DNA from: Terriglobia bacterium
GTDB taxonomy: Bacteria; Acidobacteriota; Terriglobia; Terriglobales; Acidobacteriaceae
Length of the DNA stretch: 64,000 bases
Direction of reading: 5' to 3'
Assembly (NCBI GenBank): GCA_020073015.1
Contig: JAIQFZ010000011.1
Location: 1 to 64,000, forward strand
In this document: piece after piece, positions 1 through 64,000 of the stretch
Numbering within the stretch: position 1 is the stretch's first letter
Layout: each line of letters begins with the position of its first letter
Translations under genes and position numbers: made by a program
Notes under the pieces: model-generated
Database searches by the model: none
What the model was told of the DNA's origin: nothing
The model's input: the letters and a program-made list of their open reading frames with translations, nothing else

Positions 1-63
1 CCCGCTTGGAAAACGCTCCGCGTTTCCCACTTTCCCACAGCCTCGACGGCTGCCAGAGGGTAG

Positions 64-570
64 TTACGACAGATGTGTTAGAGAGCCCAAACCCGGAGAA
101 AGTCTCATTATCCCTGGACTAAAAATGGGGGGCAGGTCAGCATCCATCGCAGCTCGTTTAGGGCGGAAAAAATAATATGCCCAAAGCGCCTCATACGCGC
201 GTTTGTTCCATGCATTAGACAGTGCCAAAGCGTTACTGTTCGCATGAATCGCATCTCTCGATCTGACAAGCTCCCGCGCCATCAGCATTGAATCCCAATA
301 GCAGGAACTCCCGGCGATGTTGCAAGCCGCGTTGGTGGTACCTGCTTGCGCATAAAGTATGTTGTTGTCCAGCACGGCGACCTTGCAGGCATCATCGGGA
401 TACAACGTAAAGTTTCCAAATGTGCCTAGCTTTCGACTGTCAGCCGCGACTACTACCTCGTTCTGAGAGAGAAGGGCCACGACAATAGTGCCGTGCGTCG
501 CTTCCACTTGCGCAAATGTGTTTGAGACGAAACAAAGGAGGAGTGGCAAAGTGAATTTGAGCGAGTTCAT
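64..570 (-). CDS. Secreted proteasome-beta/Ntn-hydrolase-like protein, C-terminus possibly truncated
   Basis: The start is the ATG at 570, because translation from there begins with a clear signal peptide (MNSLKFTLPLLLCFVSNTFAQ); longer upstream versions run into repeat DNA. Just after the predicted cleavage site comes a Thr-containing segment (VEATHGTIVVALLSQ) followed by VVVAADSR. This resembles the first strands of proteasome-beta/HslV-type Ntn hydrolases, where an N-terminal Thr is the nucleophile and an Asp-Ser-Arg stretch follows. The product is 168 residues, shorter than a complete proteasome-like fold usually needs. Its last roughly 25 residues, rich in Pro and Gly, look unlike the rest, so a frameshift or truncation near position 140 is possible. 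It faces repeat-filled DNA upstream. The fold assignment rests on motif resemblance only, and the substrate is unknown. Confidence 0.5.
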   Translation of the reverse strand: MNSLKFTLPLLLCFVSNTFAQVEATHGTIVVALLSQNEVVVAADSRKLGTFGNFTLYPDDACKVAVLDNNILYAQAGTTNAACNIAGSSCYWDSMLMARELVRSRDAIHANSNALALSNAWNKRAYEALWAYYFFRPKRAAMDADLPPIFSPGIMRLSPGLGSLTHLS

Positions 571-808
571 CGAGTGTCCATTATTCCATCTGTATAGATG
601 GGCGGGTGGGCCACGTCGATCTGAGAGTACAACGTGGGTTTGCCTTGGAACCATCGCCCGGAACAAGCTGGGGTGCGCCACTTCTCGCCGTTTTCGAGAA
701 GTGGCCTCGCCCCCGGTCCCACCTTTCGTGCCTTTCGAACGGTGGGATTCCACGTCCCTGTCGCTCTTGGGATTTTGCGAACTTTGAGTTTTCGGGTGGG
801 ATCGACAC

Positions 809-826
809 GCGGACAGGAATGTCCGC
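809..826. repeat. Dispersed GGACAGGAGTGTCC palindrome, copy 1
   Basis: GCGGACAGGAATGTCCGC is a near-perfect palindrome followed by GCCACAC. Three other copies lie at 9765-9782, 28225-28250 and 35155-35180. All are intergenic or overlap a stop codon. Confidence 0.75.
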
Positions 827-1032
827 GCCACACCTCAGCGGCTGAAGCCGGTCGTGCTAACGGGCCGTCATCGCAGCGCTCAAGCCCTCCACCCCAGCAA
901 GCCAAAACCGGGCTTGCTGGGGACCCCGGCGCTGCGCCACCCAAAACCCCGCCGGCTGTATGAATCATGCAGGGTGGTGAGCAGGCCGCTTCTCAAAAAG
1001 CGTGAGAAGTGGCGCACCCGCCCCTCTCTTTC

Positions 1033-1111
1033 GCCCCGTTGGGGCTGGCACTCGCTCCGCTTTCTACCCACGGCTTGCGCCGTGGGCTGCATTCTTCCGC
1101 CGCTTCGCGGC
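1033..1111. repeat. Multi-hairpin repeat block, copy 1
   Basis: Three consecutive hairpins are visible: GCCCCGTTGGGGC (1033-1045), CCCACGGC/GCCGTGGG (1067-1086) and GCCGCTTCGCGGC (1099-1111), joined by GCTGCATTCTT. The same order and spacer text recur at 47063-47141, so this is a dispersed element rather than chance. It lies directly upstream of the GH31 gene. Confidence 0.75.
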
Positions 1112-1167
1112 TCAATACGGCCCACCCTTTCCCTTTGATGCATCTTCCGATTTACAATTTCGCCGTC

Positions 1168-3993
1168 ATGACAAAGCGCATCCATTCATTACCTCCAGAT
1201 CTGCCGCCTGTAGTCTCGAACTCCTGTTTCACTATCTTTCTGCTTACGATGTGCCTGATCGTGGCGTTCGTTTCGGCGTCAACGGCACAGACCTCCGTAA
1301 GCGCCTCGAACGTGCCTGGTGTCTACACGCCGGCGGCGGATCCAAAGGCCATCGTCATCCACGGCAGCGCGCGTTTCACCGTCCTGACTCCGCAACTGAT
1401 GCGGATGGAGTGGGCGGCCGACGGCAAGTTTGAAGACCACGCCTCGCTGGTCTTCCTGAATCGGCGGCTGCCGGTGCCGAAGTTCGCTGCCAGCAAAGCC
1501 GCCGAAGGAAACTTGACCATCAAGACCGACGCTCTGGAGCTGACCTATCATGCTGCGCCGAACTCCGACGGCAAATTTACCGCCGACAATCTTGAAATCA
1601 AGTTCACGCTCAACGGCCAACCCGTGGTGTGGCATCCCGGCATGGCTGACACGGGCAATCTGATGGGCACGACGCGTACCCTCGACGGAGCCCTGGGCGA
1701 TAAGACGAAAGAGCCGATCGGGCCGGGCCTGGTTTCGCGCGATGGCTGGACGGTGGTGGACGATTCCACGCGGCCGCTGTTCGACTCGGCCGACTTCAGT
1801 TTTGTCCACGGTGAGAATAGCCCCTGGCCCTGGGTGATGCAGCGTCCGGCAGGCGATCGGCTGGACTGGTATTTCTTTGGTTATGGCCACGATTACAAGC
1901 TGGCACTCTCCGACTACACCAAAGTTGCCGGACGCATCCCGCTGCCGCCGCGCTTTGCCTTTGGCACATGGTGGTCGCGCTACTGGGCTTACAGCGACCA
2001 GGAGTTCGACGTCCTGGTGAAGGGCTTCCGCAACAACGATGTCCCGCTCGATGTGCTGGTCATCGACATGGATTGGCACCTGACCTTCGGCCCCAGCGGC
2101 ACCGAACATCCACTCGACCAGTCCGGACATTCCAAGGGGTGGAGCGGATACAGCTGGAACAAGCTGCTGTTTCCCGATCCCACGCAGTTCCTGAAGAACA
2201 TGCATGGCGAGGGGCTCAAGACTACGCTCAACATGCATCCCGCATCGGGCGTGCAGCCGTGGGAGGATGCTTACCCGGCGATGGCGCGGGCCATGGGCAT
2301 CGATCCCGCGACTGAGAAGTACGTGCCCTTCGACATCACCAATAAGAAGTTCGCGACCAACTACCTGAACCTGCTCCATCATCCGCTGGAGAAGCAGGGC
2401 ATCGACTTCTGGTGGCTCGATTGGCAGCAAGAGGCCAACACGCAGACCCCGGGCATCAACCCCACCTGGTGGCTTAACTACGTGCACTTCAGCGACCAAG
2501 CGCGCGAGGGCAAGCGGCCGCTGCTGTTCCACCGCTGGGGAGGCTTGGGCAATCATCGCTACCAGATCGGTTTCTCGGGCGACACGATCTCGGTTTGGGA
2601 GTCGCTCGCTTTCCAGCCGTGGTTCACCGCTACCGCCGCGAACGTCGGCTACGCCTACTGGAGCCACGATATCGGCGGACACATGCCGGGCTCCGTCGAT
2701 CCGGAGCTCTACACGCGCTGGCTGCAGTTCGGCGCCTTCAGTCCCATCCTGCGCACGCACACCACCAAGAACCCCGATTCCGAGCGCCGCATCTGGGCTT
2801 ATCCGGAACCGTACTCCGACATCATGCGCGGCATCTATCACCTTCGCTATGCCTTGCTGCCGTATGTCTATACCGAAGCGCGCCGCACTTATGACACCGG
2901 CGTCGCCTTCCTGCATCCGCTGTACTACGACTGGCCGGAAGCCGAGGAAGCCTACACCAACAAGAATGAATATGTTTTCGGACAGCAGATAATTGTTGAT
3001 CCGGTGGTCGCTCCGGGCGACAAGATCACCGGCCTGGCAGACGAGTCCGTCTGGCTGCCGCCGGCCGAGTGGGTCGAGTGGCAGACGGGCGCGCGGGTCA
3101 AAGGGCCGGCGACCGTGAAGCGCAACTTCTCGATCCGGCAGACGCCGCTCTACGTGCGCGCCGGCGCAATTGTGCCCGAAGCGCCGCCCATGCAGTACTC
3201 CAACCAGAAACCGCTCGACCCGCTGATCGTAAACGTTTTTCCGCTCAACGATGGACAGAGATCGACTTACACCCTTTATGAGGATGCAGGCGACTCGCGC
3301 GCGTATCAGCACAACGAAGCCGCGCGCACTGAAATCAGCTCGTCTGAGAAAGGAAGCGAATTGACGGTTGTGATCGCCGCCGCCAAGGGCAGTTACAAGG
3401 GCATGCCAGCCGCGCGGGCGTATGAGGTTCGACTCCCTGGCGACTGGCCACCCGCTTCGGTCACGGTGAATGGACGCGCGTTGTCCTACTCGCCACGGGA
3501 AGGCGGGACGGGCTGGCGCTTTGAAGGCAACACGCTGACGACCATCATCAGCGTACAGAAAACATCGGTCGTAACTCCCGTGACGATCCGCGTTACTCAC
3601 TCTGCCGATCTGTTCGCTCGACGGGCGGAACTCAACGGCTTCGCTGGAGCCATGACCCGGTTAAGAGAGGCTTACGACTCGCTCAACCAGACGTGGCCCA
3701 TTACGTGGTCGCCGGATGAGTTAATCGACGCGATGCAGACGGGCGATCGCCTGACCTACTACCCCGAGCAGGCTGGCGAACAGTTGGCCCATTACCGCGC
3801 CGTGCTGCCTCAGGCCGTCGCGAAGGTGAACGAGTTGTCCAGGCCGCCGAGCCAGAAGGAGATCGAGACGTTGGCTAAGCGCTACCATGTGGATCCGCAA
3901 TCGGCGGAGGCTCAGCAAAAGGTGACCGAGTACCGCGACCGCGTCGCGCGCGCGCTGGCTGCGCTGGCGGATGTGACGACGCCCGCACGATGA
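1168..3993 (+). CDS. Secreted GH31 family glycoside hydrolase (alpha-glucosidase/alpha-xylosidase type)
   Basis: This is a GH31 retaining alpha-glycosidase of about 941 residues, likely acting on alpha-glucosides or alpha-xylosides outside the cytoplasm. The ATG at 1168 is preferred because it places a hydrophobic signal segment (about residues 19-40, ending in STAQT) near the N-terminus; an in-frame ATG at 1138 lies closer to the repeat block. The GH31 core follows: LDVLVIDMDWH, the nucleophile region GIDFWWLDWQQE (Asp about residue 418) and the acid/base region FSGDT (Asp about 472), then the HDIGGH and LRTHTTKNPDSERR stretches. The final roughly 140 residues are a charged C-terminal extension not typical of the minimal family. 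The gene overlaps the L,D-transpeptidase gene by 4 bp. Exact substrate cannot be fixed from sequence alone. A second GH31 gene lies at 48026-50473. Confidence 0.9.
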   Translation: MTKRIHSLPPDLPPVVSNSCFTIFLLTMCLIVAFVSASTAQTSVSASNVPGVYTPAADPKAIVIHGSARFTVLTPQLMRMEWAADGKFEDHASLVFLNRRLPVPKFAASKAAEGNLTIKTDALELTYHAAPNSDGKFTADNLEIKFTLNGQPVVWHPGMADTGNLMGTTRTLDGALGDKTKEPIGPGLVSRDGWTVVDDSTRPLFDSADFSFVHGENSPWPWVMQRPAGDRLDWYFFGYGHDYKLALSDYTKVAGRIPLPPRFAFGTWWSRYWAYSDQEFDVLVKGFRNNDVPLDVLVIDMDWHLTFGPSGTEHPLDQSGHSKGWSGYSWNKLLFPDPTQFLKNMHGEGLKTTLNMHPASGVQPWEDAYPAMARAMGIDPATEKYVPFDITNKKFATNYLNLLHHPLEKQGIDFWWLDWQQEANTQTPGINPTWWLNYVHFSDQAREGKRPLLFHRWGGLGNHRYQIGFSGDTISVWESLAFQPWFTATAANVGYAYWSHDIGGHMPGSVDPELYTRWLQFGAFSPILRTHTTKNPDSERRIWAYPEPYSDIMRGIYHLRYALLPYVYTEARRTYDTGVAFLHPLYYDWPEAEEAYTNKNEYVFGQQIIVDPVVAPGDKITGLADESVWLPPAEWVEWQTGARVKGPATVKRNFSIRQTPLYVRAGAIVPEAPPMQYSNQKPLDPLIVNVFPLNDGQRSTYTLYEDAGDSRAYQHNEAARTEISSSEKGSELTVVIAAAKGSYKGMPAARAYEVRLPGDWPPASVTVNGRALSYSPREGGTGWRFEGNTLTTIISVQKTSVVTPVTIRVTHSADLFARRAELNGFAGAMTRLREAYDSLNQTWPITWSPDELIDAMQTGDRLTYYPEQAGEQLAHYRAVLPQAVAKVNELSRPPSQKEIETLAKRYHVDPQSAEAQQKVTEYRDRVARALAALADVTTPAR

Positions 3994-4508
3994 TCGGCCG
4001 GAAAGAATCTCCAATACGACTTCTGGTGGCGGGCGTCATCCTGTTTACAGCCGGGCCTTTTTTGTTTGCGCAGAACGGCAGTGTCGGAGTAGACCGCGTC
4101 GTCGTCTATAAGCATGAGCGAAAGCTAGTGCTGCTCTCACAAGGGAAGGAACTGCGGTCGTACAAGGTGGCTTTGGGCAGCGAACCGGTCGGTCCGAAGA
4201 TTCGGCATGGGGACCATCGGACTCCAGAGGGAGTTTACGTGCTCGATTCGCGAAACGCTAACAGCCATTTTTACAAGGCCTTCCACATCTCGTATCCAAA
4301 CTCGGCAGACATCGCTGCGGCCAAGAAGTTAGGCGTCAGCCCTGGCGGCGACATCATGTTGCACGGACTTCCGAAGGAGTATGCCTGGGTAGGCAAGGCG
4401 CACCTCTTACATGACTGGACAGACGGATGCATCGCGGTCACGAATGAAGAGATAGACGAAATTTGGAAGCTGGTAAGCGTCGGCACTCCGATCGAAATCA
4501 AGCCCTGA
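3990..4508 (+). CDS. L,D-transpeptidase family protein (YkuD/ErfK type)
   Basis: The 172-residue protein has an N-terminal signal or anchor segment (about residues 10-27, LLVAGVILFTAGPFLFAQ) and a YkuD catalytic domain. The domain shows RTPEGVYVLDSR, a conserved His (MLHGLP, His about 125) and the catalytic Cys in TDGCIAVTNEEI (Cys about 147), the HxG...S/T-x-G-C arrangement of L,D-transpeptidases with Asp-Gly-Cys here. The family crosslinks peptidoglycan or attaches proteins to it in the periplasm. The ATG overlaps the TGA of the GH31 gene (ATGA), which implies translational coupling and one transcript. No peptidoglycan-binding domain is present. A functional link to the glycosidase is inferred only from the overlap. 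Confidence 0.88.
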   Translation: MIGRKESPIRLLVAGVILFTAGPFLFAQNGSVGVDRVVVYKHERKLVLLSQGKELRSYKVALGSEPVGPKIRHGDHRTPEGVYVLDSRNANSHFYKAFHISYPNSADIAAAKKLGVSPGGDIMLHGLPKEYAWVGKAHLLHDWTDGCIAVTNEEIDEIWKLVSVGTPIEIKP

Positions 4509-4574
4509 GCGGGCTTTCGTGAAGTCCGGCACATTGCCTGAGCCAACGTAGTTACCGACGAGCCAACCAGCGGC

Positions 4575-7097
4575 CTACCGCCCTACCGGCTCGTACTTCT
4601 TCTTCGCCTCCCCCAGCAAACCCAGCACCGACTGCTTCTCCGCATCCGTGTTCCAGGACGTGTTACTCCGAGCGGCCGCGATCAGCCGATCCACCCAAGC
4701 AACAAAATAGGCCGCGTCCGCCGGGCTCCGCAAAGGCGCGCCCGCCACATTCACATACACCGGGCTGGTCGTCGCATACGGATACAGGTCGAGAATCGGA
4801 TACTCCGCCTTATCGCTGAACGCCCGCAGAACGCACCAACCACTGCTGTCGAGCACGACGGTACCGGAAGCGTCTGCGGTCTTGCGGTCTCCTTTGAGTT
4901 CAATGTCGCGCGCAACCTTGCCGTTGCACACAATCTGCAGATGATCCAGCGGCACGATCGACCGCAGAGAAACCTTGAACGGCACGTCCTGCTTCTTTTC
5001 CAGTTGAACTTCGTCCCCCACCTTCTTCCCGCCCAGTTCGAAACTCACAAGCGGCCCGTTCGTGGCAAACGTTCGTCCAGCTTTGATCGCCGCCAGCCAC
5101 GGCTCAATCTCCAGCGGCCCGGGCTTCACCTCGGCATAGACGCGGTTCAAACCCACCGGCCCGCGCAGTGACGCGTAGTTGCCCATGAAATCCGTGCCGG
5201 CGGCAGTGGGCAGTCGGAATCCGCAATTCAGCAGCTTGTACCAAACCTCGGCGGTCGATTTATGATCCGAGAAGCCAACCACCTCGATGTAGTCCACCTT
5301 GCCCAGTGCCACATCGGCCGGCAATTCATAAGTGAGTGACTCGTCTTTCGTCGGATCCGGGAAGCTGTCCAGCGGATGCACATATCCCACCAGCGCGCCC
5401 TGTTCATGCGCCATATCAGCAACGTTCGCGTTCGTCGGAAACAAACTAGCCGCCGCCGTATTGGGATACGCGGCATATCCGGGAAGTAAGAAGTTCTGCG
5501 TCAGGTTCAGCAGGCCGAGATGCCCCCAATAACTGGTGTGAAATTCCTGTCCATGCAGTAACAGATGTTGCTCGGTCGAAGCCGGATCGGGATGAGGCAT
5601 GAAGCGTTCAATGTCGGGAACGCGCTGCTCTTTATTGACAATGAGATCTTCGACGATCGCCAGATTCTCGGCGTCCGCCTGCTCCACCAGATGCTCCGCC
5701 GTGTTGCGGTAGGTCCCGGCGTAGTTCATGTGCGCATGGACGTCGCCGCTGACCCACTCCGCCGGTTCGTACGGAATCATCAGCCGCAGGTGCACGGTGA
5801 GGTTGGCAGTGCTGTCGGGTTTGATTTCCACCTGCTGCTGTTCGAAGGCATATTCGAACCCGCGCATGACATCGACTTGAACCGTGCCGGCCGGGACCGT
5901 CAACTCCGACGTCCCCATCGTGTCGAAATAGTGCGCCTCAAATGGACGCTCCGACCGGTCAAAGCTGTCGTCGGCGTGCATCCAGGCATCGTCGGGAGCA
6001 GAGGCGCGCCCGTCGGCGCCGGTCACGAACACCCGCGCCGCGACCGGCTTTCCGCGCGAATCGATCACGTGTAACGCCAGCCGCCCCATCGGCTTCAGGT
6101 ATTTCCGCGTGCGAGCGACTACTTCCGTCTGCTCTCCCCCGGGGATCGCCTGAATCCACAGCGAAGTATTTCCATCGCGATTGGAAATGAACGCGATCTT
6201 CGTCCCGTCCGGCGACCAGCGGGGACTGGTGTTGTCAAATTCTCCATACGAAATCGGAAACGCATCGCCGGCCGCCGCCGGCATCACCCAAAGCTGGTGC
6301 CATGCCCGGCCCAGATATGACGCATACACCATCCGCTTGCCATCCGGCGAGAAGTCCGGCCGAGCCTTCCAGTTGGTCTCTTCGTAATGAATCTCCCGCG
6401 CTTCGGCTCCTGGCTCCGCCTTCATCCGCCAAAATCCGCCGGTACCGTGAATGTGCCCGCGATTCGATACGAACAAGATCTCCGAACCATCCCGCGACCA
6501 GACCGGGCTGATCTCGTGATCCACTTTGCTGTAGTAATAACGCGGCAACGGGCTGACATTCTCGGCCGTAAGTTGCCGGACATCGCTCAGCGTGCCACCT
6601 TCAAACCGGCCAACGAAGATATGGAAGTGCCCCTTATATGAAGTCGAGACAAAGGCCAGTTGCTTGCCATCCGGCGAGAACCGCGGCTCCACATTCACCG
6701 CTCTTCCCGACGTAATCTGCCGAGTCCGTCCATCCCGCACATCGAGGGACCACAACTCGACCGCGTCATGGTCGTAGCGCGCAAACACGATCCACCGCCC
6801 ATCGCTCGACCAGTCCGGCTGGTAGTCATAGCCAGGCCCCGCCGTAAGTTGCTCGGCCATCGTGCCTGCAGTCTCCTGCCGCCACAGCGACCCCGCCATC
6901 GAGTACACCAGACTGCGCGAGTCCGGCGACCAAGCCGCCGCGCTCGGACCCGTGGTCAACTGCGGCAAATACATTTCCCGATAGTAATAAGAGTGGGGTA
7001 GATCAATCTGCTGCAGCACCGTCTGGCGCTGCGCAAAACTCGCACCGGCAAAAAGAAGCGACAACAACCCTAAGAAACGGAACTTAGACAAGACCAT
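4575..7097 (-). CDS. Secreted TolB/PD40 propeller plus PHP-type (CehA/McbA-like) metallohydrolase
   Basis: The 840-residue protein starts with a signal peptide (MVLSKFRFLGLLSLLFAGASFAQ). Residues about 50-330 form repeated PD40/TolB blades with the recurring pattern WSPDGxxIxFxSNRDG. A short linker (MGRLALHVIDSRGKPVAARVFV) looks like a carboxypeptidase-regulatory-type beta sandwich. From about residue 455 comes a PHP-like metal site (GDVHAHMNYAG), then LLHGQEFHTSYWGHLGLL, GYVHPLDSF and GTDFMGNYASLRG. These resemble CehA/McbA family metallohydrolases. The order suggests a periplasmic or surface enzyme whose propeller recognises a ligand. The substrate is unknown. The gene is followed downstream on the same strand by nothing, and an APC permease gene lies 16 bp upstream, so the two may be co-transcribed. 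Confidence 0.82.
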   Translation of the reverse strand: MVLSKFRFLGLLSLLFAGASFAQRQTVLQQIDLPHSYYYREMYLPQLTTGPSAAAWSPDSRSLVYSMAGSLWRQETAGTMAEQLTAGPGYDYQPDWSSDGRWIVFARYDHDAVELWSLDVRDGRTRQITSGRAVNVEPRFSPDGKQLAFVSTSYKGHFHIFVGRFEGGTLSDVRQLTAENVSPLPRYYYSKVDHEISPVWSRDGSEILFVSNRGHIHGTGGFWRMKAEPGAEAREIHYEETNWKARPDFSPDGKRMVYASYLGRAWHQLWVMPAAAGDAFPISYGEFDNTSPRWSPDGTKIAFISNRDGNTSLWIQAIPGGEQTEVVARTRKYLKPMGRLALHVIDSRGKPVAARVFVTGADGRASAPDDAWMHADDSFDRSERPFEAHYFDTMGTSELTVPAGTVQVDVMRGFEYAFEQQQVEIKPDSTANLTVHLRLMIPYEPAEWVSGDVHAHMNYAGTYRNTAEHLVEQADAENLAIVEDLIVNKEQRVPDIERFMPHPDPASTEQHLLLHGQEFHTSYWGHLGLLNLTQNFLLPGYAAYPNTAAASLFPTNANVADMAHEQGALVGYVHPLDSFPDPTKDESLTYELPADVALGKVDYIEVVGFSDHKSTAEVWYKLLNCGFRLPTAAGTDFMGNYASLRGPVGLNRVYAEVKPGPLEIEPWLAAIKAGRTFATNGPLVSFELGGKKVGDEVQLEKKQDVPFKVSLRSIVPLDHLQIVCNGKVARDIELKGDRKTADASGTVVLDSSGWCVLRAFSDKAEYPILDLYPYATTSPVYVNVAGAPLRSPADAAYFVAWVDRLIAAARSNTSWNTDAEKQSVLGLLGEAKKKYEPVGR

Positions 7098-7113
7098 CCT
7101 CCAGCCTCACAAA

Positions 7114-8409
7114 TCAGACTTTCACGCGATCGGCGCGCCGCGCCCAAACCCAGTTCAAGACCGCCGCCGCCATCGTCGCCGCCAGGATGAACGACTTACT
7201 CAGATCGACCTGCGTGGTCAGCGCCAGGGCGATCAGGATGCCGACTACCGCCAGAAACGAACCGGCGGGTAGACTCAGCCGCGCGGCGCCGGGCTGCTTG
7301 GAACGCAACGCGATCAGGGCCGCACAAATGACCCCGTAGTAGAACAAACGAGCGACCACCGACAGCGTAACATTCCACGTAAAACTCCCGATGAGGGCCA
7401 GTGCCCAGACCACGGTCGCGTAGACCAGAATCGAGATCCACGGCGTGTGAAACTTCGGACTGACCATTGCGAACCAGTGTGGCAGGTCTCCACGTTCCGC
7501 CAGGGCGAATGTGACCCGCGGCATCCCCAGCAGCTTTGCGCTCAGGTAGCCGTAGATGCAAACCAGCGCCCCGACCGCCACCAGTCCCGCGCCGCGGTTG
7601 CCCATGGTGACGCGGGCCACCTCGGCCAATGGGCGGTCCGTGATGGCCTGAGAGCCCAGCACTCCTACGACCACCCACTGCACCAGGGCATAAATCGTGA
7701 CACACACCACCAACGCCCCAAACAAAGCAAAAACTGAATCCCGGCGCGGATTCTTGGCCTCGCTCATAGGAGCCAGCGCTGACTCGAATCCACCGTAATT
7801 AAAAAACAGCAGCGCCATCGCCTGCAGCCACACACTGCTGGTCGCCGGTTCGGTGCCACCCAGCGGCGCCGGACGCACGATGGTGTACGCCCCCCCGGCC
7901 AGCACCACCATCAGCAGCGGCAGTATTTTCGCCACCGTAAACACATTGCTGACCGCCGTCCCTTGCCGCGCGCCGAGGATGTTGATGAACGCAAGCACCC
8001 AGATCAGAAACGTCAGGATCAGAAAGCGCAACCAGAAGTGTTTTGCAGCCGGCCAGAACTCGGCCAGATAGATCACGAACAGGTTGGCATTGGCAGCGGG
8101 AGCCGCCGTCTGCGCCAGGTACAACATCCAGCCCACCAGAATTCCCATCAGTCTGCCAAACGCCGCACGGGCGTACAAATAAGGTCCACCCGCTTCGGCA
8201 AACTGCGAAGCCACCTCGGCGAAGCAGGCCATGATCACGCCGATCGCTGCGCCGGCGATCAAGACCGCGAGAACGCTGTCCTTCCCGAGCAGACCAGCGA
8301 TGATCGCTGGCAGCCCGAATATGCCGCTGCCAATGACAGAATTCACCGTTAGTGCGATCAGGCTCCAGCGCCCGATGGCCCGCACCAAGCCAGTTTGCGG
8401 TGATGTCAT
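7114..8409 (-). CDS. APC superfamily amino-acid permease
   Basis: This is an integral membrane transporter of about 431 residues with roughly 12 hydrophobic segments. The N-terminal signature ALTVNSVIGSGIFGLPA matches TM1 of the amino acid-polyamine-organocation superfamily, with the Gly-Ser-Gly-Ile-Phe unwound segment used for substrate binding. The ATG at 8409 is chosen over an upstream TTG at 8433 because it starts just before the conserved helix. It lies 16 bp upstream of the TolB/PHP hydrolase gene on the same strand, which suggests an operon in which the permease is transcribed first. A role in importing products of the hydrolase is possible but only inferred. The substrate cannot be read from the sequence. 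Confidence 0.88.
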   Translation of the reverse strand: MTSPQTGLVRAIGRWSLIALTVNSVIGSGIFGLPAIIAGLLGKDSVLAVLIAGAAIGVIMACFAEVASQFAEAGGPYLYARAAFGRLMGILVGWMLYLAQTAAPAANANLFVIYLAEFWPAAKHFWLRFLILTFLIWVLAFINILGARQGTAVSNVFTVAKILPLLMVVLAGGAYTIVRPAPLGGTEPATSSVWLQAMALLFFNYGGFESALAPMSEAKNPRRDSVFALFGALVVCVTIYALVQWVVVGVLGSQAITDRPLAEVARVTMGNRGAGLVAVGALVCIYGYLSAKLLGMPRVTFALAERGDLPHWFAMVSPKFHTPWISILVYATVVWALALIGSFTWNVTLSVVARLFYYGVICAALIALRSKQPGAARLSLPAGSFLAVVGILIALALTTQVDLSKSFILAATMAAAVLNWVWARRADRVKV

Positions 8410-8501
8410 CCCGCACGTTTGTATCACACCCAACCCGCCCGCTGAATTAAACTTCTAATTTGAGATTGGGAATCCGAAACTGCCGGGAGAGTACGTAAGC
8501 C

Positions 8502-9248
8502 GTGCCTGCCTCCATCTCCGACATCCGGTTGTTACTGAAGGTGAGATCCTTGCCCAGGACTACGGACGTTCGGCGTGTGTTCATTACCGGCGGAACTGGT
8601 TATCTGGGCAGCAGCCTGATTCCGATTCTCCTGGAACGCGGCCACCGGGTCCGCGCCTTGGTCCGGCCCAACTCTAAAGGCAAGGTAACTGTCGGTTGCG
8701 AAGTTGTGTCTGGCGACCCGCTCGACGCCAACTCCTATCGCAACCTTATCCGCCCGGCCGATACCTTCATTCACCTCGTCGGCGCCCCTCGTCCCTCTCC
8801 CTCGAAAGGCGAACAGTTTCGCGTGGTTGACCTGGTGTCGGCCCGCGAGGCCATCAACGTTGCCGCCGAGCTCGGCATGCAACATTTCATCTATCTGAGC
8901 GTGGCCCACCCCGCCCCCATGATGAAGTCTTTCATCGCCGTGCGCACCGAATGCGAACAAATGATCCACCAGCAACCCCTCAATGCCACCATCCTCCGCC
9001 CCTGGTATGTGCTTGGCCCCGGCCACCGCTGGCCCTACGCACTGCTCCCGTTCTACAAGGTGATGGAATGGCTCCCGTTCACCCGCAGGGGCGCACGGCG
9101 CTGGGGACTGGTAACGCTCGAGCAGATGGTCCTCGCGCTGGTCGAGGCCGTCGAATCGCCCGTGCAGGGCGTACGCGTCGTCGAAGTACCCGAGATCCGC
9201 GCGGCTCACCTGAACCTGGCCCGCGAAGTAACCCGCCAGAGCGTTTGA
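8502..9248 (+). CDS. NAD(P)-binding epimerase/NmrA-like oxidoreductase
   Basis: The 248-residue product has a Rossmann-fold nucleotide-binding motif (VFITGGTGYLGSSL, about residues 26-39) followed by LERGHRVRALVRP, which is typical of atypical short-chain dehydrogenases of the NAD(P)H-binding/NmrA type. HFIYLSVAHPAP occupies the place of the usual active-site Ser/Tyr region, and the canonical YxxxK is not evident, so catalysis is uncertain. The annotated start is a GTG; in-frame GTG and TTG codons at 8541 and 8550 are equally possible and would still include the nucleotide-binding motif. It is divergent from the permease gene with a gap of about 90 bp. Role unknown. Confidence 0.78.
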   Translation: MPASISDIRLLLKVRSLPRTTDVRRVFITGGTGYLGSSLIPILLERGHRVRALVRPNSKGKVTVGCEVVSGDPLDANSYRNLIRPADTFIHLVGAPRPSPSKGEQFRVVDLVSAREAINVAAELGMQHFIYLSVAHPAPMMKSFIAVRTECEQMIHQQPLNATILRPWYVLGPGHRWPYALLPFYKVMEWLPFTRRGARRWGLVTLEQMVLALVEAVESPVQGVRVVEVPEIRAAHLNLAREVTRQSV

Positions 9249-9370
9249 GAACCCTTGTCCCGTGCGGCGTTTGACCCAAGGTAACCTTCAATTACCGAAG
9301 CTCATGCACACGGGGAATCTTTCCGTCCGGCCGCTGGGATGCGATCTTGGGCAGAACGGAAAGGAACGCC

Positions 9371-9754
9371 ATGGATCACGAAACCCGGGAGAGTATGGAA
9401 GACATTCATCTCCGCATCCTGCGCATCACCGACGACCTGCGTGTAATCCAGCGCGAGCTCAATTGCGCCGCCATGCAGGCCCCCACCGACCCGGAACTTA
9501 TGGAAGCCCTCTCCGATCCGCCCGAGATTGAATCGATGCAGGTCCTCAAGTCCGCTCTTGACCAGATGCGCCATTTCCTCTGGTTCTATATGCAGGTCGT
9601 GACCAGCGACTCTGAGATGGGCGAGAAACTTCGGCAGTCCCTGCGGCAGGACGCCTCAGTCCGCGCCTCGGAAGCGGAACAACAGTTCCAGAGCGCAACC
9701 GACTCGATCATGCTGCGCTACCTGGCCGACAGCAAATACCGCAAGCCCAACTAA
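9371..9754 (+). CDS. Conserved hypothetical alpha-helical protein, 127 aa
   Basis: The ATG at 9371 is chosen because AAAGGA lies 5-10 bp upstream; an in-frame TTG at 9347 would add eight residues without a ribosome site. The protein is acidic and predicted to be mostly helical (DIHLRILRITDDLRVIQREL, then LKSALDQMRHFLWFYMQVV), with no signal peptide and no membrane segment. I do not recognise a characterised family. The composition and position, between an epimerase-like gene and a convergent mini-TonB gene, fit a small cytoplasmic protein of unknown role. It ends just before a GGACAGGAGTGTCC-type repeat. Confidence 0.65.
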   Translation: MDHETRESMEDIHLRILRITDDLRVIQRELNCAAMQAPTDPELMEALSDPPEIESMQVLKSALDQMRHFLWFYMQVVTSDSEMGEKLRQSLRQDASVRASEAEQQFQSATDSIMLRYLADSKYRKPN

Positions 9755-9764
9755 GTCGTGTGGC

Positions 9765-9782
9765 GCGGACACTCCTGTCCGC
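9765..9782. repeat. Dispersed GGACAGGAGTGTCC palindrome, copy 2
   Basis: GCGGACACTCCTGTCCGC with TGGCGC before it and ACA after it sits 11 bp past the stop of the 127-residue gene. It is in the opposite orientation to copy 1. Confidence 0.75.
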
Positions 9783-9820
9783 ACAATCCAGCGCAACCCA
9801 ATCGCATTCTGGGAGGGACG

Positions 9821-10153
9821 TCACCGCGGGTTGAAGCGGAGTTCAATCAGTTCCCGGGTTTCACTGGGAGCAGGGGCAAACTTCCAGCTCATTACCGCGT
9901 CTTGCGCGGCGTTAACCAGCACTGGGTGTCCGCCGACCGGCTTCGTTGATTTGACCGAACCGTCGGGAGCAACCTTGGCCGTGAGCTTCACCACACCAAA
10001 CATCTGCAACCGCCTGGCCAGATCAGGATAGACCGGAGTCACCATACGTACGACTTTGCGCGCGGGTTGGGAAGGGTCTGAATCCTGGGCGAGCCAAGCA
10101 CTCGCTGCTACCGTTAGCAGCACAAGGAGAAAAACAATAAAGCGATGGCCCAT
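9821..10153 (-). CDS. Small exported TonB C-terminal-domain protein (mini-TonB)
   Basis: The 110-residue protein consists of an N-terminal hydrophobic signal or anchor (MGHRFIVFLLVLLTVAASAW), a very short linker and one TonB C-terminal domain. The domain runs from VVRMVTPVYPDLARRLQ through GVVKLTAKVAPDGSVKS to the final WKFAPAP and ELRFNPR. It lacks the long Pro-rich spacer of classical TonB, so spanning the periplasm to an outer-membrane receptor looks unlikely. The ATG at 10153 is preferred over a GTG at 10213 because it starts directly at the hydrophobic segment. A close paralogue is at 50748-51080, and a related frameshifted gene is at 37334-37769. The actual partner is unknown. Confidence 0.8.
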   Translation of the reverse strand: MGHRFIVFLLVLLTVAASAWLAQDSDPSQPARKVVRMVTPVYPDLARRLQMFGVVKLTAKVAPDGSVKSTKPVGGHPVLVNAAQDAVMSWKFAPAPSETRELIELRFNPR

Positions 10154-10330
10154 GGGGGGAAATTCGGAACAAATCTGGTCTTGATTCCCAGTGTAGACCG
10201 GTTCGATCTGCACGCAGAATTCCGAAAGTCATCTCCAACTGTTCACGTTCCGCCTGATGCCGGGAGGTGTGGGGAGACCAAGCAAGTCCCAAGGGACGCC
10301 TGAAGTTCTTACGCAGACTCCACCCAACCC

Positions 10331-11977
10331 TCACCGATTCGTGAAAACGACCATCCCGGCTTCTCCCAAAACGGGATCCACGATCGTCTCCACCGTACGG
10401 TTTGGATATTGCTCGTCAAGGTGTCGTATCAACCCGACGTAACGCGCGTCGCTTGGTTTGCCCCACACCAGGATTGCATCCGGAGACGCCTTCCTCAGGT
10501 CTGTCATGAGGTTAGAAGAATCGGATGGACTGGGTAGTGATTGCGCGGCTCCAATAATCCTCCAGCCTCCAAAGTACGCAGCCTTATAGCCCGCCTCCCA
10601 TCCCACGCCGACGTCCGGGAACGGACCAGAGCCCAGACTGACTACGGCAGACCCCGAGTGGACTCTCAAGTGTGCGCCCGCGTCGTAACACATCGCCTGA
10701 AAGTCACGGGAGATCCGCCGGAATGGAGATGATGGGTACACCAGCGACGCTGCAACTCCGGCGACTACGAGAGCGATGCTGATTCTTCGCCAAGCCTCGT
10801 GATTCAACCCCGTGGCTAGAACCAGGAAGCCCGCTCCCACCGCGAGCAGCAGCGGCGTCAGCGGAAAAAGATAGCGTGCATCAAAAACCAGCATCGAGTA
10901 GGCCAGCACCAGGCTCACGGCGCCGGTAACAATGACTACTGCCACGCGCCACTCGACCACGTAGTATCGTCTCTTTTGCAGCAGGGTCCAGATCGCAAAG
11001 ATGAATGCCAGAACTCCACCGGGTGTCGCAACAATGACGGCCTCCTTGAGAACGCTCGGCACATTTCGCTTCTCGGCGAGAATGATCTTCGGGAGCGCTC
11101 GCTTCACATCGATCCGATAAGTCCATGGCCAGGAATTGGGCGGCATGGGGTCATCCACGAGAAATTCATCGACATGCTTCGTGGTATCGGTCAACACCAG
11201 GTAGGTGGGGTCAGGCCGCTCCCCGTAGGCTCGCAATGTCCATTGAAGAAGATTCGCTTTGAGCTGAGTGCCTGCGGTGAACGCCCCGTACTTCGAGTGC
11301 AGCACTGTGGCCCACCCTGCTGTTACCACCACTGGCGCCAACGCCGCTAACACGACCCGGGTAACTCGCTTCTTCCAGGGTCCATCAGACAGAGTTGCCG
11401 CCACCAGCGTACAGACCGCCAGCCAGGGCAGCGCAAACGACTTTGCAAGATAAGCCAAACCGTGAACGATCCCGAGATAAAACCAGCTCTTCTCACCTCC
11501 TCCTCGGCTCAGGCATCGCAAAAGGGCGATAAAGTAAGCGAGCGCGACCGTCGCAAATAGAAAATCCGGGACAACCATGCCGACGGCAGCTGCCGAATGA
11601 CCCCGACCCAGCGCGAACAACAAGACTGCGACCGCTCCCGCCGTTCCCGAATGCCACAGCGCTTTGGCAAAGGCATAGAGCAGTGCCAGGGACAGCATGA
11701 AAGCGCTGACACTGACCCACTTCCCGACCCACACCAGGTCACTACGGCCGAAGGAAACACCTGCAATGATCCAAGAGAGCAAAGGGCTACGGAAGGCATT
11801 GATAGCCGAGCGGAACTGGCCTTGGCTGAGATGCCGGGCGATTCCGGTATAAGCCATCCCGTCATAGTCAATTTGGTGGATGCACTTCGACCCAAACCAG
11901 AAAATCTGAAACAAGCAGGCAAGCACCGCGACCAGCAGGATTGCGTTGGACACCTTACGGTGTGGGTCAGGGTTCAT
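10331..11977 (-). CDS. GT39/ArnT-like integral membrane glycosyltransferase
   Basis: The 548-residue protein has about 10-12 hydrophobic helices and a short soluble C-terminal domain. The first periplasmic loop contains IDYDGMAYTGIARHLSQGQF, with the Asp-Tyr-Asp acidic motif and an arginine (FRSPLLSW) typical of GT39/PMT and ArnT-like enzymes that use polyprenyl-phosphate sugars. The C-terminal part includes GWEAGYKAAYFGGWRIIGA and a possible nucleotide-free alpha/beta segment (PDAILVWGKPSDARYVGL). Expected activity is transfer of a lipid-linked sugar to a lipid or protein on the outer face of the inner membrane. It is isolated: the neighbouring pilT gene on the same strand is separated by a terminator and a repeat. 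Acceptor unknown. Confidence 0.8.
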   Translation of the reverse strand: MNPDPHRKVSNAILLVAVLACLFQIFWFGSKCIHQIDYDGMAYTGIARHLSQGQFRSAINAFRSPLLSWIIAGVSFGRSDLVWVGKWVSVSAFMLSLALLYAFAKALWHSGTAGAVAVLLFALGRGHSAAAVGMVVPDFLFATVALAYFIALLRCLSRGGGEKSWFYLGIVHGLAYLAKSFALPWLAVCTLVAATLSDGPWKKRVTRVVLAALAPVVVTAGWATVLHSKYGAFTAGTQLKANLLQWTLRAYGERPDPTYLVLTDTTKHVDEFLVDDPMPPNSWPWTYRIDVKRALPKIILAEKRNVPSVLKEAVIVATPGGVLAFIFAIWTLLQKRRYYVVEWRVAVVIVTGAVSLVLAYSMLVFDARYLFPLTPLLLAVGAGFLVLATGLNHEAWRRISIALVVAGVAASLVYPSSPFRRISRDFQAMCYDAGAHLRVHSGSAVVSLGSGPFPDVGVGWEAGYKAAYFGGWRIIGAAQSLPSPSDSSNLMTDLRKASPDAILVWGKPSDARYVGLIRHLDEQYPNRTVETIVDPVLGEAGMVVFTNR

Positions 11978-12060
11978 TGTGGGCCATGGAGCCTCTCAAA
12001 GCGATGTTGGAGTGGCGGTCAAATCGTCCACGAGGAACATATCGTAATTTGTGCACGGAA

Positions 12061-12091
12061 AGCAAAAAAGGGCGCGCATGAAAGCGCGCCC
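12061..12091 (-). terminator. Rho-independent terminator after pilT
   Basis: GGGCGCGC and GCGCGCCC (12070-12091) form an 8-bp GC stem around a 6-nt loop. Read on the minus strand it is followed by CTTTTTTGC, the T-run expected of an intrinsic terminator. It lies 65 bp beyond the pilT stop and upstream of the glycosyltransferase gene. Confidence 0.85.
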
Positions 12092-12126
12092 ATCAGGAGG
12101 AACAAACTTGGCTCAACTCCGACACT

Positions 12127-12161
12127 CCCAGAGCCTAAAGCCGAGAGCCCAGAGCCTATCT
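12127..12161. repeat. Heptamer tandem array, five units
   Basis: Units of 7 nt: CCCAGAG, CCTAAAG, CCGAGAG, CCCAGAG, CCTATCT. The array covers the stop codon of pilT (12156-12158). No inverted partner arm is seen nearby. Confidence 0.7.
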
Positions 12162-13277
12162 TCCAAACCCCGCCGACTGCATCGCCTGCCGCGAGATGTC
12201 CGACGTCGATGCGATGCCCTGCATGCGCAGTTTGAACTCATCCGCGTTCGAAGCGTTCTCGAGAGCCGTCTCGTAGTTCACCAGCCCCGCCTGGAACAGG
12301 TCCCAGAGCGACTGGTCGAAGGTCTGCATGCCGTACTGCGAAGTGCCTGCCGAAATCGCATCGCGAATCGCACGCGTTTTTTCCGGCACCAGAATGCATT
12401 CGCGGATGTACGCAGTGCTGATCATCACTTCAACCGCGGGTACGCGCCCTTCGGTATCGCTGCGGCGCACCAGACGCTGGCTGACGATGGCGCGCAGCAC
12501 GGCGGCCAACTGCAACCGGATCTGTTTCTGCTCCGGCGGCGGAAAGATGGCAATGATACGGTTGATGCTTTCCACGGCGTCAAGCGTGTGCAGCGTGGAG
12601 AAAACCATGTGACCGGTTTCCGCCGCGTGCAGCGCCGTGCCGATGGTTTCCAGATCGCGCATTTCGCCCACCAGGATCACGTCCGGATCCTGACGCAACG
12701 AAGCGCGTAGCGCGGCGGAGAACGACGGTGTATCGACTTCCACCTCGCGCTGGTTGACGTAGCCTTTCTTGTCACGGTGCAGAAATTCGATCGGGTCTTC
12801 GATGGTGATGATGTGCTCGGAGCGAGTCGAGTTGATGCGGTCGACCATCGCTGCCAGCGAAGTGGATTTGCCGGAACCGGTGACGCCGGTGACCAGCACC
12901 AGGCCGCGCGGCATGTCGCAGATCTGCTCCACCACCTTGGGCAGGAACAGTTCGTCCAGCGCGCGGATCTTGGTCGGAATGACGCGGAGCACCAACCCGA
13001 CGTTGCCGCGCTGCTGAAAGACGTTGACACGGAAGCGTCCCAGGCCCGCGACGCCGTATGCCATATCGATTTCCGTAGTCTCTTTGAATTTCTGTTTCTG
13101 GCGCGCGGACATCATGCTGAAGGCCATGTTCAACATATCTTCGGCGGAGACGCGCGGCTGCTCCGTCAGCGGGATCAGGTCGCCATCAATGCGCAGGTGG
13201 GGATAGTTTCCTACCTTCAAATGCAAATCGGAGGCGCGGCGTTCCATGGCAATGCGGAGCAAGTCGTCGATATTCAT
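12156..13277 (-). CDS. pilT: PilT type IV pilus retraction ATPase
   Basis: PilT is the hexameric cytoplasmic ATPase that retracts type IV pili and drives twitching motility. The 373-residue product has the PilT/PilB N-terminal domain (DDLLRIAMERRASDLHLK), a Walker A motif GVTGSGKST (residues 131-139), an Asp box (ITIEDPIEF), a Walker B region (DPDVILVGEMRD) and a His box (FSTLHTLDA). The length matches PilT (about 350-370) rather than PilB, and the C-terminal region is PilT-like. The ATG at 13277 begins at the expected residue. No other pil gene is next to it; flanking genes are unrelated. The 3' end overlaps a heptamer repeat array and a terminator follows. A pilU-type paralogue cannot be excluded. 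Confidence 0.93.
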   Translation of the reverse strand: MNIDDLLRIAMERRASDLHLKVGNYPHLRIDGDLIPLTEQPRVSAEDMLNMAFSMMSARQKQKFKETTEIDMAYGVAGLGRFRVNVFQQRGNVGLVLRVIPTKIRALDELFLPKVVEQICDMPRGLVLVTGVTGSGKSTSLAAMVDRINSTRSEHIITIEDPIEFLHRDKKGYVNQREVEVDTPSFSAALRASLRQDPDVILVGEMRDLETIGTALHAAETGHMVFSTLHTLDAVESINRIIAIFPPPEQKQIRLQLAAVLRAIVSQRLVRRSDTEGRVPAVEVMISTAYIRECILVPEKTRAIRDAISAGTSQYGMQTFDQSLWDLFQAGLVNYETALENASNADEFKLRMQGIASTSDISRQAMQSAGFGR

Positions 13278-13559
13278 GCGGGAATGACTCCAGCGAAACT
13301 CTCCCTATGATGGCGCGAAGACGGCATCGGCACGAGATGACGGAAGTAATGGATATTGCTTGCGGTTCTGGGCTGGCTGCTCCGGGCTTCCCCAGGGCCG
13401 GACTTCGTTGCGAAAAGCGACTTATGGATCGGCTCTAGTTACTTTAGTTCGCGCCTCTTCAGGCCTAAGTACGGAAGTAATCTACCCAAAGACAGGTTGA
13501 CACGTTGAAATGAAACTCGCCCGGTGCCGCTCCCGATGGCATCTGATGCAGGAGGTTGT

Positions 13560-14263
13560 ATGAAGTTCGCGGTTCTCCCCAAGTTTGCGTTACTGGCCGT
13601 ACTGGCGTGTGCCTTCGCATTCACCGGATGTGGCTTTCTCAACAATTCCAACAGTGCCAAGCTCACCGCAGGAAATTGGTCGTTTATTGCGACGTCCACG
13701 GTCACGCCCGGCCCACATTTGGCGGAACCCTTCAAAACAAGCAAATCACCTTTACGTCCGCAGCCAACGCGAATTCTCAGGTGATCACGGTCATCGCCTC
13801 GGTCACGAACGCCACGACGATCACAGGGACCTACACAGTGACGGCGGGTGGCGGTTGTGCGTCCGATCAAGGAACCATCGCGGCATCTCTGGTGCCCGCG
13901 ATCAATGGCACTTGGAGCGGCCCCATCGTGACTGGATTCGGCGGATCGAATGTTACGCTCGCCCTGGCACTAACCCAGGCGACAACCGCCTCATCCGACG
14001 GTACCTACGCTCTGACAGGAAATGTGACGTACGCGAATTCAACCTGCTCCCTGAGCGGCACGGTCAACAATTCATTTCTTGCGGGCTCGATGCTGGTCAT
14101 CAACGGAACGACGGTCGAAACCGACAGCACTGCCGGGTCGTTTACTGTGACGAGCGCAGCCCTGAACAGCTCGTCTGCTCCAACCAGTTTCGGCGGTACC
14201 TATCAGGTGATCGACGGCCAGTGCGCCGGCGACGCCGAAGTGACCACTTTCACCAAGCAGTAA
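13560..14263 (+). pseudogene. Lipoprotein gene interrupted by a one-base frameshift
   Basis: A strong ribosome site (AGGAGG at 13550-13555) precedes the ATG at 13560. The first frame encodes a lipoprotein signal peptide with a lipobox (LACAFAFTGC) and continues as AGNWSFIATSTVTPGP up to about 13711. After that the plausible reading continues in the next frame (TFGGTLQNKQITF) and runs to the TAA at 14263. A single missing C in the CCC run at 13712-13714 would join both halves into one protein of about 235 residues, rich in Thr, Ser and Gly, with conserved Cys pairs (GGGCASDQGTIAA). It looks like a secreted beta-rich protein of the kind seen in acidobacteria. Without raw reads a true pseudogene cannot be told from an assembly error. 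Confidence 0.75.
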
Positions 14264-14282
14264 GACTTCTCGCTCCGAGAAA

Positions 14283-14320
14283 AAAAGCGTCATCCCGAAC
14301 CTGGGATGGCGCTTTTCTAT
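14283..14320. terminator. Bidirectional intrinsic terminator between convergent genes
   Basis: AAAAGCGTCATCCC (14283-14296) pairs with GGGATGGCGCTTTT (14303-14316) around a 6-nt loop, with one G-T pair. The A-rich left side and T-rich right side allow termination from both the frameshifted lipoprotein gene and hppA. Confidence 0.85.
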
Positions 14321-14340
14321 CCATTCTTGAAAGTACACAG

Positions 14341-16827
14341 CTATGCGCGCTTGCCGGAAGCTTCGCCATCCGATCCAATCCGCATCCCGTAGAACGAGCG
14401 GTACACGAAGAAGAACGAGACCGCAAAGAATGCCAGCGCCAGGATGTGCGTCAGGCCTGAGCCCTGGTCGCGGGTCAGCGAGACCGCCAGTTCGACCGCC
14501 AGCAGTCCGAACAGCGTGGTGAATTTGATGACTGGGTTCATGGCCACTGAAGAGGTGTCCTTGAACGGATCGCCCACCGTATCGCCGATCACCGTCGCCG
14601 CGTGCAGTTCAGTTCCCTTCTGCTTCAGTTGCACTTCGACAATTTTCTTGGCGTTATCCCAGGCCGCGCCCGCATTCGCCATGAAGATGGCCTGATAGAG
14701 ACCGAACAGAGCGATCGCAATCAGGTAACCGATGAAGTAAAACGGCTCTACGAACGCGAACGTCAGAGTTCCGAAGAACACGGCCAGGAAGATGTTGAAC
14801 ATGCCCTTCTGTGCGTATTGGGTGCAGATTTCAACTACCTTCTTGCTGTCGGCAACGGAAGCCTTCTCCACGCCCTCGAGTTTAATGTTGGCCTTGATGA
14901 ACTCCACCGCACGGTAGGCACCCGTGGTCACCGCCTGTGTGGAGGCGCCCGTGAACCAGTAGATCATCGCGCCGCCTGTGATCAGTCCCAGGAAGAACGG
15001 CGCGTGCAGCAACGAGAGCTTGTCGACATTGGCCGTCAGGCCGTTGGTCAACGCCATGATGATCGAGAAAATCATGGTGGTCGCGCCCACCACCGCCGTC
15101 CCGATCAATACCGGCTTGGCCGTAGCCTTGAAGGTGTTGCCCGCGCCGTCGTTTTCTTCCAGCAGATCCTTGGCGCGATCAAAATTCACATCCAGGTTGA
15201 AGTCTTTCTTGACCTCCGCCTTGACGTTGGGCACCTGCTCAATCAGCGAAAGTTCATATACAGACTGCGCATTGTCGGTCACCGGTCCATAGGAATCGAC
15301 CGCGATCGTCACTGGCCCCATGCCGAGGAAACCGAAGGCCACCAGGCCAAACGCGAACACGGGCGCGGCAATCATGGTGGCCGCCGCCGCCAGTCCCATC
15401 GTGCTCATGGAGTAGGCGATCGCCATCAACACCATCATCGACAGGCCGAGGTAGTAGCCCGAGAAGTTACCCGCCACAAATCCCGAGAGGATGCCGAGCG
15501 ACGCGCCCCCTTCCTGAGCCGATTTGACGACTTCTTTCACATGGCGCGAGTTCACTGAGGTGAACACCTTCACCAGTTCCGGAATCACGGCACCCGCCAA
15601 GGTTCCGCACGAGATGATCGTCGCCAGCTTCCACCACTGCGAAGTGTCCCCGCCCAGACTGGGAATGATGAGGTGAGAAATGACAAAGGTCAGAGCAATC
15701 GAGACAATCGAAGTGATCCACACCAGCGACGTCAGCGGATGCTCGAAATTCATTTCGTTGGCCTGGCCGTACTTCGCTTTCGCAATGGCGCCGTTGATGA
15801 AGTACGAAGCGGCCGAGGACACCAGCATCATCACGCGCATCACGAAAATCCAGACCAGCAGTTGCACCTGGATGGTCGGATCTTTCACGCCCAGCAGGAT
15901 GAACGTAATGAGCGCAACACCGGTGACGCCGTAGGTCTCAAACCCGTCGGCCGAAGGCCCGACCGAGTCGCCGGCGTTGTCGCCTGTACAATCGGCGATC
16001 ACGCCCGGGTTGCGCGCATCGTCTTCTTTGATTTTGAAGACGATCTTCATCAGGTCGCTGCCGATGTCGGCGATTTTGGTGAAGATGCCGCCAGCGATAC
16101 GCAACGCTGCCGCACCCAGCGATTCGCCGATCGCAAACCCAATGAAGCAAGGGCCCGCATAATCGCCCGGCACGAACAGCAGGATGAAGAGCATGATCAG
16201 CAACTCGACCGAGATCAGCATCATGCCGATCGACATGCCCGCCTCGAGCGGAATCTGGTACACCGGGTACGGCTTCCCAGGCAGAGAAGCGAACGCCGTC
16301 CGCGAATTGGCGAATGTATTCACACGGATGCCAAACCACGCCACGCCGTAGCTGCCCCCAATTCCCACCAAGCTGAACACGAGGATGATCAGCACGCGCG
16401 AAATTTCAAAATGCCGCAGCACACCGAAGTACAGAACAATGACGGCGGCGATGAACGCCCACAGCAGCATCAGGAACTTGCCTTGCGTGATCAGGTAGGT
16501 CTTGCAGGTTTCGTAGATCAGTTCGGAAACCTCGCGCATGGCGCGGTGCACAGGCAGGTTTTTCAAGCGCATGTAGATGGCCATGCCGAAGCCGAGCCCG
16601 AACACACAGAACAGAAGCCCGATCGTCAGCAGGCGGTGGCCATCCATGCCGAGGAACGAAACCGAAGAAAGATTGGGCAGTTTGAGGGACGCTTCGCCGC
16701 CGGCCGCTTCCTCAGCAGGTTGAGCCAGCGCGCAGGTTGCGGTCAGAAGCAGCAGAGTTGCGAGGCTCACGGAGACTTTCGCAAACCGGCATCCCACGGA
16801 CGCAAGAGTTGGCATCCACGTACGCAT
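14341..16827 (-). CDS. hppA: Membrane-bound ion-translocating inorganic pyrophosphatase
   Basis: This is a pyrophosphate-driven H+ (or Na+) pump of 828 residues with about 16 transmembrane helices. It shows the family's pyrophosphate-binding region DDARNPGVIADCTGDNAGDSVG, and later GDTVGDPFKDTSS and a C-terminal region with the conserved DNAKKIVEV. A Shine-Dalgarno GGAGGA precedes the ATG at 16827. The N-terminus carries an extra signal-like hydrophobic segment (SLATLLLLTATCALAQP) absent from minimal family members. The segment that distinguishes K+-dependent from K+-independent enzymes reads GNTFKATAKP here, with Lys at the key position but divergent neighbours. The loop before it (NFDRAKDLLEENDGAG) is expanded. 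The ion specificity is therefore uncertain. It stands alone, divergent from the trp cluster. Confidence 0.93.
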   Translation of the reverse strand: MRTWMPTLASVGCRFAKVSVSLATLLLLTATCALAQPAEEAAGGEASLKLPNLSSVSFLGMDGHRLLTIGLLFCVFGLGFGMAIYMRLKNLPVHRAMREVSELIYETCKTYLITQGKFLMLLWAFIAAVIVLYFGVLRHFEISRVLIILVFSLVGIGGSYGVAWFGIRVNTFANSRTAFASLPGKPYPVYQIPLEAGMSIGMMLISVELLIMLFILLFVPGDYAGPCFIGFAIGESLGAAALRIAGGIFTKIADIGSDLMKIVFKIKEDDARNPGVIADCTGDNAGDSVGPSADGFETYGVTGVALITFILLGVKDPTIQVQLLVWIFVMRVMMLVSSAASYFINGAIAKAKYGQANEMNFEHPLTSLVWITSIVSIALTFVISHLIIPSLGGDTSQWWKLATIISCGTLAGAVIPELVKVFTSVNSRHVKEVVKSAQEGGASLGILSGFVAGNFSGYYLGLSMMVLMAIAYSMSTMGLAAAATMIAAPVFAFGLVAFGFLGMGPVTIAVDSYGPVTDNAQSVYELSLIEQVPNVKAEVKKDFNLDVNFDRAKDLLEENDGAGNTFKATAKPVLIGTAVVGATTMIFSIIMALTNGLTANVDKLSLLHAPFFLGLITGGAMIYWFTGASTQAVTTGAYRAVEFIKANIKLEGVEKASVADSKKVVEICTQYAQKGMFNIFLAVFFGTLTFAFVEPFYFIGYLIAIALFGLYQAIFMANAGAAWDNAKKIVEVQLKQKGTELHAATVIGDTVGDPFKDTSSVAMNPVIKFTTLFGLLAVELAVSLTRDQGSGLTHILALAFFAVSFFFVYRSFYGMRIGSDGEASGKRA

Positions 16828-17130
16828 AAAATCCTCCAGCGATCAGTCGCCTATTCAGGGATCACCACGTGTGATTTTCTCCGGCGCGCTTCCACCACAA
16901 GACATAAATGTAAGGAGTGCTGATTTGGCCGCGTCGGAAAACTTGCGCCGCAAGCACGCAGCCTGGACAGCAGGCCGCACACCTCCGGCACGAAGCAAGA
17001 GTTTATAGCACCTTGCGGGGAGCCGGGTCAATGACGGGCATCACCCGTGATCCGGCCGGGGAGCATCGTCCCGCGACGGCACCGAGAAACCCCGAACCTC
17101 ACCCGCTTCCGTATAATTGAATATCTCGTC
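16828..17130. other. 303-bp divergent intergenic region, hppA/trpC
   Basis: No open frame is convincing here and no trp leader peptide or attenuator pair was found. A TATAAT hexamer at 17112-17117 is the only clear promoter-like element toward trpC. Everything else appears to be unique GC-rich sequence. Confidence 0.6.
17112..17117 (+). promoter_or_regulatory. -10-like TATAAT close to the trpC start
   Basis: A perfect TATAAT lies only 13 nt before the trpC ATG, and no Shine-Dalgarno sequence lies between them. Transcription from here would start at or next to the ATG and give a leaderless or nearly leaderless mRNA. No good -35 hexamer was found 17 bp upstream. Confidence 0.5.
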
Positions 17131-17940
17131 ATGCCCACCTCCCTCGATTCGATTGTGGCAGCCGCCCGGCAGCGTGTTTCCGGCCTCCGGCGCACGGCCG
17201 ACCGGAGCGCCCTGGAACGCGCGGCCGCGCAACACACTCCCCGAGGATTTTTGAATCGACTTCGGAGCGCTTCGCAGGACGGGATCGCAATTATCGCCGA
17301 ACTCAAGAAAGCTTCGCCTTCAAAAGGCTTGATCCGCGCCGATTTTAGGCCCTCTGCCCTTGCGCGGGACCTCGAGCAGGCGGGCGCGGCCGCGCTTTCG
17401 GTTTTGACGGATGAACCGTTCTTCCAAGGTTCGCTCGACTACCTGCGCCAGGCATCGTCCAGCACGTCCCTTCCCTGCCTGCGCAAAGACTTCATCGTCG
17501 ACGAATTTCAGATCGTGGAGGCGAGAGCAAATTGCGCCGACGCCATTCTGCTCATCGTCGCCGCGCTCACGCCGAAGGAACTGGTCTCGCTCGCCGAGAG
17601 TGCCCGGTCGCACCAGCTCGACGTCTTGTGTGAAGCGCACGACGAACAGGAACTCGACCGCGCACTCGATGCGGGGTGTAGGCTGATTGGGATCAACAGC
17701 CGGGATCTGCGCACGTTCGAAGTCACGCTGGAGACGGCGTTCCGCCTGGCGAGGAGAATGCCCGCCGGATGTTTTCGTGTAGTCGAGAGCGGGATCCATT
17801 CGGGTGCTGACCTGGCGCGTTTGCGAACCGCGGGTTACCAAGCGTTTTTGATCGGGGAATCGCTCATGAAAGCAGAGCGCCCCGGGGTGGCGCTCATGAA
17901 TTTGCTGGAGGAGGCAAAGGCAGTAGTGGGCGGTGTCTGA
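17131..17940 (+). CDS. trpC: Indole-3-glycerol phosphate synthase
   Basis: TrpC converts carboxyphenylamino-deoxyribulose phosphate to indole-3-glycerol phosphate. The 269-residue protein has the full TIM-barrel motif set: IIAELKKASPSKG (catalytic Lys), LSVLTDEPFFQGS, CLRKDFIVDEFQI, DVLCEAHDEQEL, GINSRDLRTFEV, VVESGIH and FLIGESLM. The ATG at 17131 fits the family N-terminus (MPTSLDSIVAAARQRV); an upstream in-frame GTG at 17047 would add 28 non-conserved residues. It is the first gene of the trp/aro cluster, but 170 bp separate it from trpF, including an inverted repeat pair. trpE, trpG and trpD are not in this window. No fusion to TrpF is present. Confidence 0.95.
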   Translation: MPTSLDSIVAAARQRVSGLRRTADRSALERAAAQHTPRGFLNRLRSASQDGIAIIAELKKASPSKGLIRADFRPSALARDLEQAGAAALSVLTDEPFFQGSLDYLRQASSSTSLPCLRKDFIVDEFQIVEARANCADAILLIVAALTPKELVSLAESARSHQLDVLCEAHDEQELDRALDAGCRLIGINSRDLRTFEVTLETAFRLARRMPAGCFRVVESGIHSGADLARLRTAGYQAFLIGESLMKAERPGVALMNLLEEAKAVVGGV

Positions 17941-17967
17941 CCATCACTGGCGGCATAAGTTTGGGTT

Positions 17968-18043
17968 GTCATCTTGAGCGAAGCGAAGGACACATGCAAG
18001 GGCGGAGTCAAATCCATAGGTCCTTCGCTTCGCTCAGGATGAC
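17968..18043. repeat. Inverted pair of a CCTGAGCGAAGCGAAGG-type repeat
   Basis: A 23-bp sequence (17968-17990) with the core CTTGAGCGAAGCGAAGGA is repeated in inverted orientation at 18021-18043 with one mismatch, and about 30 bp separate the arms. The pair could form a large hairpin between trpC and trpF. A third, single copy is at 21484-21505. Confidence 0.8.
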
Positions 18044-18080
18044 AGCCTGGATTGATCTCACGGAGTGGCGGGAGATTTCA

Positions 18081-18108
18081 CCAGCAACCAGCAACTAGCA
18101 ACTGTTCC
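18081..18108. repeat. Heptamer tandem array before trpF
   Basis: Units of 7 nt: CCAGCAA, CCAGCAA, CTAGCAA, CTGTTCC. The array ends 2 nt before the trpF ATG, so it occupies the place where a ribosome site would be expected. Confidence 0.75.
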
Positions 18109-18110
18109 TT

Positions 18111-18892
18111 ATGACCTGGGTCAAGATCTGCGGGATCACGAACGCGGACGACGCCCGCGCCGCCGTGGAAGCGGGCGCGAACGCATTGGGCTTCGTCTTT
18201 TACGCGAACAGCCCGCGCCAGGTCACCGTAGAGACGGCACAATCCATCATCGCCCAGGTTTCACAGCGCGTGGATAAAGTCGGCGTATTCGTCAACGAGA
18301 CCGTGAACGGAGTCAGCGAGATCGTCAAGCACGCGGGGCTCACTGCCGTACAGCTGCACGGCGACGAAAACAAGGAGTTCAGTCTCTCTCTCTTCAAAGC
18401 ACTCTCGAATCGGCCCAGTCGCCCGACCATCTTTCGTTCCTGCCCCGCGCAGATCTTCGATACCCCTGCGGAACAAAGCGTGGGCTGGGACCCGGTTGCC
18501 GTGGGATTGGTCGAGCCCGACGAAGCTTACAAGGGAAAACGCGTTCACAAGATTCACGTGGCCGAAAACGGAGATCTATTCCTGGAGACGCACGGATTCC
18601 GCCCCGGCGTGATTTCCGGCATACTGCTGGATTCCTCCACCGCGGAACAACGCGGCGGCACCGGACGAAAGTTTGATTGGGAACGAGTGCAACCCTGGGC
18701 CGGAGTAATCAACAGCATCAGCAAGCTCATCATCGCCGGAGGGTTGCGTCCGTCCAACGTGCAGGAGGCCATCCACATTTTGCATCCGTGGGGCGTGGAC
18801 GTTTCCTCCGGGGTCGAACATGAACCGGGCAAGAAAGATCTCAAAAAAGTCCGTGCGTTTATCCAAGCGGTGCGGGCCATGGAAGAGGCATC

Positions 18893-18896
<4 letters not shown>
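18111..18896 (+). CDS. trpF: Phosphoribosylanthranilate isomerase with a central insertion
   Basis: TrpF isomerises N-(5'-phosphoribosyl)anthranilate in tryptophan synthesis. The N-terminus ([20 protein letters not shown], with the catalytic Cys in KICG), [25 protein letters not shown] and GVDVSSGVE (catalytic Asp) are all present. The product is 261 residues, against about 200-220 for the family. The extra residues lie between about 100 and 165 (around [15 protein letters not shown] and [16 protein letters not shown]), where the normal enzyme runs directly from an RI-V strand to the LLDS motif. The ATG at 18111 is directly preceded by a heptamer array and no clear ribosome site. The stop overlaps the GTG of trpB by 4 bp, implying coupling. 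Confidence 0.92.
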
Positions 18897-20130
<1,234 letters not shown>

Positions 20131-20137
<7 letters not shown>

Positions 20138-20215
20138 TAATTTGCGATTTGTAATTTCCGTTGTGCGCGTCGCGGTTTCAATCACAAATTACCAATTACA
20201 AATTACCAATTCTTC
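20131..20215. repeat. Heptamer arrays, inverted pair between trpB and trpA
   Basis: Left arm (20131-20158) contains 7-nt units such as AATTTGC and GATTTGT; right arm (20181-20215) has ATCACAA, ATTACCA, ATTACAA, ATTACCA. The right arm is the reverse complement of the left in style, so the two can pair. The left arm covers the trpB stop codon and the right arm reaches the trpA ATG. Confidence 0.8.
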
Positions 20216-21007
20216 ATGCCCTTTCACTTCGAAAACAAGCCCTCGCTCGTCGCCTACGTTACCTGCGGCGATCCTGATCTCGCCACCACGCGTCAGGTGA
20301 TCCTCGCAGCCATCGATGCAGGTGCGAGCGTCATCGAACTCGGCGTTCCTTTCAGCGATCCGCTCGCCGACGGCCCCGTGATCCAGCGCGCCAGCGAGCG
20401 AGCACTGAAGCACGGCACGACGCTCGAGCACGTGCTGAAGCTCGCCGCCGAAATTCGCGAGCATTCGCAGTCCGCCGGCCTGATCGTCTTCTCCTATCTC
20501 AATCCCATTCTTCGTATGGGACTCGAAAAGTTCTGCAAAGTGGCTCGCCATGCCGGAATCGACGGCGTGCTGATCACCGATCTGCCGATCGAAGAATCGG
20601 AAGAGTACCTGCGCGAGGCGCGCAAGAATGACCTCGCGACCATTTTCCTGGCCGCCCCAACCTCGACCGACCAGCGCCTGAAACAAATCGCCCGGGTTTC
20701 CACGGGATTCATTTACGCTATCTCCCGCACGGGCGTGACCGGGGCGCGCCAGCAGATGCCCGAAGACGCCAGCGGCCTGGTCAAGCGCATTCGCCGCTTC
20801 ACAAAGCTGCCGGTAGCGGTCGGCTTCGGAATTTCAACGCCCGAGCAATTCAAGTCGGTAGGAAAGTTCGCCGAGGGTGCAGTGGTTGGCAGCGCGATTG
20901 TGCACCTGATCGAACAAAATCCCGGACGAGAAGCCGCGGCTGTGGCAGAATTCATAGACCAGCTTTCAGCCGTCAGCCGTCAGCCATCATCCAAACGAGC
21001 GGAATGA
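20216..21007 (+). CDS. trpA: Tryptophan synthase alpha chain
   Basis: TrpA cleaves indole-3-glycerol phosphate to indole, which is channelled to TrpB. The 263-residue protein carries ELGVPFSDPLADGP (catalytic Glu about 41 and Asp about 52), TDLPIEE, APTSTDQRL and GFGIS...AVVGSAIV, the full TIM-barrel phosphate site. The last residues (LSAVSRQPSSKRAE) are encoded by a heptamer array and are unlikely to be ancestral; the family usually ends soon after the GSAIV helix. The ATG at 20216 follows the right arm of another heptamer array. Spacing from trpB is 78 bp, so the same transcript is likely. Confidence 0.96.
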   Translation: MPFHFENKPSLVAYVTCGDPDLATTRQVILAAIDAGASVIELGVPFSDPLADGPVIQRASERALKHGTTLEHVLKLAAEIREHSQSAGLIVFSYLNPILRMGLEKFCKVARHAGIDGVLITDLPIEESEEYLREARKNDLATIFLAAPTSTDQRLKQIARVSTGFIYAISRTGVTGARQQMPEDASGLVKRIRRFTKLPVAVGFGISTPEQFKSVGKFAEGAVVGSAIVHLIEQNPGREAAAVAEFIDQLSAVSRQPSSKRAE

Positions 21008-21099
21008 AAGAGAAATGGCTTCGGCGGATTCGAATCTTCGCGTGCGAAGCTGTTGTGTCAGTGCCTGACCTGACGGCTGATGGCTAATGGCTGAAAGCT
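20961..21099. repeat. Heptamer arrays, inverted pair trpA-aroQ
   Basis: Left arm 20961-20988 (AGCTTTC, AGCCGTC, AGCCGTC, AGCCATC) lies inside the 3' end of trpA. Right arm 21072-21099 (GACGGCT, GATGGCT, AATGGCT, GAAAGCT) ends 3 nt before the chorismate mutase ATG. The arms are reverse complements with few mismatches. Confidence 0.85.
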
Positions 21100-21102
21100 C
21101 CC

Positions 21103-21423
21103 ATGGACATTTCCGACTGGCGCAAGAAAATCGACGACCTTGACCGCAAACTGGCGGCGCTGCTCAACGAGCGCGCCTCCGCGGCGATCGAAATCGGCCG
21201 CCTGAAACGCAACACGAACCTGCCCATCTACGAACCGGACCGTGAACGCGAGGTGATTGCCAATGTACAGCAGAGCAGCCAGGGTCCTCTCGCCGAACGC
21301 GATCTCTCGCAGATCTATGAGCGAATCATGGACGTGATGCGCAGCATCCAGAAGCACGAAATCGCTCCCGATCCCGCACCGAGTTCCCGCGAGACGGAGA
21401 TCGATTCGCAATTAGAGGACTAG
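21103..21423 (+). CDS. Chorismate mutase, AroQ (type II) family
   Basis: This all-helical AroQ protein of 106 residues converts chorismate to prephenate, the committed step to Phe and Tyr. The sequence begins with DWRKKIDDLDRKLAALLNERASAAIEIGRLK (first helix, catalytic Arg and Lys), followed by YEPDREREVIANV and a helix ending in ERIMDVMRSIQ. It is a stand-alone domain, not fused to prephenate dehydratase. The C-terminal 15 residues are acidic and unstructured. Its position between trpA and the DAHP synthase gene fits the aromatic pathway. The start codon is close to the right arm of a heptamer array. No signal peptide, so it is cytoplasmic. Confidence 0.92.
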   Translation: MDISDWRKKIDDLDRKLAALLNERASAAIEIGRLKRNTNLPIYEPDREREVIANVQQSSQGPLAERDLSQIYERIMDVMRSIQKHEIAPDPAPSSRETEIDSQLED

Positions 21424-21483
21424 CAGTCGCTGAGAATTTATGAATGGGCATCACCCTTCTGAATCTGTGTCAATTTACGAATT

Positions 21484-21505
21484 GTCATCCTGAGCGAAGC
21501 GAAGA
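21484..21505. repeat. Single copy of the CCTGAGCGAAGCGAAG repeat
   Basis: The same 20-bp core as at 17968-17990 and 18021-18043, here as a single copy in the chorismate mutase/DAHP synthase gap. Confidence 0.8.
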
Positions 21506-21547
21506 ACTTGCTTTCTGCCAGGCTCTCGAGAGCGAACGAGCGTACTC

Positions 21548-22567
21548 ATGATTGTTGCCATGCAAGATTCCGCCAGTGAAGATCAGATCCAGCATGTGAT
21601 CGATCAACTGGTCCAGATGGGCTTCGAGGTCCACCGCTCCACCGGGGCGCGCCAGACCGTTCTCGGCGGCGTCGGCGCACATCCCGAATTCGACATCCGC
21701 GAGGTCGAAATGCTGCCGGGCGTGCAACAAGTCCATCGCATCACTTCGCCCTACAAACTGGCCGCGCGCAGCTTTCGTCCCGAGGGCACCGTCGTAAAGT
21801 TCGCCAACGGCGTCGAAATCGGCGGCAAGAACGTCGTCGTCATGGCCGGACCCTGCTCGGTCGAGTCCCACGACCAGCTTTTCGCCGTTTCTGAATTGAT
21901 CGCCAAAGCCGGCGCGCGCGTGCTCCGCGGCGGAGCCTTCAAGCCGCGCTCGTCTCCCTATTCTTTCCAGGGCCTGGGCGAAGAAGGTTTGAAATTACTG
22001 CGCGAGGCAGGCGACCGTTTCAACCTGCTCGTCATCAGCGAAGTCATGGAAATCTCCCAGATCCCGCTGATGCTTCCCTACGTCGACATTTTCCAGGTGG
22101 GCGCGCGCAACATGCAGAACTTCAATCTCCTGCGCGAGCTTGGCAAGGCCCGCAAGCCCGTACTCCTCAAACGCGGGATCGCGGCCACCATCGAGGAACT
22201 CCTGCTTTCCGCCGAATACCTGCTCTCCGGCGGCAACTACGAAATTATTCTGTGCGAGCGCGGCATTCGCACCTTCGAGACGTACACCCGCAATACGATG
22301 GACATCTCGGCTATCCCGATCATCCACAAACTCTCGCACCTGCCCATGACCGCCGATCCATCGCACGGTACGGGACGCCGCGACAAAGTCGCTCCCATGG
22401 CGCTCGCGTCGGTTGCCGCCGGGGCCGATGCTTTGCTCATCGAGGTCCATCATCAGCCCGACAAGGCGCTCTCCGATGGCGCGCAGTCCCTCTACCCCGA
22501 GCAATTCGCCAAGCTGATGGATGAGATCCGCATGATTGCCCCTGCTATCGGACGCCAGATCGCGTGA
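21548..22567 (+). CDS. aroF: 3-deoxy-7-phosphoheptulonate synthase, type I-beta with N-terminal regulatory-like domain
   Basis: DAHP synthase condenses PEP and erythrose 4-phosphate, the first step of the shikimate pathway. The 339-residue protein has an N-terminal ferredoxin-like domain (about residues 1-75, MIVAMQDSASEDQIQHVIDQ, ending VQQVHRITSPYKLA) as in the I-beta class of Thermotoga and Bacillus, where it confers feedback inhibition by Tyr or Phe. The catalytic barrel shows MAGPCSVES, RGGAFKPRSSPYSFQG, QVGARNMQNF, LKRGIAATIEE, LCERGIRTFE and ADPSHGTGRRD (metal site). It follows chorismate mutase and precedes tyrA; the three make a tyrosine/phenylalanine branch module. The gap upstream contains a repeat, so co-transcription is likely but not proven. 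Confidence 0.94.
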   Translation: MIVAMQDSASEDQIQHVIDQLVQMGFEVHRSTGARQTVLGGVGAHPEFDIREVEMLPGVQQVHRITSPYKLAARSFRPEGTVVKFANGVEIGGKNVVVMAGPCSVESHDQLFAVSELIAKAGARVLRGGAFKPRSSPYSFQGLGEEGLKLLREAGDRFNLLVISEVMEISQIPLMLPYVDIFQVGARNMQNFNLLRELGKARKPVLLKRGIAATIEELLLSAEYLLSGGNYEIILCERGIRTFETYTRNTMDISAIPIIHKLSHLPMTADPSHGTGRRDKVAPMALASVAAGADALLIEVHHQPDKALSDGAQSLYPEQFAKLMDEIRMIAPAIGRQIA

Positions 22568-22572
22568 GGCCC

Positions 22573-22648
22573 AATTTGTGATTGGTGATTTGTAATTTGT
22601 AATTGCCAAGCAAAATTACAAATTACAAATCAGAAATTGCAAATTGCC
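22573..22648. repeat. Heptamer arrays, inverted pair aroF-tyrA
   Basis: Left arm 22573-22607 (AATTTGT, GATTGGT, GATTTGT, AATTTGT, AATTGCC) and right arm 22614-22648 (AATTACA, AATTACA, AATCAGA, AATTGCA, AATTGCC) have inverted sequence. The right arm ends 3 nt before the tyrA ATG. The unit is close to that between trpB and trpA. Confidence 0.85.
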
Positions 22649-22651
22649 CCC

Positions 22652-23530
22652 ATGGCCTTCAAGCAAGTCACCATCATCGGGACCGGATTGATCGGCGGCT
22701 CGCTCGGCCTCGCCCTGCGGAAGCGCCATCTTGCCGGACGAATCATCGGCTGCGATCGCGCTCCTGTCCTGGAGCGCGCGCAAGACTGCGGTGCCATCGA
22801 CACAGGAACTACCAATCCTGCGGATGCCGTGCACGGCAGCGATCTGGTCGTGCTGGCAACGCCCGTCATTCCCATCCTCGACCTGGTAGACCGCCTCGGT
22901 CCGGCGCTTCCTGCAAAAACTCTGGTGACTGACGTCGGCAGCACGAAAGCAGAAATCGTCCGGCGTGCAGTCAAGTCATTTGGGCGCAATGCAGGCCAAC
23001 GCTTCCTCGCCGGACATCCCATGGCCGGCAAGGAACACGCCGGCGTCGAGTTCGCCCACGCCGATCTGTTCGAAGGCGCCGCCTGGCTGTTCACGCCTCT
23101 TCCCGGCCAAAACGTCCATGCCGGGCTCTGCGGAGAGTTCGTTCACTGCGTGGAAAAAATGGGCGCGCGCGTTGCTGTGCTCGATCCCGCCGACCACGAC
23201 CGCTTCTGCGCCTGGATCAGCCACCTTCCGCAGATGATCTCGACCGCGCTCGCTGCAGCCTTGGTCGACGAATTCGGAGAGGACGCGCCCGTGCTCGACA
23301 TCGGCGGAAGGGCTCTGCGCGAACTCACCCGCATCTCAGCCAGTCCGTACTCGATGTGGCGCGATGTTGCTATCACTAACAAGACAAATCTTGCCGACGC
23401 GCTCCAGAAACTCGAGCAGCGCCTCGCCCACATCCGGGAGAACCTCGACACCCGCGAACTGGCGCAGGAATTCGAACGCGCCCACCAGCTAAGGAAAAGG
23501 CAAAAGTCAGAAGTCAAATTGAAGAAGTGA
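22652..23530 (+). CDS. tyrA: Prephenate dehydrogenase (tyrosine branch)
   Basis: The protein oxidises prephenate (or arogenate) to the 4-hydroxyphenylpyruvate branch. The 292-residue product has a Rossmann motif IIGTGLIGGSLG (residues 8-19), TDVGSTKAEIV, AGHPMAGKEHAGVEFA (substrate-binding His) and DRFCAWISHLPQMIS, the family's conserved set. The ATG at 22652 is preferred over a TTG at 22637, which lies inside the repeat. The C-terminal tail (LRKRQKSEVKLKK), basic and unlike the family, is encoded by the left arm of a heptamer array, and the TGA lies inside it. No ACT domain is attached, so feedback control may rest on the DAHP synthase. Confidence 0.93.
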   Translation: MAFKQVTIIGTGLIGGSLGLALRKRHLAGRIIGCDRAPVLERAQDCGAIDTGTTNPADAVHGSDLVVLATPVIPILDLVDRLGPALPAKTLVTDVGSTKAEIVRRAVKSFGRNAGQRFLAGHPMAGKEHAGVEFAHADLFEGAAWLFTPLPGQNVHAGLCGEFVHCVEKMGARVAVLDPADHDRFCAWISHLPQMISTALAAALVDEFGEDAPVLDIGGRALRELTRISASPYSMWRDVAITNKTNLADALQKLEQRLAHIRENLDTRELAQEFERAHQLRKRQKSEVKLKK

Positions 23531-23623
23531 AAAAGCCGGCCCCCAGCAACGCAGTGGGATCACCCGTAATTCCAAGATCTGAAGGTTTTACTTCTTCAAT
23601 TTGACTTCTGACTTTTGACTTGG
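23502..23623. repeat. Heptamer arrays, inverted pair tyrA-scoA
   Basis: Left arm 23502-23536 (AAAAGTC, AGAAGTC, AAATTGA, AGAAGTG) and right arm 23589-23623 (TACTTCT, TCAATTT, GACTTCT, GACTTTT, GACTTGG) are reverse complements over most of their length. About 50 bp of unique sequence separates them. The left arm contains the tyrA stop codon. Confidence 0.87.
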
Positions 23624-23670
23624 CCTTCTCCGTGCCTCCGTGCTGGGTTTTCATTTAGAATCGCATCGCT

Positions 23671-24378
23671 ATGCACAAGGTCGTCGCCAGCGCTGATGAA
23701 GCGATCCAGGACGTATTGGACGGGGCCACCATCATGGTCGGCGGGTTCGGGCTCTGCGGGATGCCCGAAAACCTGATCCGCGCCCTCGCCCGCAAGGGCG
23801 TCAAGAACCTCACCACCATCAGCAACAACGCCGGAGTCGACGGCTTCGGCATGGGGCTGCTGCTCGCCAATGGCCAGATCCGGCGGCACATCGGCACTTA
23901 CGTCGGCGAAAACAAACTCCTCGAGCAGATGGTGCTGAACGGAACGGTGCAGCTCGACCTCGTCCCGCAGGGAACGTTCTCCGAACGGATTCGCGCCGCG
24001 GGTGCGGGCATTCCGGCGTTCTTCACTCCTACGGGCGTAGGAACCGTTGTCGCCGATGGCAAAGAAGCCCGAGAATTCGACGGCCGCACTTATATCATGG
24101 AACGCGCGCTTAAAGCCGACTTCGCCTTCGTCAAAGCCTGGAAGGGCGACACGTGGGGCAACCTCGTCTATCGCAAGACGGCGCGCAACTTCAATCCCAT
24201 GATGGCAACCGCCGCCAAGATCACCATTGCCGAAGTCGAACACCTGGTCGAACCCGGAGAACTCGATCCCGACATGGTTCATACTCCCAGCGTGTTCGTG
24301 AAAAGAATCTTCCAGGGCGAGCTGTTCGAGAAACGGATTGAGAAGAGGACAGTGCAGAAAGCAGTCGTTGGTCGTTAG
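23671..24378 (+). CDS. scoA: 3-oxoacid CoA-transferase subunit A
   Basis: Subunit A of a two-subunit CoA-transferase (succinyl-CoA:3-ketoacid type), which moves CoA between acyl donors and acetoacetate. The 235-residue protein has the family I alpha motif [19 protein letters not shown], the glycine-rich [12 protein letters not shown] and the [10 protein letters not shown] segment. It is followed by the beta subunit 83 bp downstream, the normal order. The last six residues (KAVVGR) derive from a heptamer array that spans the stop. It may be transcribed separately from tyrA, as the gap is about 140 bp. The exact acyl donor cannot be fixed by sequence. Confidence 0.92.
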
Positions 24379-24453
24379 TCGCTAGTCGTTCGCGGATTGT
24401 GGCGGATCGACTTGACTCTCGCCATCGACTAACGACCAGCGACCAACGACTGA
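24361..24453. repeat. Heptamer arrays, inverted pair scoA-scoB
   Basis: Left arm 24361-24395 (GCAGTCG, TTGGTCG, TTAGTCG, CTAGTCG) covers the scoA stop. Right arm 24426-24453 (CGACTAA, CGACCAG, CGACCAA, CGACTGA) is the reverse complement in style. The two arms sit about 30 bp apart. Confidence 0.85.
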
Positions 24454-24461
24454 GACATACT

Positions 24462-25145
24462 ATGCCGACAGACGCGAAACCTACCAAAGACCTCGACAAA
24501 CGTGAGCGCATCGTCAAGCGCATCGCTTGCGAACTACGCGACGGCTTCTACGTCAACCTCGGCATCGGCCTGCCCACGCTGATTGCCAATTACGTTCCGC
24601 CGGGCATGGACGTTATTCTTCAATCTGAGAACGGCATGCTCGGCATCGGCCCGTATCCCGTCGAAGGGACCGAGGACGCCGACCTGATCAACGCCGGCAA
24701 GGAAACCGTCAGCGAACTTCCCGGCACTGCCTACTTTTCAAGCGCCGATTCCTTCGCCATGATTCGCGGCGGCCACGTCGATCTGAGCGTGCTCGGTGCG
24801 ATGGAAGTCGACGAACAGGGCAATCTCGCCAACTGGATGATTCCCGGCAAAATGGTCAAAGGCATGGGCGGCGCGATGGACCTGGTCGCCGGCGCCCGTC
24901 GCGTGATCATCGCCATGGAACACGCCACCAAAGATGGCCAGCCCAAGATCCTGAAAAAATGCACGCTCCCGCTGACCGGCGTGAAGGTCGTGGACACGAT
25001 CGTCACCGAGATGGCCTACATCCGGGTCATCAACGAAGGCCTGCTGCTCGAAGAGATCGCTCCCGGCCTGACGGTAGAAGATGTCCAGCGCGCCACCGAA
25101 GCCAAACTGCGCCTCAGCCCCCAGCTGAAGACGATGCAAGGCTAG
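24462..25145 (+). CDS. scoB: 3-oxoacid CoA-transferase subunit B
   Basis: The beta subunit carries the active-site glutamate that forms the thioester with Co[12 protein letters not shown] (Glu about 56), preceded by [16 protein letters not shown]. Further motifs are [37 protein letters not shown], which are typical. The 227-residue length is normal. The ATG at 24462 is preferred; the open frame upstream runs through the right arm of a heptamer array. Together with subunit A it forms a heterotetramer that acts in ketone-body or acetoacetate metabolism. The following gene, a GT87-like protein, is unrelated. Confidence 0.93.
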
Positions 25146-25238
25146 AACGTCACCATTCGCGCGGATCGCCAGGCTCTTGACTCGCCTCGACCTCCTGCGA
25201 AAGGAACGCTGTGTAGAGACAGGGGTGACTGCACAAAC

Positions 25239-26588
25239 ATGGTGAACCTGTTCAACCGCCCCGGACGACGATGGAGTCTGATCCTCTGGTTCCTGATCCT
25301 TCTGTCGGGCACTGAGTTCATCGTGCGCGGCCCCTTGCGGTTTGCTCATGCCAGGGACTTCAACGATTTCATTTCTCCCTACATTCAGAGCAAGGCATGG
25401 ATGAAGGGAATGGATCCATACAGCCCCGCCAGTCTGGTCCGGCTGTGGCCTCGCGAGGCGGAACAACCCGAGTTTCTTGAAAAAGATCTTGTGAACGGGA
25501 CCCTGGTCCTCAGGCGGGGAATCCCCACGGCCTATCCGCTTACCGCTCTGTTTGTACTCGCTCCAATGACGATTCTGCCGTGGCCGCTGGCGCATGCCGT
25601 CTGGTTGGTCATCAACGTGATGGCCTATGCGTTCATGGGGCTGTCGCTCGCTTCACTCATGCATCTCCAGTGGAACGAGCTACGGACCTATGTCTTTTGC
25701 GCGTTTCTGCTGGCTCTCGCCCCTTTTCATACTGGACTGGCAGCGGGCAGCATCGCCATTGTCGTCGTATCAATCACGGCAGTCGTGTGTCTGGCGGCGG
25801 AACGCCGGCACGACATCCTGGCGGGGACGCTCCTGGCGATTGCGGTCAGTCTCAAGCCCCAGATTGCTCTTCCCTTCCTACTTTATTTCCTGCTGTGCCG
25901 ACGGTGGCGCTTGGCAGGTACGGCGATCGGAATCGTTGCCTTGGTCGCGGCTCTCGCTGTTCTTCGTTTGACGATCGCAGGCGCACCATGGCTTGGGAAC
26001 TACCTCGATGACAATCGGATATTGTTTTCCCGCGGCAGCCTGGGTGACTTCACCGAGGCCAATCCGATTCGCTTTGGGTTGGTGAATCTCCAGGTGCTGC
26101 ACTACGTCCTTTTTCACGATCGGGCGACTGCGAATGGTCTGGCGCTGACGGTTGGAATCCTTGCGGGACTCTGGTGGTTATTCCTCTTAAGTAGGCGCTC
26201 CGCCAACGGGCGGCATCTGCTCGCCTTGAGCGCGCTCGTGGTCATCAGCCTCTTGCCCGTCTACCATCGGCTATACGACGCGTCCTTGCTGGTTTTTCCG
26301 CTGGCTTGGAGCCTGACTGAGCTGCGCGGAAAAATTCGTTCACTGGGAAATATCACCTTTTGCTTGATCCTTCCCTTCCTGGTGCCCGGCGGGACTCTCC
26401 TGGAACAAATGCAGCTGAGAGGTTACGTCGGCGCCACGGTGCGAGGGACTTGGTGGTGGAGTGCGATGGTTATGCCTCACCAGGTGTGGGCGATTCTGAT
26501 TCTCAGCGTGGTTTTGCTGAAGGCGATGAGATGGACCTTACACGAGTCTCCGGCTGAAGCCGATGCCGTCGGGCGGTTTACTACTTAG
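25239..26588 (+). CDS. GT87-like (DUF2029) membrane glycosyltransferase
   Basis: The 449-residue protein has about ten transmembrane helices. The periplasmic loop after the first helix contains RDFNDFISPYIQSKAWMKGMDPYSP, the acidic pattern plus (S/G)-x-DPY-S of GT87 polyprenyl-phosphate mannosyl/arabinosyl transferases (mycobacterial PimE/DUF2029 relatives). Later segments (LALAPFHTGLAAGSIAIVV, ISLLPVYHRLYDASLL) support this. It would use a lipid-linked sugar on the outer face of the inner membrane; donor and acceptor are unknown. The ATG at 25239 lacks a strong ribosome site. It stands alone between the CoA-transferase and a convergent peptidase gene. Confidence 0.8.
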   Translation: MVNLFNRPGRRWSLILWFLILLSGTEFIVRGPLRFAHARDFNDFISPYIQSKAWMKGMDPYSPASLVRLWPREAEQPEFLEKDLVNGTLVLRRGIPTAYPLTALFVLAPMTILPWPLAHAVWLVINVMAYAFMGLSLASLMHLQWNELRTYVFCAFLLALAPFHTGLAAGSIAIVVVSITAVVCLAAERRHDILAGTLLAIAVSLKPQIALPFLLYFLLCRRWRLAGTAIGIVALVAALAVLRLTIAGAPWLGNYLDDNRILFSRGSLGDFTEANPIRFGLVNLQVLHYVLFHDRATANGLALTVGILAGLWWLFLLSRRSANGRHLLALSALVVISLLPVYHRLYDASLLVFPLAWSLTELRGKIRSLGNITFCLILPFLVPGGTLLEQMQLRGYVGATVRGTWWWSAMVMPHQVWAILILSVVLLKAMRWTLHESPAEADAVGRFTT

Positions 26589-26609
26589 TACCTGGGGTAC
26601 CCCCTCGCG

Positions 26610-27701
26610 TTAGCGGCCGAGGGCCAGAGGCCGCACCTGCTCAACGAGTACTTTCAGGATCATATCCAGTTCGGCGGCCGACGGTTCATGGCCCGTGCCC
26701 GGCACCAAATAGAATTGCTTGCGCGGGGCCTTGATGCTGTCGAAATAGGCCTTGGCGAGTTCCGGCAGGGCGGTCAGATCTTCTTGACCTTGAAGAATGA
26801 AGATCGGAATTGCAAAGTCCGTCCCCAGCGCTGGAAGATCGACATCCTCCATCGGTCCAGACATTTTCAATCCCCAAAAATGCTCAAAGGAAAAATCGTC
26901 CGCCGCCTCATATTGAGCGCGCTCCTCAGGCGAGGCATACGCCGGGCTGAGTGTAATGGGAACTGGCGGCGCAGTCACCGTTTTGGCCTGATAGGCGAGC
27001 TTCCATTTTCGAAATACGGGCCACTCTCTAAGCGAATCCCAAGGCGGCGGGCCAATGGTCGTCAGTGCGGTGATCGCCTGCTGATCGCCAGCGGCACGCG
27101 CCATTTCAAGCACACGCGCATAGCTGGCCGACTCATTCTTGCGCGTATTCACCATTTGGGCATCGCCGACGTATGCGTAGAACAGGTCTGGTCGAGAGTG
27201 AACCATATGAATGCCGAGGATCGACCCCCAGGAACCGCCCTCAATAATGATCTTCTTCTGGTTGAGATGTTTGGCTAGAAACTGGGCAACTTCGATGCCA
27301 TCTTGCGCCATGCGCCCGACTGTCATGGTCGGCTCGATCGATGGGCCGCTCTTGCCGTAAGTTCTGCCAGCACCGCGCTGGTCCCACTGCACACACGTGA
27401 AGTCTTTCTCCCATCCTCCGAACATGGCATCGGCGAACGGACTCAACGCGTCTCCTGGCCCGCCATGCAGGAAGAGCACGACCGGATTGTTGCGATCATC
27501 CCCTTTGATTGTGATCCATTGGTCGATGCCTCCGATCCGGACAAACATTTCCTCCCTAACCCGCTCTGGCGTGCGGACAGGTAACGCTTGCGCTGCCGCA
27601 TTCTGTGCAAGGGCAGGATAGGCAAGGCTCACGGCGACAATCGCCACAAGCCCCATGAGACGCCGCCTGGCCGGGATCGCAGTGTCAGTGAACCCGGGCA
27701 T
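26610..27701 (-). CDS. Secreted alpha/beta hydrolase, proline iminopeptidase-like (S33)
   Basis: The ATG at 27701 is preferred because AAAGGAGAG lies just upstream and it gives a signal peptide (ARRRLMGLVAIVAVSLAYPALAQ); a longer form from 27752 would lose this. The 363-residue product has the oxyanion motif VLFLHGGPGD, a nucleophile elbow GGSWGS, and a late Asp/His pair in LQGQEDLTALPELAK and GTGHEPSAAE, all typical of S33 prolyl aminopeptidases. Export suggests it acts on periplasmic or external peptides. Actual specificity is inferred from the HGGPG motif only; epoxide-hydrolase-type activity is an alternative. It follows the small membrane protein gene on the same strand. Confidence 0.85.
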   Translation of the reverse strand: MPGFTDTAIPARRRLMGLVAIVAVSLAYPALAQNAAAQALPVRTPERVREEMFVRIGGIDQWITIKGDDRNNPVVLFLHGGPGDALSPFADAMFGGWEKDFTCVQWDQRGAGRTYGKSGPSIEPTMTVGRMAQDGIEVAQFLAKHLNQKKIIIEGGSWGSILGIHMVHSRPDLFYAYVGDAQMVNTRKNESASYARVLEMARAAGDQQAITALTTIGPPPWDSLREWPVFRKWKLAYQAKTVTAPPVPITLSPAYASPEERAQYEAADDFSFEHFWGLKMSGPMEDVDLPALGTDFAIPIFILQGQEDLTALPELAKAYFDSIKAPRKQFYLVPGTGHEPSAAELDMILKVLVEQVRPLALGR

Positions 27702-27809
27702 CCGAGGCTCTCTCCTTTGGTGATGGGGCATGGCCCTCCATCCTGCGGCCATCTGACTATCGGCTCCGGTAACCCGTCGCTGGGTGCGGGGACGATGGCA
27801 ATCTGGCTC

Positions 27810-28019
27810 TCAAATTCGGGAGAAGCGAAACGGAGCACTCAGCAAGCGCGCGGGGAACAGAATGACGGCGGTTACCAGCGCAAGGACTCCATGGACCGCG
27901 ATCCCAACCAACCGGAACGGGAGCAGCAGAAGCCACACGATGGGATAGAGGATCAGCGCCAGCAGGGCCAGGGGCCAGCACAGGACGAATAGAAGGCACC
28001 AGAGCAGGAATGCGAGCAT
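27810..28019 (-). CDS. Small hydrophobic membrane protein, 69 aa
   Basis: A strong ribosome site (GGAGGGAGG) precedes the ATG at 28019. The 69-residue protein is almost entirely hydrophobic with two transmembrane helices (LLWCLLFVLCWPLALLALIL and LVGIAVHGVLALVTAVILF) and a basic tail (RLLSAPFRFSRI). I recognise no family. It is upstream of the peptidase gene on the same strand with about 110 bp between them. The low chance of so long a hydrophobic frame plus a strong ribosome site supports coding; the function is unknown. Confidence 0.7.
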   Translation of the reverse strand: MLAFLLWCLLFVLCWPLALLALILYPIVWLLLLPFRLVGIAVHGVLALVTAVILFPARLLSAPFRFSRI

Positions 28020-28224
28020 GGGAGACCTCCCTCCTGTTATTTACGCATGCGGAGGGAAAAAAGTTCAACGCGGCAGGTGCCGTTAGGAATCCGAGTCGGC
28101 CAAGGTCCAAGAGGCTGCGACTTATCGCAGCGCCGAAGCGCAGCGCCACCCAAAATCAACCGCTGAACCGAGTTTTTCTGCAGGGTGCTGAGGGGTCCCG
28201 CAGCGGTCTGGTGGTGTCAGCTTT

Positions 28225-28250
28225 GGGCGGACAGGAGTGTCCGCCCTACA
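28225..28250. repeat. Dispersed GGACAGGAGTGTCC palindrome, copy 3
   Basis: GGGCGGACAGGAGTGTCCGC is followed by CCTACA. The copy overlaps the stop of mtnA (28246-28248), so part of the repeat is coding DNA. The roughly 200 bp before it (28020-28224) show no gene. Confidence 0.75.
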
Positions 28251-29286
28251 CTTTCTCGGCCAGTTCGCGCAGCGACTGTTCGTACGGAGCTTTTGCAACG
28301 CCCTGCTCGGTGATGATGGCTGTTACGTATCTTGCCGGGGTTACGTCGAAGGCCGGATTCTCGACTTCGACTCCGTCGGGGACCATTTGTTTGCCGGCGA
28401 TGTGCGTTACTTCTATTGCGTTACGCTGCTCGATGGGAATCTTGCTGCCGTCGGGAGTTTCGAGGTCGACGGTTGAGATGGGCGCGGCCACGTAGAACGG
28501 GATACCGTGTTCTTTGGCCAGGACCGCAACGGTGTAAGTGCCGATTTTGTTCGCGACATCGCCGTTGGCGGCGATGCGGTCGGCGCCCACTACGACGGCT
28601 CCGATCTTGCCTTGCTTCATCATCGCGCCGGCCATGTTGTCGGAGATGACCGTGGTTGGGATGCCATCTTTCATCAGTTCCCAGGCAGTGAGGCGCGAAC
28701 CTTGCAGGAAGGGGCGCGTTTCGTCGGCATAGACGTGAATCTTCTTGCCTTGTTCGACGGCAGCACGGATAACGCCGAGAGCGGTGCCGTAGCCGGCGGT
28801 GGCGAGAGCCCCGGCGTTGCAGTGAGTGAGCACGCCACCGCTCGCTGGCATGAGCGCAGCGCCGTGGCGGCCCATGGCCTGGTTGGCGGCGATGTCTTCG
28901 GCGTGCATGCGCTGGGCTTCTTCGATCAGCGCCTGCTTGATCTGCGGAATGGGACGGATGCGCAGGGTTTCAAATTTCTCCTGCATGCGGCGGATCGCCC
29001 AGAAGAGATTGACGGCGGTCGGGCGCGTATGGCGGATCGCTTCGCAAATCTGGTCGAAGTCTTTCTTGAGGTCCGCGCCGTTCTCGGCTTTGGAATTCTT
29101 TACGCCGAGCGCAATGCCCATGGCAGCGGCCACGCCGATGGCGGGCGCGCCGCGCACGACCATGTTGCGGATGACATCAGCAACCTGCTGGTGAGTGGTG
29201 CAGTTTACGTACACTTCTTCAGTGGGCAGCTTCGTCTGGTCGATGAAGCGTACACCGTGGTCGGTCCATTCGAGAGTTTGAATCAT
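28246..29286 (-). CDS. mtnA: S-methyl-5-thioribose-1-phosphate isomerase
   Basis: MtnA isomerises methylthioribose-1-phosphate to methylthioribulose-1-phosphate in methionine salvage. The 346-residue protein has [25 protein letters not shown] (catalytic Cys about 156), [17 protein letters not shown] (Asp about 236) and [12 protein letters not shown], the full family signature. No other mtn gene is near; a purine-pathway-independent pyrE gene follows on the same strand upstream. The ATG at 29286 is preceded by the heptamer array, and the stop overlaps a dispersed palindrome. The eIF2B-alpha-like fold gives a low chance of mis-assignment. Confidence 0.95.
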
Positions 29287-29328
29287 TTTCGGCTTTGGGC
29301 TTTCGGCTCTAGGCTTTCGGCTTCAAAA
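29287..29328. repeat. Heptamer tandem array, mtnA-pyrE gap
   Basis: Six units of 7 nt: TTTCGGC, TTTGGGC, TTTCGGC, TCTAGGC, TTTCGGC, TTCAAAA. They fill nearly the entire gap between the mtnA start and the pyrE stop. No inverted partner is seen. Confidence 0.8.
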
Positions 29329-29330
29329 TG

Positions 29331-29897
29331 CTATCCGCTGATCTCCAGGTGCTGCTTTCTCACTTCGTTGGCGGTGAAGATCGCGATGAAAGGCGCGGGG
29401 GCGGCGGCTTTTTCTACGTTGGGACGGCCGTGCGCTTCCTGGCGTTCCACCAGGCACATCGCGCCTACGATTTCGAATCCGAAGTCGCGGGCGGCTTCGA
29501 TGGCTTGCACGGTAGAGGAACCGGTGGTGCAAACATCGTCGACGATGACGACGGCAGCGCCTTTTTCGTAGAAGCCTTCGATGCGCTGGCCGGTGCCGTG
29601 TTGCTTCTCAGCTTTGCGCACGAGGAAGCCGTGTATTTTCCCGCTGGCGACAGCCACCGCGACAACGATCGGGTCTGCCCCCATGGTGAGGCCGCCGATG
29701 GCTTCGGGTTCCCATCCGAGTTCACGAATCTCCTCGAGAAAGACCTCGCCGGTGAGTTGTGCGCCGCGGGCGTCGAGCGTGGTGGTACGGCAGTCGATGT
29801 AGTAGTCGCTGGTGCTGCCCGAGGATAGTTGGAACTCTCCGAGGCGGAAGGATTTCTTCGCGAGCATTTCTAACAGCTCTTGGCGCGCTGTGGACAT
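29331..29897 (-). CDS. pyrE: Orotate phosphoribosyltransferase
   Basis: PyrE joins orotate to PRPP to make orotidine 5'-phosphate in pyrimidine synthesis. The 188-residue protein has the N-terminal helix and strand FQLSSGSTSDYYIDCR, GGLTMGADPIV, and the PRPP-binding loop AVVIVDDVCTTGSST (residues about 115-129) with the conserved Asp-Asp and Thr. The short length (about 190) fits the compact bacterial type. It is transcribed in the same direction as mtnA and lies 44 bp upstream of it, but no pyrF is close. An arm of a heptamer array lies 22 bp upstream of the start. Confidence 0.94.
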   Translation of the reverse strand: MSTARQELLEMLAKKSFRLGEFQLSSGSTSDYYIDCRTTTLDARGAQLTGEVFLEEIRELGWEPEAIGGLTMGADPIVVAVAVASGKIHGFLVRKAEKQHGTGQRIEGFYEKGAAVVIVDDVCTTGSSTVQAIEAARDFGFEIVGAMCLVERQEAHGRPNVEKAAAPAPFIAIFTANEVRKQHLEISG

Positions 29898-29919
29898 GAA
29901 AGTCTACGATAGCATGCGA

Positions 29920-30030
29920 GGTCACAGGCGACAGGTCACAGGTCACGGGAAATCAGTGGCTTGCGCCGAATCAATGGTGAACTCTTCTCCCTACTCTTCC
30001 TTGTGACCTCTCACCTGTGACCCGTGACCT
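29920..30030. repeat. Heptamer arrays, inverted pair between pyrE and CPBP gene
   Basis: Left arm 29920-29947 (GGTCACA, GGCGACA, GGTCACA, GGTCACG) and right arm 30003-30030 (GTGACCT, CTCACCT, GTGACCC, GTGACCT) are reverse complements. About 55 bp separate them. Confidence 0.85.
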
Positions 30031-30033
30031 TCC

Positions 30034-30897
30034 TCACTGGCTGAGTTTTTCCAGATGGCGGAAGCCGTCGGTGGCGATCAGGAGCATCAAGATGATGGTG
30101 CTGTTGTAGGCTGCGTGGACCAGGAAACTTGCGGCGACTGAGTCTTTTCTTGCCCGCACTGCGCCGAGAACCACGCCTACCAGGAAGATCAAGAACACGG
30201 AGGCCCAGGAGTATCCGTATTGGGCGGCGTGCATCAGGCCGAATCCGAAGGCGGTCACGGAAATTCCGGTGCCCATTCCGAAGCGGCGCGCCAGGACCGG
30301 GTAGAGGAATCCCCGGAAAAACAATTCCTCCATGAGCGGCCCCAGAGTCACGGCGAAGACGGCGATCAGAACAACGGTCGCGGGGCGGCGGAGCAGTGCG
30401 TCAAACGGAGTCTCTTTGGGAAAAGGAAGAAAGCGTCCCAGGAGCAGAAAAACAATTTGCATCGCCAGGCCCCCGACCACGAACGGCCAGATGTTCGCTG
30501 GCCAATTCCAGTGGATGGTTTTCCAGAAGCGCGGGCTGCGTCTTTCTTTCGTGACCAGGATGTACATGTAGCCGAGCAGCAACAGATAGGCCAGCATCTG
30601 GGCGACGATCATAAGTTCAGGAAGCGCGCTGAGGCGGAGAGCCCGCGCCTTGAAGGTTGCGCCGGGCACAAAGGCAAGCATGGCGAACACGGAGGCGAAG
30701 AGAATGACGAGCGCTATGATCAGCAGACGGAAAACATCCAGGCCGCTCCACGCGGGGTCTCGCGGCACGGCGGGAAGTTGTTCGGCAGGCGGCCCGGCAA
30801 CGGGCTCGGTCACACGCGGCATGGCAGGAGTCAATTCAGCCTGAATCTTTGGCTCGGCTTCGGGCCGCGATTCTGGATTCTCGGGGAAAGTGTTCAC
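30034..30897 (-). CDS. CPBP family intramembrane metalloprotease
   Basis: The 287-residue protein belongs to the CAAX-protease/bacteriocin-processing (Abi) family of eight-helix membrane metalloproteases. The N-terminal 50 residues are Pro and Glu rich and cytoplasmic. The family motifs are EELFFRGF (Glu-Glu-x3-Arg), FGFGLMHA (His) and [10 protein letters not shown] (His-x3-Asn). The start is a GTG at 30897 that overlaps the stop of uvrA (GTGA), so translation is probably coupled to UvrA. A role in DNA repair is not implied by the family, and coupling may be incidental. The substrate is unknown. Confidence 0.85.
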
Positions 30898-33710
30898 TGC
30901 ACGTCCTGTGAGATGGTTGCGTTCACGTTCTGTTTGGCGCCGTTGAAATAGTGTGCGAGCGCCTGGCCAGTGTACGACTTCTTTACGCGCGCGATTTGTT
31001 CGGGAGTCCCTTGCGCGACCAGGCGGCCGCCTTCTTCTCCGCCTTCGGGACCGAGGTCGAGAATCCAGTCGGCGTTGCGGATCACATCGAGATTGTGCTC
31101 GATGATGATGACGGTGTTGCCCAGGTCGGTGAGGCGGTGGAGGACATCGAGCAGCTTGCGCACGTCGTCGAAGTGCAGGCCGGTGGTGGGCTCATCGAGC
31201 AGGTAGAGCGTTTTCCCGGTCTGGCGCTTGCTGAGTTCGCGGGCAAGCTTGATGCGCTGGGCTTCGCCGCCGGAGAGCGTCACGGCAGATTGACCGAGAT
31301 GAATGTATCCGAGGCCGACATCGACCAGCGTTTGCAGTCTCTGTTTCACCTGCGGGATGTTCTCGAGGATCTGGAGCGCGTCGGAGACCGGCGATTCCAG
31401 CAGGTCGGCGATGGAACAGCCCTGGTAGCGGACGGCTAGCGTCTCGTGGTTGTAGCGCCGGCCGCCGCAGACTTCACACTGCACGTAGACATCGGGCAGG
31501 AAGTTCATTTCGATGCGGCGCTGGCCTTCGCCCTGGCAGGCCTCGCAGCGTCCGCCGGAGACGTTGAAGGAGAAGCGTCCGGGCTTGTATCCGCGCTCGC
31601 GCGACTCGGGCAGCATGGCGTAAAGATCACGAATCTGCGCGAACATACCGGTGTAGGTCGCGGGATTGGAGCGCGGCGTGCGGCCAATGGGCGACTGGTC
31701 GATGCGGATGACCTTATCGATCAGGTCGGTACCGCTAATGGTCTTGTGGGTACCGGGTTCTTCGCGCGAGCGATAGAGCTGCTTGGCGAGAGCGCGATAG
31801 AGGATGTCGTTTACTAGCGTCGACTTGCCGGAGCCGGAGACGCCGGTCACGACCGTCATGACGCCCAGGGGAAAGACAATGTCTAGATTCTTCAGGTTAT
31901 TCTCGCGCGCGCCGAGGACGGTGATGGATCTGCCGTTCGGAGTGCGACGCTCGGGCAGCATCGCGATGTGCTGCCGTCCGGCGATGTAGGCGCCGGTAAG
32001 CGACGCGGGCGAGTGCATGATTTCGGTGGGGGTGCCGCTGGCTACCAACTCGCCGCCGTGACGACCTGCGCCGGGACCTAGATCGATGACGTAGTCGGCG
32101 CGACGGATGGTTTCCTCGTCGTGCTCGACGACAAGGACTGTATTGCCGAGGTCGCGCAGGTTTTCGAGCGCAGAAAGAAGGCGGCCGTTGTCGCGATGGT
32201 GGAGGCCGATGGAGGGCTCGTCCAGAACGTAGAGCACGCCGCGGAGTTTCGAACCGATCTGGGTGGCGAGGCGGATGCGCTGGCCTTCGCCGCCAGAGAG
32301 CGTCGCGGCGGAACGGTCGAGCGAGATGTAGCCGAGTCCGACGGCGTTCAGGAATTGCAGGCGCTCGGTGATTTCGTGGACGATGCGTCCGGCGACAGTC
32401 TCATCCCTGCCTGACAGCTTGATCTTCCGGGCGGTATCCAGAGAGCGCGATATTGGCAGTCCGGTGAAGTCGGCGATGGACATGCCATTCACCTTGACGG
32501 CTAGGCTTTCGGGGCGCAGGCGCTTGCCGTGACACACGGAACACTCGGTGGCCGACATGTAGTCGAGCAGGTATTCGCGGTAGTTGTCGGAGGCCGAGGC
32601 TTCGAGGTTCTGCTTGAGGTGTCCGAGAATTCCGAGGAAGCCGGTTTTGCCGCCGCGTTCGGGCTCGCCGTAGAGCAGAAGGTTCTGGATCTTGTCGGGA
32701 AATTTTTCAAAGGGCGTGGCCAGATCCAGGCCATAGGCTTCGGCAACCAATTGCAAACCATGAATCAGGTTCTGCGAAGAGGAGCCGGGGCCGAGACCGC
32801 CATCGAGCAGGGGCTTCGACCAGTCGACAATCAGTTTGGCGGGATCGAAATCGTAACGGCTGCCTAGGCCGTGACATTCCGGGCAGGCTCCGTAGGCGCT
32901 GTTGAACGAGAAGGAGCGCGGCTCCAGTTGCGGGACGCTGATGCCGCAATCGGGACAGGCCAGGCGCGAGGAGTAGAGGGTCTCGTCTCCGTTGACTACG
33001 GCGACCAGGACCAGGCCGCCGCCGAGCTTCATGGCGAGCGAGACGGACATTTCCAGGCGATGCTCGATACCGGGCTTGACGAGCAGGCGGTCAATAACGA
33101 CCTCGATGGTGTGGTTCTTGCGCTTGTCGAGGCGGATATCTTCCTCGAGATTGACGAGTTCGCCATCGACGCGGGCACGGGTAAAACCGTGCTGGACAAG
33201 CTTTTCCATCTCCTTCTTGAACTCACCTTTGCGGCCGCGAACGATGGGGGCCATGATCATGACGCGGTCTTCGGGGGTGAGGGCGAGGACGCGCTGCACG
33301 ATCTGGTCAGCCGACTGGCGGGTGATGGGCTTGCCGCAATTGGGACAGTGGGGCACGCCGATGGAGGAATAGAGCAGGCGGAGGTAGTCGTAGATTTCCG
33401 TGATGGTACCGACGGTGGAGCGGGGGCTGCGGCTGGTGGTTTTCTGCTCAATGGAGATGGCGGGGCTGAGGCCGTCGATGGAGTCGACGTCGGGGCGCTC
33501 CATCTGGTCGAGAAACTGGCGTGCGTAGGCAGACAGGGTCTCGACATAGCGACGCTGGCCCTCGGCATAAATGGTGTCGAAGGCGAGGGAAGACTTGCCG
33601 GAACCGCTGAGACCGGTAATAACCGTGAGGGTGTTGCGGGGAATCTCGACGTCGATGTTCTTCAGGTTGTGCTGGCGCGCGCCGCGCACCGAGATCTTTG
33701 TGATGGCCAT
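30894..33710 (-). CDS. uvrA: Excinuclease ABC subunit A
   Basis: UvrA detects bulky DNA lesions with UvrB and loads it for nucleotide excision repair. The product is 938 residues, the usual size, with two ABC ATPase modules: [20 protein letters not shown] and later [15 protein letters not shown] as Walker A, and two LSGGE signatures. Zinc modules are visible ([25 protein letters not shown]). The ATG at 33710 is preferred over an upstream GTG at 33731 because it begins [19 protein letters not shown] as in the family. No recognisable LexA box was found upstream. The gene is first of a minus-strand run continuing to the CPBP gene, which overlaps it. Confidence 0.96.
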
Positions 33711-33728
33711 CTGACGCAATAAAAAATG

Positions 33729-33742
33729 CACTTCCGTAATGT
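33729..33742. repeat. 14-bp word shared with 46725-46738
   Basis: CACTTCCGTAATGT just upstream of uvrA is the exact reverse complement of ACATTACGGAAGTG at 46725-46738 in a distant repeat-rich gap. It may be part of a larger degenerate repeat. Confidence 0.4.
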
Positions 33743-33884
33743 GGACGGGTCCCCAGAATTGTTAGAAAGTGAAGGAGCGTAGTTCGACTACCGTATCTTA
33801 GTTGTTAACAGAGACGGGCGTCAAACGCGGGTAAAGTGAGAAAATCGCATCCGCCGCGACTGGAATGGATGCAAACAAGGGTTT

Positions 33885-34067
33885 GTGACCGTGAATGCTC
33901 TTTTGATTGCCCTGGTAACGATTGGTACCACGATTTCCTGTGTTGTTTTGGGTGTTTTTGGCGCGTATTGCGCGGTGACCGGGATTTTGGCCGCTTTCAA
34001 CCCTTCCCGAACGTCGAATGCCCTGTCTGTGTTGGTGCCCCACCAAAGCCAGATGAGCGGCGACTAG
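33885..34067 (+). CDS. Small membrane protein, 60 aa (tentative)
   Basis: The GTG at 33885 has AAGGG a few bases upstream. The 60-residue product has one long hydrophobic stretch (LLIALVTIGTTISCVVLGVF, then GAYCAVTGILAAF) and a short polar tail. Hydrophobicity over about 36 residues in one frame is hard to get by chance in GC-rich intergenic DNA. No family is recognised, and frames on the other strand also stay open here, so this is only tentative. It is divergent from uvrA. Confidence 0.45.
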   Translation: MTVNALLIALVTIGTTISCVVLGVFGAYCAVTGILAAFNPSRTSNALSVLVPHQSQMSGD

Positions 34068-34196
34068 GCGTCCTGTTCCGAAAACCTCTACATCGGTCGT
34101 CCCTCCAGTCCTGCTGATTGGCTGCTGTGGACAAAGTGCGTCCTAGCAATCAATATTGGGTATTGTGACTGGGAGCCAACCCCGGTACAGTGAATC

Positions 34197-34577
34197 ATGT
34201 TCACGCCTCATCCCAACCTCAGCGACGAGGTCAATCGGAACATCGTCGGCTCCGAAATCGAGGGAGGGGTATTTCTAGAAGGTCTGCCGCCTGACACCGT
34301 ACTGCAGATTCGGACTCAGCACCACTCCTACACGGCACTACTTCTGGGCGACAGTTTGGCGTTGATTTCAGGACATCCGCAATACTGTCCGCAACCCGTT
34401 CAGGTGAGCATCGCGGGCTCAACCTGGGGCGGTTCCATGCTCAAGGTGCGCTTCATCGGTCGCGGGATGCGCCTGGAGTTTCGTCACCCCGCATACAGCG
34501 CGCCGATCGTCACGTCTCCTATCCAGGAGATCCGCGAGCCCATTGTGAGTCAATCACAGATCACTGCACTGGCGTAG
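34197..34577 (+). CDS. Conserved hypothetical protein, 126 aa
   Basis: The 126-residue protein starts at the ATG at 34197 and shows no signal peptide, membrane helix or recognised catalytic motif. It looks beta-rich ([20 protein letters not shown], then [17 protein letters not shown] and [17 protein letters not shown]), a small barrel-like or OB-like pattern. The function is unknown. Downstream, on the opposite strand, is the SnoaL-like gene. Confidence 0.6.
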
Positions 34578-34643
34578 GTCAGGGCGGTTGACTTGCCCTC
34601 CCATCCACCCCGGCAATCGGGTGGCTGGTGAAATGGGAGAAGA

Positions 34644-35060
34644 CTACCGGGGTTCGGGGACGCCTCGATCGAGTTGACGTTGGTACTCCGCGCTGTCGAA
34701 GTGGCCACGTGATTCGGCAATGAGTTCGTCGGCTCCGATCCGCCACTCCTCGATGCCGCTGATCTGAACCCGCTTCCCGGTCCCACCCGTCCCGGTGTTG
34801 GTACCTTTGAGTGTCCAGCGATAAACAACCCGGTCCCCCTGCACGGACAGGCCATCCATGAATACCTTCATGTCGGGGAAGTCTGTCATAAATCCCCGGG
34901 CCACTCCGGCGATGGCGCCACGACCGACGGCGGGAGGCCCATCGTTGACGCTGAGTGATCCGTCCGGTGAGTAGAAGGCAGCCACACTCGCGGGATCCTG
35001 GCTACACCACGCTGCGGTATAGCGCTCTGCGAGATTGCGTAGCTGCGGTGTCGTGGGCAT
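34644..35060 (-). CDS. SnoaL-like/NTF2-fold protein
   Basis: The 138-residue protein fits the NTF2-like superfamily: an N-terminal helix with LAERYTAAWCSQDPASVAAFYSPDGSL (the standard cup-forming helix pair), then GRGAIAGVARGFMTDFPDMKV, VVYRWTLKGTNTG and IEEWRIGADELIAESRGHFD. Many such proteins are ketosteroid isomerase or polyketide cyclase relatives, but the fold is also used for binding. No catalytic residues can be assigned. It is on its own strand with no partner. Confidence 0.75.
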   Translation of the reverse strand: MPTTPQLRNLAERYTAAWCSQDPASVAAFYSPDGSLSVNDGPPAVGRGAIAGVARGFMTDFPDMKVFMDGLSVQGDRVVYRWTLKGTNTGTGGTGKRVQISGIEEWRIGADELIAESRGHFDSAEYQRQLDRGVPEPR

Positions 35061-35154
35061 TTGCCAGCGGGCCTAGGTTAGCCTTGCGATTGTAGCTGAT
35101 GGTTGACGTAATCACGTTCTCGCCAGCTATTTACACTCGATGCCACGGGCCGAA

Positions 35155-35180
35155 GGCGGACAGGAGTGTCCGCCCTACAC
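35155..35180. repeat. Dispersed GGACAGGAGTGTCC palindrome, copy 4
   Basis: GGCGGACAGGAGTGTCCGCC is followed by CTACAC and ends just before the stop of the STN-domain gene at 35184. Same sequence and orientation as copy 3, also abutting a 3' end. Confidence 0.75.
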
Positions 35181-35183
35181 GAG

Positions 35184-35993
35184 CTAGTTCTGGGGTGGCT
35201 GCTGGTTGGGCGGCATGCCGGGCTGGCCGGGGGGCATGGGTTGCTGGCGGCGGAGCATCTCCAGAATCTGCTCGGGAGTTTTTGGACCAGCGTTAGGTTG
35301 CTGGGGCTGCTGCGGTTCCTGCTGGGCCGTGCCATTTGCATCCGGCTGCTGGCCATCGGTCTGATCCTGGTCAGCGTTCTCGTCCGCAGCATCCTGCTCA
35401 TCGGTGTTGGCGTCATCGCCTTCCGCAGGCTGCGCAACCACCTGCTGCTGAGCTACTAACGGCTGAGGCACCGGAATCTGCATAGGGTAAACGGTCTGCG
35501 GCGGCTGATGCGTATTGGCCGCCGTCTGTGCGGTTCCAACGGCGGGCTTGGTGGTGAGCACGACGCTGGCAATGCCGGTGGGGTCAGAGTTCGACCCCAT
35601 CATCACATAGTTGAAGCCGGAACCATTGAGCAGGCTTGCCAGCACGTCGCGCGGCGCACCGGGGCCGAGGTGGGTAACGACTCGCTCGGTTGCGTTGGGC
35701 GGAATTTCTATGGAGGCGCCGGTCAGCTTGTGCACATCACGAAGAATGTCGCCCAGGGTCGAATTTTGTGCAGCGATCGTGAGCAAACCGTTCTCGTAGC
35801 TCACTTTCGGAGGCGCGGCTGGCATGAGATCCATCGGGAGCTGCGGCAGCGGACCCGGTCGCATGGGCGGAAGCACGGCCGGCTTCGGCGGAGCCTTGTG
35901 AGACTTGCGGTGGTACTGCCTCTGAGCGGGGGAAACAGGAACGAGGAGCACCAGGCTCAAAAGGACCAACGTCCATCTGTGTGTGTGCGGCAT
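35184..35993 (-). CDS. Secreted protein with secretin/STN-like domain and Gln/Pro-rich tail
   Basis: The ATG at 35993 gives a signal peptide (HTHRWTLVLLSLVLLVPVSPAQ). The domain at about 60-140 reads NGLLTIAAQNSTLGDILRDV and KLTGASIEIPPNATERVVTH, the short STN/secretin N-terminal-like fold found in secretins and FecR/TonB receptors. The C-terminal 100 residues are low complexity, rich in Pro, Gln, Asp and Asn (QQPDANGTAQQEPQQPQQPN). This would place a ligand or partner-binding module in the periplasm with a flexible tail. There is no secretin channel domain, so it is not a secretin itself. The role is unknown, and no pilus genes are adjacent. Confidence 0.7.
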   Translation of the reverse strand: MPHTHRWTLVLLSLVLLVPVSPAQRQYHRKSHKAPPKPAVLPPMRPGPLPQLPMDLMPAAPPKVSYENGLLTIAAQNSTLGDILRDVHKLTGASIEIPPNATERVVTHLGPGAPRDVLASLLNGSGFNYVMMGSNSDPTGIASVVLTTKPAVGTAQTAANTHQPPQTVYPMQIPVPQPLVAQQQVVAQPAEGDDANTDEQDAADENADQDQTDGQQPDANGTAQQEPQQPQQPNAGPKTPEQILEMLRRQQPMPPGQPGMPPNQQPPQN

Positions 35994-36193
35994 CAGAAGT
36001 CCCCGTTTCCGCGAGCCACAACCGTTTCCCGACGGTTGCACCCTAGACTGAGTTTACCATCGTTAGTAGAACGCCCGGCCGCGATATTTCTTGCACTGTA
36101 TCCGGAGGAGCAGCTGCAGGTGTAACCTGCGTAAGCATTTACACTGCGCTGCAGTTGAGAGCAGCATCGTAAAATACAGGGGGAGATCTGGCA

Positions 36194-37216
36194 GTGGCTT
36201 GCGATAGGCCCCACGCTCTACCGAATTACGGAACTCGATGCGGGTGGCTGTGGCTTGCGTTGCTGGGAGCGACGGCGGTGCAGGCCCAAACCTGCCAGAG
36301 TGCGACCGACATGGAACCGGCGGTCCGTACGGCCCTGGAAACCAGTGCCAAGCGCTACTTCGATGTGGCTGCGCGTGGGGACTCCGGCACGTTGCAGCAG
36401 AATTCCATTGCGGCGGTGGCGGCGAACTTCAGCGGAATTGAGGCGGCCGTCAAAGACAATCAGGCTGCGTTTACCGGCGCCCATGCCGCGGTTCGCCCGC
36501 CGTATGTGCTAACCACCGAGGGGACCGAACCGCAGGAGCACGCTGAATTTCTGTGTGGCGTTTTTGGTAAGTCGGGACAGACAGCGGACAGCGCCGTGTT
36601 CCTGCTGCACAATCTGCCGCTGGGCAAGTACGCCGTGGCCATCATCGACGCGCAGGGCGGGCAGGACGCGCGGACGCTGACGATGATCCTGCAGCAGATG
36701 GGGATGGACTGGAAGCTGGCCGGCTTTTATGCCCGGCCGGTTAAGGTAAACGGGCACGATGGCGCATGGTTCGCCCAGCGCGCGCGGGACTTCAAGGCTA
36801 AGGGACAGAATCGGAATGCGTGGCTGTACTTCCGCGAAGCTATCGCGCTTTCGGCTCCGGTGGACTTCATGAGTACGCTGGTCACCGACAAACTGTACGA
36901 CGAGATGCAGACGGTGCTGCCCAGCGATATGCCAGTGAATGGGACCACGGTGGATGTGAGCGCGGGCGCGAAGACGTACCATCTGACGGAAATTTTCCCG
37001 CTGGCGGTGGGAAACGATCTGGACGTGGTGGCGAAATACCAGGCGGCCGATGTGTCGAACACCGCGCAGACGTATCAGGAGAACGTGGCCGTGACGAAGG
37101 CGCTGCTGGCGAAGTTTCCGGAATTTCGCGAGGCCTTCGCTGGGGTGATCGTGCGGGCGGTGGAACCTTCGGGACGGGACTATGGGTCGCTGATGGCTAT
37201 GAAGGATGTGAAGTAG
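36194..37216 (+). CDS. Secreted protein of unknown function, 340 aa
   Basis: A GTG at 36194, with GGGGAG a few bases upstream, starts a protein with a hydrophobic export segment (WLWLALLGATAVQAQ). The mature part looks helical, with a mid-region (ARTLTMILQQMGMDWKLAGFYA) and a repeat-like stretch (ARDFKAKGQNRNAWLYFREA) resembling TPR geometry. No catalytic motif is recognised. It is followed by a heptamer array and the frameshifted TonB-like gene. Confidence 0.65.
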   Translation: MACDRPHALPNYGTRCGWLWLALLGATAVQAQTCQSATDMEPAVRTALETSAKRYFDVAARGDSGTLQQNSIAAVAANFSGIEAAVKDNQAAFTGAHAAVRPPYVLTTEGTEPQEHAEFLCGVFGKSGQTADSAVFLLHNLPLGKYAVAIIDAQGGQDARTLTMILQQMGMDWKLAGFYARPVKVNGHDGAWFAQRARDFKAKGQNRNAWLYFREAIALSAPVDFMSTLVTDKLYDEMQTVLPSDMPVNGTTVDVSAGAKTYHLTEIFPLAVGNDLDVVAKYQAADVSNTAQTYQENVAVTKALLAKFPEFREAFAGVIVRAVEPSGRDYGSLMAMKDVK

Positions 37217-37221
37217 CTAGG

Positions 37222-37263
37222 GGCGAGTGGCGAGTTTCTGGTTGCTCGTTTCTGGTTGCCGGT
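37222..37263. repeat. Heptamer tandem array after the 340-residue gene
   Basis: Six units: GGCGAGT, GGCGAGT, TTCTGGT, TGCTCGT, TTCTGGT, TGCCGGT. The GGCGAGT units are complementary in style to the ACTCGCT units at 37846-37887, so the two arrays bracket the frameshifted TonB-like gene. Confidence 0.75.
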
Positions 37264-37333
37264 TTCGAGAGACTACTCAAGGGTCTTACGATTACGCATA
37301 ATCGTGAATCGAGGCCCAAGGAGCATCTTTCCA

Positions 37334-37769
37334 ATGTTTACGAGACTGACGCTGGTAATCGCACTGTGCAGTTTGGGCTGTGCCCGTGCTCTCTCAGGAT
37401 AAACCAGTCATCGTGATCAAACATATGGAGCCATTCGGGTACCCGTGGTTGGCCCGGCAATCGAGACTCCAAGGTAGCATCTCGATACGTTTGAAGATTT
37501 CTTCGACCGGGAGTGTCGTGGACGCCGAAGCAAGTACAGCGGACGCGCTATTGAAGGAACATCCACTCCTGCAGAACGAAACAGTGAAGCAGGTCCGCAA
37601 ATGGGCGTTTGGTTGCCTCAATTGTGCTTCGAAGGACTATTACGATCACACTTTGACGTTCGTTTATAGGCTAGAAGGGGAGGAAACCCAGAAAAGCAAG
37701 AGCCACTTCACAATCGACCCACCGGACCGGGTGACGATTACCGCCAATCCACCACAGGCCAACTGGTAG
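37334..37769 (+). pseudogene. TonB C-terminal-domain-like exported protein, one-base frameshift
   Basis: A ribosome site (AAGGAGC, 37318-37324) precedes the ATG at 37334. The first frame encodes a signal peptide (MFTRLTLVIALCSLGC) and stops early. The long frame from about 37380 encodes VPVLSQDKPVIVIKHMEPFG, then YPWLARQSRLQGSISIRLK, a TonB-C-like pattern. Removing one G from the GGG run at 37375-37377 would join the two as CSLAVPVLSQD, a normal signal-cleavage site. The intact protein would be about 145 residues. A third mini-TonB relative besides 9821-10153 and 50748-51080. A sequencing error or a recent inactivating change are both possible. Confidence 0.72.
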
Positions 37770-37845
37770 GGAATTGATGACTTGACGATCATGCGGCAAC
37801 GGGTTGAGACCATGCCGCCTAACTACTCCCACAAGTAAAATAGAA

Positions 37846-37887
37846 ACTCGCTACTCGCCGCTCGCTACTCGCTACTCGGCACTGCCT
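37846..37887. repeat. Heptamer tandem array at the 3' end of ligD
   Basis: Six units: ACTCGCT, ACTCGCC, GCTCGCT, ACTCGCT, ACTCGGC, ACTGCCT. The array covers the ligD stop (37865-37867) and therefore encodes the last residues (AVPSSE). Confidence 0.82.
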
Positions 37888-39706
37888 CTTCCAGCCGGCA
37901 TTCCTCCGGAGACTTATCCGCGCGCAGGCCCATGAAGACTGGGGCCCGGAGTTTCATGCCGCCTTCGGCGGTCTCGTGGGTCCACTCGGAGAATTTGATT
38001 TCGGCGACGAGTTCGGGGCGCACGAAGTGGACTTCGCGCAGCGCGGCAACCTCGCCGTAGAACGGGTTCTCCTTCGTCTCGAGCGGGCGCAGAGAATTGG
38101 AGACATCTTTCAACGTTCTCTGATCGAAGCCGGTTCCCACCTGGCCTACGTGGATGAGGCGGTTCTGCTTCTCATACAGTCCTAACACCAGCGCACCGAA
38201 ATGCTCGCGGCTGCCTTCGGGATCGGTGTAGCCTCCGATGACGCATTCCTGGCTCGCGGTGATTTTGATTTTCAGCCACTCGCTGGAGCGTTTCTCATCG
38301 TACGTACTGCTGCGCTTCTTGGCGACGATGCCTTCGAGGCCGCGCTGCCGGGCGGCTTCGAAAAGGGCAATCCCTTTCTCGGGATAGTGATCGGAAAAAT
38401 GAACGACGACGCTGTTCTCGATCACGGATTGCAGTTGTTGCTTGCGCTGCTCCAGGCTGACTCGGCGCAGGTCCACGCCGTCGAGGTAGAGCAGATCGAA
38501 TGCGTAATAGATGACTGGAACGCCCTCGCGTCCGGGGAGCCGGCGTTTGCCGGGTTGGAATCCGGTGCGCTGCTGCATCAGGCTGAAGGAGGGGCGGCCC
38601 TGATCGTCGAGGGCGACAATTTCTCCGTCGAGGATGGCGCGCTTGGCTTTTACGAACTGGGGCAGGTCGCCGAGTTCGGGGAATTGTGAGGTGAGGTCGT
38701 TCTGGCTGCGCGAGACCAGGCGCAGGTTTCCTTCGTCGAGGAAGGCCACGGCGCGGTAGCCGTCCCATTTGATTTCGAACAGCCAGTTGGGGTCGTCGAA
38801 GGGCTTGGCGGCGGCGGTCGCTAGCATTGGATGGATAGTCGTGGGCATGGGGCGCGGGGTGCCCCCGGCCAAATTCTTTACCACAGAGGACACAGTGGGC
38901 ACAGAGGACTTCTTCTTGGTTGCGCTGGGCAGATGGCCGTCAGCGGCGGGTAATTGCGGTTTCTCTTGTCTAATCTTGCCCTTCTCTGTGTCCTCTGTGG
39001 TGAGGGATTTTTTGCGGTCGGCGCGGGCCACGGCGTCGGCGAGCCAGGCCGCTTTCAGTCTTCCTCGCGTAGCGGGGCGGCTGCTTTTCCATTGTGCGGA
39101 GCCTTCGTCGCCGGCGATCTGCGCCATTGTGCGATCGGTGACGACTGAGGTTTCATATGCCTCGATGTCGAATCCGGCGACGACGTGATGGTCTTTCTTC
39201 TTGATCAGAAGCCACTCGGTACCCTTGCTTCCGGGGCGTCGGCCTTTGATACGCACGAGCGCAAAGTCTCCGTTGAGGCGCTTCCCTTTCAGGCGAAATT
39301 TAAGGTCGCCCTTCGCGAGCATGGCGATGGCTTCTTTTTCCGTACCCGGGAGGTACTCGCCTTTTATGGGAATCGGGGAGAGCGGCTCCCATTTGCCGAC
39401 GTCCCAGACCATCACCGTCCCGGCTCCGTAGTTGCCCTCGGGGATGGTGCCTTCAAAGTCGAAGTATGAGACAGGATGATCTTCGACCTGCATGGCTAGA
39501 CGTTTGTCGGCGGGATCGAGCGATGGGCCTTTCGGGACGGCCCACGATTTCAGCACACCTTCCATTTCCAGGCGGAAGTCGTAGTGCAGGCGGGTGGCGT
39601 CATGCCGCTGGACCACAAAACGGTGCTGCGACTGCTTTTCGAACTTGGGCGGAGGCTCGGGAGTTCCTTCAAAGCGGCGCCTTCGTTTGTATTCGTCAAG
39701 CGACAT
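37865..39706 (-). CDS. ligD: ATP-dependent DNA ligase of the LigD type (phosphoesterase plus ligase, no polymerase)
   Basis: LigD-type ligases seal double-strand breaks in bacterial end joining. The 613-residue protein has an N-terminal 3'-phosphoesterase domain (HDATRLHYDFRLEMEG, EGTIPEGNYGAGTVMVWD, residues about 1-170) and a C-terminal ligase domain with nucleophile Lys in LFEIKWDGYRAV (Lys 313), DGEIVALDDQG and a late GLEGIVAKK. No archaeo-eukaryotic primase-type polymerase domain is present, and no Ku gene lies in the window. Residues 235-276, in the linker, are encoded by an in-frame inverted pair of 9-bp repeats (see 38878-39003), giving LTTEDTEKG and SSVPTVSSVVKN. Domain order is phosphoesterase then ligase. 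A separate LigD polymerase may exist elsewhere. Confidence 0.93.
   Translation of the reverse strand: MSLDEYKRRRRFEGTPEPPPKFEKQSQHRFVVQRHDATRLHYDFRLEMEGVLKSWAVPKGPSLDPADKRLAMQVEDHPVSYFDFEGTIPEGNYGAGTVMVWDVGKWEPLSPIPIKGEYLPGTEKEAIAMLAKGDLKFRLKGKRLNGDFALVRIKGRRPGSKGTEWLLIKKKDHHVVAGFDIEAYETSVVTDRTMAQIAGDEGSAQWKSSRPATRGRLKAAWLADAVARADRKKSLTTEDTEKGKIRQEKPQLPAADGHLPSATKKKSSVPTVSSVVKNLAGGTPRPMPTTIHPMLATAAAKPFDDPNWLFEIKWDGYRAVAFLDEGNLRLVSRSQNDLTSQFPELGDLPQFVKAKRAILDGEIVALDDQGRPSFSLMQQRTGFQPGKRRLPGREGVPVIYYAFDLLYLDGVDLRRVSLEQRKQQLQSVIENSVVVHFSDHYPEKGIALFEAARQRGLEGIVAKKRSSTYDEKRSSEWLKIKITASQECVIGGYTDPEGSREHFGALVLGLYEKQNRLIHVGQVGTGFDQRTLKDVSNSLRPLETKENPFYGEVAALREVHFVRPELVAEIKFSEWTHETAEGGMKLRAPVFMGLRADKSPEECRLEEAVPSSE
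38878..39003. repeat. Inverted 9-bp tandem repeats inside the ligD coding sequence
   Basis: The arm at 38878-38909 holds units like CACAGAGGA, CACAGTGGG, CACAGAGGA; the arm at 38981-39003 holds the reverse complement (TCTGTG, TCCTCTGTGG). The 9-nt period keeps the reading frame. The same CACAGAGGACACAG word family is common in intergenic repeats of other bacteria. Confidence 0.8.
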
Positions 39707-39716
39707 GGTGGGTATT

Positions 39717-39751
39717 GTAGTTGGTGGTTGCTGGTTTCTGGTTGCTCGTAA
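39717..39751. repeat. Heptamer tandem array between ligD and the beta-lactamase-like gene
   Basis: Five units: GTAGTTG, GTGGTTG, CTGGTTT, CTGGTTG, CTCGTAA. It lies 10 bp upstream of the ligD start on the divergent strand. Confidence 0.78.
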
Positions 39752-39819
39752 GAGTCTCAGGCAACCGCAGCATGGTAACGCAAAGGCCGTATACTGGTGC
39801 GGTTTCCGAGGAATTGTCT

Positions 39820-41223
39820 ATGAGAATCATGCGTCGAATGCGGACGCCCATCTGCGTTCTTGGTTTTCTGTCCCTATCGCTCCTGACGACACAAGCACAG
39901 TCAGCGGTCCCGGCCGACCTGCGCGAGAAAGTCGACACGATTGCCCGCAACACACTGGCCAGCACTGGCGTCCCGAGCGCCTCGATTGCAGTCGTTCAGA
40001 ATGGTGCGATCGTTTATCTGCAGGCTTATGGTGACGGCCGCATCGAACCGCGGACTCCGGCTGCGCCCGTTATGCGCTACAGCATCGGGTCGATCAGCAA
40101 GCAGTTCACGGCGGCGGCGGTGCTGCTGCTGGCGGAACAGGGAAAGCTTTCTCTCGACGATCCGGTGTCGCGCTTCGTGCCCAATCTCACGCGCGGCAAC
40201 GAAGTCACGATCCGTCAACTGCTCTCGCACACGTCGGGATATCAGGATTACTGGCCGCAGGACTACGTGCCTCCGTTCATGCTGCAGCCCGTTACTGCGG
40301 ACACGATTCTGGACCGGTGGGCACGCAAGCCGCTCGATTTCGATCCCGGAACCCAGTGGCAGTACAGCAATACCAACTTCGTCATTGCGGGTCTGATCGT
40401 GGAGAAGGCGAGCGGTGTGCCTCTGCTGCAATTTCTCAGCCAGCACATCTTTACTCCGCTTCAGATGAAGAGCGTCATGAATATCGACCAGGAGCGACTC
40501 ACCGACACCGACGCAACGGGATACCTGCGCTACGCACTCGGACCGCCGCGAATCGCACCGAAAGAGGGCAAAGGCTGGCTGTTCGCGGCGGGTGAACTGG
40601 CGATGCCTGCCGAGGATTTGGCCAAGTGGGACATCAGCTTGATTAATCAGACTGTGCTCACCCCCGCTTCGTACCGGCAGATGGAAACCGAAGTCGTCCT
40701 GAAGAATGGCTTGGGCACGCGCTATGGCTTTGGGGTAGACGTACGGCAGGAGTTGGGTCTGCGTGCCATCGAGCACGGCGGCGAAGTTTCCGGCTTCACC
40801 GCGCAAAACCTGGTTTTTCCGGATGCGCGGGTCGCGGTGGTTGTACTTGCCAATCAGGACTCGGTCGACGCGTCGAGCGCCATTGCACGCAAAGTTGCTG
40901 CGCTGCTTTTCCGCGACGCCGACGCCGGCAAGCAGGAAGACCAGGCCCGCGAAGTGTTTCGAGCGCTGCAGCAGGGGAAGATTGATCGCACGCTGTTCAC
41001 TGACAACTGCAACAGCTATTTCAGCGATCAGGCCCTGAAGGATTTCGCGAGCAGCCTGGGGCCGCTGGGAGCGCCGGCGGATTTCTCCCAGACCGCGAAA
41101 CAAGAGCGCGGCGGAATGACGTTCCGGCTCTTCGAAGTACGCTTTCCGCAAAAGACCGTCGATGTGTGGGAGCGCGTGATGCCGGACGGGAAGATTGAGC
41201 AGTATCAGGTAAGCGCGAAATAG
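39820..41223 (+). CDS. Secreted serine beta-lactamase/esterase-like hydrolase (class C fold)
   Basis: The ATG at 39820 follows GAGGA and gives a signal peptide (RTPICVLGFLSLSLLTTQAQ). The 467-residue protein has the SxxK motif SISK (Ser about 91), YSN (QYSNTNF) and the HGG triad (IEHGGEVSGF), as in class C beta-lactamases, DD-peptidases and esterases. The C-terminal 100 residues are an extra alpha/beta domain (AREVFRALQQGKIDRTLFTD). Without the pattern of a true beta-lactamase active-site loop, esterase or peptidase activity is as likely as drug hydrolysis. It is divergent from ligD and precedes the Nudix gene by 15 bp, so they may be one transcript. Confidence 0.85.
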   Translation: MRIMRRMRTPICVLGFLSLSLLTTQAQSAVPADLREKVDTIARNTLASTGVPSASIAVVQNGAIVYLQAYGDGRIEPRTPAAPVMRYSIGSISKQFTAAAVLLLAEQGKLSLDDPVSRFVPNLTRGNEVTIRQLLSHTSGYQDYWPQDYVPPFMLQPVTADTILDRWARKPLDFDPGTQWQYSNTNFVIAGLIVEKASGVPLLQFLSQHIFTPLQMKSVMNIDQERLTDTDATGYLRYALGPPRIAPKEGKGWLFAAGELAMPAEDLAKWDISLINQTVLTPASYRQMETEVVLKNGLGTRYGFGVDVRQELGLRAIEHGGEVSGFTAQNLVFPDARVAVVVLANQDSVDASSAIARKVAALLFRDADAGKQEDQAREVFRALQQGKIDRTLFTDNCNSYFSDQALKDFASSLGPLGAPADFSQTAKQERGGMTFRLFEVRFPQKTVDVWERVMPDGKIEQYQVSAK

Positions 41224-41238
41224 CGGGCATCCGTTTCC

Positions 41239-41679
41239 ATGAACCGCGAATATCCCGAGGTCCCGTTTGTCGGTGTAGGTGCCGTGATTGTTGAACACGG
41301 CCGCGTCTTACTGATCCGGCGCGGACAGCCGCCCCTGCTGGGAGAGTGGTCGCTGCCGGGGGGCGTGTTGGAGTGTGGCGAAACGTTGCGGGAGGCGACG
41401 GTTCGCGAAGCTCGTGAGGAGAGCGGACTGGTGGTGGAAACGGTCGACATGCTGGGTGTGTACGAGCGCGTGATTCGCAGCGACGATGGGCGGGTGCGGT
41501 ATCACTATGTGCTGATCGATTTTTTGTGCCGTCCGATCGCGGGAGAGTTGAAAGCGGGCAGCGACGCCAGCGAAGCGCGCTGGTTCACGACAGAGGATTT
41601 GCCCGGCGCGAACCTCTCCGCGGACACTCTTGAAGTGATCTGCCGGGGCTTCAGATTCCAGACAAATCGGTCAGCTTAA
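41239..41679 (+). CDS. Nudix hydrolase
   Basis: The 146-residue protein carries the Nudix box in the form GGVLECGETLREA followed by TVREAREESGL, matching Gx5Ex7REUxEExGU, with a beta-strand opening (VGVGAVIVEHGRVLLIRRGQ). It hydrolyses a nucleoside diphosphate linked to another group; specificity is not readable. The hydrophobic LIRRGQPPLLGEWSLPGG stretch is typical of ADP-ribose/NADH-type Nudix proteins. The stop overlaps the stop of the convergent methyltransferase gene in a shared TTAA. It follows the beta-lactamase-like gene closely. Confidence 0.9.
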   Translation: MNREYPEVPFVGVGAVIVEHGRVLLIRRGQPPLLGEWSLPGGVLECGETLREATVREAREESGLVVETVDMLGVYERVIRSDDGRVRYHYVLIDFLCRPIAGELKAGSDASEARWFTTEDLPGANLSADTLEVICRGFRFQTNRSA

Positions 41680-42743
41680 CTTGCGGGCACCTCCGCCTCA
41701 GTCGGGATTTGAGCTTTGTTCTTCGTCTGCATCGGTACCCATTCGGTCGCGAACTCCAGATGGGGCTTGTGCGCATAAATCCAGAGGTGCCAGCCCCAGC
41801 GTGAGGCCAGCCGGTTCTGGACCGCTCGGGGCAACACTTTTCCGATGCCAGGCAGCCAATTGGGATTCCAGAACATGACTTCGGTTCTGACCTTACGAAA
41901 CTGCCAGAACATTTCTCGCGCCGAAGCCCTTGAGAACACCTGCGAAAGTGGATTATCCGGCCCGTCCGTGTTTCGGTTGAGAATGTTCTGCATCTCGAGG
42001 TAGGCACGTGGATCTTGCTGGAAGAGCTCCGCATGCCGCCGCAGATCTTCCATCGATTCGCCAAATATTCTTTTCGCCAACCTGAGGCCCAAGTCAGTCT
42101 TCAGCAGGTGTGCGCGCAAACGGCGGACCAGTCGCAGGTTGACCTGATAGTTGAACGACTCGCGATGGTAGAGCATGATCGCGGCGCAACCGCCGGGAGA
42201 AAGCACACGATATATCTCCCGGATGGTCCGGGCGGTGTCCGGTGTATGGTGAAGGACGCCGTGGGAATAAACGAAATCAAACGACCCATTCGCGAAGGGC
42301 AGGTTTTCGGCGTCGCCCTGGGTAAACGATCCCTTCAGCTCCGCCAGTTGAAAACGCCGGCGCGTGAGGCTCACTGCCGCGTTGGTCAAGTCCATCGCGG
42401 TGTAACGTGCGCCAGCGCGGGCAAAGAGTTCAGCCTCGCTGCCACATCCGCACCCGATTTCGAGCACCCGCTGGCCCTTTGTTTTCTCGAAGCCTACGGT
42501 CGATCGCAATCGAGGATGCACCTTGTAGCGGTGTTCGTCGAGAGTCCTGTAGAACGCAGGGGTCCCCAACGGCTCCTTGGTGAACCACGAGTCGCACGGC
42601 GAACTCTGCCAAAACGTTTGCACCCGTTGTTTGACGTTGGATTGAGTTGCGGCTGAATCGTGCGGAACGAGAGGAGAGGTAAAGTTACCACGGAACCCGG
42701 CCGCTGGGACAGGCCGAGGGCCAACTGCTAGCAACGTTGCCAT
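41676..42743 (-). CDS. Class I SAM-dependent methyltransferase
   Basis: The ATG at 42743 is chosen over an upstream TTG at 42755. The 355-residue product has a methyltransferase motif I (RVLEIGCGCGSEAELFA, residues about 92-108), motif II YTAMDLTNAAV, post-II NLPFANGSFDFVYSHGVLHH and PDTARTIREIYRVLSPGG, the common Methyltransf_11 order. A short N-terminal extension (about 40 residues) precedes it. The C-terminal 130 residues are a helical extension. The acceptor is unknown. It ends convergently with the Nudix gene, and a TIR-bearing element lies about 80 bp upstream of its start. Confidence 0.85.
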   Translation of the reverse strand: MATLLAVGPRPVPAAGFRGNFTSPLVPHDSAATQSNVKQRVQTFWQSSPCDSWFTKEPLGTPAFYRTLDEHRYKVHPRLRSTVGFEKTKGQRVLEIGCGCGSEAELFARAGARYTAMDLTNAAVSLTRRRFQLAELKGSFTQGDAENLPFANGSFDFVYSHGVLHHTPDTARTIREIYRVLSPGGCAAIMLYHRESFNYQVNLRLVRRLRAHLLKTDLGLRLAKRIFGESMEDLRRHAELFQQDPRAYLEMQNILNRNTDGPDNPLSQVFSRASAREMFWQFRKVRTEVMFWNPNWLPGIGKVLPRAVQNRLASRWGWHLWIYAHKPHLEFATEWVPMQTKNKAQIPTEAEVPAS

Positions 42744-42825
42744 AGCACACCCCAAGTCTCTGGACCCGATTGGCGAACTCCGGGCCGAGATGGGGCATTA
42801 TAGGACTACTGATTTGATAAGGGTA

Positions 42826-42962
42826 CTGGAAGTGGTTTCAAAAATCGGTTTTGGGAAGGGCACGGCTTCAGCCGTGCCACCAAGAGCCGCCAACAATTGG
42901 GGCTTCAGCCCCTGAGGGTCGGCTTTCTTAACCCTCAAAAGTATTTTTGAAACCAGTTCTAG
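42826..42962. mobile_element. 137-bp element with 20-bp terminal inverted repeats (MITE-like)
   Basis: The left end (42826-42845, ending GGTTTCAAAAAT) is the reverse complement of the right end (42943-42962) with 18 of 20 positions matching. The interior contains two hairpins, GGCACGGCTTCAGCCGTGCC and GGGGCTTCAGCCCC, and no transposase. It sits between two minus-strand genes. Confidence 0.65.
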
Positions 42963-43009
42963 CAGGAACGGGACGAGCAAAGTGCCGGCTTTCAACTTCA
43001 GCGCATCAA

Positions 43010-44125
43010 TCACTCCGCCATTTTCGCTAAGTGCACCGGAAAGCCCGTCTTCGGCAGTAGCGAGGTCAGCTCGAAAACCTTGAAGCCATCGCCGGTGATT
43101 TCGGTCTGGCGATAGACTCCGGGTTCGGTGTCGGCGGTCTCGTGGCGTCCCTGGAGATCATCGAGGAACTTCTGTGCTTGTTTAATGCTGACTTCTCCAC
43201 CTTTGACGCGAGTTACAACGGCCTCGGTCGCATACGAGCGAACGAGTTTGGGCCAGTATTTCTGGAATAACTGCGTGCTCGCGAAGATATCGGCCCACAC
43301 CACGTCGCCATTCACGGCAACCACGACTCCGACGGCATTCTTCTCGCGGAGCTGGCGGATCACGCTCTCGTAGTTGCGCTGTACGGGTTCGGCGACAGCG
43401 TTCACTTGCTTCTGAACTTCCTTGTTCTCCATGACACGTGCATAAGAAGTGGTAGAGTTCACCGCGGGAGCGGCTCCAGTGACCTCAACCGTCTCGGACA
43501 TAGCCTGCTGTGAACTACGAACGCTGTCCCAAACCTGCTGCTGATTCTTCGCGACCATGGCCTTGCTGCGCACTGTCGGAGAGGCGAGCAAACCCCCGAC
43601 CGCTCCGCCGGACGACGTGTTGAACTCGTACTTCCCGTTCGCCGCCACCCAGCGCCCTGGCTCCACGCAGAACACACTCAAATCCACGGGGTCACTTTCG
43701 GCGGGCACGATGCGGTCTTTGCCGATCACACGGTCCTGCTTGCCACCGGTTACAATCTCGCCCGCCAGGAGTAACAATGGACGCTTAGAGTTATTCACCA
43801 ACATCAGCCGGTTTACTTCCGCGTCCCGCACGGGGTGCATCATGTCAGGTATCCCCGGGCGGCGGCGAATCAATCCGCGCGCCTGCCCGGCTTCGGTCAC
43901 GACCACATCCCCGGAGCGGAGGCCCTCGTCGAGGGTAATGAATTCGCTAGTATCGAACGACTTGTTGGCAACCACAGGAAAGACCGTCAGGTTGCCGCTG
44001 CGAATGGGGTTGAGGAGCGTGTAGTTCGACCCTGGCGCCACTTCACCTGCCTGTAACAGGCCCGGAACAACGATAGCCGCCAGCACCAGCAAAGCGATCC
44101 CTGCAAAGACCACGGCAAGCCGCAT
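43010..44125 (-). CDS. ARPP-1-like exported protein with a TonB-receptor-like linker
   Basis: The ATG at 44125 has a TGGAGG ribosome site and gives an N-terminal hydrophobic segment (VVFAGIALLVLAAIVVPGLL). The 371-residue protein contains the ARPP-1/DUF6569-like core, notably RPLLLLAGEIVTGGKQDRV and IGKDRIVPAESDPVDLSVFC. Residues about 210-228 read SETVEVTGAAPAVNSTTSY, resembling the start of the linker found after carboxypeptidase-regulatory domains in acidobacterial TonB-dependent receptors. The same motif occurs in the anti-sigma protein encoded by the neighbouring divergent operon. The family's biochemical role is not known to me. It is divergent from the ECF sigma gene, with 195 bp between. 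Confidence 0.72.
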   Translation of the reverse strand: MRLAVVFAGIALLVLAAIVVPGLLQAGEVAPGSNYTLLNPIRSGNLTVFPVVANKSFDTSEFITLDEGLRSGDVVVTEAGQARGLIRRRPGIPDMMHPVRDAEVNRLMLVNNSKRPLLLLAGEIVTGGKQDRVIGKDRIVPAESDPVDLSVFCVEPGRWVAANGKYEFNTSSGGAVGGLLASPTVRSKAMVAKNQQQVWDSVRSSQQAMSETVEVTGAAPAVNSTTSYARVMENKEVQKQVNAVAEPVQRNYESVIRQLREKNAVGVVVAVNGDVVWADIFASTQLFQKYWPKLVRSYATEAVVTRVKGGEVSIKQAQKFLDDLQGRHETADTEPGVYRQTEITGDGFKVFELTSLLPKTGFPVHLAKMAE

Positions 44126-44320
44126 AAAGAGCCTCCAGATACCGAAGACACCCATCCCTTTGCGCGCGTTCCTGGGAGTGCCCCGGCACGGCTGGCCGGC
44201 GCGTGCCGGGGTACGCAATCTGCGAGTCTTCCAGGAGAGTGTTTGGTTGCCTCGCTGGTTGAAGAACGTACGAATTCCACGGACTTGCGTCTAAAAAATT
44301 GCTAGCATCCTCACAGGGAT

Positions 44321-45268
44321 ATGCCAGGGTCCACCCAATCCGGCCAGGAAGAGGACGTAAAGCAGAGCCTTTATCAGCGTAGCGGGGCGGCGGTGTATGG
44401 TATGAGTACCGCGGAGTTTGCGGCCATCCTAGAGGAAATTCAACGCAAGTATCTGCCCGGCGCTGCGACCGAACAGGCGGCTGAGTTCTGCGCAAGTTTG
44501 CGGCTGGAAGAATTGGCGCTGGCGCGCGCCTGCGCCGCGGGCCATGAACGCGCGTGGCAGGACTTCATCAGCCGCTACCGGCAAAAGCTGTATGGCATGG
44601 CCCTTCATCTTACCCGCGATAGTGAACATGCATCAGAATTGGCCGATTCGCTCTTCGCGGATCTGTACGGATTGAACATGCGCAGCGATACTCGGGAGCC
44701 GGGTGCTGAGGCCGCGCACGTTCGGCGCTCCAAGCTGATTTTCTACACCGGGCGAGGCTCGCTTGAGGGCTGGTTGCGGACGGTGATGGCGCAGGAGTTC
44801 ATTAATCGGTATCGCAAGCAAAAGCGTACGGTCAGCCTGGAAGAACAGACCGAGGAAGGGGTGCAGTTTGCAGCAGCTGCGCCCGAGCCAGCGTGCTCGC
44901 CAGACCGGCGGCTGGAATCGGCCACGGATCAGGCGCTGGCGGAACTGTCGTCCGAGGATCGCTTTGTGCTGGCGTCGTACTATCTGGATGGGCGGACACT
45001 GGCCGAGATTGCGCGTACGCTCGGGCTGCATGAGTCGAGCATCAGCCGCCGACTCGACCGCGTCTCGGACGGGCTGCGGAAGCGCATTCTGGCGGGGCTG
45101 CGGGAGCGAGGTATGAGCCATGCCCAAGCCACCGAAGCGCTGGCTACGGATGTGCGGGACGTCCAGCTCGATCTCCGCGGACGCCTCATGCAAGATTCCA
45201 AAGCGCAATCGTTCTCTATAAGAAAGGTCTCCGCGAAAGACGCGGGCAGCGACGGGAACCATGCCTGA
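44321..45268 (+). CDS. ECF RNA polymerase sigma factor
   Basis: The 315-residue protein has sigma region 2 (ACAAGHERAWQDFISRYRQK, then LYGMALHLTRDSEHASELAD) and region 4 (LAELSSEDRFVLASYYLDGR, with a HTH at LAEIARTLGLHESSISRRL, about residues 225-250). It is longer than the usual ECF factor (about 180-200) because of an N-terminal extension of about 65 residues and a linker of about 80 residues between the two regions. The ATG at 44321 has a weak AGGGA. The stop overlaps the start of the anti-sigma gene by 8 bp. Its target promoters are not identified; an autoregulated promoter may lie upstream. Confidence 0.88.
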   Translation: MPGSTQSGQEEDVKQSLYQRSGAAVYGMSTAEFAAILEEIQRKYLPGAATEQAAEFCASLRLEELALARACAAGHERAWQDFISRYRQKLYGMALHLTRDSEHASELADSLFADLYGLNMRSDTREPGAEAAHVRRSKLIFYTGRGSLEGWLRTVMAQEFINRYRKQKRTVSLEEQTEEGVQFAAAAPEPACSPDRRLESATDQALAELSSEDRFVLASYYLDGRTLAEIARTLGLHESSISRRLDRVSDGLRKRILAGLRERGMSHAQATEALATDVRDVQLDLRGRLMQDSKAQSFSIRKVSAKDAGSDGNHA

Positions 45269-46628
45269 AGTACCCAAAATCGTGCACGACCGCCTGCGGG
45301 CCGGCTTCCCGGGAGGCACTGTGCCGGAGGCCTCGCATCCCGATCCGGATGTGCTGACGGCATTCGCCGAGCAGGCGCTTTCAGCCGCGGAACGTGAGGG
45401 TGTTCTGCAGCATCTGGCGCGGTGTGGGGATTGCCGTGAATTGGTGGCTTTCAGCATTCCGCCCATGGAGAGTGGCGCTCAACCCGTATCGGCGGAGGAA
45501 AGCGAATCGACGGCTTCAGCGGCGAGCCACACGCGGCGAGAAGCTGGCGGACGGCGGTTCTGGTTCGCTTGGCCGGGGTTGCGCTGGGCCGCTCTGGCAG
45601 CGGGGATTGCGGTGGCAGGCGGCATCTTACTGATCCATCCGGGGAAACCGAACTCGGCCCCGGAAGCCAGACAACAGCCCGCAGGCACGGTGACGCAGCC
45701 TGCTGAAACGATCGTGGCTAAGCAGGCTACTCCAGCCCCCGCAATCGCCGCTGCAAACCATGCGGAAAAGAAGCCGACGCCGGCAGGGCGGCTATCCAGA
45801 CGGGACAAGGAGTTGCAGCTCGCGTACTCGGCCGCAGCTCCGGCAGCAAACGCAATTGCGCGCGGACAAATCGAGCCGAGCGCTGCAAGTAAGGACGCGG
45901 CGGTGGGTGCAGCGGTCGGTGCAGTGGGTGGTGCGGCGCCAACCAGTCCCGCGCCTGCACCGCAGGTGCCGTCGGTCTCTGAGGTGGTCGAAGTCACGGC
46001 TGCATCGGGACCCGTCACGACCGAGGAAGCGCGAAACGATCTCCCAGTCACCGCCAGACAAGTTGCCGATCTCCCATTGAACGGGAGAAACATGTCTGAA
46101 CTGACCATCAGCAAAGCGAAGGCGGCAAAGACGGAATCAAATGAACCGTCTGCTCTGCAACGATCGCAAAGCCTGGACAGGAAACAGGGGACAATGGAAA
46201 CAACGGCTCAGCCGCAACGCGCGGCAGCAGCGGGGATGACCACCACGGCGGCCAATTTGCGTCCCAACGCCGGCGATTTCCCGCAACCAGCAGAACACCC
46301 CGCCCAGTGGGCCATTCACGGAAACGATCTGCAGCGCTCGCTGGATTCAGGCGTGGCGTGGAAAACCGTTCTCCACTCTGACCGTCCGCTGCTCTGCTAC
46401 GCCGCAGGCGGCAACGAACTCTGGGCCGGAGGCAAGGGGGGTGACCTGTTCCATTCCGCGAACGGTGGCGTCGCCTGGAACCAGGTGCATCCTTCGGCGC
46501 AGGATCAGACTCTTTCTGCCGACGTTACTCACATCGATCTCTACAGCCCCTCTCAAATCGTACTCTTCACCAGCAACAATCAATCCTGGAGCACCGTAGA
46601 CGGCGGGAAAACCTGGGCGAAGAAGTGA
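45261..46628 (+). CDS. Membrane anti-sigma factor with zinc finger, TonB-receptor-like segment and YCF48/BNR tail
   Basis: The 455-residue protein begins with a zf-HC2 anti-sigma domain (HPDPDVLTAFAEQALS and VLQHLARCGDCRELV, ligands His51, Cys55, Cys58), which in this family holds the sigma factor. One transmembrane helix follows (FWFAWPGLRWAALAAGIAVA, residues about 100-126). The periplasmic part is Ala, Pro and Gln rich up to residue 240. There VSEVVEVTAASGPVTTEEA and ARQVADLPLNGRN (about 240-276) match the linker and plug start of acidobacterial TonB-dependent receptors. The C-terminal 100 residues form a YCF48/BNR-like segment (WKTVLHSDRPLLCYAAGGNE, DGGKTWAKK). The layout suggests a sensor for an envelope signal, perhaps receptor state. 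It is co-transcribed with the sigma factor. Confidence 0.85.
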   Translation: MPEVPKIVHDRLRAGFPGGTVPEASHPDPDVLTAFAEQALSAAEREGVLQHLARCGDCRELVAFSIPPMESGAQPVSAEESESTASAASHTRREAGGRRFWFAWPGLRWAALAAGIAVAGGILLIHPGKPNSAPEARQQPAGTVTQPAETIVAKQATPAPAIAAANHAEKKPTPAGRLSRRDKELQLAYSAAAPAANAIARGQIEPSAASKDAAVGAAVGAVGGAAPTSPAPAPQVPSVSEVVEVTAASGPVTTEEARNDLPVTARQVADLPLNGRNMSELTISKAKAAKTESNEPSALQRSQSLDRKQGTMETTAQPQRAAAAGMTTTAANLRPNAGDFPQPAEHPAQWAIHGNDLQRSLDSGVAWKTVLHSDRPLLCYAAGGNELWAGGKGGDLFHSANGGVAWNQVHPSAQDQTLSADVTHIDLYSPSQIVLFTSNNQSWSTVDGGKTWAKK

Positions 46629-46807
46629 GCCAGCGCCGGGTGCTGGATCCCTCGGTTTGAAGCGCCGTGCCGTATCTGCGGTTACTTTCGTGTTTGCCTC
46701 GGCGAGTACTAGCTTACTTTCACGACATTACGGAAGTGACATTTACAGCCGGTCCAATCGGACATAGGATGAGCACGTTTGGCAGTTCTGGGGGAGGGCT
46801 GCCAAAG

Positions 46808-46842
46808 GCGTCCTGAGCTTAAGGCTCGGGGCGCTTTTTTTT
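46808..46842 (+). terminator. Intrinsic terminator downstream of the anti-sigma gene
   Basis: GCGTCCTGAGCTT pairs with AAGGCTCGGGGCGC, with a few wobble pairs, followed by eight T residues. It lies about 180 bp beyond the anti-sigma stop. Confidence 0.6.
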
Positions 46843-46963
46843 GCGACGGACCTTCGCACGGATTCTCCCGGCATCCGCGCTGGCGGCGAATCCGACGTGA
46901 GCCGATCGGGAACGCTGCGGCCCTTTTCCGCAAACCCGGTGGAACGAAACGCTCTGAAATGGA

Positions 46964-47141
46964 GCCCCGGAGGGGCGTCTGCCAATAGCCCGGCGCTTCA
47001 GCGCCGGGAACGTGGGAGCAATCGGCAAGTCCCGGAGGAGTCTGTGTCGTACCTTTTCTTTCGCCCCTCTGGGGCTCGGTCGTCTCCCACTTGGAACCCA
47101 CACCTTACGGTGTGGGCTGCATTCTTGCGCCGCTTCGCGGC
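46964..47141. repeat. Multi-hairpin repeat block, copy 2
   Basis: Hairpins in order: GCCCCGGAGGGGC (46964-46976), CCCGGCGC/GCGCCGGG with loop TTCA (46989-47008), GCCCCTCTGGGGC (47063-47075), CCCACACC/GGTGTGGG (47098-47116) and GCCGCTTCGCGGC (47129-47141). The last three match copy 1 at 1033-1111 in order, including the spacer GCTGCATTCTT. Confidence 0.75.
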
Positions 47142-47231
47142 TATGTACAGCGGCGCTGCTCCACTTTCTTGCAGCTCGAGAAGCTATGACACAGACTCCG
47201 GAGGAACGACTGAACGTCTCACGCACACTCT

Positions 47232-48029
47232 TCAGCGCGTCAACCATTGCGCAAAAGCAAGCCACGCTGCGGTGTGCCCCAGAGCCACGCACAGCGGTTG
47301 CGACGCGATGAACAAGAGACCACCGCACGCGAAGGCCGGATGCAGGCGCCGGTGGACAACACCATCGTAGGCAATGCAGAGCAGGAGAACCACGTCGGCC
47401 AATCCGAAAAACGCCAGGGCGCCATTGGCACGAATGAAGGCGAAGGGCAGGCGCGCCATGGCTGCGGGAAGAATAGAGATGGTTGCCAGAAGCATCAGCC
47501 TCTTGTGAGTATCGCTTTTCCGCCGATAGTAGAGTCCTGCCGCCACCAGGATCGCAAACACCAGAATGTTGATCATCGGCACAGAAAGGAAGGAAAGGGG
47601 AGACGGTGCCCCCGGGCGAAATCCGGGCTTGGATACTTCGATCGCAGTGATCGGAACAATCAGAGTCATGAGGGCAGCGATGACGCCCCCTGCAACACCC
47701 AGACGGCGATGAAGATCAGTCCGCTTCACAGCGACCAGAGCAGGTTGAATAAAGAAGAGCACGATCCAAAGCGTGAACAGGACACCGTGGAGGGCGAGCA
47801 GCAAACGGAGCGGGGGATGCCCGAACAGATTCCTCAGGTAGAAGGTGCGTGCGAAGCCGGCGAAGACGACGGCGGCCGCGGTGAGCGCCATGCCGAGATA
47901 GAAGACGCGATCGCGGCGGCGGACGGTTAGATAAGCAGGTGTAGCCAAGAGTTTCCCCCAACCAGCAATGAGTGGGCCGGATTCTAACACGAGGGCGCCG
48001 CAGCGAGGTAGAGCGCCCTCGGTGGTCAC
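47232..48029 (-). CDS. Polytopic membrane protein of unknown function
   Basis: The 265-residue protein has about seven hydrophobic helices and a short N-terminal region. The family-like motif TLWIVLFFIQPALVAVKR, then DLHRRLGVAGGVIAALM (HRRLG) occurs in many uncharacterised proteobacterial and acidobacterial membrane proteins. The GTG at 48029 overlaps the stop of the GH31 gene (GTGA), so translation is coupled, but an internal start cannot be excluded. No transport or enzymatic motif is recognised. Confidence 0.65.
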   Translation of the reverse strand: MTTEGALPRCGALVLESGPLIAGWGKLLATPAYLTVRRRDRVFYLGMALTAAAVVFAGFARTFYLRNLFGHPPLRLLLALHGVLFTLWIVLFFIQPALVAVKRTDLHRRLGVAGGVIAALMTLIVPITAIEVSKPGFRPGAPSPLSFLSVPMINILVFAILVAAGLYYRRKSDTHKRLMLLATISILPAAMARLPFAFIRANGALAFFGLADVVLLLCIAYDGVVHRRLHPAFACGGLLFIASQPLCVALGHTAAWLAFAQWLTR

Positions 48030-50473
48030 TGTGCAGAATCGATTTCGATCTGAACAGAATCGGCTGAGCGCGGAATTCTCAAGGAGACTCTCTTCAGCGC
48101 TGGGTCATACTCGAAACCTGGAAAAGGCTGATCGCCGACCGTGACGCGCACTGGCTTGGTTGTCGCGCCGTAGATCGACAGAGCAAACTCCTCCCACCAG
48201 GGTGCATAGGTGCCCTGCGGCTTCTCGATGTTCACTCGCAGCCGAGCGCGGTCCTCCGAGCAAGTGAACGATTGCCGCAGGAAGGCGCCTTTCTGATAGG
48301 CGAAGGTGTTTCCGTCGTCGAGGTAGATTGACCCCCGGCAGTCTGTGCCGGGATAAACGCGCAGTTCGAGCGGCCCGTTGGGTGTCTCTCCCGTGTTTTG
48401 AACCAGCGGTTGCAGGGGCACGATCGCGCCGCCGCGAACAAAGAGTGGCAGTTCCTCGAGCTTGGCTTTGATTGGGAGATTCTTGTTACCCGCGATCCGC
48501 TCGCCCGTCCAGTAGTTGTACCAGTCGCCCGGCGGGAGCGGGACGTCGTAGGTATCCAGCATTTCGCTTACGCGCGGTGCGACCATGAAGTCGCGCCCGA
48601 ACAAGTACTGGGGCTGGAAGCCGGAAGCGGCCTCGGTATAGAAAGTCTCTGCTTCTGGATATTCCAGAAATACCGGGCGCACGATTGGCATACCGGTGCG
48701 AGAAGCTTCCTCGACCACGGTGTAGAGGTAAGGGAGGAGCCGGTAGCGCAACTCGACGTAACGGCGGCGGATGTTTTCTTGCTCTGGGCCGTGGACCCAC
48801 GGTTCCTGGTCGCCGGTTCCTTTGCCAGTGTGATCGCGAAAAATGGGGGTGAAGGCTGCCGCTTCAAACCAGCGGGTGAGCAGATCGGCCGGCGGGGTGC
48901 CGATGAAGCCGCCGACATCAGCCCCGACCAGGGGATAACCTGAGAGGCCCAGGTTCAGAAAGTTGGTGGTCGTCATGCGGAGATGGTTCCAGGAACTGGT
49001 GTTATCCCCAGTCCAGGAAGCGGCGTAACGCTGGGTGCCTGCGTAGGCGGCACGAGTAAGGACAAATGGGCGTGCGTCGGGACGGAGGCGGAGAAGACCC
49101 TCGTAGGTCGCACGAACGTTTTCCATTCCAAGGACGTTGTGAATTGCGCGATGGGTCGCGGTCGTGCCGTTGTCGAGACGATGTACGACGTCGAGCGGCA
49201 TCGTCTTGTCCGCGCGCAGGAAGACAGAAGGCTCGTTCATGTCGTTCCAGAAACCAGCGATGCCCATCCCGACATAGTCCTTGTACAGCGAACCGTACCA
49301 GCGCCGGGAGGCCTCTTGCGTAAAGTCGGGGAATACGCTCGGGCCCGGCCAAACTGTCCCCACGTAAACCGATCCGTCGGCGTTCTTGATGAAATGATCT
49401 CCGGCCAGTCCTTCGTCGTACGGCTTGTAACCCAATTCCTTCTTGATATGCAGATCGGAGATGACCACGATGTGGAAGCCATCTCGCTTGAGGTCGCTGA
49501 CCATGCCTTCAAAATTGGGAAAGCCTTTGCGATCGATCGTGAAGGGACGGTTTCCATCCTGATAGTCGATATCCAGGTAGATGGCGTCGGCCGGAATCCT
49601 GTGGTCGCGCAAGGTGCGGTCAATCTCGCGCACACGCTCTTCGGGGTAGTAGCTGTAACGGGATTGCTGATAGCCGAGAGTCCAGAGCGGTGGCAACGGC
49701 ATGTGGCCGACCATCTGGGTGTAGGCGCTGAGCACTTGTTTGGGTTTCGGCCCGAAGAAGAAGTAGTAGTTCAATTCCCCGCCTTCGGAGCCGAAGGAAT
49801 AAACGTCGCGCTCGGCCTTGCCGAAGTCAAACGAAGTACGCCAGGTGTTGTCGAGGAAAATGCCATAGGAAACGCCATGCCGAAGCGCGAGCATGAAGGG
49901 GATGGATTTGTAGAGAGGATCGGTGGATTCCTGCCAGGCGTAGGCATCGGTGTTCCAGTTGGTAAAAGCCTGTTCCCGCCGATCGAGCGGACCGGGTTTA
50001 TCGCCGAGGCCGTAGTAGTGCTCGTCGATCGGCATCGTCATCCAAACCCGAAAAGCGTCGCCGGCGAAGGTCATGTTGCGTGCCTCGCGCGTCAGAACCG
50101 TTCCCGCGGGATCCAGAAAGACCAGGCGCAGTGGATTCTTCTCAATCCGCACCGTGCCATTTCCGAGGTCAAGTTCGAACGCGGCGGGCGAGGTCCGAAC
50201 CTTGACGGGAGGAGGGGATGGGAACGCGTCCGGCAGCACGGCCCACGACTGATCTTCCGCCAAGGTGCCCTTGGGCGAGACGCGCACGCGGGCCACCGAG
50301 TCGCTGATGGCGGTGATGCGAATCAAGGAAGATCCTGCGCGGACCTCGATCCCGTGTGAAATCTCGCCCCCTGCGCTTGCGGGCGGAAGGTTGTGCCAGT
50401 CATTGTCCGTTCCCAGAGCGAGAGCCGAGTGAAGTTCGAAAGCCAAGAAACAAAAAATGACTGCGCGACGCAT
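48026..50473 (-). CDS. Secreted GH31 alpha-glucosidase
   Basis: The ATG at 50473 follows GGAAGGA and gives a signal peptide (RRAVIFCFLAFELHSALALG). The 815-residue enzyme has the GH31 catalytic pattern: nucleophile Asp in GFWNDMNEP (Asp about 411), acid/base in SWTGDN (Asp about 490), preceded by PADAIYLDIDYQDG and followed by VGADVGGFIG. The N-terminal beta-sandwich and C-terminal domains are present (GYKPYDEGLAGDHFIKNA lies mid-barrel). The presence of FWNDMNEP, rather than the variant seen at 1168-3993, points to a classical alpha-glucosidase. It is upstream of the membrane protein gene, overlapping by 4 bp. Confidence 0.93.
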   Translation of the reverse strand: MRRAVIFCFLAFELHSALALGTDNDWHNLPPASAGGEISHGIEVRAGSSLIRITAISDSVARVRVSPKGTLAEDQSWAVLPDAFPSPPPVKVRTSPAAFELDLGNGTVRIEKNPLRLVFLDPAGTVLTREARNMTFAGDAFRVWMTMPIDEHYYGLGDKPGPLDRREQAFTNWNTDAYAWQESTDPLYKSIPFMLALRHGVSYGIFLDNTWRTSFDFGKAERDVYSFGSEGGELNYYFFFGPKPKQVLSAYTQMVGHMPLPPLWTLGYQQSRYSYYPEERVREIDRTLRDHRIPADAIYLDIDYQDGNRPFTIDRKGFPNFEGMVSDLKRDGFHIVVISDLHIKKELGYKPYDEGLAGDHFIKNADGSVYVGTVWPGPSVFPDFTQEASRRWYGSLYKDYVGMGIAGFWNDMNEPSVFLRADKTMPLDVVHRLDNGTTATHRAIHNVLGMENVRATYEGLLRLRPDARPFVLTRAAYAGTQRYAASWTGDNTSSWNHLRMTTTNFLNLGLSGYPLVGADVGGFIGTPPADLLTRWFEAAAFTPIFRDHTGKGTGDQEPWVHGPEQENIRRRYVELRYRLLPYLYTVVEEASRTGMPIVRPVFLEYPEAETFYTEAASGFQPQYLFGRDFMVAPRVSEMLDTYDVPLPPGDWYNYWTGERIAGNKNLPIKAKLEELPLFVRGGAIVPLQPLVQNTGETPNGPLELRVYPGTDCRGSIYLDDGNTFAYQKGAFLRQSFTCSEDRARLRVNIEKPQGTYAPWWEEFALSIYGATTKPVRVTVGDQPFPGFEYDPALKRVSLRIPRSADSVQIEIDSAQ

Positions 50474-50747
50474 AGAATCCTTCCCGAAAGCCCGACGTTC
50501 TCGCCCCAGCCCGAACCTCATGCATCGAGGCGGAGGAACAACGATCCACAAAACACGGAAGCCGATGGGAACGTCGATTCCCCTGGTGCGAGCAAACGAA
50601 GATTCTAATCGCAAATTGAGCGAGCGGAGGCAGAACTAGCAAGAGTGTGGCGAAAGGCCGAGAAAGCTGGTCCATCGTTGTCCGCGCGAGGGCTCCGAAA
50701 TGGCAGCCCAAGGGCGCTCGCGACTTCCCGGCTAAGAGGTTTTGCTA

Positions 50748-51080
50748 CTACGGATTGAAATGCAGCTCGATGACTTCCTTGGTTTCCACGGCAGCGGGCG
50801 CAAACTTCCATTGGTGGAGGGCATCTTCGGAGGCCTGAATAAGCACGGGGCTACCCCCCATAGGTTGGACCGATCGCACCGTTCCATCCGGCGCCACCGT
50901 GGCCAGTATCTTCACCGTGCCCGACATTTTCATTTTTCTCGCAAGCTCGGGATAATTCGGCACGAGTTTGCGGACGACTCGGCGAGCGTTGTCCGGTGAT
51001 GCCGGGGCCTGTCCTTTGGCTGCCGATGCCAACAACAGCGGAGGACCAAAGAATAGAACCATGAGATTGCGCAGCCTCAT
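50748..51080 (-). CDS. Small exported TonB C-terminal-domain protein (mini-TonB)
   Basis: The 110-residue protein is a close relative of 9821-10153, with the same length and structure: a signal segment (NLMVLFFGPPLLLASAAKG), a short linker and a single TonB-C domain (VVRKLVPNYPELARKMKMSG, ATVAPDGTVRSVQPMGGSP, WKFAPA). No Pro-rich spacer is present. The product may work as a periplasmic adaptor rather than an energy transducer. Duplicate copies at two loci, and a third broken one, suggest an expanded family. The promoter probably lies in the 51081-51145 gap. Confidence 0.82.
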   Translation of the reverse strand: MRLRNLMVLFFGPPLLLASAAKGQAPASPDNARRVVRKLVPNYPELARKMKMSGTVKILATVAPDGTVRSVQPMGGSPVLIQASEDALHQWKFAPAAVETKEVIELHFNP

Positions 51081-51145
51081 AATCTTTATCCCTAGCCGAC
51101 TGAGATTCTCATAATGGACTACCTTCCCATCTTAGGAGGCAAAGA

Positions 51146-51310
51146 ATGCTCGAGCTAGTTCCAAAAGTAATGGGCATCGCATTCGCAGAATTCCTGAGAC
51201 GGGGGGTTAGCATCGGTTGTCGGCAAGTTCTTGCTAGGATTCGATGGCTCTTTGGCATTGACGCTCGCACGATAGGTGGCGAAGGAACTCAGCGTTTGCC
51301 AGACGGGTAG
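51146..51310 (+). CDS. Putative small protein, 54 aa, with strong ribosome site
   Basis: AGGAGG (51134-51139) lies 6 nt before the ATG at 51146, and the frame runs 54 codons to the TAG at 51310. The peptide begins MLELVPKVMGIAFAEFLRR and has a basic middle part (GCRQVLARIRWLFGIDA) that could form an amphipathic helix. No family is recognised. It is divergent from the mini-TonB gene and upstream of the hybrid kinase. The ribosome site is the main support. Confidence 0.42.
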   Translation: MLELVPKVMGIAFAEFLRRGVSIGCRQVLARIRWLFGIDARTIGGEGTQRLPDG

Positions 51311-51335
51311 ACCGCGTCGATAATGTCGGACCGCC

Positions 51336-51351
51336 GGTTACCAAGGTAACC
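51336..51351. promoter_or_regulatory. TTACCWWGGTAA palindrome upstream of the histidine kinase
   Basis: GGTTACCAAGGTAACC is a near-perfect palindrome about 106 bp before the kinase ATG. Its core matches the two sites at 54569-54599 upstream of the desaturase, when read on the other strand (TTACCTTGGTAA). Confidence 0.5.
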
Positions 51352-51456
51352 CGCGGGATAGTCGTATCCGGGCGGATAATGAAGGTCTCGCCGATCATTG
51401 TGGCACGGTCATCTCAGTGAGTCGGGCGAAATCATTGGAGCATCGGCCACAGGGCA

Positions 51457-53550
51457 ATGTCCACAGCAGTGGGAGTCTCACGCGGCGACCAGCAGAAGAC
51501 GTCGGAAGCTTTGTCCCTTCTGGACAAGGCAGTGCTGGAAATGATCATGGCGCAACAGCCGCTCGCGCGCGTGCTGGAGTCGTTGTGCCTGAAGATTGAG
51601 GAGAGATCTCCCGGTCTTCTCTGCTCCATCCTGCTGCTCGATTCGCAGAACGGCACTTTGCACCACGGAGCTGGGCCGAGCCTGCCAACGGCATATCTCG
51701 ACGCCATCAACGGAGCTCCGATCGGCCCCCAAGTTGGATCGTGCGGGACAGCCGCGTACCGCCGACAACCGGTAGTGGTCGTGGACATCGCGAATGATCC
51801 GTTGTGGGCAGACTACCGGGACCTCGCATTGACTCATGGGTTACGCGCCTGCTGGTCCACGCCGATTTCATCGCACAACGGCACCGTGCTGGGGACCTTT
51901 GCCTGCTACTATCGTGAGCCGCGCACGCCCGACAGCCACAATCTCACTCTGATCGACCGTGCTACGCACCTGGCTGGTATCGCCGTTGAATATCACCGGT
52001 CGAAAACCGAACTGCAGGCCGTCGAAAGGCGGTACCGGACACTGGTCGAGAGTCTGCCGGCCATCACATACGTTGCCGAAGTCGGCGTCGAAGGACGCTG
52101 GCATTTCGTGAGCCCACAAATCGAGCCCATGCTCGGGTTTTCCCCCCAGGAGTGGATGGCGGACCCGCCGATTTGGATCAGCCGGATTCATGTGGAAGAT
52201 CGCGAGATTGCCTTGGCGGCGGAACAGCGGGCACAAGAAACGGGCGGGTTGTACAAAGCAGAGTACCGGATGTACGCGCGGGACGGCAGGGTCCTGTGGT
52301 TTCGCGATGAGGCCACGCCCCTGGAACTCACGGCTGGCTCTAGACCCCAGATGCAAGGGGTGATGTATGACATTACCGAATACAAGCGTCTGGAAGATCA
52401 GCTTCGGCAAGCGCAGAAAATGGAGGCGATCGGTCAACTGGCGGGAGGGATTGCGCACGATTTCAATAATCTCCTCATGATTATTGAGGCACATATTGAT
52501 CGGATTCGAGAACGGCTTGCTCCAACCGATTCGCTCTACGCTGATGCGGGCGAAGTCCACGATGCAGCCGTTCGGGCCGCCGCTCTGACCAGACAACTGT
52601 TGGCGTTCAGCCGGAAGCAACTGCTCCAACCCCGAGCGCTCGATCTCACTCCGGTCCTGAACGAGTTGGGAAAGATGTTGACTCGCGTTCTGGCGGAAAA
52701 CATCGAACTAAGAATCGACTTACAGCCGGGGTTGGCCACCGTCAAGGTGGACCAGAGCCAACTCGAACAGGCAATTCTCAATCTTGCGGTCAATGCGCGC
52801 GATGCCATGCCGCAGGGTGGTACGCTCACGATCCAAGGTCAGAACGTTCATTTCGATGAGGCGCAGGTTGGGCGACACTCTTCTCTTCCGCCGGGAGACT
52901 ACGTGGTGCTTTCGATCACCGATACCGGAACTGGAATGGACGGCGACACAGAAGCCCGCCTGTTCGAACCCTTCTTCACCACCAAGCCTCCTGGGAAAGG
53001 AACTGGGCTGGGGTTGCCGACCGTGTACGGCGTCGTGCAGCAGAGTGAGGGAGGGATTTCGGTCGAAACGGAGCCGGGCCGGGGCACAACTTTCAAGATC
53101 TTTCTTCCGCGATGCGCAGACGATGCTTCGTTGACTCACACCCCACCGTCCGCTTCCACGGAAATGAAGGGGGACGAGACCATTCTGCTGGTCGAGGATC
53201 AAGAGGCCATCCGCGAAGTCACCGTCGAGTATCTGGGGCGTCTTGGCTACGAGGTGTTGGCTGCGCCCGATGGAGAGGCGGCACTCAAAATTGTGGAAAC
53301 TCAGACGAAGACCATCGGACTGCTGGTCACCGACGTCGTCATGCCCAACATGGGCGGACCAGAGCTGGCTGCGCGCATCAACCAGATCTCCCCCCACACA
53401 AAGGTATTGTTTATGTCCGGGTATCCCGACCGAGCACTCCGCCAGAATGAAGGATTGGGTGAGGACGCCGAAATTCTGCAGAAGCCATTCTCACTTAAGA
53501 AACTGGCCAGTAAAGCGCGATCTCTGCTGGATAGCAGCACCCCCCAATAA
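51457..53550 (+). CDS. Hybrid sensor histidine kinase (GAF-PAS-HisKA-HATPase-REC)
   Basis: The 697-residue protein has a GAF domain (about 20-180, with GTAAYRRQPVVVVDIANDP), a PAS domain (about 190-310, YRTLVESLPAITYVAEVGVE), a HisKA phosphoacceptor His in QLAGGIAHDFNNLL (His 334), an HATPase domain with NLAVNARDAMP and DTGTGM, and a C-terminal receiver with DD at ILLVEDQ and phosphoacceptor Asp in LVTDVVMP (Asp 626). No transmembrane segment is seen, so it senses in the cytoplasm. A separate output regulator is not adjacent. The ATG at 51457 has a weak ribosome site. The ligand of the GAF or PAS domain is unknown. Confidence 0.92.
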   Translation: MSTAVGVSRGDQQKTSEALSLLDKAVLEMIMAQQPLARVLESLCLKIEERSPGLLCSILLLDSQNGTLHHGAGPSLPTAYLDAINGAPIGPQVGSCGTAAYRRQPVVVVDIANDPLWADYRDLALTHGLRACWSTPISSHNGTVLGTFACYYREPRTPDSHNLTLIDRATHLAGIAVEYHRSKTELQAVERRYRTLVESLPAITYVAEVGVEGRWHFVSPQIEPMLGFSPQEWMADPPIWISRIHVEDREIALAAEQRAQETGGLYKAEYRMYARDGRVLWFRDEATPLELTAGSRPQMQGVMYDITEYKRLEDQLRQAQKMEAIGQLAGGIAHDFNNLLMIIEAHIDRIRERLAPTDSLYADAGEVHDAAVRAAALTRQLLAFSRKQLLQPRALDLTPVLNELGKMLTRVLAENIELRIDLQPGLATVKVDQSQLEQAILNLAVNARDAMPQGGTLTIQGQNVHFDEAQVGRHSSLPPGDYVVLSITDTGTGMDGDTEARLFEPFFTTKPPGKGTGLGLPTVYGVVQQSEGGISVETEPGRGTTFKIFLPRCADDASLTHTPPSASTEMKGDETILLVEDQEAIREVTVEYLGRLGYEVLAAPDGEAALKIVETQTKTIGLLVTDVVMPNMGGPELAARINQISPHTKVLFMSGYPDRALRQNEGLGEDAEILQKPFSLKKLASKARSLLDSSTPQ

Positions 53551-53631
53551 ACGGCCGGCTTCGGGGGAAACTGCCGGCATCGTCGGGGTAATTCGCCGAC
53601 TCACCTTGGCAGGCTTCCCGGGCGTTGCTCT

Positions 53632-54504
53632 TCAGGAGGAGACGATAAGGGGTAAGTCTGCTGCCGTCGCCTGCTCGGCAGTTTTGATCCTTGGCAGCTT
53701 GAGGTCCCAGGCGAGACCGAGCCAGCGCAGGACGGAAATCCCGTACCAATTCAAATCGAACTCGTACCAGGCAAGGCCGTGGCGGGCTGAACTCGGGTCG
53801 GCATGGTGATTGTTATGCCAGCCTTCTCCGAAGCTCAGCATCGCCACCCAAAAGTTGTTCGTGGACTTGTCTCCGGTGCGGAACCGCCGGGATCCCCACA
53901 TGTGGGTGGCAGAGTTCACGAGATAGGTGGCATGAAGGCCAACGACCGTCCGCAAGAATATGCCCCACATCACGTATTTCCATCCTCCCAGGACAAGGAG
54001 GAGCACCGCCAGAATGGCGATGGGAACCCAGTGCCACTCGCTGATCCAGCTATGAAATTTGTCTTTGCGCAGATCCGGGACGTAGGGGAGAAGCTCGGCC
54101 GACTTGCGGTGCATCGGTTCCCCGGTGATGATCCATCCCATGTGCGCCCAAAACCCACCGTCGCGGGGAGAATGAGGATCTCCGGGTTTGTCGGAATTCT
54201 GGTGATGAGTGCGGTGCGTCGCGACCCAGGCGATTGGTCCCCCTTGCAGTGCAAGGGTGCCACAGACCGTTAAAAAGTATTCCACCCACTTTGACGTCTT
54301 GTAGCCGCGGTGGGTGAGGAGCCGATGAAAACCCATGCCAATCCCCAGGCTCTCTGCGACCCACCAGAGCACGGCGGCGACGGCGGCGGCTTTCCAACTG
54401 AACATGAAAAGCGCGATCACAGCCCCGGCGTGAAATAGAACGATGGGTATGAAGGTCAAGTTAAGGGGCTCGGCAAACGTCCTGTCACGCGTGAAAATGC
54501 TCAT
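53632..54504 (-). CDS. Fatty acid (acyl-CoA delta-9 type) desaturase
   Basis: The 290-residue membrane protein carries the three His boxes of the delta-9 desaturase family: HRLLTH (60-65), HRTHH (97-101) and a late HNNHH. Four transmembrane helices are visible, first LFHAGAVIALFMFSW. It would introduce a double bond into saturated acyl chains using a di-iron centre and an electron donor. It lacks the cytochrome b5 fusion. Divergent neighbours are the kinase (convergent end) and, upstream, an operator-like site pair (54569-54599) that probably controls it. Confidence 0.92.
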   Translation of the reverse strand: MSIFTRDRTFAEPLNLTFIPIVLFHAGAVIALFMFSWKAAAVAAVLWWVAESLGIGMGFHRLLTHRGYKTSKWVEYFLTVCGTLALQGGPIAWVATHRTHHQNSDKPGDPHSPRDGGFWAHMGWIITGEPMHRKSAELLPYVPDLRKDKFHSWISEWHWVPIAILAVLLLVLGGWKYVMWGIFLRTVVGLHATYLVNSATHMWGSRRFRTGDKSTNNFWVAMLSFGEGWHNNHHADPSSARHGLAWYEFDLNWYGISVLRWLGLAWDLKLPRIKTAEQATAADLPLIVSS

Positions 54505-54568
54505 TCCGAAAATAGTCCTCGAAGATTACGCCTAGGGGATTGGATCACGAAGCGGCGGGAGCTTCTGT

Positions 54569-54599
54569 AATACCTTGGTAATTTTGAATACCTAGGTAA
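54569..54599. promoter_or_regulatory. Paired AATACCTWGGTAA palindromes upstream of the desaturase
   Basis: Two copies, AATACCTTGGTAA (54569-54581) and AATACCTAGGTAA (54587-54599), lie 18 bp apart centre to centre, 65-95 bp before the desaturase ATG. TACCTAGGTA is a perfect palindrome. The spacing close to two helical turns suggests a cooperative dimer pair. Confidence 0.62.
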
Positions 54600-54741
54600 C
54601 TGTTGCCCGTGGAACCCTTCCAAGCAATTACGTGGTTTAACCTGACGCCCCGCGCGATAGCGATCCGGTTGCGTGGGAAGCGGCTTCCGGACGCGCTGGT
54701 AGCCACTCCCGATTATGCGATCTGGCTGGCCGGTCTCGTTC

Positions 54742-56976
54742 TCACAGGTTTTCGCCGCGTCCCAGCAAGTGCCGTAGGGCGAGTCGCTGAAAAGCGGGGT
54801 CTCGTAAACGCCGCAGCACGAAGTATTCGTTCACGGGATGATCATCCTGCAGTGCGGGAACGTTGGGAGCTTGCTGAATCAGAGCATCGAGAGGTACTTC
54901 ACGGCTTAGCACGAGTTCGAATTGCTCTCGAGGACTCGCAGTAGGTCCCCATTCCATCAGGTCACGAGCGGCCGCGGGGGGAAGCCTCTCAGCCAACTCG
55001 GAGGCCGACCGGTACGGAATGGGAGTCATGCTGGCCAGAAAATGGATTCCCCAGCCTTCCACCGAATGGAAGGCTCGAACATAACGGAAGGATTCCTGAA
55101 GGGCGCGGGCGACGGATGCGACGACGGCCGAATCCCCTTGGGGAAGCCATTGCTGCAGAATGCCGTCCGGGCGCAGGTGCCGCCTGGCAGTGCTGTAAAA
55201 CTCCTTCGAGTAGAGCAAACTCGATCCAGCCGCTTCCACGGGAGGTGGAGGATCGATGGTGATCACGTCGTACTGGTCGGAGGAGCGCTCCAGGTAAAAA
55301 CGTCCGTCATCAATCACAACGTGGGAGAACGAGGATCTCATGCGCGCAGCCGCATTCGGATGAAAGAACGCGACGAGGCCAGGGACGCTGGGCACCAATT
55401 CGACGGCGGTAGACTGAATTCCCCAGGAAAGCATCGAGAGGTGAGTCGTTCCCATTCCAAAGCAGATGACCAACCCGCTCCGGGGCGGGTGCGGCAGGAA
55501 CGCGTTGGGCAAATGCACCATCATCTTCGTAATGGGCGTCAGATTGGTAATTCCAACACCATTTACCAGGAGCCGCTTACCCTCTCGGCTGGCGCCCGTG
55601 GCCACGACGGTGGCGGTGCTGTCGCGCCGGACCTCACGCGGCTCATACTGCTCTTCAAATCCGTGGGTCGAAAAAGCCACGGCCACCGATCCCAGTGTCA
55701 GGATGCAGGAACTCACCACATACGGAGAACCGACCAGGTTGCGAAAAGACAAAATGAATCTGGGCCGGTACTTGAGCCCGGCAACGAACCAAGGCAAAGC
55801 GAAGGCGCACAGGGCGAGGCGTTCCCCGGCCAGCGGTAGCAAAAGAAAACCTGCCACCAGCGGGCCCAGGACGCAGCCCACGATGTTGATCCCGTAGGCC
55901 CTACCGGCGCGATCCGGGTCGCCGCGGGAGAAGCGATCGACCATCGCCGGCGTTATGAAACCGACCAGGCACGAAAACGGCATGATGCCCAGCGTCACCC
56001 GCAGGATCGCGGGGACCCGAACTCTGGGATCGGCGGTCAGGAAAGCCACGAGCACGGAAACACCGAGCAAAATCCAAAGCAGGCCGCTCTCCAGAATGTC
56101 GTCTCGGTTCAATCGCCGGTAAATCCACGACCCGAAATCCATCGCGATCAGATATAGGGCAAGAATGGCAGCGAACGCGTAGACCACGGTGCTCAAAGAG
56201 GGAGTGTAGAGGCGTACCCAGATAACCTCCGCACCCATACTGGTCAGACCCGTACCGAACAGCAACCACAACAAAGCCTGGTCGGAGAAGAAATCAGACT
56301 CGGAGGACTGGGGTGTCGCGCGCGTTTCGCTCACGGCCTCTGCGGCCGGTGAAGATTTGCGTACCAGAGTCAGAGAAAAGGCGGTCGCGGCCAACAACAG
56401 GTTCAAGACTGCACTGATACGAAGAGTGCGATGGAATCCAAAGAGTTCAATCAGAAACAGGGGAACCGTGGCCCCAGCCGTCGCGCCCAACACGTTCGCC
56501 AGATAGAGATAACTGAACGACCTCGCTGCTTTTGGATTGCGATCCTGGCGGATCGCGGCCATAGCGAAGGGGAAGGTCGCTCCCATGCAGATACACCACG
56601 GTACCAGGGTGATCGCGAGCCAGACTCCCGAGGGCAAATAGTAAAAAGAAGACGAGAGCGACGTCTCCCCAGTTTTCAAAAGCAGCTCACGGCCCCAGAC
56701 CAACTGCTGGGGCACAGCGATCGCAGAGAGTCCGATCAACAACTCCATCAGTGCGTAGAACCTCAACGCTGGGAATTGAGCCCGGGCGCCATATTTGCGC
56801 ACCACGATCCCAGATCCCCAGGAGCCAAGGCCTAAGCCGACCATGAATGCGGACAGGACGAGCGAGACCATGGCCGTCGTGACGCCGAACTGCGCCATGG
56901 CGATACGGAGCCAGATGATCTCATAGAGAATGCTGCAGAACCCGGAAAGCAAAAAGAAGGCGAAATACCATTGCAC
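54742..56976 (-). CDS. Fused MFS-type membrane protein and spermidine synthase-like domain
   Basis: The 744-residue protein begins with a membrane part of about 12-14 helices (LYEIIWLRIAMAQFGVTTAM at the start), and ends in a spermidine synthase-like Rossmann domain: LVICFGMGTTHLSMLSW (SAM-type binding loop), VVIDDGRFYLERSSDQYDVI and a catalytic-type IIDPPPPVEAAG region. The GTG at 56976 is the only plausible start and has an AAGG. Such fusions are common in acidobacteria and other environmental bacteria; the transported or modified substrate is unknown. A true polyamine product is uncertain, since the catalytic Asp and substrate loop are altered. Confidence 0.82.
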   Translation of the reverse strand: MQWYFAFFLLSGFCSILYEIIWLRIAMAQFGVTTAMVSLVLSAFMVGLGLGSWGSGIVVRKYGARAQFPALRFYALMELLIGLSAIAVPQQLVWGRELLLKTGETSLSSSFYYLPSGVWLAITLVPWCICMGATFPFAMAAIRQDRNPKAARSFSYLYLANVLGATAGATVPLFLIELFGFHRTLRISAVLNLLLAATAFSLTLVRKSSPAAEAVSETRATPQSSESDFFSDQALLWLLFGTGLTSMGAEVIWVRLYTPSLSTVVYAFAAILALYLIAMDFGSWIYRRLNRDDILESGLLWILLGVSVLVAFLTADPRVRVPAILRVTLGIMPFSCLVGFITPAMVDRFSRGDPDRAGRAYGINIVGCVLGPLVAGFLLLPLAGERLALCAFALPWFVAGLKYRPRFILSFRNLVGSPYVVSSCILTLGSVAVAFSTHGFEEQYEPREVRRDSTATVVATGASREGKRLLVNGVGITNLTPITKMMVHLPNAFLPHPPRSGLVICFGMGTTHLSMLSWGIQSTAVELVPSVPGLVAFFHPNAAARMRSSFSHVVIDDGRFYLERSSDQYDVITIDPPPPVEAAGSSLLYSKEFYSTARRHLRPDGILQQWLPQGDSAVVASVARALQESFRYVRAFHSVEGWGIHFLASMTPIPYRSASELAERLPPAAARDLMEWGPTASPREQFELVLSREVPLDALIQQAPNVPALQDDHPVNEYFVLRRLRDPAFQRLALRHLLGRGENL

Positions 56977-57261
56977 GATCAGAACCTTGTCTCGGAGATT
57001 TCCCTTGAGGGGTTGCGCTCATTGCAACAAGAAACTGTTCCAAGGTCAATCTGAAAGGACTTCGGACGATTTTCAATCGCTCTCGCGGGGCGATCATCAC
57101 CTACGGGTGCCCCAGACGCCCGATTCTCTGAGGGTAACAGTTACCAATGGAGCCACATCCCCTAGACCAAGAGGCCACCCTCCCACGAATTTGGGCCATG
57201 TACTTCCGTGTTTGTGCGGGCTAACCTGCCATCAGGTGGACCGAAAACACGGGGATCTAAA

Positions 57262-57666
57262 ATGAAATACCTTCTTACGATCATTCTTTTCAGTGCCCTT
57301 GCACAGGGACAGAGCGTAGTGGCAACGAGCTCTGCGTTACCTGACGCACCGGGCCGTCTTCCTTTCTGGAGTCTCGAAAAGAAGGTTAGCGTCGGGATTT
57401 TTGCCGGACTTGTCGCGGCGGACGCCATCACAACGCAGCACGGCCTGAACCGAGGCTTTCAGGAAGCCAACCCGCTGATGCGTCCGTTTGTGACCCGCGG
57501 TGTGGCTGGAGAGGCCGCGGGCTCCGCCCTGGGTTTTGGCACCGGCTTGGGAGTTGTTTATCTGTTGCATCGTACCCACCACTACAAGGCTGAACGCATC
57601 GCCATGCAAGTCATTATTGGCGGCGAAGGTTTCGTCGTAGCCCGCAATATCCACGCCCTCCGGTAG
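57262..57666 (+). CDS. Exported membrane-associated protein, 134 aa
   Basis: The ATG at 57262 is preferred over an in-frame start at 57208 because it gives a short signal segment (KYLLTIILFSALAQGQSVVA). The mature part has a hydrophobic helix (VGIFAGLVAADAITTQ) and a second one (GEAAGSALGFGTGLGVVYLL), and a conserved-looking HRTHHYKAERIAMQ. The domain order, ADAITTQHGLNRGFQEANPL, recalls small membrane proteins of unknown role that I have seen only as hypothetical. The gap upstream holds a palindrome GGTAACAGTTACC. Confidence 0.62.
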   Translation: MKYLLTIILFSALAQGQSVVATSSALPDAPGRLPFWSLEKKVSVGIFAGLVAADAITTQHGLNRGFQEANPLMRPFVTRGVAGEAAGSALGFGTGLGVVYLLHRTHHYKAERIAMQVIIGGEGFVVARNIHALR

Positions 57667-57712
57667 GCGCATCCAGGACTGGGCGGCGTATGCTTTCTGC
57701 CTATCTTCCTCT

Positions 57713-60574
57713 TTACCGTTGTACCGTGACCTGCATCTGAACGGAATGAGAGGTGCCATTCCACGCTACGGCTTTGACCGTAATCGTGTAAGTCTGGCCA
57801 ATCTTTTTCGGCGCCAAGCTTTGGCACCCGCTAAACAGCATCAGGCTCGCTACCAGGGCGAGTAGCGCCGCTTTACCTGTAACTCGGGGAGCGCGCCAAA
57901 AGAACATCCCACCGATGATTGGAACCACTGCCAGAACCATGAGCTCTGGTCCAGAACTCAGCGCGGCCGTATTCGATTGGGCAGCCGCGATCGTCAGTTG
58001 TGACGAGGCACCTTTCCCCTTTACCAAATGTAGGACGTTTGGTGTGAAGGTACAGGACAACGTGTTCGGCAGGTTCTGGCACTCAAGCTGGACCGAGCCG
58101 CTGAAGCCGTTGGTTGACATCAAAGAAATCGCAGCCGTGGCGGTTCCACCCGGAGCGACCAGCACAGGGAGTGGGTTTGCTGCGATCGTAAAGTCCGGCG
58201 CTGGTTGTGAGGCGGAGGTGTTGTATAGGACTGAGACCCCACTAAAATTCACATCGGCGGTGACGATGTCGGGCCAGCTATCTTTGTTGAGGTCTGCGAT
58301 CGCCACCGCCAGCGAGCCGCCGCCCACAGGGAATTCCGCGGGTCCGAAGAAATTACCCACGCCGTCGCCCAGCAAAACTCCCGCTGAACTATAGCCGGAA
58401 TTGGCATAGACGATATCCAGATTTCCGTCTTTATTGACGTCAGACAACGTGACTTCCCCAGGCGACGGATTCACCTGCGACGACAATAAACTTGCCCCGT
58501 AAATGATCGGTGCGATGAAAGAACCGTCCCCATTCCCGAATGCAATCATCACGCTTCCTGAGGCCGGAGAGCTGATGACGAGGTCAGGATTTCCATCTTG
58601 ATCCAAGTCCCCGGCGGCGATTCCGTAGGGTGAGGGAAGTGTCGTGTCGAAGTCGGGCGCTGCCGAAAATGTTCCATCGCCGTTGCCCAAGAGGATGGCC
58701 GCTCGGGACGTGCTAGTCATCGCCACACACAGATCAAGTTTCCCGTCTTTATTGACATCGGCAGCTACTAGTTCATAGCCGGTTCCAGATAGGGGATAGT
58801 TCCCAGCGGGTACCAGCGATCCATGGCCATCGTTCAGCAGGACATAAACACTGGAATCCTGTCCGGCTAATGCGACATCCGGCCATCCGTCTCCGTTGAA
58901 GTCTCCTACTACGACTCCGTTCGTGATTGCTGGCAGCGGTATCGAAACGGGTGACTGAAAGGTTCCATTGCCATTGCCGAGCAAAATCTCCGCGCTGCCC
59001 GTTGCCCAGTTGGACGCCACGATATCAACCTTGCCATCCTGGTTGATATCGCCGAGGGCGACATAGCTCAGCGCGTCGTTTTGAGCGTACACGACACCCT
59101 GGCCGAGACTACCGTCACTTTGCGTCAGGAAGACTACAAGTCCCAAGCCGGGCGAGGCGGAACTTTGCCCGACCACAAAGTCCGGAACGCCGTCACCGTT
59201 CAAGTCAGCCGCCGCGATACTGAATGCGCCGCCTGAACTGCTCCACCCTGGAGGTGCGACAATGCCGCTATCGGGCGCCGCTTGAAATGTGCCATCTCCG
59301 AAGCCCCGTGCCAATACAACCGACGACCGGTTGTCTGACACGAGAGCATCAAGGTTACCGTCACCATAGAAGTCCGCCAACACTGCTTTGGTGGATGGTG
59401 AGCCTCCGATTGCATATCCGGGGGTCGGCGGAAAGAAGGTGCCGTCACCTTTTCCCAGTAAGACGGTCAGATCGGACTGCGCCGCATTCGTGACGATCAA
59501 ATCTGCCTTACCGTCCCAATTTGTATCTGCCAGGGTGACGGCGATCGGATTATTGCCCGTCCAAACAGACACACCCTGTTGAACTAGCTGACGGCTTCCC
59601 TGGTTGAGGAAGACACTGACCGTGTTCCAATATCCATTCACCGTGACCACATCGGGGAGCCCATCGCCGTTTACGTCGCCCACGGCGACCGAATCCGAGA
59701 AGACTGCTCCGGCGTTCTGTCCGTCATTGCTTTGGAGAGGAACTGCGGGCAGGAATCCTCCCGTACCGTCTCCGGGATAGAAAGCCGTGTTGGTGACCAA
59801 GTCCAGGTTGCCGTCCCGGTCAACATCCGCAAGTACGCCCGCGGACGCCTGAGCGGGGAAAGACGTGATTTGGGGAGAGCTGAGGTTACCGTTTCCATCG
59901 CCCACGAGGAAGGCGGCTTGCTGCGATGAGCCATCAACAACTGCCAGATCTAAGATTCCGTCATGATTGACATCCCACGAGCCAGCGGCAATCGGGGAGG
60001 CTATTCCGGTCGCCATCGTCTGCGGCGCGGCGAAGGTCCCATCTCCGATCGAAATCAGTACATCCATCGAGTTGGGGTGCACCAAAATGACATCGTCTTT
60101 CCCGTCTTCATTCACGTCTGCCACAAGAATGAAATGATTCGCTCCAAAGGACACTGGGGTCAGAATCGGAGCGTTAAACATTCCATTTCCTGTGCCAGGC
60201 AGAACCACCAGGTAAGTGCCTGTGGGCGACGCAGAATTGTCGACAATCGTAATAGCGTCTGGCAGCTTGTCGCCGTTAACGTCCCCGCTTACGGCGCGAT
60301 AGTTGGTTGCGCCATCGGCTCCGATCTGGGTTGCGGCAAGAAAACTTACGGCGGTCGGGGGCGGCTTCAGATATGGCCTGGGGTTCAAGTAGTTGTTCGA
60401 TTGTGCGGGGCTGTTCGAAAATCGCACACTTCTGTTCCGTGACCATTCGCGAAAGTGCTGGACGGACTTGGAGGAAATGTGTTTTTCCGGCGATGGTATC
60501 TGGCCCAAGCACTCCTGCAATGAACCGATCGCAACAAACAGGAGTAAGACTACCGAAAAAAGCCTCGATTTCAT
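57713..60574 (-). CDS. Secreted FG-GAP/VCBS repeat protein
   Basis: The 953-residue protein has a signal peptide (RLFSVVLLLFVAIGSLQECLG) and about 14 FG-GAP/VCBS repeats with the calcium-binding pattern DxNxDGxxD, for example GDVNGDKLPDAI, DVNEDGKDDVI, DVNGDGLPDVV and DLDQDGNPDLV. They probably form a beta-propeller-rich surface protein. The C-terminal region holds an Ig-like or transglutaminase-like strand pattern (GTATAAISLMSTNGFSGSVQ) and a hydrophobic stretch with a lipobox-like LMLFSGC near the end. The function is likely adhesion or carbohydrate binding. A GGGGAGA ribosome site precedes the ATG. Confidence 0.85.
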   Translation of the reverse strand: MKSRLFSVVLLLFVAIGSLQECLGQIPSPEKHISSKSVQHFREWSRNRSVRFSNSPAQSNNYLNPRPYLKPPPTAVSFLAATQIGADGATNYRAVSGDVNGDKLPDAITIVDNSASPTGTYLVVLPGTGNGMFNAPILTPVSFGANHFILVADVNEDGKDDVILVHPNSMDVLISIGDGTFAAPQTMATGIASPIAAGSWDVNHDGILDLAVVDGSSQQAAFLVGDGNGNLSSPQITSFPAQASAGVLADVDRDGNLDLVTNTAFYPGDGTGGFLPAVPLQSNDGQNAGAVFSDSVAVGDVNGDGLPDVVTVNGYWNTVSVFLNQGSRQLVQQGVSVWTGNNPIAVTLADTNWDGKADLIVTNAAQSDLTVLLGKGDGTFFPPTPGYAIGGSPSTKAVLADFYGDGNLDALVSDNRSSVVLARGFGDGTFQAAPDSGIVAPPGWSSSGGAFSIAAADLNGDGVPDFVVGQSSASPGLGLVVFLTQSDGSLGQGVVYAQNDALSYVALGDINQDGKVDIVASNWATGSAEILLGNGNGTFQSPVSIPLPAITNGVVVGDFNGDGWPDVALAGQDSSVYVLLNDGHGSLVPAGNYPLSGTGYELVAADVNKDGKLDLCVAMTSTSRAAILLGNGDGTFSAAPDFDTTLPSPYGIAAGDLDQDGNPDLVISSPASGSVMIAFGNGDGSFIAPIIYGASLLSSQVNPSPGEVTLSDVNKDGNLDIVYANSGYSSAGVLLGDGVGNFFGPAEFPVGGGSLAVAIADLNKDSWPDIVTADVNFSGVSVLYNTSASQPAPDFTIAANPLPVLVAPGGTATAAISLMSTNGFSGSVQLECQNLPNTLSCTFTPNVLHLVKGKGASSQLTIAAAQSNTAALSSGPELMVLAVVPIIGGMFFWRAPRVTGKAALLALVASLMLFSGCQSLAPKKIGQTYTITVKAVAWNGTSHSVQMQVTVQR

Positions 60575-60916
60575 TCGATCTCCCCGCCCTGGGCTGCGTT
60601 ATTTCTCGATGTGAAGATGCAGAGATCCTGAGCAGTCCGAGGAGTCCTTATCGGCACACACCACTCCTAAACTTGAGAACGCCAAACGGTGGGACACCCC
60701 TTCGAACTTCACCGTGGCGAGGGAGGTACCAAAGTAACGGGAAACGGCTCTGGGCAGGATACGGATGGAAAGTCGGGTGATCGACGTCGAAGACTTCGCT
60801 GGGCGGCCTATGGGTGTGCCCGGGCGCTGGAGCGAATGGCAAAAAGGGGACCGCCGGAAACGATTGTTCCTGACAACTTTGTGGAGTTTTGCGGGTCGGG
60901 CTACCGAGCTCCTCAA
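60575..60916. other. 342-bp intergenic stretch with no recognised gene
   Basis: The gap between the FG-GAP and GH13 genes shows no convincing frame. A TACCAAAGTAAC word near 60730 resembles the TTACCWWGGTAA sites but lacks symmetry. No terminator hairpin was clear. Confidence 0.55.
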
Positions 60917-62779
60917 TTACCGCGCCCGAAACACAACCAATGTCTGAGGCGCCAAGGTAACATGCACCTCACTCCCCACGATCTGAGCCGCGCTGTTCCC
61001 GAAGATGGGCTCAAGACTCTGTACTTTTTCCAGCGGAGTGTCGGCAACGGGAATCTTCAGGGTGCGGGTCGAAGCGGCATTATTGTAGACAACCAGCAAT
61101 TTCTCCTCTGGCAGTTCACGTACGAACGCGTAGTAGGTTTCGTCCCATGCGATATGCCAATGCTTCCCAGTGCGCAACGCCGGATGTGCTTGTCGCAACG
61201 CCAGCAGCGCTTTTATGTGCGCAAAAACGTCTTGCTGCTCTGGAGTTCGCCCGCCGGGCGTGAAGGCATTGCTCGGATCTCCGGGAAAGCCGCCCGGGAA
61301 GTCGCGCCGGTTGTCGGGATCGTCGCCACCCGGCATCCCGATTTCGTCGCCGGAATAGATCTGTGGGATCCCGCGCATCGTCAGAAGAAGGGAGAACGCC
61401 GCTTTCAGCTTGTCGCGGTTGCTGGTTTCCTCGCTCACGAAGCGCTTGTCGTCATGGTTCCCGAAGAAAGTGACCAGCATTTCGGGATGCGGGTAAAGCG
61501 AATCATGCTGCAGCACCGTGACGATCCTCTCGATCGGCTGGCCTTTGATTACTACGTCGCGGAGCGCGGCGCGGAGCGGGAAGTCGAATACGGTGGACAG
61601 GCCCGAGTCGATGCCATCAAACTGCCGGTGTCCGCCCTCAAAGAATGACGTGATGGTCGAATCAGGATCCGCAACTTCTCCGACGCTGTCCAAGTGCGGA
61701 TAGACGTCATGTACTTTTTTGTTCCACCCACTCCAGAACTGTCGCGAGGAATATGGGAATGTATCAATTCGGAAGCCATCTAGCTGTGCGACTTCTGCCC
61801 ACCAAAGAGCATTCTGCGCCAGATACGTCCCGAGCTTCGGATCGTCCGGATTGAGATCAGGCAACTTACCCGCAAACCAGCCTTCGAGCGTGTTGCGATA
61901 CAGGCGCGAGGGCGCATGCGGGTCCACCATCCCGGCAAAGACGTACGCAGGATCAAGATGGTGTGCAGGCGTTCCGTGAAGCCACGTCGGCGTCGGCGGA
62001 TCGTCAGCCCAACTGTTCCTGGGCCCGGTGTGGTTCGCGACGAAATCCATCAAGACCTTCATGCCCAGCTTGTGAGCATCGGCCACCAGACCCTGATATT
62101 CCGCGAGCGAGCCCATGTGATCGTCGATCGCAAAGAAGTCGACGACATGGTAGCCGTGATAATCGGAGTCCGTGTTCTTCCACACGGGCGTCAGCCACAG
62201 GGTGGTAATTCCGAGGTCGTGCAGATATCCAAGATGCTCGCGAATCCCGCGCAGATCGCCGCCGTGGTACGCCATGGGCTTGCTGCGGTCGTACACTCCG
62301 GTCGAACCCGGAGGCTGGTCGTTCGACGGATCGCCGTCCGCGAAGCGGTCCGGCATGATCAGGTAGATGACGTCATCGCGCGAGAATCCTTCGAAGCGCC
62401 CGGCAGTCTGCGGTCGCGCCAGCAGCGGCAACTGTACTAAGGCTGAACCAGACGCTGTGTTCAACCTAAGCTGCGCTGTCGCAGGGCGCGAGGACGACAC
62501 TTTCAGCCGCACGAAAAGATAATGCCCGTTCGATGAAGCGTCCGATCCAAGGACTCCCACGCCCTGCGAAGCGCTTACCACCTGCGCCCCGGAAAGATTC
62601 TCGCCGGTGAGCAGCAACGTGAGTTCGGGCGTGAAGTTGGTCCACCAGTTGGGCGGCTCGACTTTGCGGACGAGAGGAGTCCCGCCTGCTTTGGGCGTGG
62701 ATGCGGACGGCGGCTGGGCAGTCGCCGCATACGAACAGAGGAACAAGAATAAGAGAGCGAATGCACGTTGAGTTTTCAT
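60917..62779 (-). CDS. Secreted GH13 family alpha-amylase/cyclomaltodextrinase-like enzyme
   Basis: The ATG at 62779 gives a signal peptide (KTQRAFALLFLFLCSYAATAQ). The 620-residue enzyme has an N-terminal Ig-like domain (about 30-120, as in cyclomaltodextrinases) and a TIM barrel with the conserved regions MDFVANHT (I), DGFRIDTF (II, nucleophile Asp 339), GEVADPD (III, acid/base Glu 368) and FFGNHDDKR (IV, Asp 443). The C-terminal beta domain follows. It likely cleaves alpha-1,4-glucans or maltooligosaccharides outside the cytoplasm. It pairs with the GH31 enzymes in the window as alpha-glucan degraders, though they are not in one operon. Confidence 0.92.
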   Translation of the reverse strand: MKTQRAFALLFLFLCSYAATAQPPSASTPKAGGTPLVRKVEPPNWWTNFTPELTLLLTGENLSGAQVVSASQGVGVLGSDASSNGHYLFVRLKVSSSRPATAQLRLNTASGSALVQLPLLARPQTAGRFEGFSRDDVIYLIMPDRFADGDPSNDQPPGSTGVYDRSKPMAYHGGDLRGIREHLGYLHDLGITTLWLTPVWKNTDSDYHGYHVVDFFAIDDHMGSLAEYQGLVADAHKLGMKVLMDFVANHTGPRNSWADDPPTPTWLHGTPAHHLDPAYVFAGMVDPHAPSRLYRNTLEGWFAGKLPDLNPDDPKLGTYLAQNALWWAEVAQLDGFRIDTFPYSSRQFWSGWNKKVHDVYPHLDSVGEVADPDSTITSFFEGGHRQFDGIDSGLSTVFDFPLRAALRDVVIKGQPIERIVTVLQHDSLYPHPEMLVTFFGNHDDKRFVSEETSNRDKLKAAFSLLLTMRGIPQIYSGDEIGMPGGDDPDNRRDFPGGFPGDPSNAFTPGGRTPEQQDVFAHIKALLALRQAHPALRTGKHWHIAWDETYYAFVRELPEEKLLVVYNNAASTRTLKIPVADTPLEKVQSLEPIFGNSAAQIVGSEVHVTLAPQTLVVFRAR

Positions 62780-62982
62780 GGCAGCTCGATGCAAAGATGA
62801 ACGCTACCACTCCGTCAACGTAAAAACCAGGGTCGTACTGACTGCTTCGGGTCGGTTGGGTCGGCGAACGCGAGGCCACGCCTGCCACTTCGGAGTCCCG
62901 GCTCTTAGAACCACTCAATCCACGCCGGTCATCCCGAAAAGACGTTGAGCGAACCGAAAAGCACATTGATCGTGCACCGGTG

Positions 62983-63459
62983 TCACTTCAGTCCCTCAAC
63001 CAGATACAGATCCGCGAGCATGCGGTGGTATCCGAACACACAAGTCTTGGCGTCGGGCGTCATCAGGATGGGACCGATGGTCTCGACGCCGGCGGGGTCG
63101 GATGGCAAGAGTTGTTTCCAGAGCGTGCGTTGACCGGTCTGCACATTGAGCCGATCCACTCTGGCCGGCAGCTCACCGGGCTGGTAAATGTACAGGGAGG
63201 CGCCGTCGGCGCTAAAGGTGATTGGCTGTTCTCCAGGATTGAGTCCCGGAATGACGCGCGGCTCGCCACCCGCAACCGGATAGAGGTATCCCTTCTGGTC
63301 CGGACCAATGCCAGCCACCAATTGAGAGTCGGGAGAGATGACGAACGCAGTGCCATTCACACCTTCCGGCGTGATGGCCTCGCTTTTTCCCGAACCAAGG
63401 TCACAGGAAGCCTTAAGAACAATGGGGCCTCGCGGTACGTGGCAGCAACCGCCTATCAC
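62983..63459 (-). pseudogene. C-terminal remnant of a kinase/PD40 propeller protein
   Basis: The frame has no convincing start. The sequence from about residue 17 onward (SCDLGSGKSEAITPEG) matches the last blades of acidobacterial serine/threonine kinase or winged-helix proteins with PD40 repeats: PDSQLVAGIGPDQKGYLYPV, ITFSADGASLYIYQPGELPA, VDRLNVQTGQRTLWKQLLPS and the terminal ADLYLVEGLK. About 150 residues of a protein that normally exceeds 800 remain, and no kinase part is present upstream. It reads as a gene remnant left by deletion. Confidence 0.7.
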
Positions 63460-63655
63460 AACGTAAGTTGACGCCGGTCACTGCGCTTCAATTTGGCGGA
63501 GGGTAGATTGTTGTTGGACAAGAGTAGGTCAGCAGCGCAGTTGCATTCGTGATCGCAACAGCCGGCTCTGAATGTCGCTGCTGCCAAGCAGATAAGCGCC
63601 ATCATCATTATGAGTGGCACGTTGGGCAGCTAAGGGTGCACGAGGGGACAACCGC

Positions 63656-64000
63656 ATGAGCGCCCCGCCTTCGTACGAGCAACTCAGCGCCAATTTCAGC
63701 TGGAGTGTCGCCGAGCGACAGTTAGGCTATCGGCCCGGCGCCCCCATCAACATTGGCTGGATGTGCAGTGACCGCATCTGCCAGTTGGGAATGTCGAGGA
63801 AGTTGGCACTGCTCTGGGAAGACTATCAGGGCAACCAAAAGCGGTTCACTTATGACGACCTGCGAACTCTCTCGAATACGGTAGCCCATTTCCTGACGCT
63901 GCAGGAGATTCTTCCCGGAGAGCGCGTTTGCCTGTTCATGGACCGTGTGCCCGACCTTTACATTGGCTTCCTCGGCATCCTGAAGATGGGGGCGGTGGCG
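63656..64000 (+). CDS. Acyl/acetyl-CoA synthetase (AMP-forming), 5' part, cut by window end
   Basis: The ATG at 63656 follows GAGGGG by 8 bp and the frame remains open to the last base (115 codons). The sequence starts MSAPPSYEQLSANFSWSVAE and continues with LALLWEDYQGNQKRFTYDDL, GERVCLFMDRVPDLYIGFLG and ILKMGAVA, the N-terminal pattern of AMP-binding acetyl-CoA synthetase-like enzymes. The adenylation motif lies beyond the window, so the acyl substrate is not determined. The gene is divergent from the kinase remnant. Confidence 0.8.
   Translation, partial: MSAPPSYEQLSANFSWSVAERQLGYRPGAPINIGWMCSDRICQLGMSRKLALLWEDYQGNQKRFTYDDLRTLSNTVAHFLTLQEILPGERVCLFMDRVPDLYIGFLGILKMGAVA

Follow-up and report, generated by a model that had tools for sequence, protein, structure and literature searches.

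A receptor-type TonB-box module in the linker of an acidobacterial anti-sigma factor and in its divergently encoded neighbour

The DNA analysed here, called the window below, is a stretch of 64,000 nucleotides from a Terriglobia bacterium (contig JAIQFZ010000011.1). The source lineage of the anti-sigma factor described is soil Acidobacteriota. The features considered are the following:

43010..44218, minus strand: gene of an ARPP-1 protein (PF20208), divergent from the sigma gene
43412..43507, minus strand: receptor-type TonB-box segment in ARPP-1, SETVEVTGAAPAVNSTTSYARVMENKEVQ (receptor profile, E 0.0094 genome-wide)
44284..44309, plus strand: conserved element CTTGCGTCTAAAAAATTGCTAGCATC directly upstream of the sigma gene, possibly a promoter or operator
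44321..45268, plus strand: ECF sigma factor gene, overlapping the start of the anti-sigma gene
45261..46628, plus strand: membrane anti-sigma factor, 455 aa (open reading frame, Pfam, structure prediction)
45975..46112, plus strand: receptor-type segment VSEVVEVTAASGPVTTEEARNDLPVTARQVADLPLNGRNMSELTIS, anti-sigma residues 239-284 (receptor profile, receptor alignment)
45978..46001, plus strand: TonB-box-like SEVVEVTA, residues 240-247 (PSSM 21.8; p 0.005 by shuffling, the lowest value attainable with 200 shuffles)
46071..46091, plus strand: plug-start motif LPLNGRN, residues 271-277
46299..46625, plus strand: C-terminal YCF48/BNR-like domain, residues 347-455 (predicted structure, fold match)
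50751..51131, minus strand: short frame with TonB_C as its only domain and a signal-like start (TonB_C match)

The anti-sigma factor begins with a zf-HC2 domain at residues 32-59 (Pfam E 1.2e-5, above the cut-off), followed by one predicted transmembrane helix (residues 106-125) and a linker (residues 126-346) predicted to be disordered. The N-terminal zf-HC2 domain (Hx3Cx2C) and the adjoining ECF sigma gene mark it as a probable class I zinc anti-sigma factor. The domain was detected in 98 of 101 orthologues (E ≤ 0.01); set A3 holds 101 of 102 anti-sigma factors, L171 being omitted. From residue 351 on, the tail is modelled with pLDDT 94-98; its best fold match is YCF48 (5ojr_C, 114 columns), Pfam PSII_BNR matches it at E 0.0016, below the family cut-off, and the model suggests a YCF48-like partial propeller. 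A PHROGs search gave no match at E ≤ 0.01. The structure-prediction alignments used 47 of 65 named anti-sigma factors and 64 of 80 named ARPP-1 proteins; excluded were sequences rejected by the filters for length or landmarks, as well as some other ARPP-1 proteins. Of the 80 named loci, 44 had sigma genes that the set already included and nine had no sigma match.

The first-pass annotation had proposed that the anti-sigma factor incorporates part of a receptor signature, with VEVTAA and LPLNGRN spaced as in receptors, and both proposals were confirmed. From the V of VEV to the L of LPL there are 28 residues, as in the best receptor of the same genome (VEVSATEVAVETTNPTLGQVITSEQVADLPLNGRD), which aligns with the segment without gaps (47% over 43 residues, E 1.1e-4; one genome). 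A receptor-only profile recovers the segment at E 6.8e-11 in a search of the whole genome, a value that is somewhat favourable because its receptors were gathered with the segment itself; the matches of the receptor profile in ARPP-1, in an alpha-2-macroglobulin (A2M) and in other genomes are free of that bias. Pfam found no Plug, barrel or receptor family in the anti-sigma factor at E ≤ 1, the receptor part comprising only about 46 residues of the box and plug-start region. With the whole anti-sigma factor as query, frames of relatives were matched over residues ~235-285 (E down to 4.6e-6), most of them receptor-sized (about 1050-1360 aa) and some shorter (195-854 aa). The box consensus stands at receptor spacing ahead of the plug start, which makes the anti-sigma factor a putative TonB-box protein. 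The start of the Pfam Plug profile falls at segment residue 19-22 in five receptors and the box occupies segment residues 9-13, so that it directly precedes the plug, the place given for TonB boxes in PMC11637429. No solved chain was found at E ≤ 0.1 for mapping the box onto a receptor by sequence, and the four solved chains matching profile A1 at E ≤ 10 included no receptor.

In the same genome the receptor profile gave 43 matches at E ≤ 10, and the recognised non-receptor carriers were the anti-sigma factor, ARPP-1 and an A2M; besides these, 33 matches at E ≤ 1e-3 were receptor-sized or cut or broken frames. Among 4678 ORFs from 107 stretches, the 30 best matches of the receptor-only profile were all anti-sigma factors or ARPP-1. 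Box matches were found in 55 of 125 anti-sigma linkers, against 7.25 expected, and outside the linkers numbered one in the N-terminal parts, six in the tails and six in 133 sigma factors; the shuffle statistics take no account of sequence kinship. These genome-wide and ORF-wide searches, with controls within the same proteins, rule out chance likeness, and homology of the segment with the receptor N-terminus is to us nearly certain. Uniqueness of VEVT[AG]A, found at two places in the genome, both in the anti-sigma/ARPP-1 pair, was abandoned as an argument because receptors carry close variants (VEVTGE, VEVSA); the reversed control gave 3 and 1.

In the window, no receptor segment was found outside this pair. 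The box in ARPP-1, which the first-pass annotation did not contain, is shared with the anti-sigma factor (SETVEVTGAAPAV). Membership of the family is clear (PF20208, E 1.3e-63, 215.5 bits against a cut-off of 27), and matches of ARPP-1 to the receptor profile end at about NKEVQ, before the plug-start motif. The protein has an N-terminal hydrophobic helix and is therefore presumably exported. Its model places the box in a helical stretch (pLDDT near 80) and not in a free strand. A fold search gave no PDB match at E ≤ 0.001 and a sequence search of solved chains none below E 0.14.

A second, paralogous sigma/anti-sigma system (type-2) has the module in eight of ten anti-sigma factors, from six genera and with the order of parts kept, and none was seen in the other two; CarboxypepD_reg scored above cut-off in all three paralogous anti-sigma factors scanned. 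In four loci the sigma gene is followed by the anti-sigma gene and then by A2M, the last two each containing the module, and an anti-sigma factor and its linked partner can therefore share one receptor-derived module. Against the receptor profile, the A2M of G172 scored only 8.8 bits. Likeness between anti-sigma factor and A2M within a genome exceeded expectation in exact permutations (box 2/120, plug start 2/120, both 1/120; five genomes, three of one genus, uncorrected for kinship). LPLNNRN occurs in both proteins of G294, and NGRN-x-DRLE-x-FA in both proteins of G012. Similarly, of the 19 type-1 pairs having both boxes, 16 share the central residue of VxV, against 12.75 when permuted. Such matching, together with the presence of the module in the linked partner in two paralogous systems, would suit an arrangement without TonB, in which the modules of the two proteins pair, or have a further periplasmic protein as common binding partner, and the anti-sigma factor reads the state of ARPP-1 or A2M directly. 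We consider this unlikely: gene conversion or shared ancestry can also give within-genome likeness (three of the five genomes being of one genus), ARPP-1 matches stop before the plug start, and we know of no precedent for pairing between such modules.

Across the orthologues the module is unevenly distributed. A significant box (p ≤ 0.05) is present in 45 of 125 orthologous anti-sigma factors and in 27 of 95 ARPP-1 proteins, the latter count leaving out those without the CVExGRW landmark (6/101); eight of the 125 anti-sigma factors have a longer segment. Most close orthologues lack the full segment: in the genus alignment LPLNGRN is restricted to the window and G001, most others having LMARN..KAKPA there, and it was dropped as a conserved feature. 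The layout does recur in other genomes: CarboxypepD_reg precedes the box above cut-off in three orthologues (L178, L201 and L265, the box of L201 being weak at 7.4, p 0.57) and the paralogous anti-sigma factors have a similar module. On the sigma tree the box state changes 17-22 times in the anti-sigma factor; for ARPP-1 the figure is 14-20. Its co-occurrence in the two proteins gave Fisher p 3.5e-4 before phylogenetic correction, and significance was lost when only phylogenetically independent pairs were compared (median p 0.2-0.5); in 88 anti-sigma/ARPP-1 pairs it has the expected direction without significance.

Between the window and G001 the segment has dN 0.068, dS 0.168 and dN/dS 0.40, against 0.455 for the neighbouring linker; since dN and dS are both low, recent copying accounts for the ratio as well as selection does, and clean purifying selection was not borne out. 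The captured CarboxypepD_reg of L178 and L265 also has low dS. Low dS in both cases, the lability of the box, the lack of LPLNGRN in most close orthologues and the predicted disorder of the linker would all fit a module of no function, that is, fragments of receptor genes acquired by recombination and left to drift. This we hold to be unlikely, as the only non-receptor carriers recognised in the genome are the anti-sigma factor, its neighbour ARPP-1 and an A2M, the order of parts persists in type-2 anti-sigma factors of six genera, and the stretch captured in L178 and L265 is 68% identical. Some selected function of the module is, in our judgement, probable.

A receptor gene lies downstream of the anti-sigma gene in four loci of one clade (L247, L250, L261, L268), many loci in this survey having under 2.5 kb of downstream sequence. 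These four loci, the 33 further receptor-profile matches in the genome and the fact that the segment copies a receptor part facing the periplasm would agree with a decoy role, in which receptor N-termini and the segment would compete for the periplasmic factor that handles the former (chaperone, protease or TonB) and unassembled or over-abundant receptors release the sigma factor. In the sigma-E system, unassembled porins release the sigma factor through DegS. A decoy role nevertheless leaves the module in the partners unexplained, we know of no periplasmic factor that handles plug starts, and we regard it as quite improbable.

Docking to TonB C-terminal domains is the function that we favour, at somewhat less than an even chance. 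The box lies just ahead of the plug in receptors, as TonB boxes do, and the genome (5.5 Mb) has 27 TonB_C matches by Pfam, three of them in the window, in agreement with the first-pass mention of mini-TonB proteins; the frame at 50751..51131 is a candidate binding partner, and another TonB_C protein is at 9824-10228. Several observations weigh against docking: the box is significant in a minority of anti-sigma and ARPP-1 proteins, it changes often on the sigma tree and its co-occurrence is lost on independent pairs, it is modelled in a helical stretch of ARPP-1, two of ten type-2 anti-sigma factors show no module, the L201 box and the G172 A2M score weakly, and the dN/dS of the segment is hardly below that of the linker. 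In addition, no enrichment of TonB_C genes near the module was found. Nearness of mini-TonB genes is not conserved, with four phmmer matches (two queries) confined to three loci among the 117 related ones searched (1.34 Mb in total), where the TonB_C density of the genome predicts about 6 to 7, the Pfam model being more sensitive than phmmer.

As the linker is predicted to be disordered, nothing should keep the anti-sigma box from pairing with the beta-sheet of TonB, and it would dock in this way onto a TonB C-terminal domain. TonB might then bind or pull the anti-sigma factor; alternatively, one TonB or mini-TonB might hold the tagged partner and the anti-sigma factor together. The input would be the state of TonB (unoccupied, or engaged by loaded receptors) or that of the partner (A2M with a trapped protease; ARPP-1), and would decide whether the periplasmic part opens to a site-1 protease, whose access would lead to release of the sigma factor. 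More tentatively still, the receptor N-terminus (CarboxypepD_reg, TonB box and plug start) in Terriglobia could be an exchangeable tag that connects an anti-sigma factor and its linked partner (ARPP-1 or A2M) to the TonB machinery; the energy and occupancy of TonB, or the partner state, would then reach gene expression without an outer-membrane receptor.

At the level of sequence, members of this family of anti-sigma factors have in their periplasmic linker a module that shares homology with the N-terminal region of TonB-dependent receptors of Acidobacteriota; in many genomes the product of the neighbouring gene (ARPP-1, or A2M in the paralogous system) has such a module as well. The module is a TonB-box, to which some members add a plug start and a CarboxypepD_reg domain in front. 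Similarly to FecR/FoxR-type signalling (FecIRA, FoxIRA), as presented in PMC9249621 and PMC11637429, the locus combines an ECF sigma factor, a membrane anti-sigma factor, receptor features and a signal across the envelope. In those systems, however, the receptor has the signalling domain and contacts the anti-sigma factor through it, whereas here the anti-sigma factor itself bears the box and plug start, and a second protein likewise has the box. The anti-sigma factor has no FecR family (Pfam, E ≤ 1), and no receptor gene was found adjoining the sigma/anti-sigma genes in the window (receptor profile, 20 bits or more). With class I zinc anti-sigma factors (ASDI) the protein shares the Hx3Cx2C motif, one transmembrane helix and a variable C-terminal part (PMC7406223), and the main text of PMC7406223 has 0 occurrences each of TonB, carboxypeptidase and propeller. 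An open-licence literature search limited to titles, starts of abstracts and text terms found no anti-sigma factor with a receptor-type module.

YCF48, a photosystem II assembly factor, has in common with the anti-sigma factor the fold of the C-terminal ~110 residues, but the tail corresponds to about a third of the YCF48 chain and is fused to an anti-sigma factor. 'Oar-like' acidobacterial receptors, with CarboxypepD_reg, TonB box, plug and barrel, have the same order of CarboxypepD_reg, box and plug start, and the window protein also their box-to-plug spacing; unlike them, it lacks the rest of the plug and the barrel and is anchored by a transmembrane helix. In genomes of Acidobacteriota receptors number in the dozens, with 37 to 109 profile matches in each of six genomes. 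Were the tag to bind TonB, the latter would be an input to transcription beyond its role as power supply for transport, and the tag would offer a handle on ARPP-1 and bacterial alpha-2-macroglobulins. While known cell-surface signalling has its signalling domain on the receptor, here the putative docking part is on the regulator and sometimes also on the protein encoded next to it. This points to a hitherto unrecognised means by which a receptor-derived module could link envelope proteins with gene control.

The window belongs to a 5.5-Mb draft genome of 245 contigs and carries a three-gene module of an ARPP-1 (PF20208) gene, a divergent ECF sigma factor gene and an anti-sigma factor gene:

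43010-44218, - strand, ARPP-1
44321-45268, ECF sigma gene, divergent from ARPP-1, overlapping the anti-sigma gene
45261-46628, + strand, anti-sigma gene, overlapped by the ECF sigma gene

The anti-sigma factor consists, in order, of a zf-HC2 domain, one transmembrane helix, a linker of ~220 residues and a C-terminal beta domain. In the AlphaFold2 model (48 rows) residues 351-455 have pLDDT values of 94-98, linker residues 126-340 have block means of about 38-60, and by fold the tail resembles YCF48 (Foldseek E 3.5e-6, 114 columns). Between the ARPP-1 and sigma genes there is a GC-rich inverted repeat (CCCCGGCAC...GTGCCGGGG; 44181-44211) that is conserved within the genus. Ahead of the sigma gene, at 44284-44309, the element CTTGC[AG]TC[TA]AAAAAATTG[CA]TAGCATC is very similar in the other genera aligned and is a possible autoregulated promoter or operator.

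The linker contains a TonB-box-like SEVVEVTA (residues 240-247) and a plug start, LPLNGRN (271-277), and judged by sequence this segment shares homology with the corresponding region of TonB-dependent receptors. Own-genome receptors align ungapped to residues 239-284, the top one being 47% identical over 43 residues, and 28 residues separate VEV from LPLNGR in the anti-sigma and in the best own-genome receptor alike. With the whole anti-sigma as query, the frames of relatives match residues ~235-285 only (E down to 4.6e-6); most are receptor-sized (about 1050-1360 aa) and some are shorter (195-854 aa). A profile built from own-genome receptors recovers the anti-sigma at E 6.8e-11, a value that flatters the window protein since the receptors were gathered with the segment itself; this bias is limited to the window anti-sigma and leaves the results on ARPP-1, alpha-2-macroglobulin (A2M) and other genomes unaffected. 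In five own-genome receptors (contigs C113, C162, C173, C200 and C238) ETVEV occupies residues 9-13 of a 56-residue segment and the Pfam Plug profile starts at residue 19-22. The box thus lies directly before the plug, as TonB boxes do (PMC11637429), and the name TonB box rests on this position and on the consensus. Sequence and profile searches of solved chains yielded no solved receptor alignable by sequence to the box region. A KAK motif occurs after the box region in 58 of 125 linkers (shuffling predicts 13), for example at residues 285-287 of the window anti-sigma.

Genome-wide, the receptor profile gave 43 matches at E<=10 in the own genome. Those in frames <1000 aa were inspected together with C10, the one larger frame inspected among those not already receptor loci, and the remaining frames >1000 aa were counted as receptors by size, many also by Plug matches. 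Some of the inspected frames are receptors truncated by contig ends (C216, C31, C148, C47:62) or ending inside the contig at a stop or frameshift (C180, C47:4038), and C112, C17 and C225 are receptors by reading, C17 with a Plug match besides. Three non-receptor carriers were recognised in a count that leaves out C90 (E 1.24): the anti-sigma, ARPP-1 and an A2M, the first two being adjacent genes. ARPP-1 (E 0.0094) bears SETVEVTGAAPAVNSTTSYARVMENKEVQ within its ARPP-1 domain, and the look of its N-terminal helix points to export. The A2M of C10, found in two pieces (E 0.00275 and 0.081), has a CarboxypepD_reg domain (E 1.3e-24), a box (SEAIAVAGASVMVETE) and KELPLNGRNVMDL immediately before the A2M domain. 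It occupies 7493-11059 (+) of the fetched locus L378, and the 19 kb around it gave no match to the window sigma or anti-sigma. Six further genomes gave 385 matches at E<=0.01; among the matches listed (the best, to E 5.7e-14) all are in frames of at least 950 aa except one frameshifted receptor. The frameshifted receptor in L351 (G078:C1:3034500-3039500) may be an assembly error or a pseudogene.

The sigma factor was found at E<=1e-50 in 107 of 200 family genomes. The window and 106 fetched loci provided 106 sigmas, 102 anti-sigmas and 74 ARPP-1 proteins of this type-1 system; together with 80 named loci (Acidobacteriaceae, Ca. Sulfotelmatobacter, Ca. Korobacter, a Bryobacteraceae and similar; nearly all MAGs) the set reached 133 modules, 125 anti-sigmas and 101 ARPP-1. 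When a receptor-only profile was run against the 4678 ORFs of the window and the 106 fetched loci, the 30 best matches were all anti-sigma or ARPP-1. In the named loci four true receptor frames score high too. They belong to L247, L250, L261 and L268, related genomes in which a TonB-dependent receptor gene lies 0.8-1.4 kb downstream of the anti-sigma on the same strand.

By an 8-residue box model, 45 of 125 anti-sigmas have a box at shuffle p<=0.05 where 6.25 would be expected, as do 27 of 95 ARPP-1 (4.75 expected); 26 and 12, respectively, are at the shuffle floor of 0.0025. Box matches of >=10 bits fell mostly in the 125 linkers, which had 55 where 7.25 were expected; the N-terminal parts had 1, the tails 6 and the 133 sigmas 6. 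The longer segment (>=18 bits) was detected in 8 of 125 anti-sigmas (window, L041, L178, L177, L172, L265, L270, L261), and within the genus LPLNGRN is confined to the window and its close relative G001. Linkers of L178, L265 and L201 contain CarboxypepD_reg above the Pfam cut-off (E 1.7e-15, 1.7e-18 and 7.6e-17). In L178 and L265 the box and plug start come after it, in receptor-like order; in L201 a weak box follows it (7.4, shuffle p 0.57) and a plug-start-like LETNGRNVANLKQMSP precedes it. The stretches captured by L178 and L265 share 68% identity, and their best identity to the receptors compared is 40-44%. Among 101 orthologues scanned for domains (E<=0.01; L265 not among them), zf-HC2 was found in 98, PSII_BNR in 93 and CarboxypepD_reg in 2. 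One scanned orthologue matched Lactamase_B (E 6.3e-22); by reading it is the 627-aa frame of genome G015 (L054 6037-7917), where a metallo-beta-lactamase-like part (HTHFDH) replaces the YCF48-like tail. The box model with shuffles found no significant box in the G015 anti-sigma or ARPP-1.

Several tests lent no support to a function. Boxes tend to occur together in the two proteins: among 88 pairs of anti-sigma and ARPP-1, 17 have the box in both, 18 and 7 in one only and 46 in neither (Fisher p 3.5e-4; Spearman 0.48, n = 88); on phylogenetically independent pairs the co-occurrence is not significant (about 3-5 pairs for, 0.6-1.5 against). On the sigma tree the box changes 17-22 times in the anti-sigma and 14-20 times in ARPP-1. 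Between the window and G001, identity is 87% in the segment against 59% in the preceding linker, dS 0.168 against 0.589 and dN/dS 0.40 against 0.455. With dS this low, recent copying and selection are equally good readings. No enrichment of TonB_C genes was found near the module, and in the ARPP-1 structure model the box is not a free strand. The window itself has three small TonB_C frames, 9824-10228 (-), 37359-37766 (+) and 50751-51131 (-), two of them with signal-like starts.

Module-bearing A2M proteins, i.e., those with receptor N-terminal parts, occur in 10 of 101 genomes, the own one included (E<=1e-25). In G012 and G017 the A2M gene immediately follows a paralogous sigma/anti-sigma pair, and this type-2 sigma/anti-sigma/A2M set makes up a second system built on the logic of type-1. 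The type-2 anti-sigmas of G012, G017 and G005 have a plug start, CarboxypepD_reg (E 2.5e-20, 1.5e-20 and 1.5e-19), a box and a BNR-like tail, the last assigned by reading and without a Pfam match at E<=0.001. Of 250 family genomes searched, 15 contained a match; those in G085, G086, G093, G122, G212 and G261 were rejected as receptors or receptor fragments matched via the shared part. Type-2 anti-sigmas number ten (G012, G017, G272, G172, G294, G110, G217, G289, G201, G005), and eight have the module, three by Pfam and five by similarity to the A2M query, receptor-profile matches (10.6-29.1 bits) and reading; none was seen in G289 and G201. The A2M gene comes next in G012, G017, G172 and G294, and in all four it carries the module, weakly in G172 (8.8 bits for box/plug, with a CarboxypepD-like stretch by eye), whose genome is a single contig, which makes an assembly artefact less likely. 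The G005 contig stops right after the anti-sigma, and the stretches fetched from G272, G110, G217, G289 and G201 contain no such A2M. The A2M gene of G017 (L380) is frameshifted, which may be an assembly error or a pseudogene. Among 120 pairings of anti-sigma and A2M from five genomes, the true one was reached or beaten by 2 for the box (itself included), 2 for the plug start and 1 for both together. This likeness of box and plug start within a genome is only suggestive, because three of the five genomes are of one genus. In G005 the two genes are on different contigs.

The copied part is that with which a receptor meets TonB, the linker is predicted to be unstructured and a neighbour can share the part; from this we infer docking. 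On the most likely reading, TonB C-terminal domains would dock on the receptor-type segment of the anti-sigma, and docking or pulling by TonB would set protease access to the anti-sigma; the same TonB may also recruit the partner protein. The own genome has 27 TonB_C matches, including small TonB_C-only proteins with signal-like starts. For FoxR, PMC11637429 describes receptor contact as governing protease access to the anti-sigma. Rival readings are that the tags of anti-sigma and partner pair with each other, that the segment is a decoy for factors handling receptors, or that it is a functionless capture.

In known cell-surface signalling, as described in PMC9249621 and PMC11637429, the signalling domain is on the receptor. 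Searches of one open-licence library turned up no anti-sigma factor bearing either a TonB box or a CarboxypepD_reg domain, and the words TonB, carboxypeptidase and propeller are absent from the main text of a class I anti-sigma survey (PMC7406223). The system is a variant of the ECF/anti-sigma kind, in which known pieces stand in a new arrangement, and the shared module possibly forms a tag system of its own.
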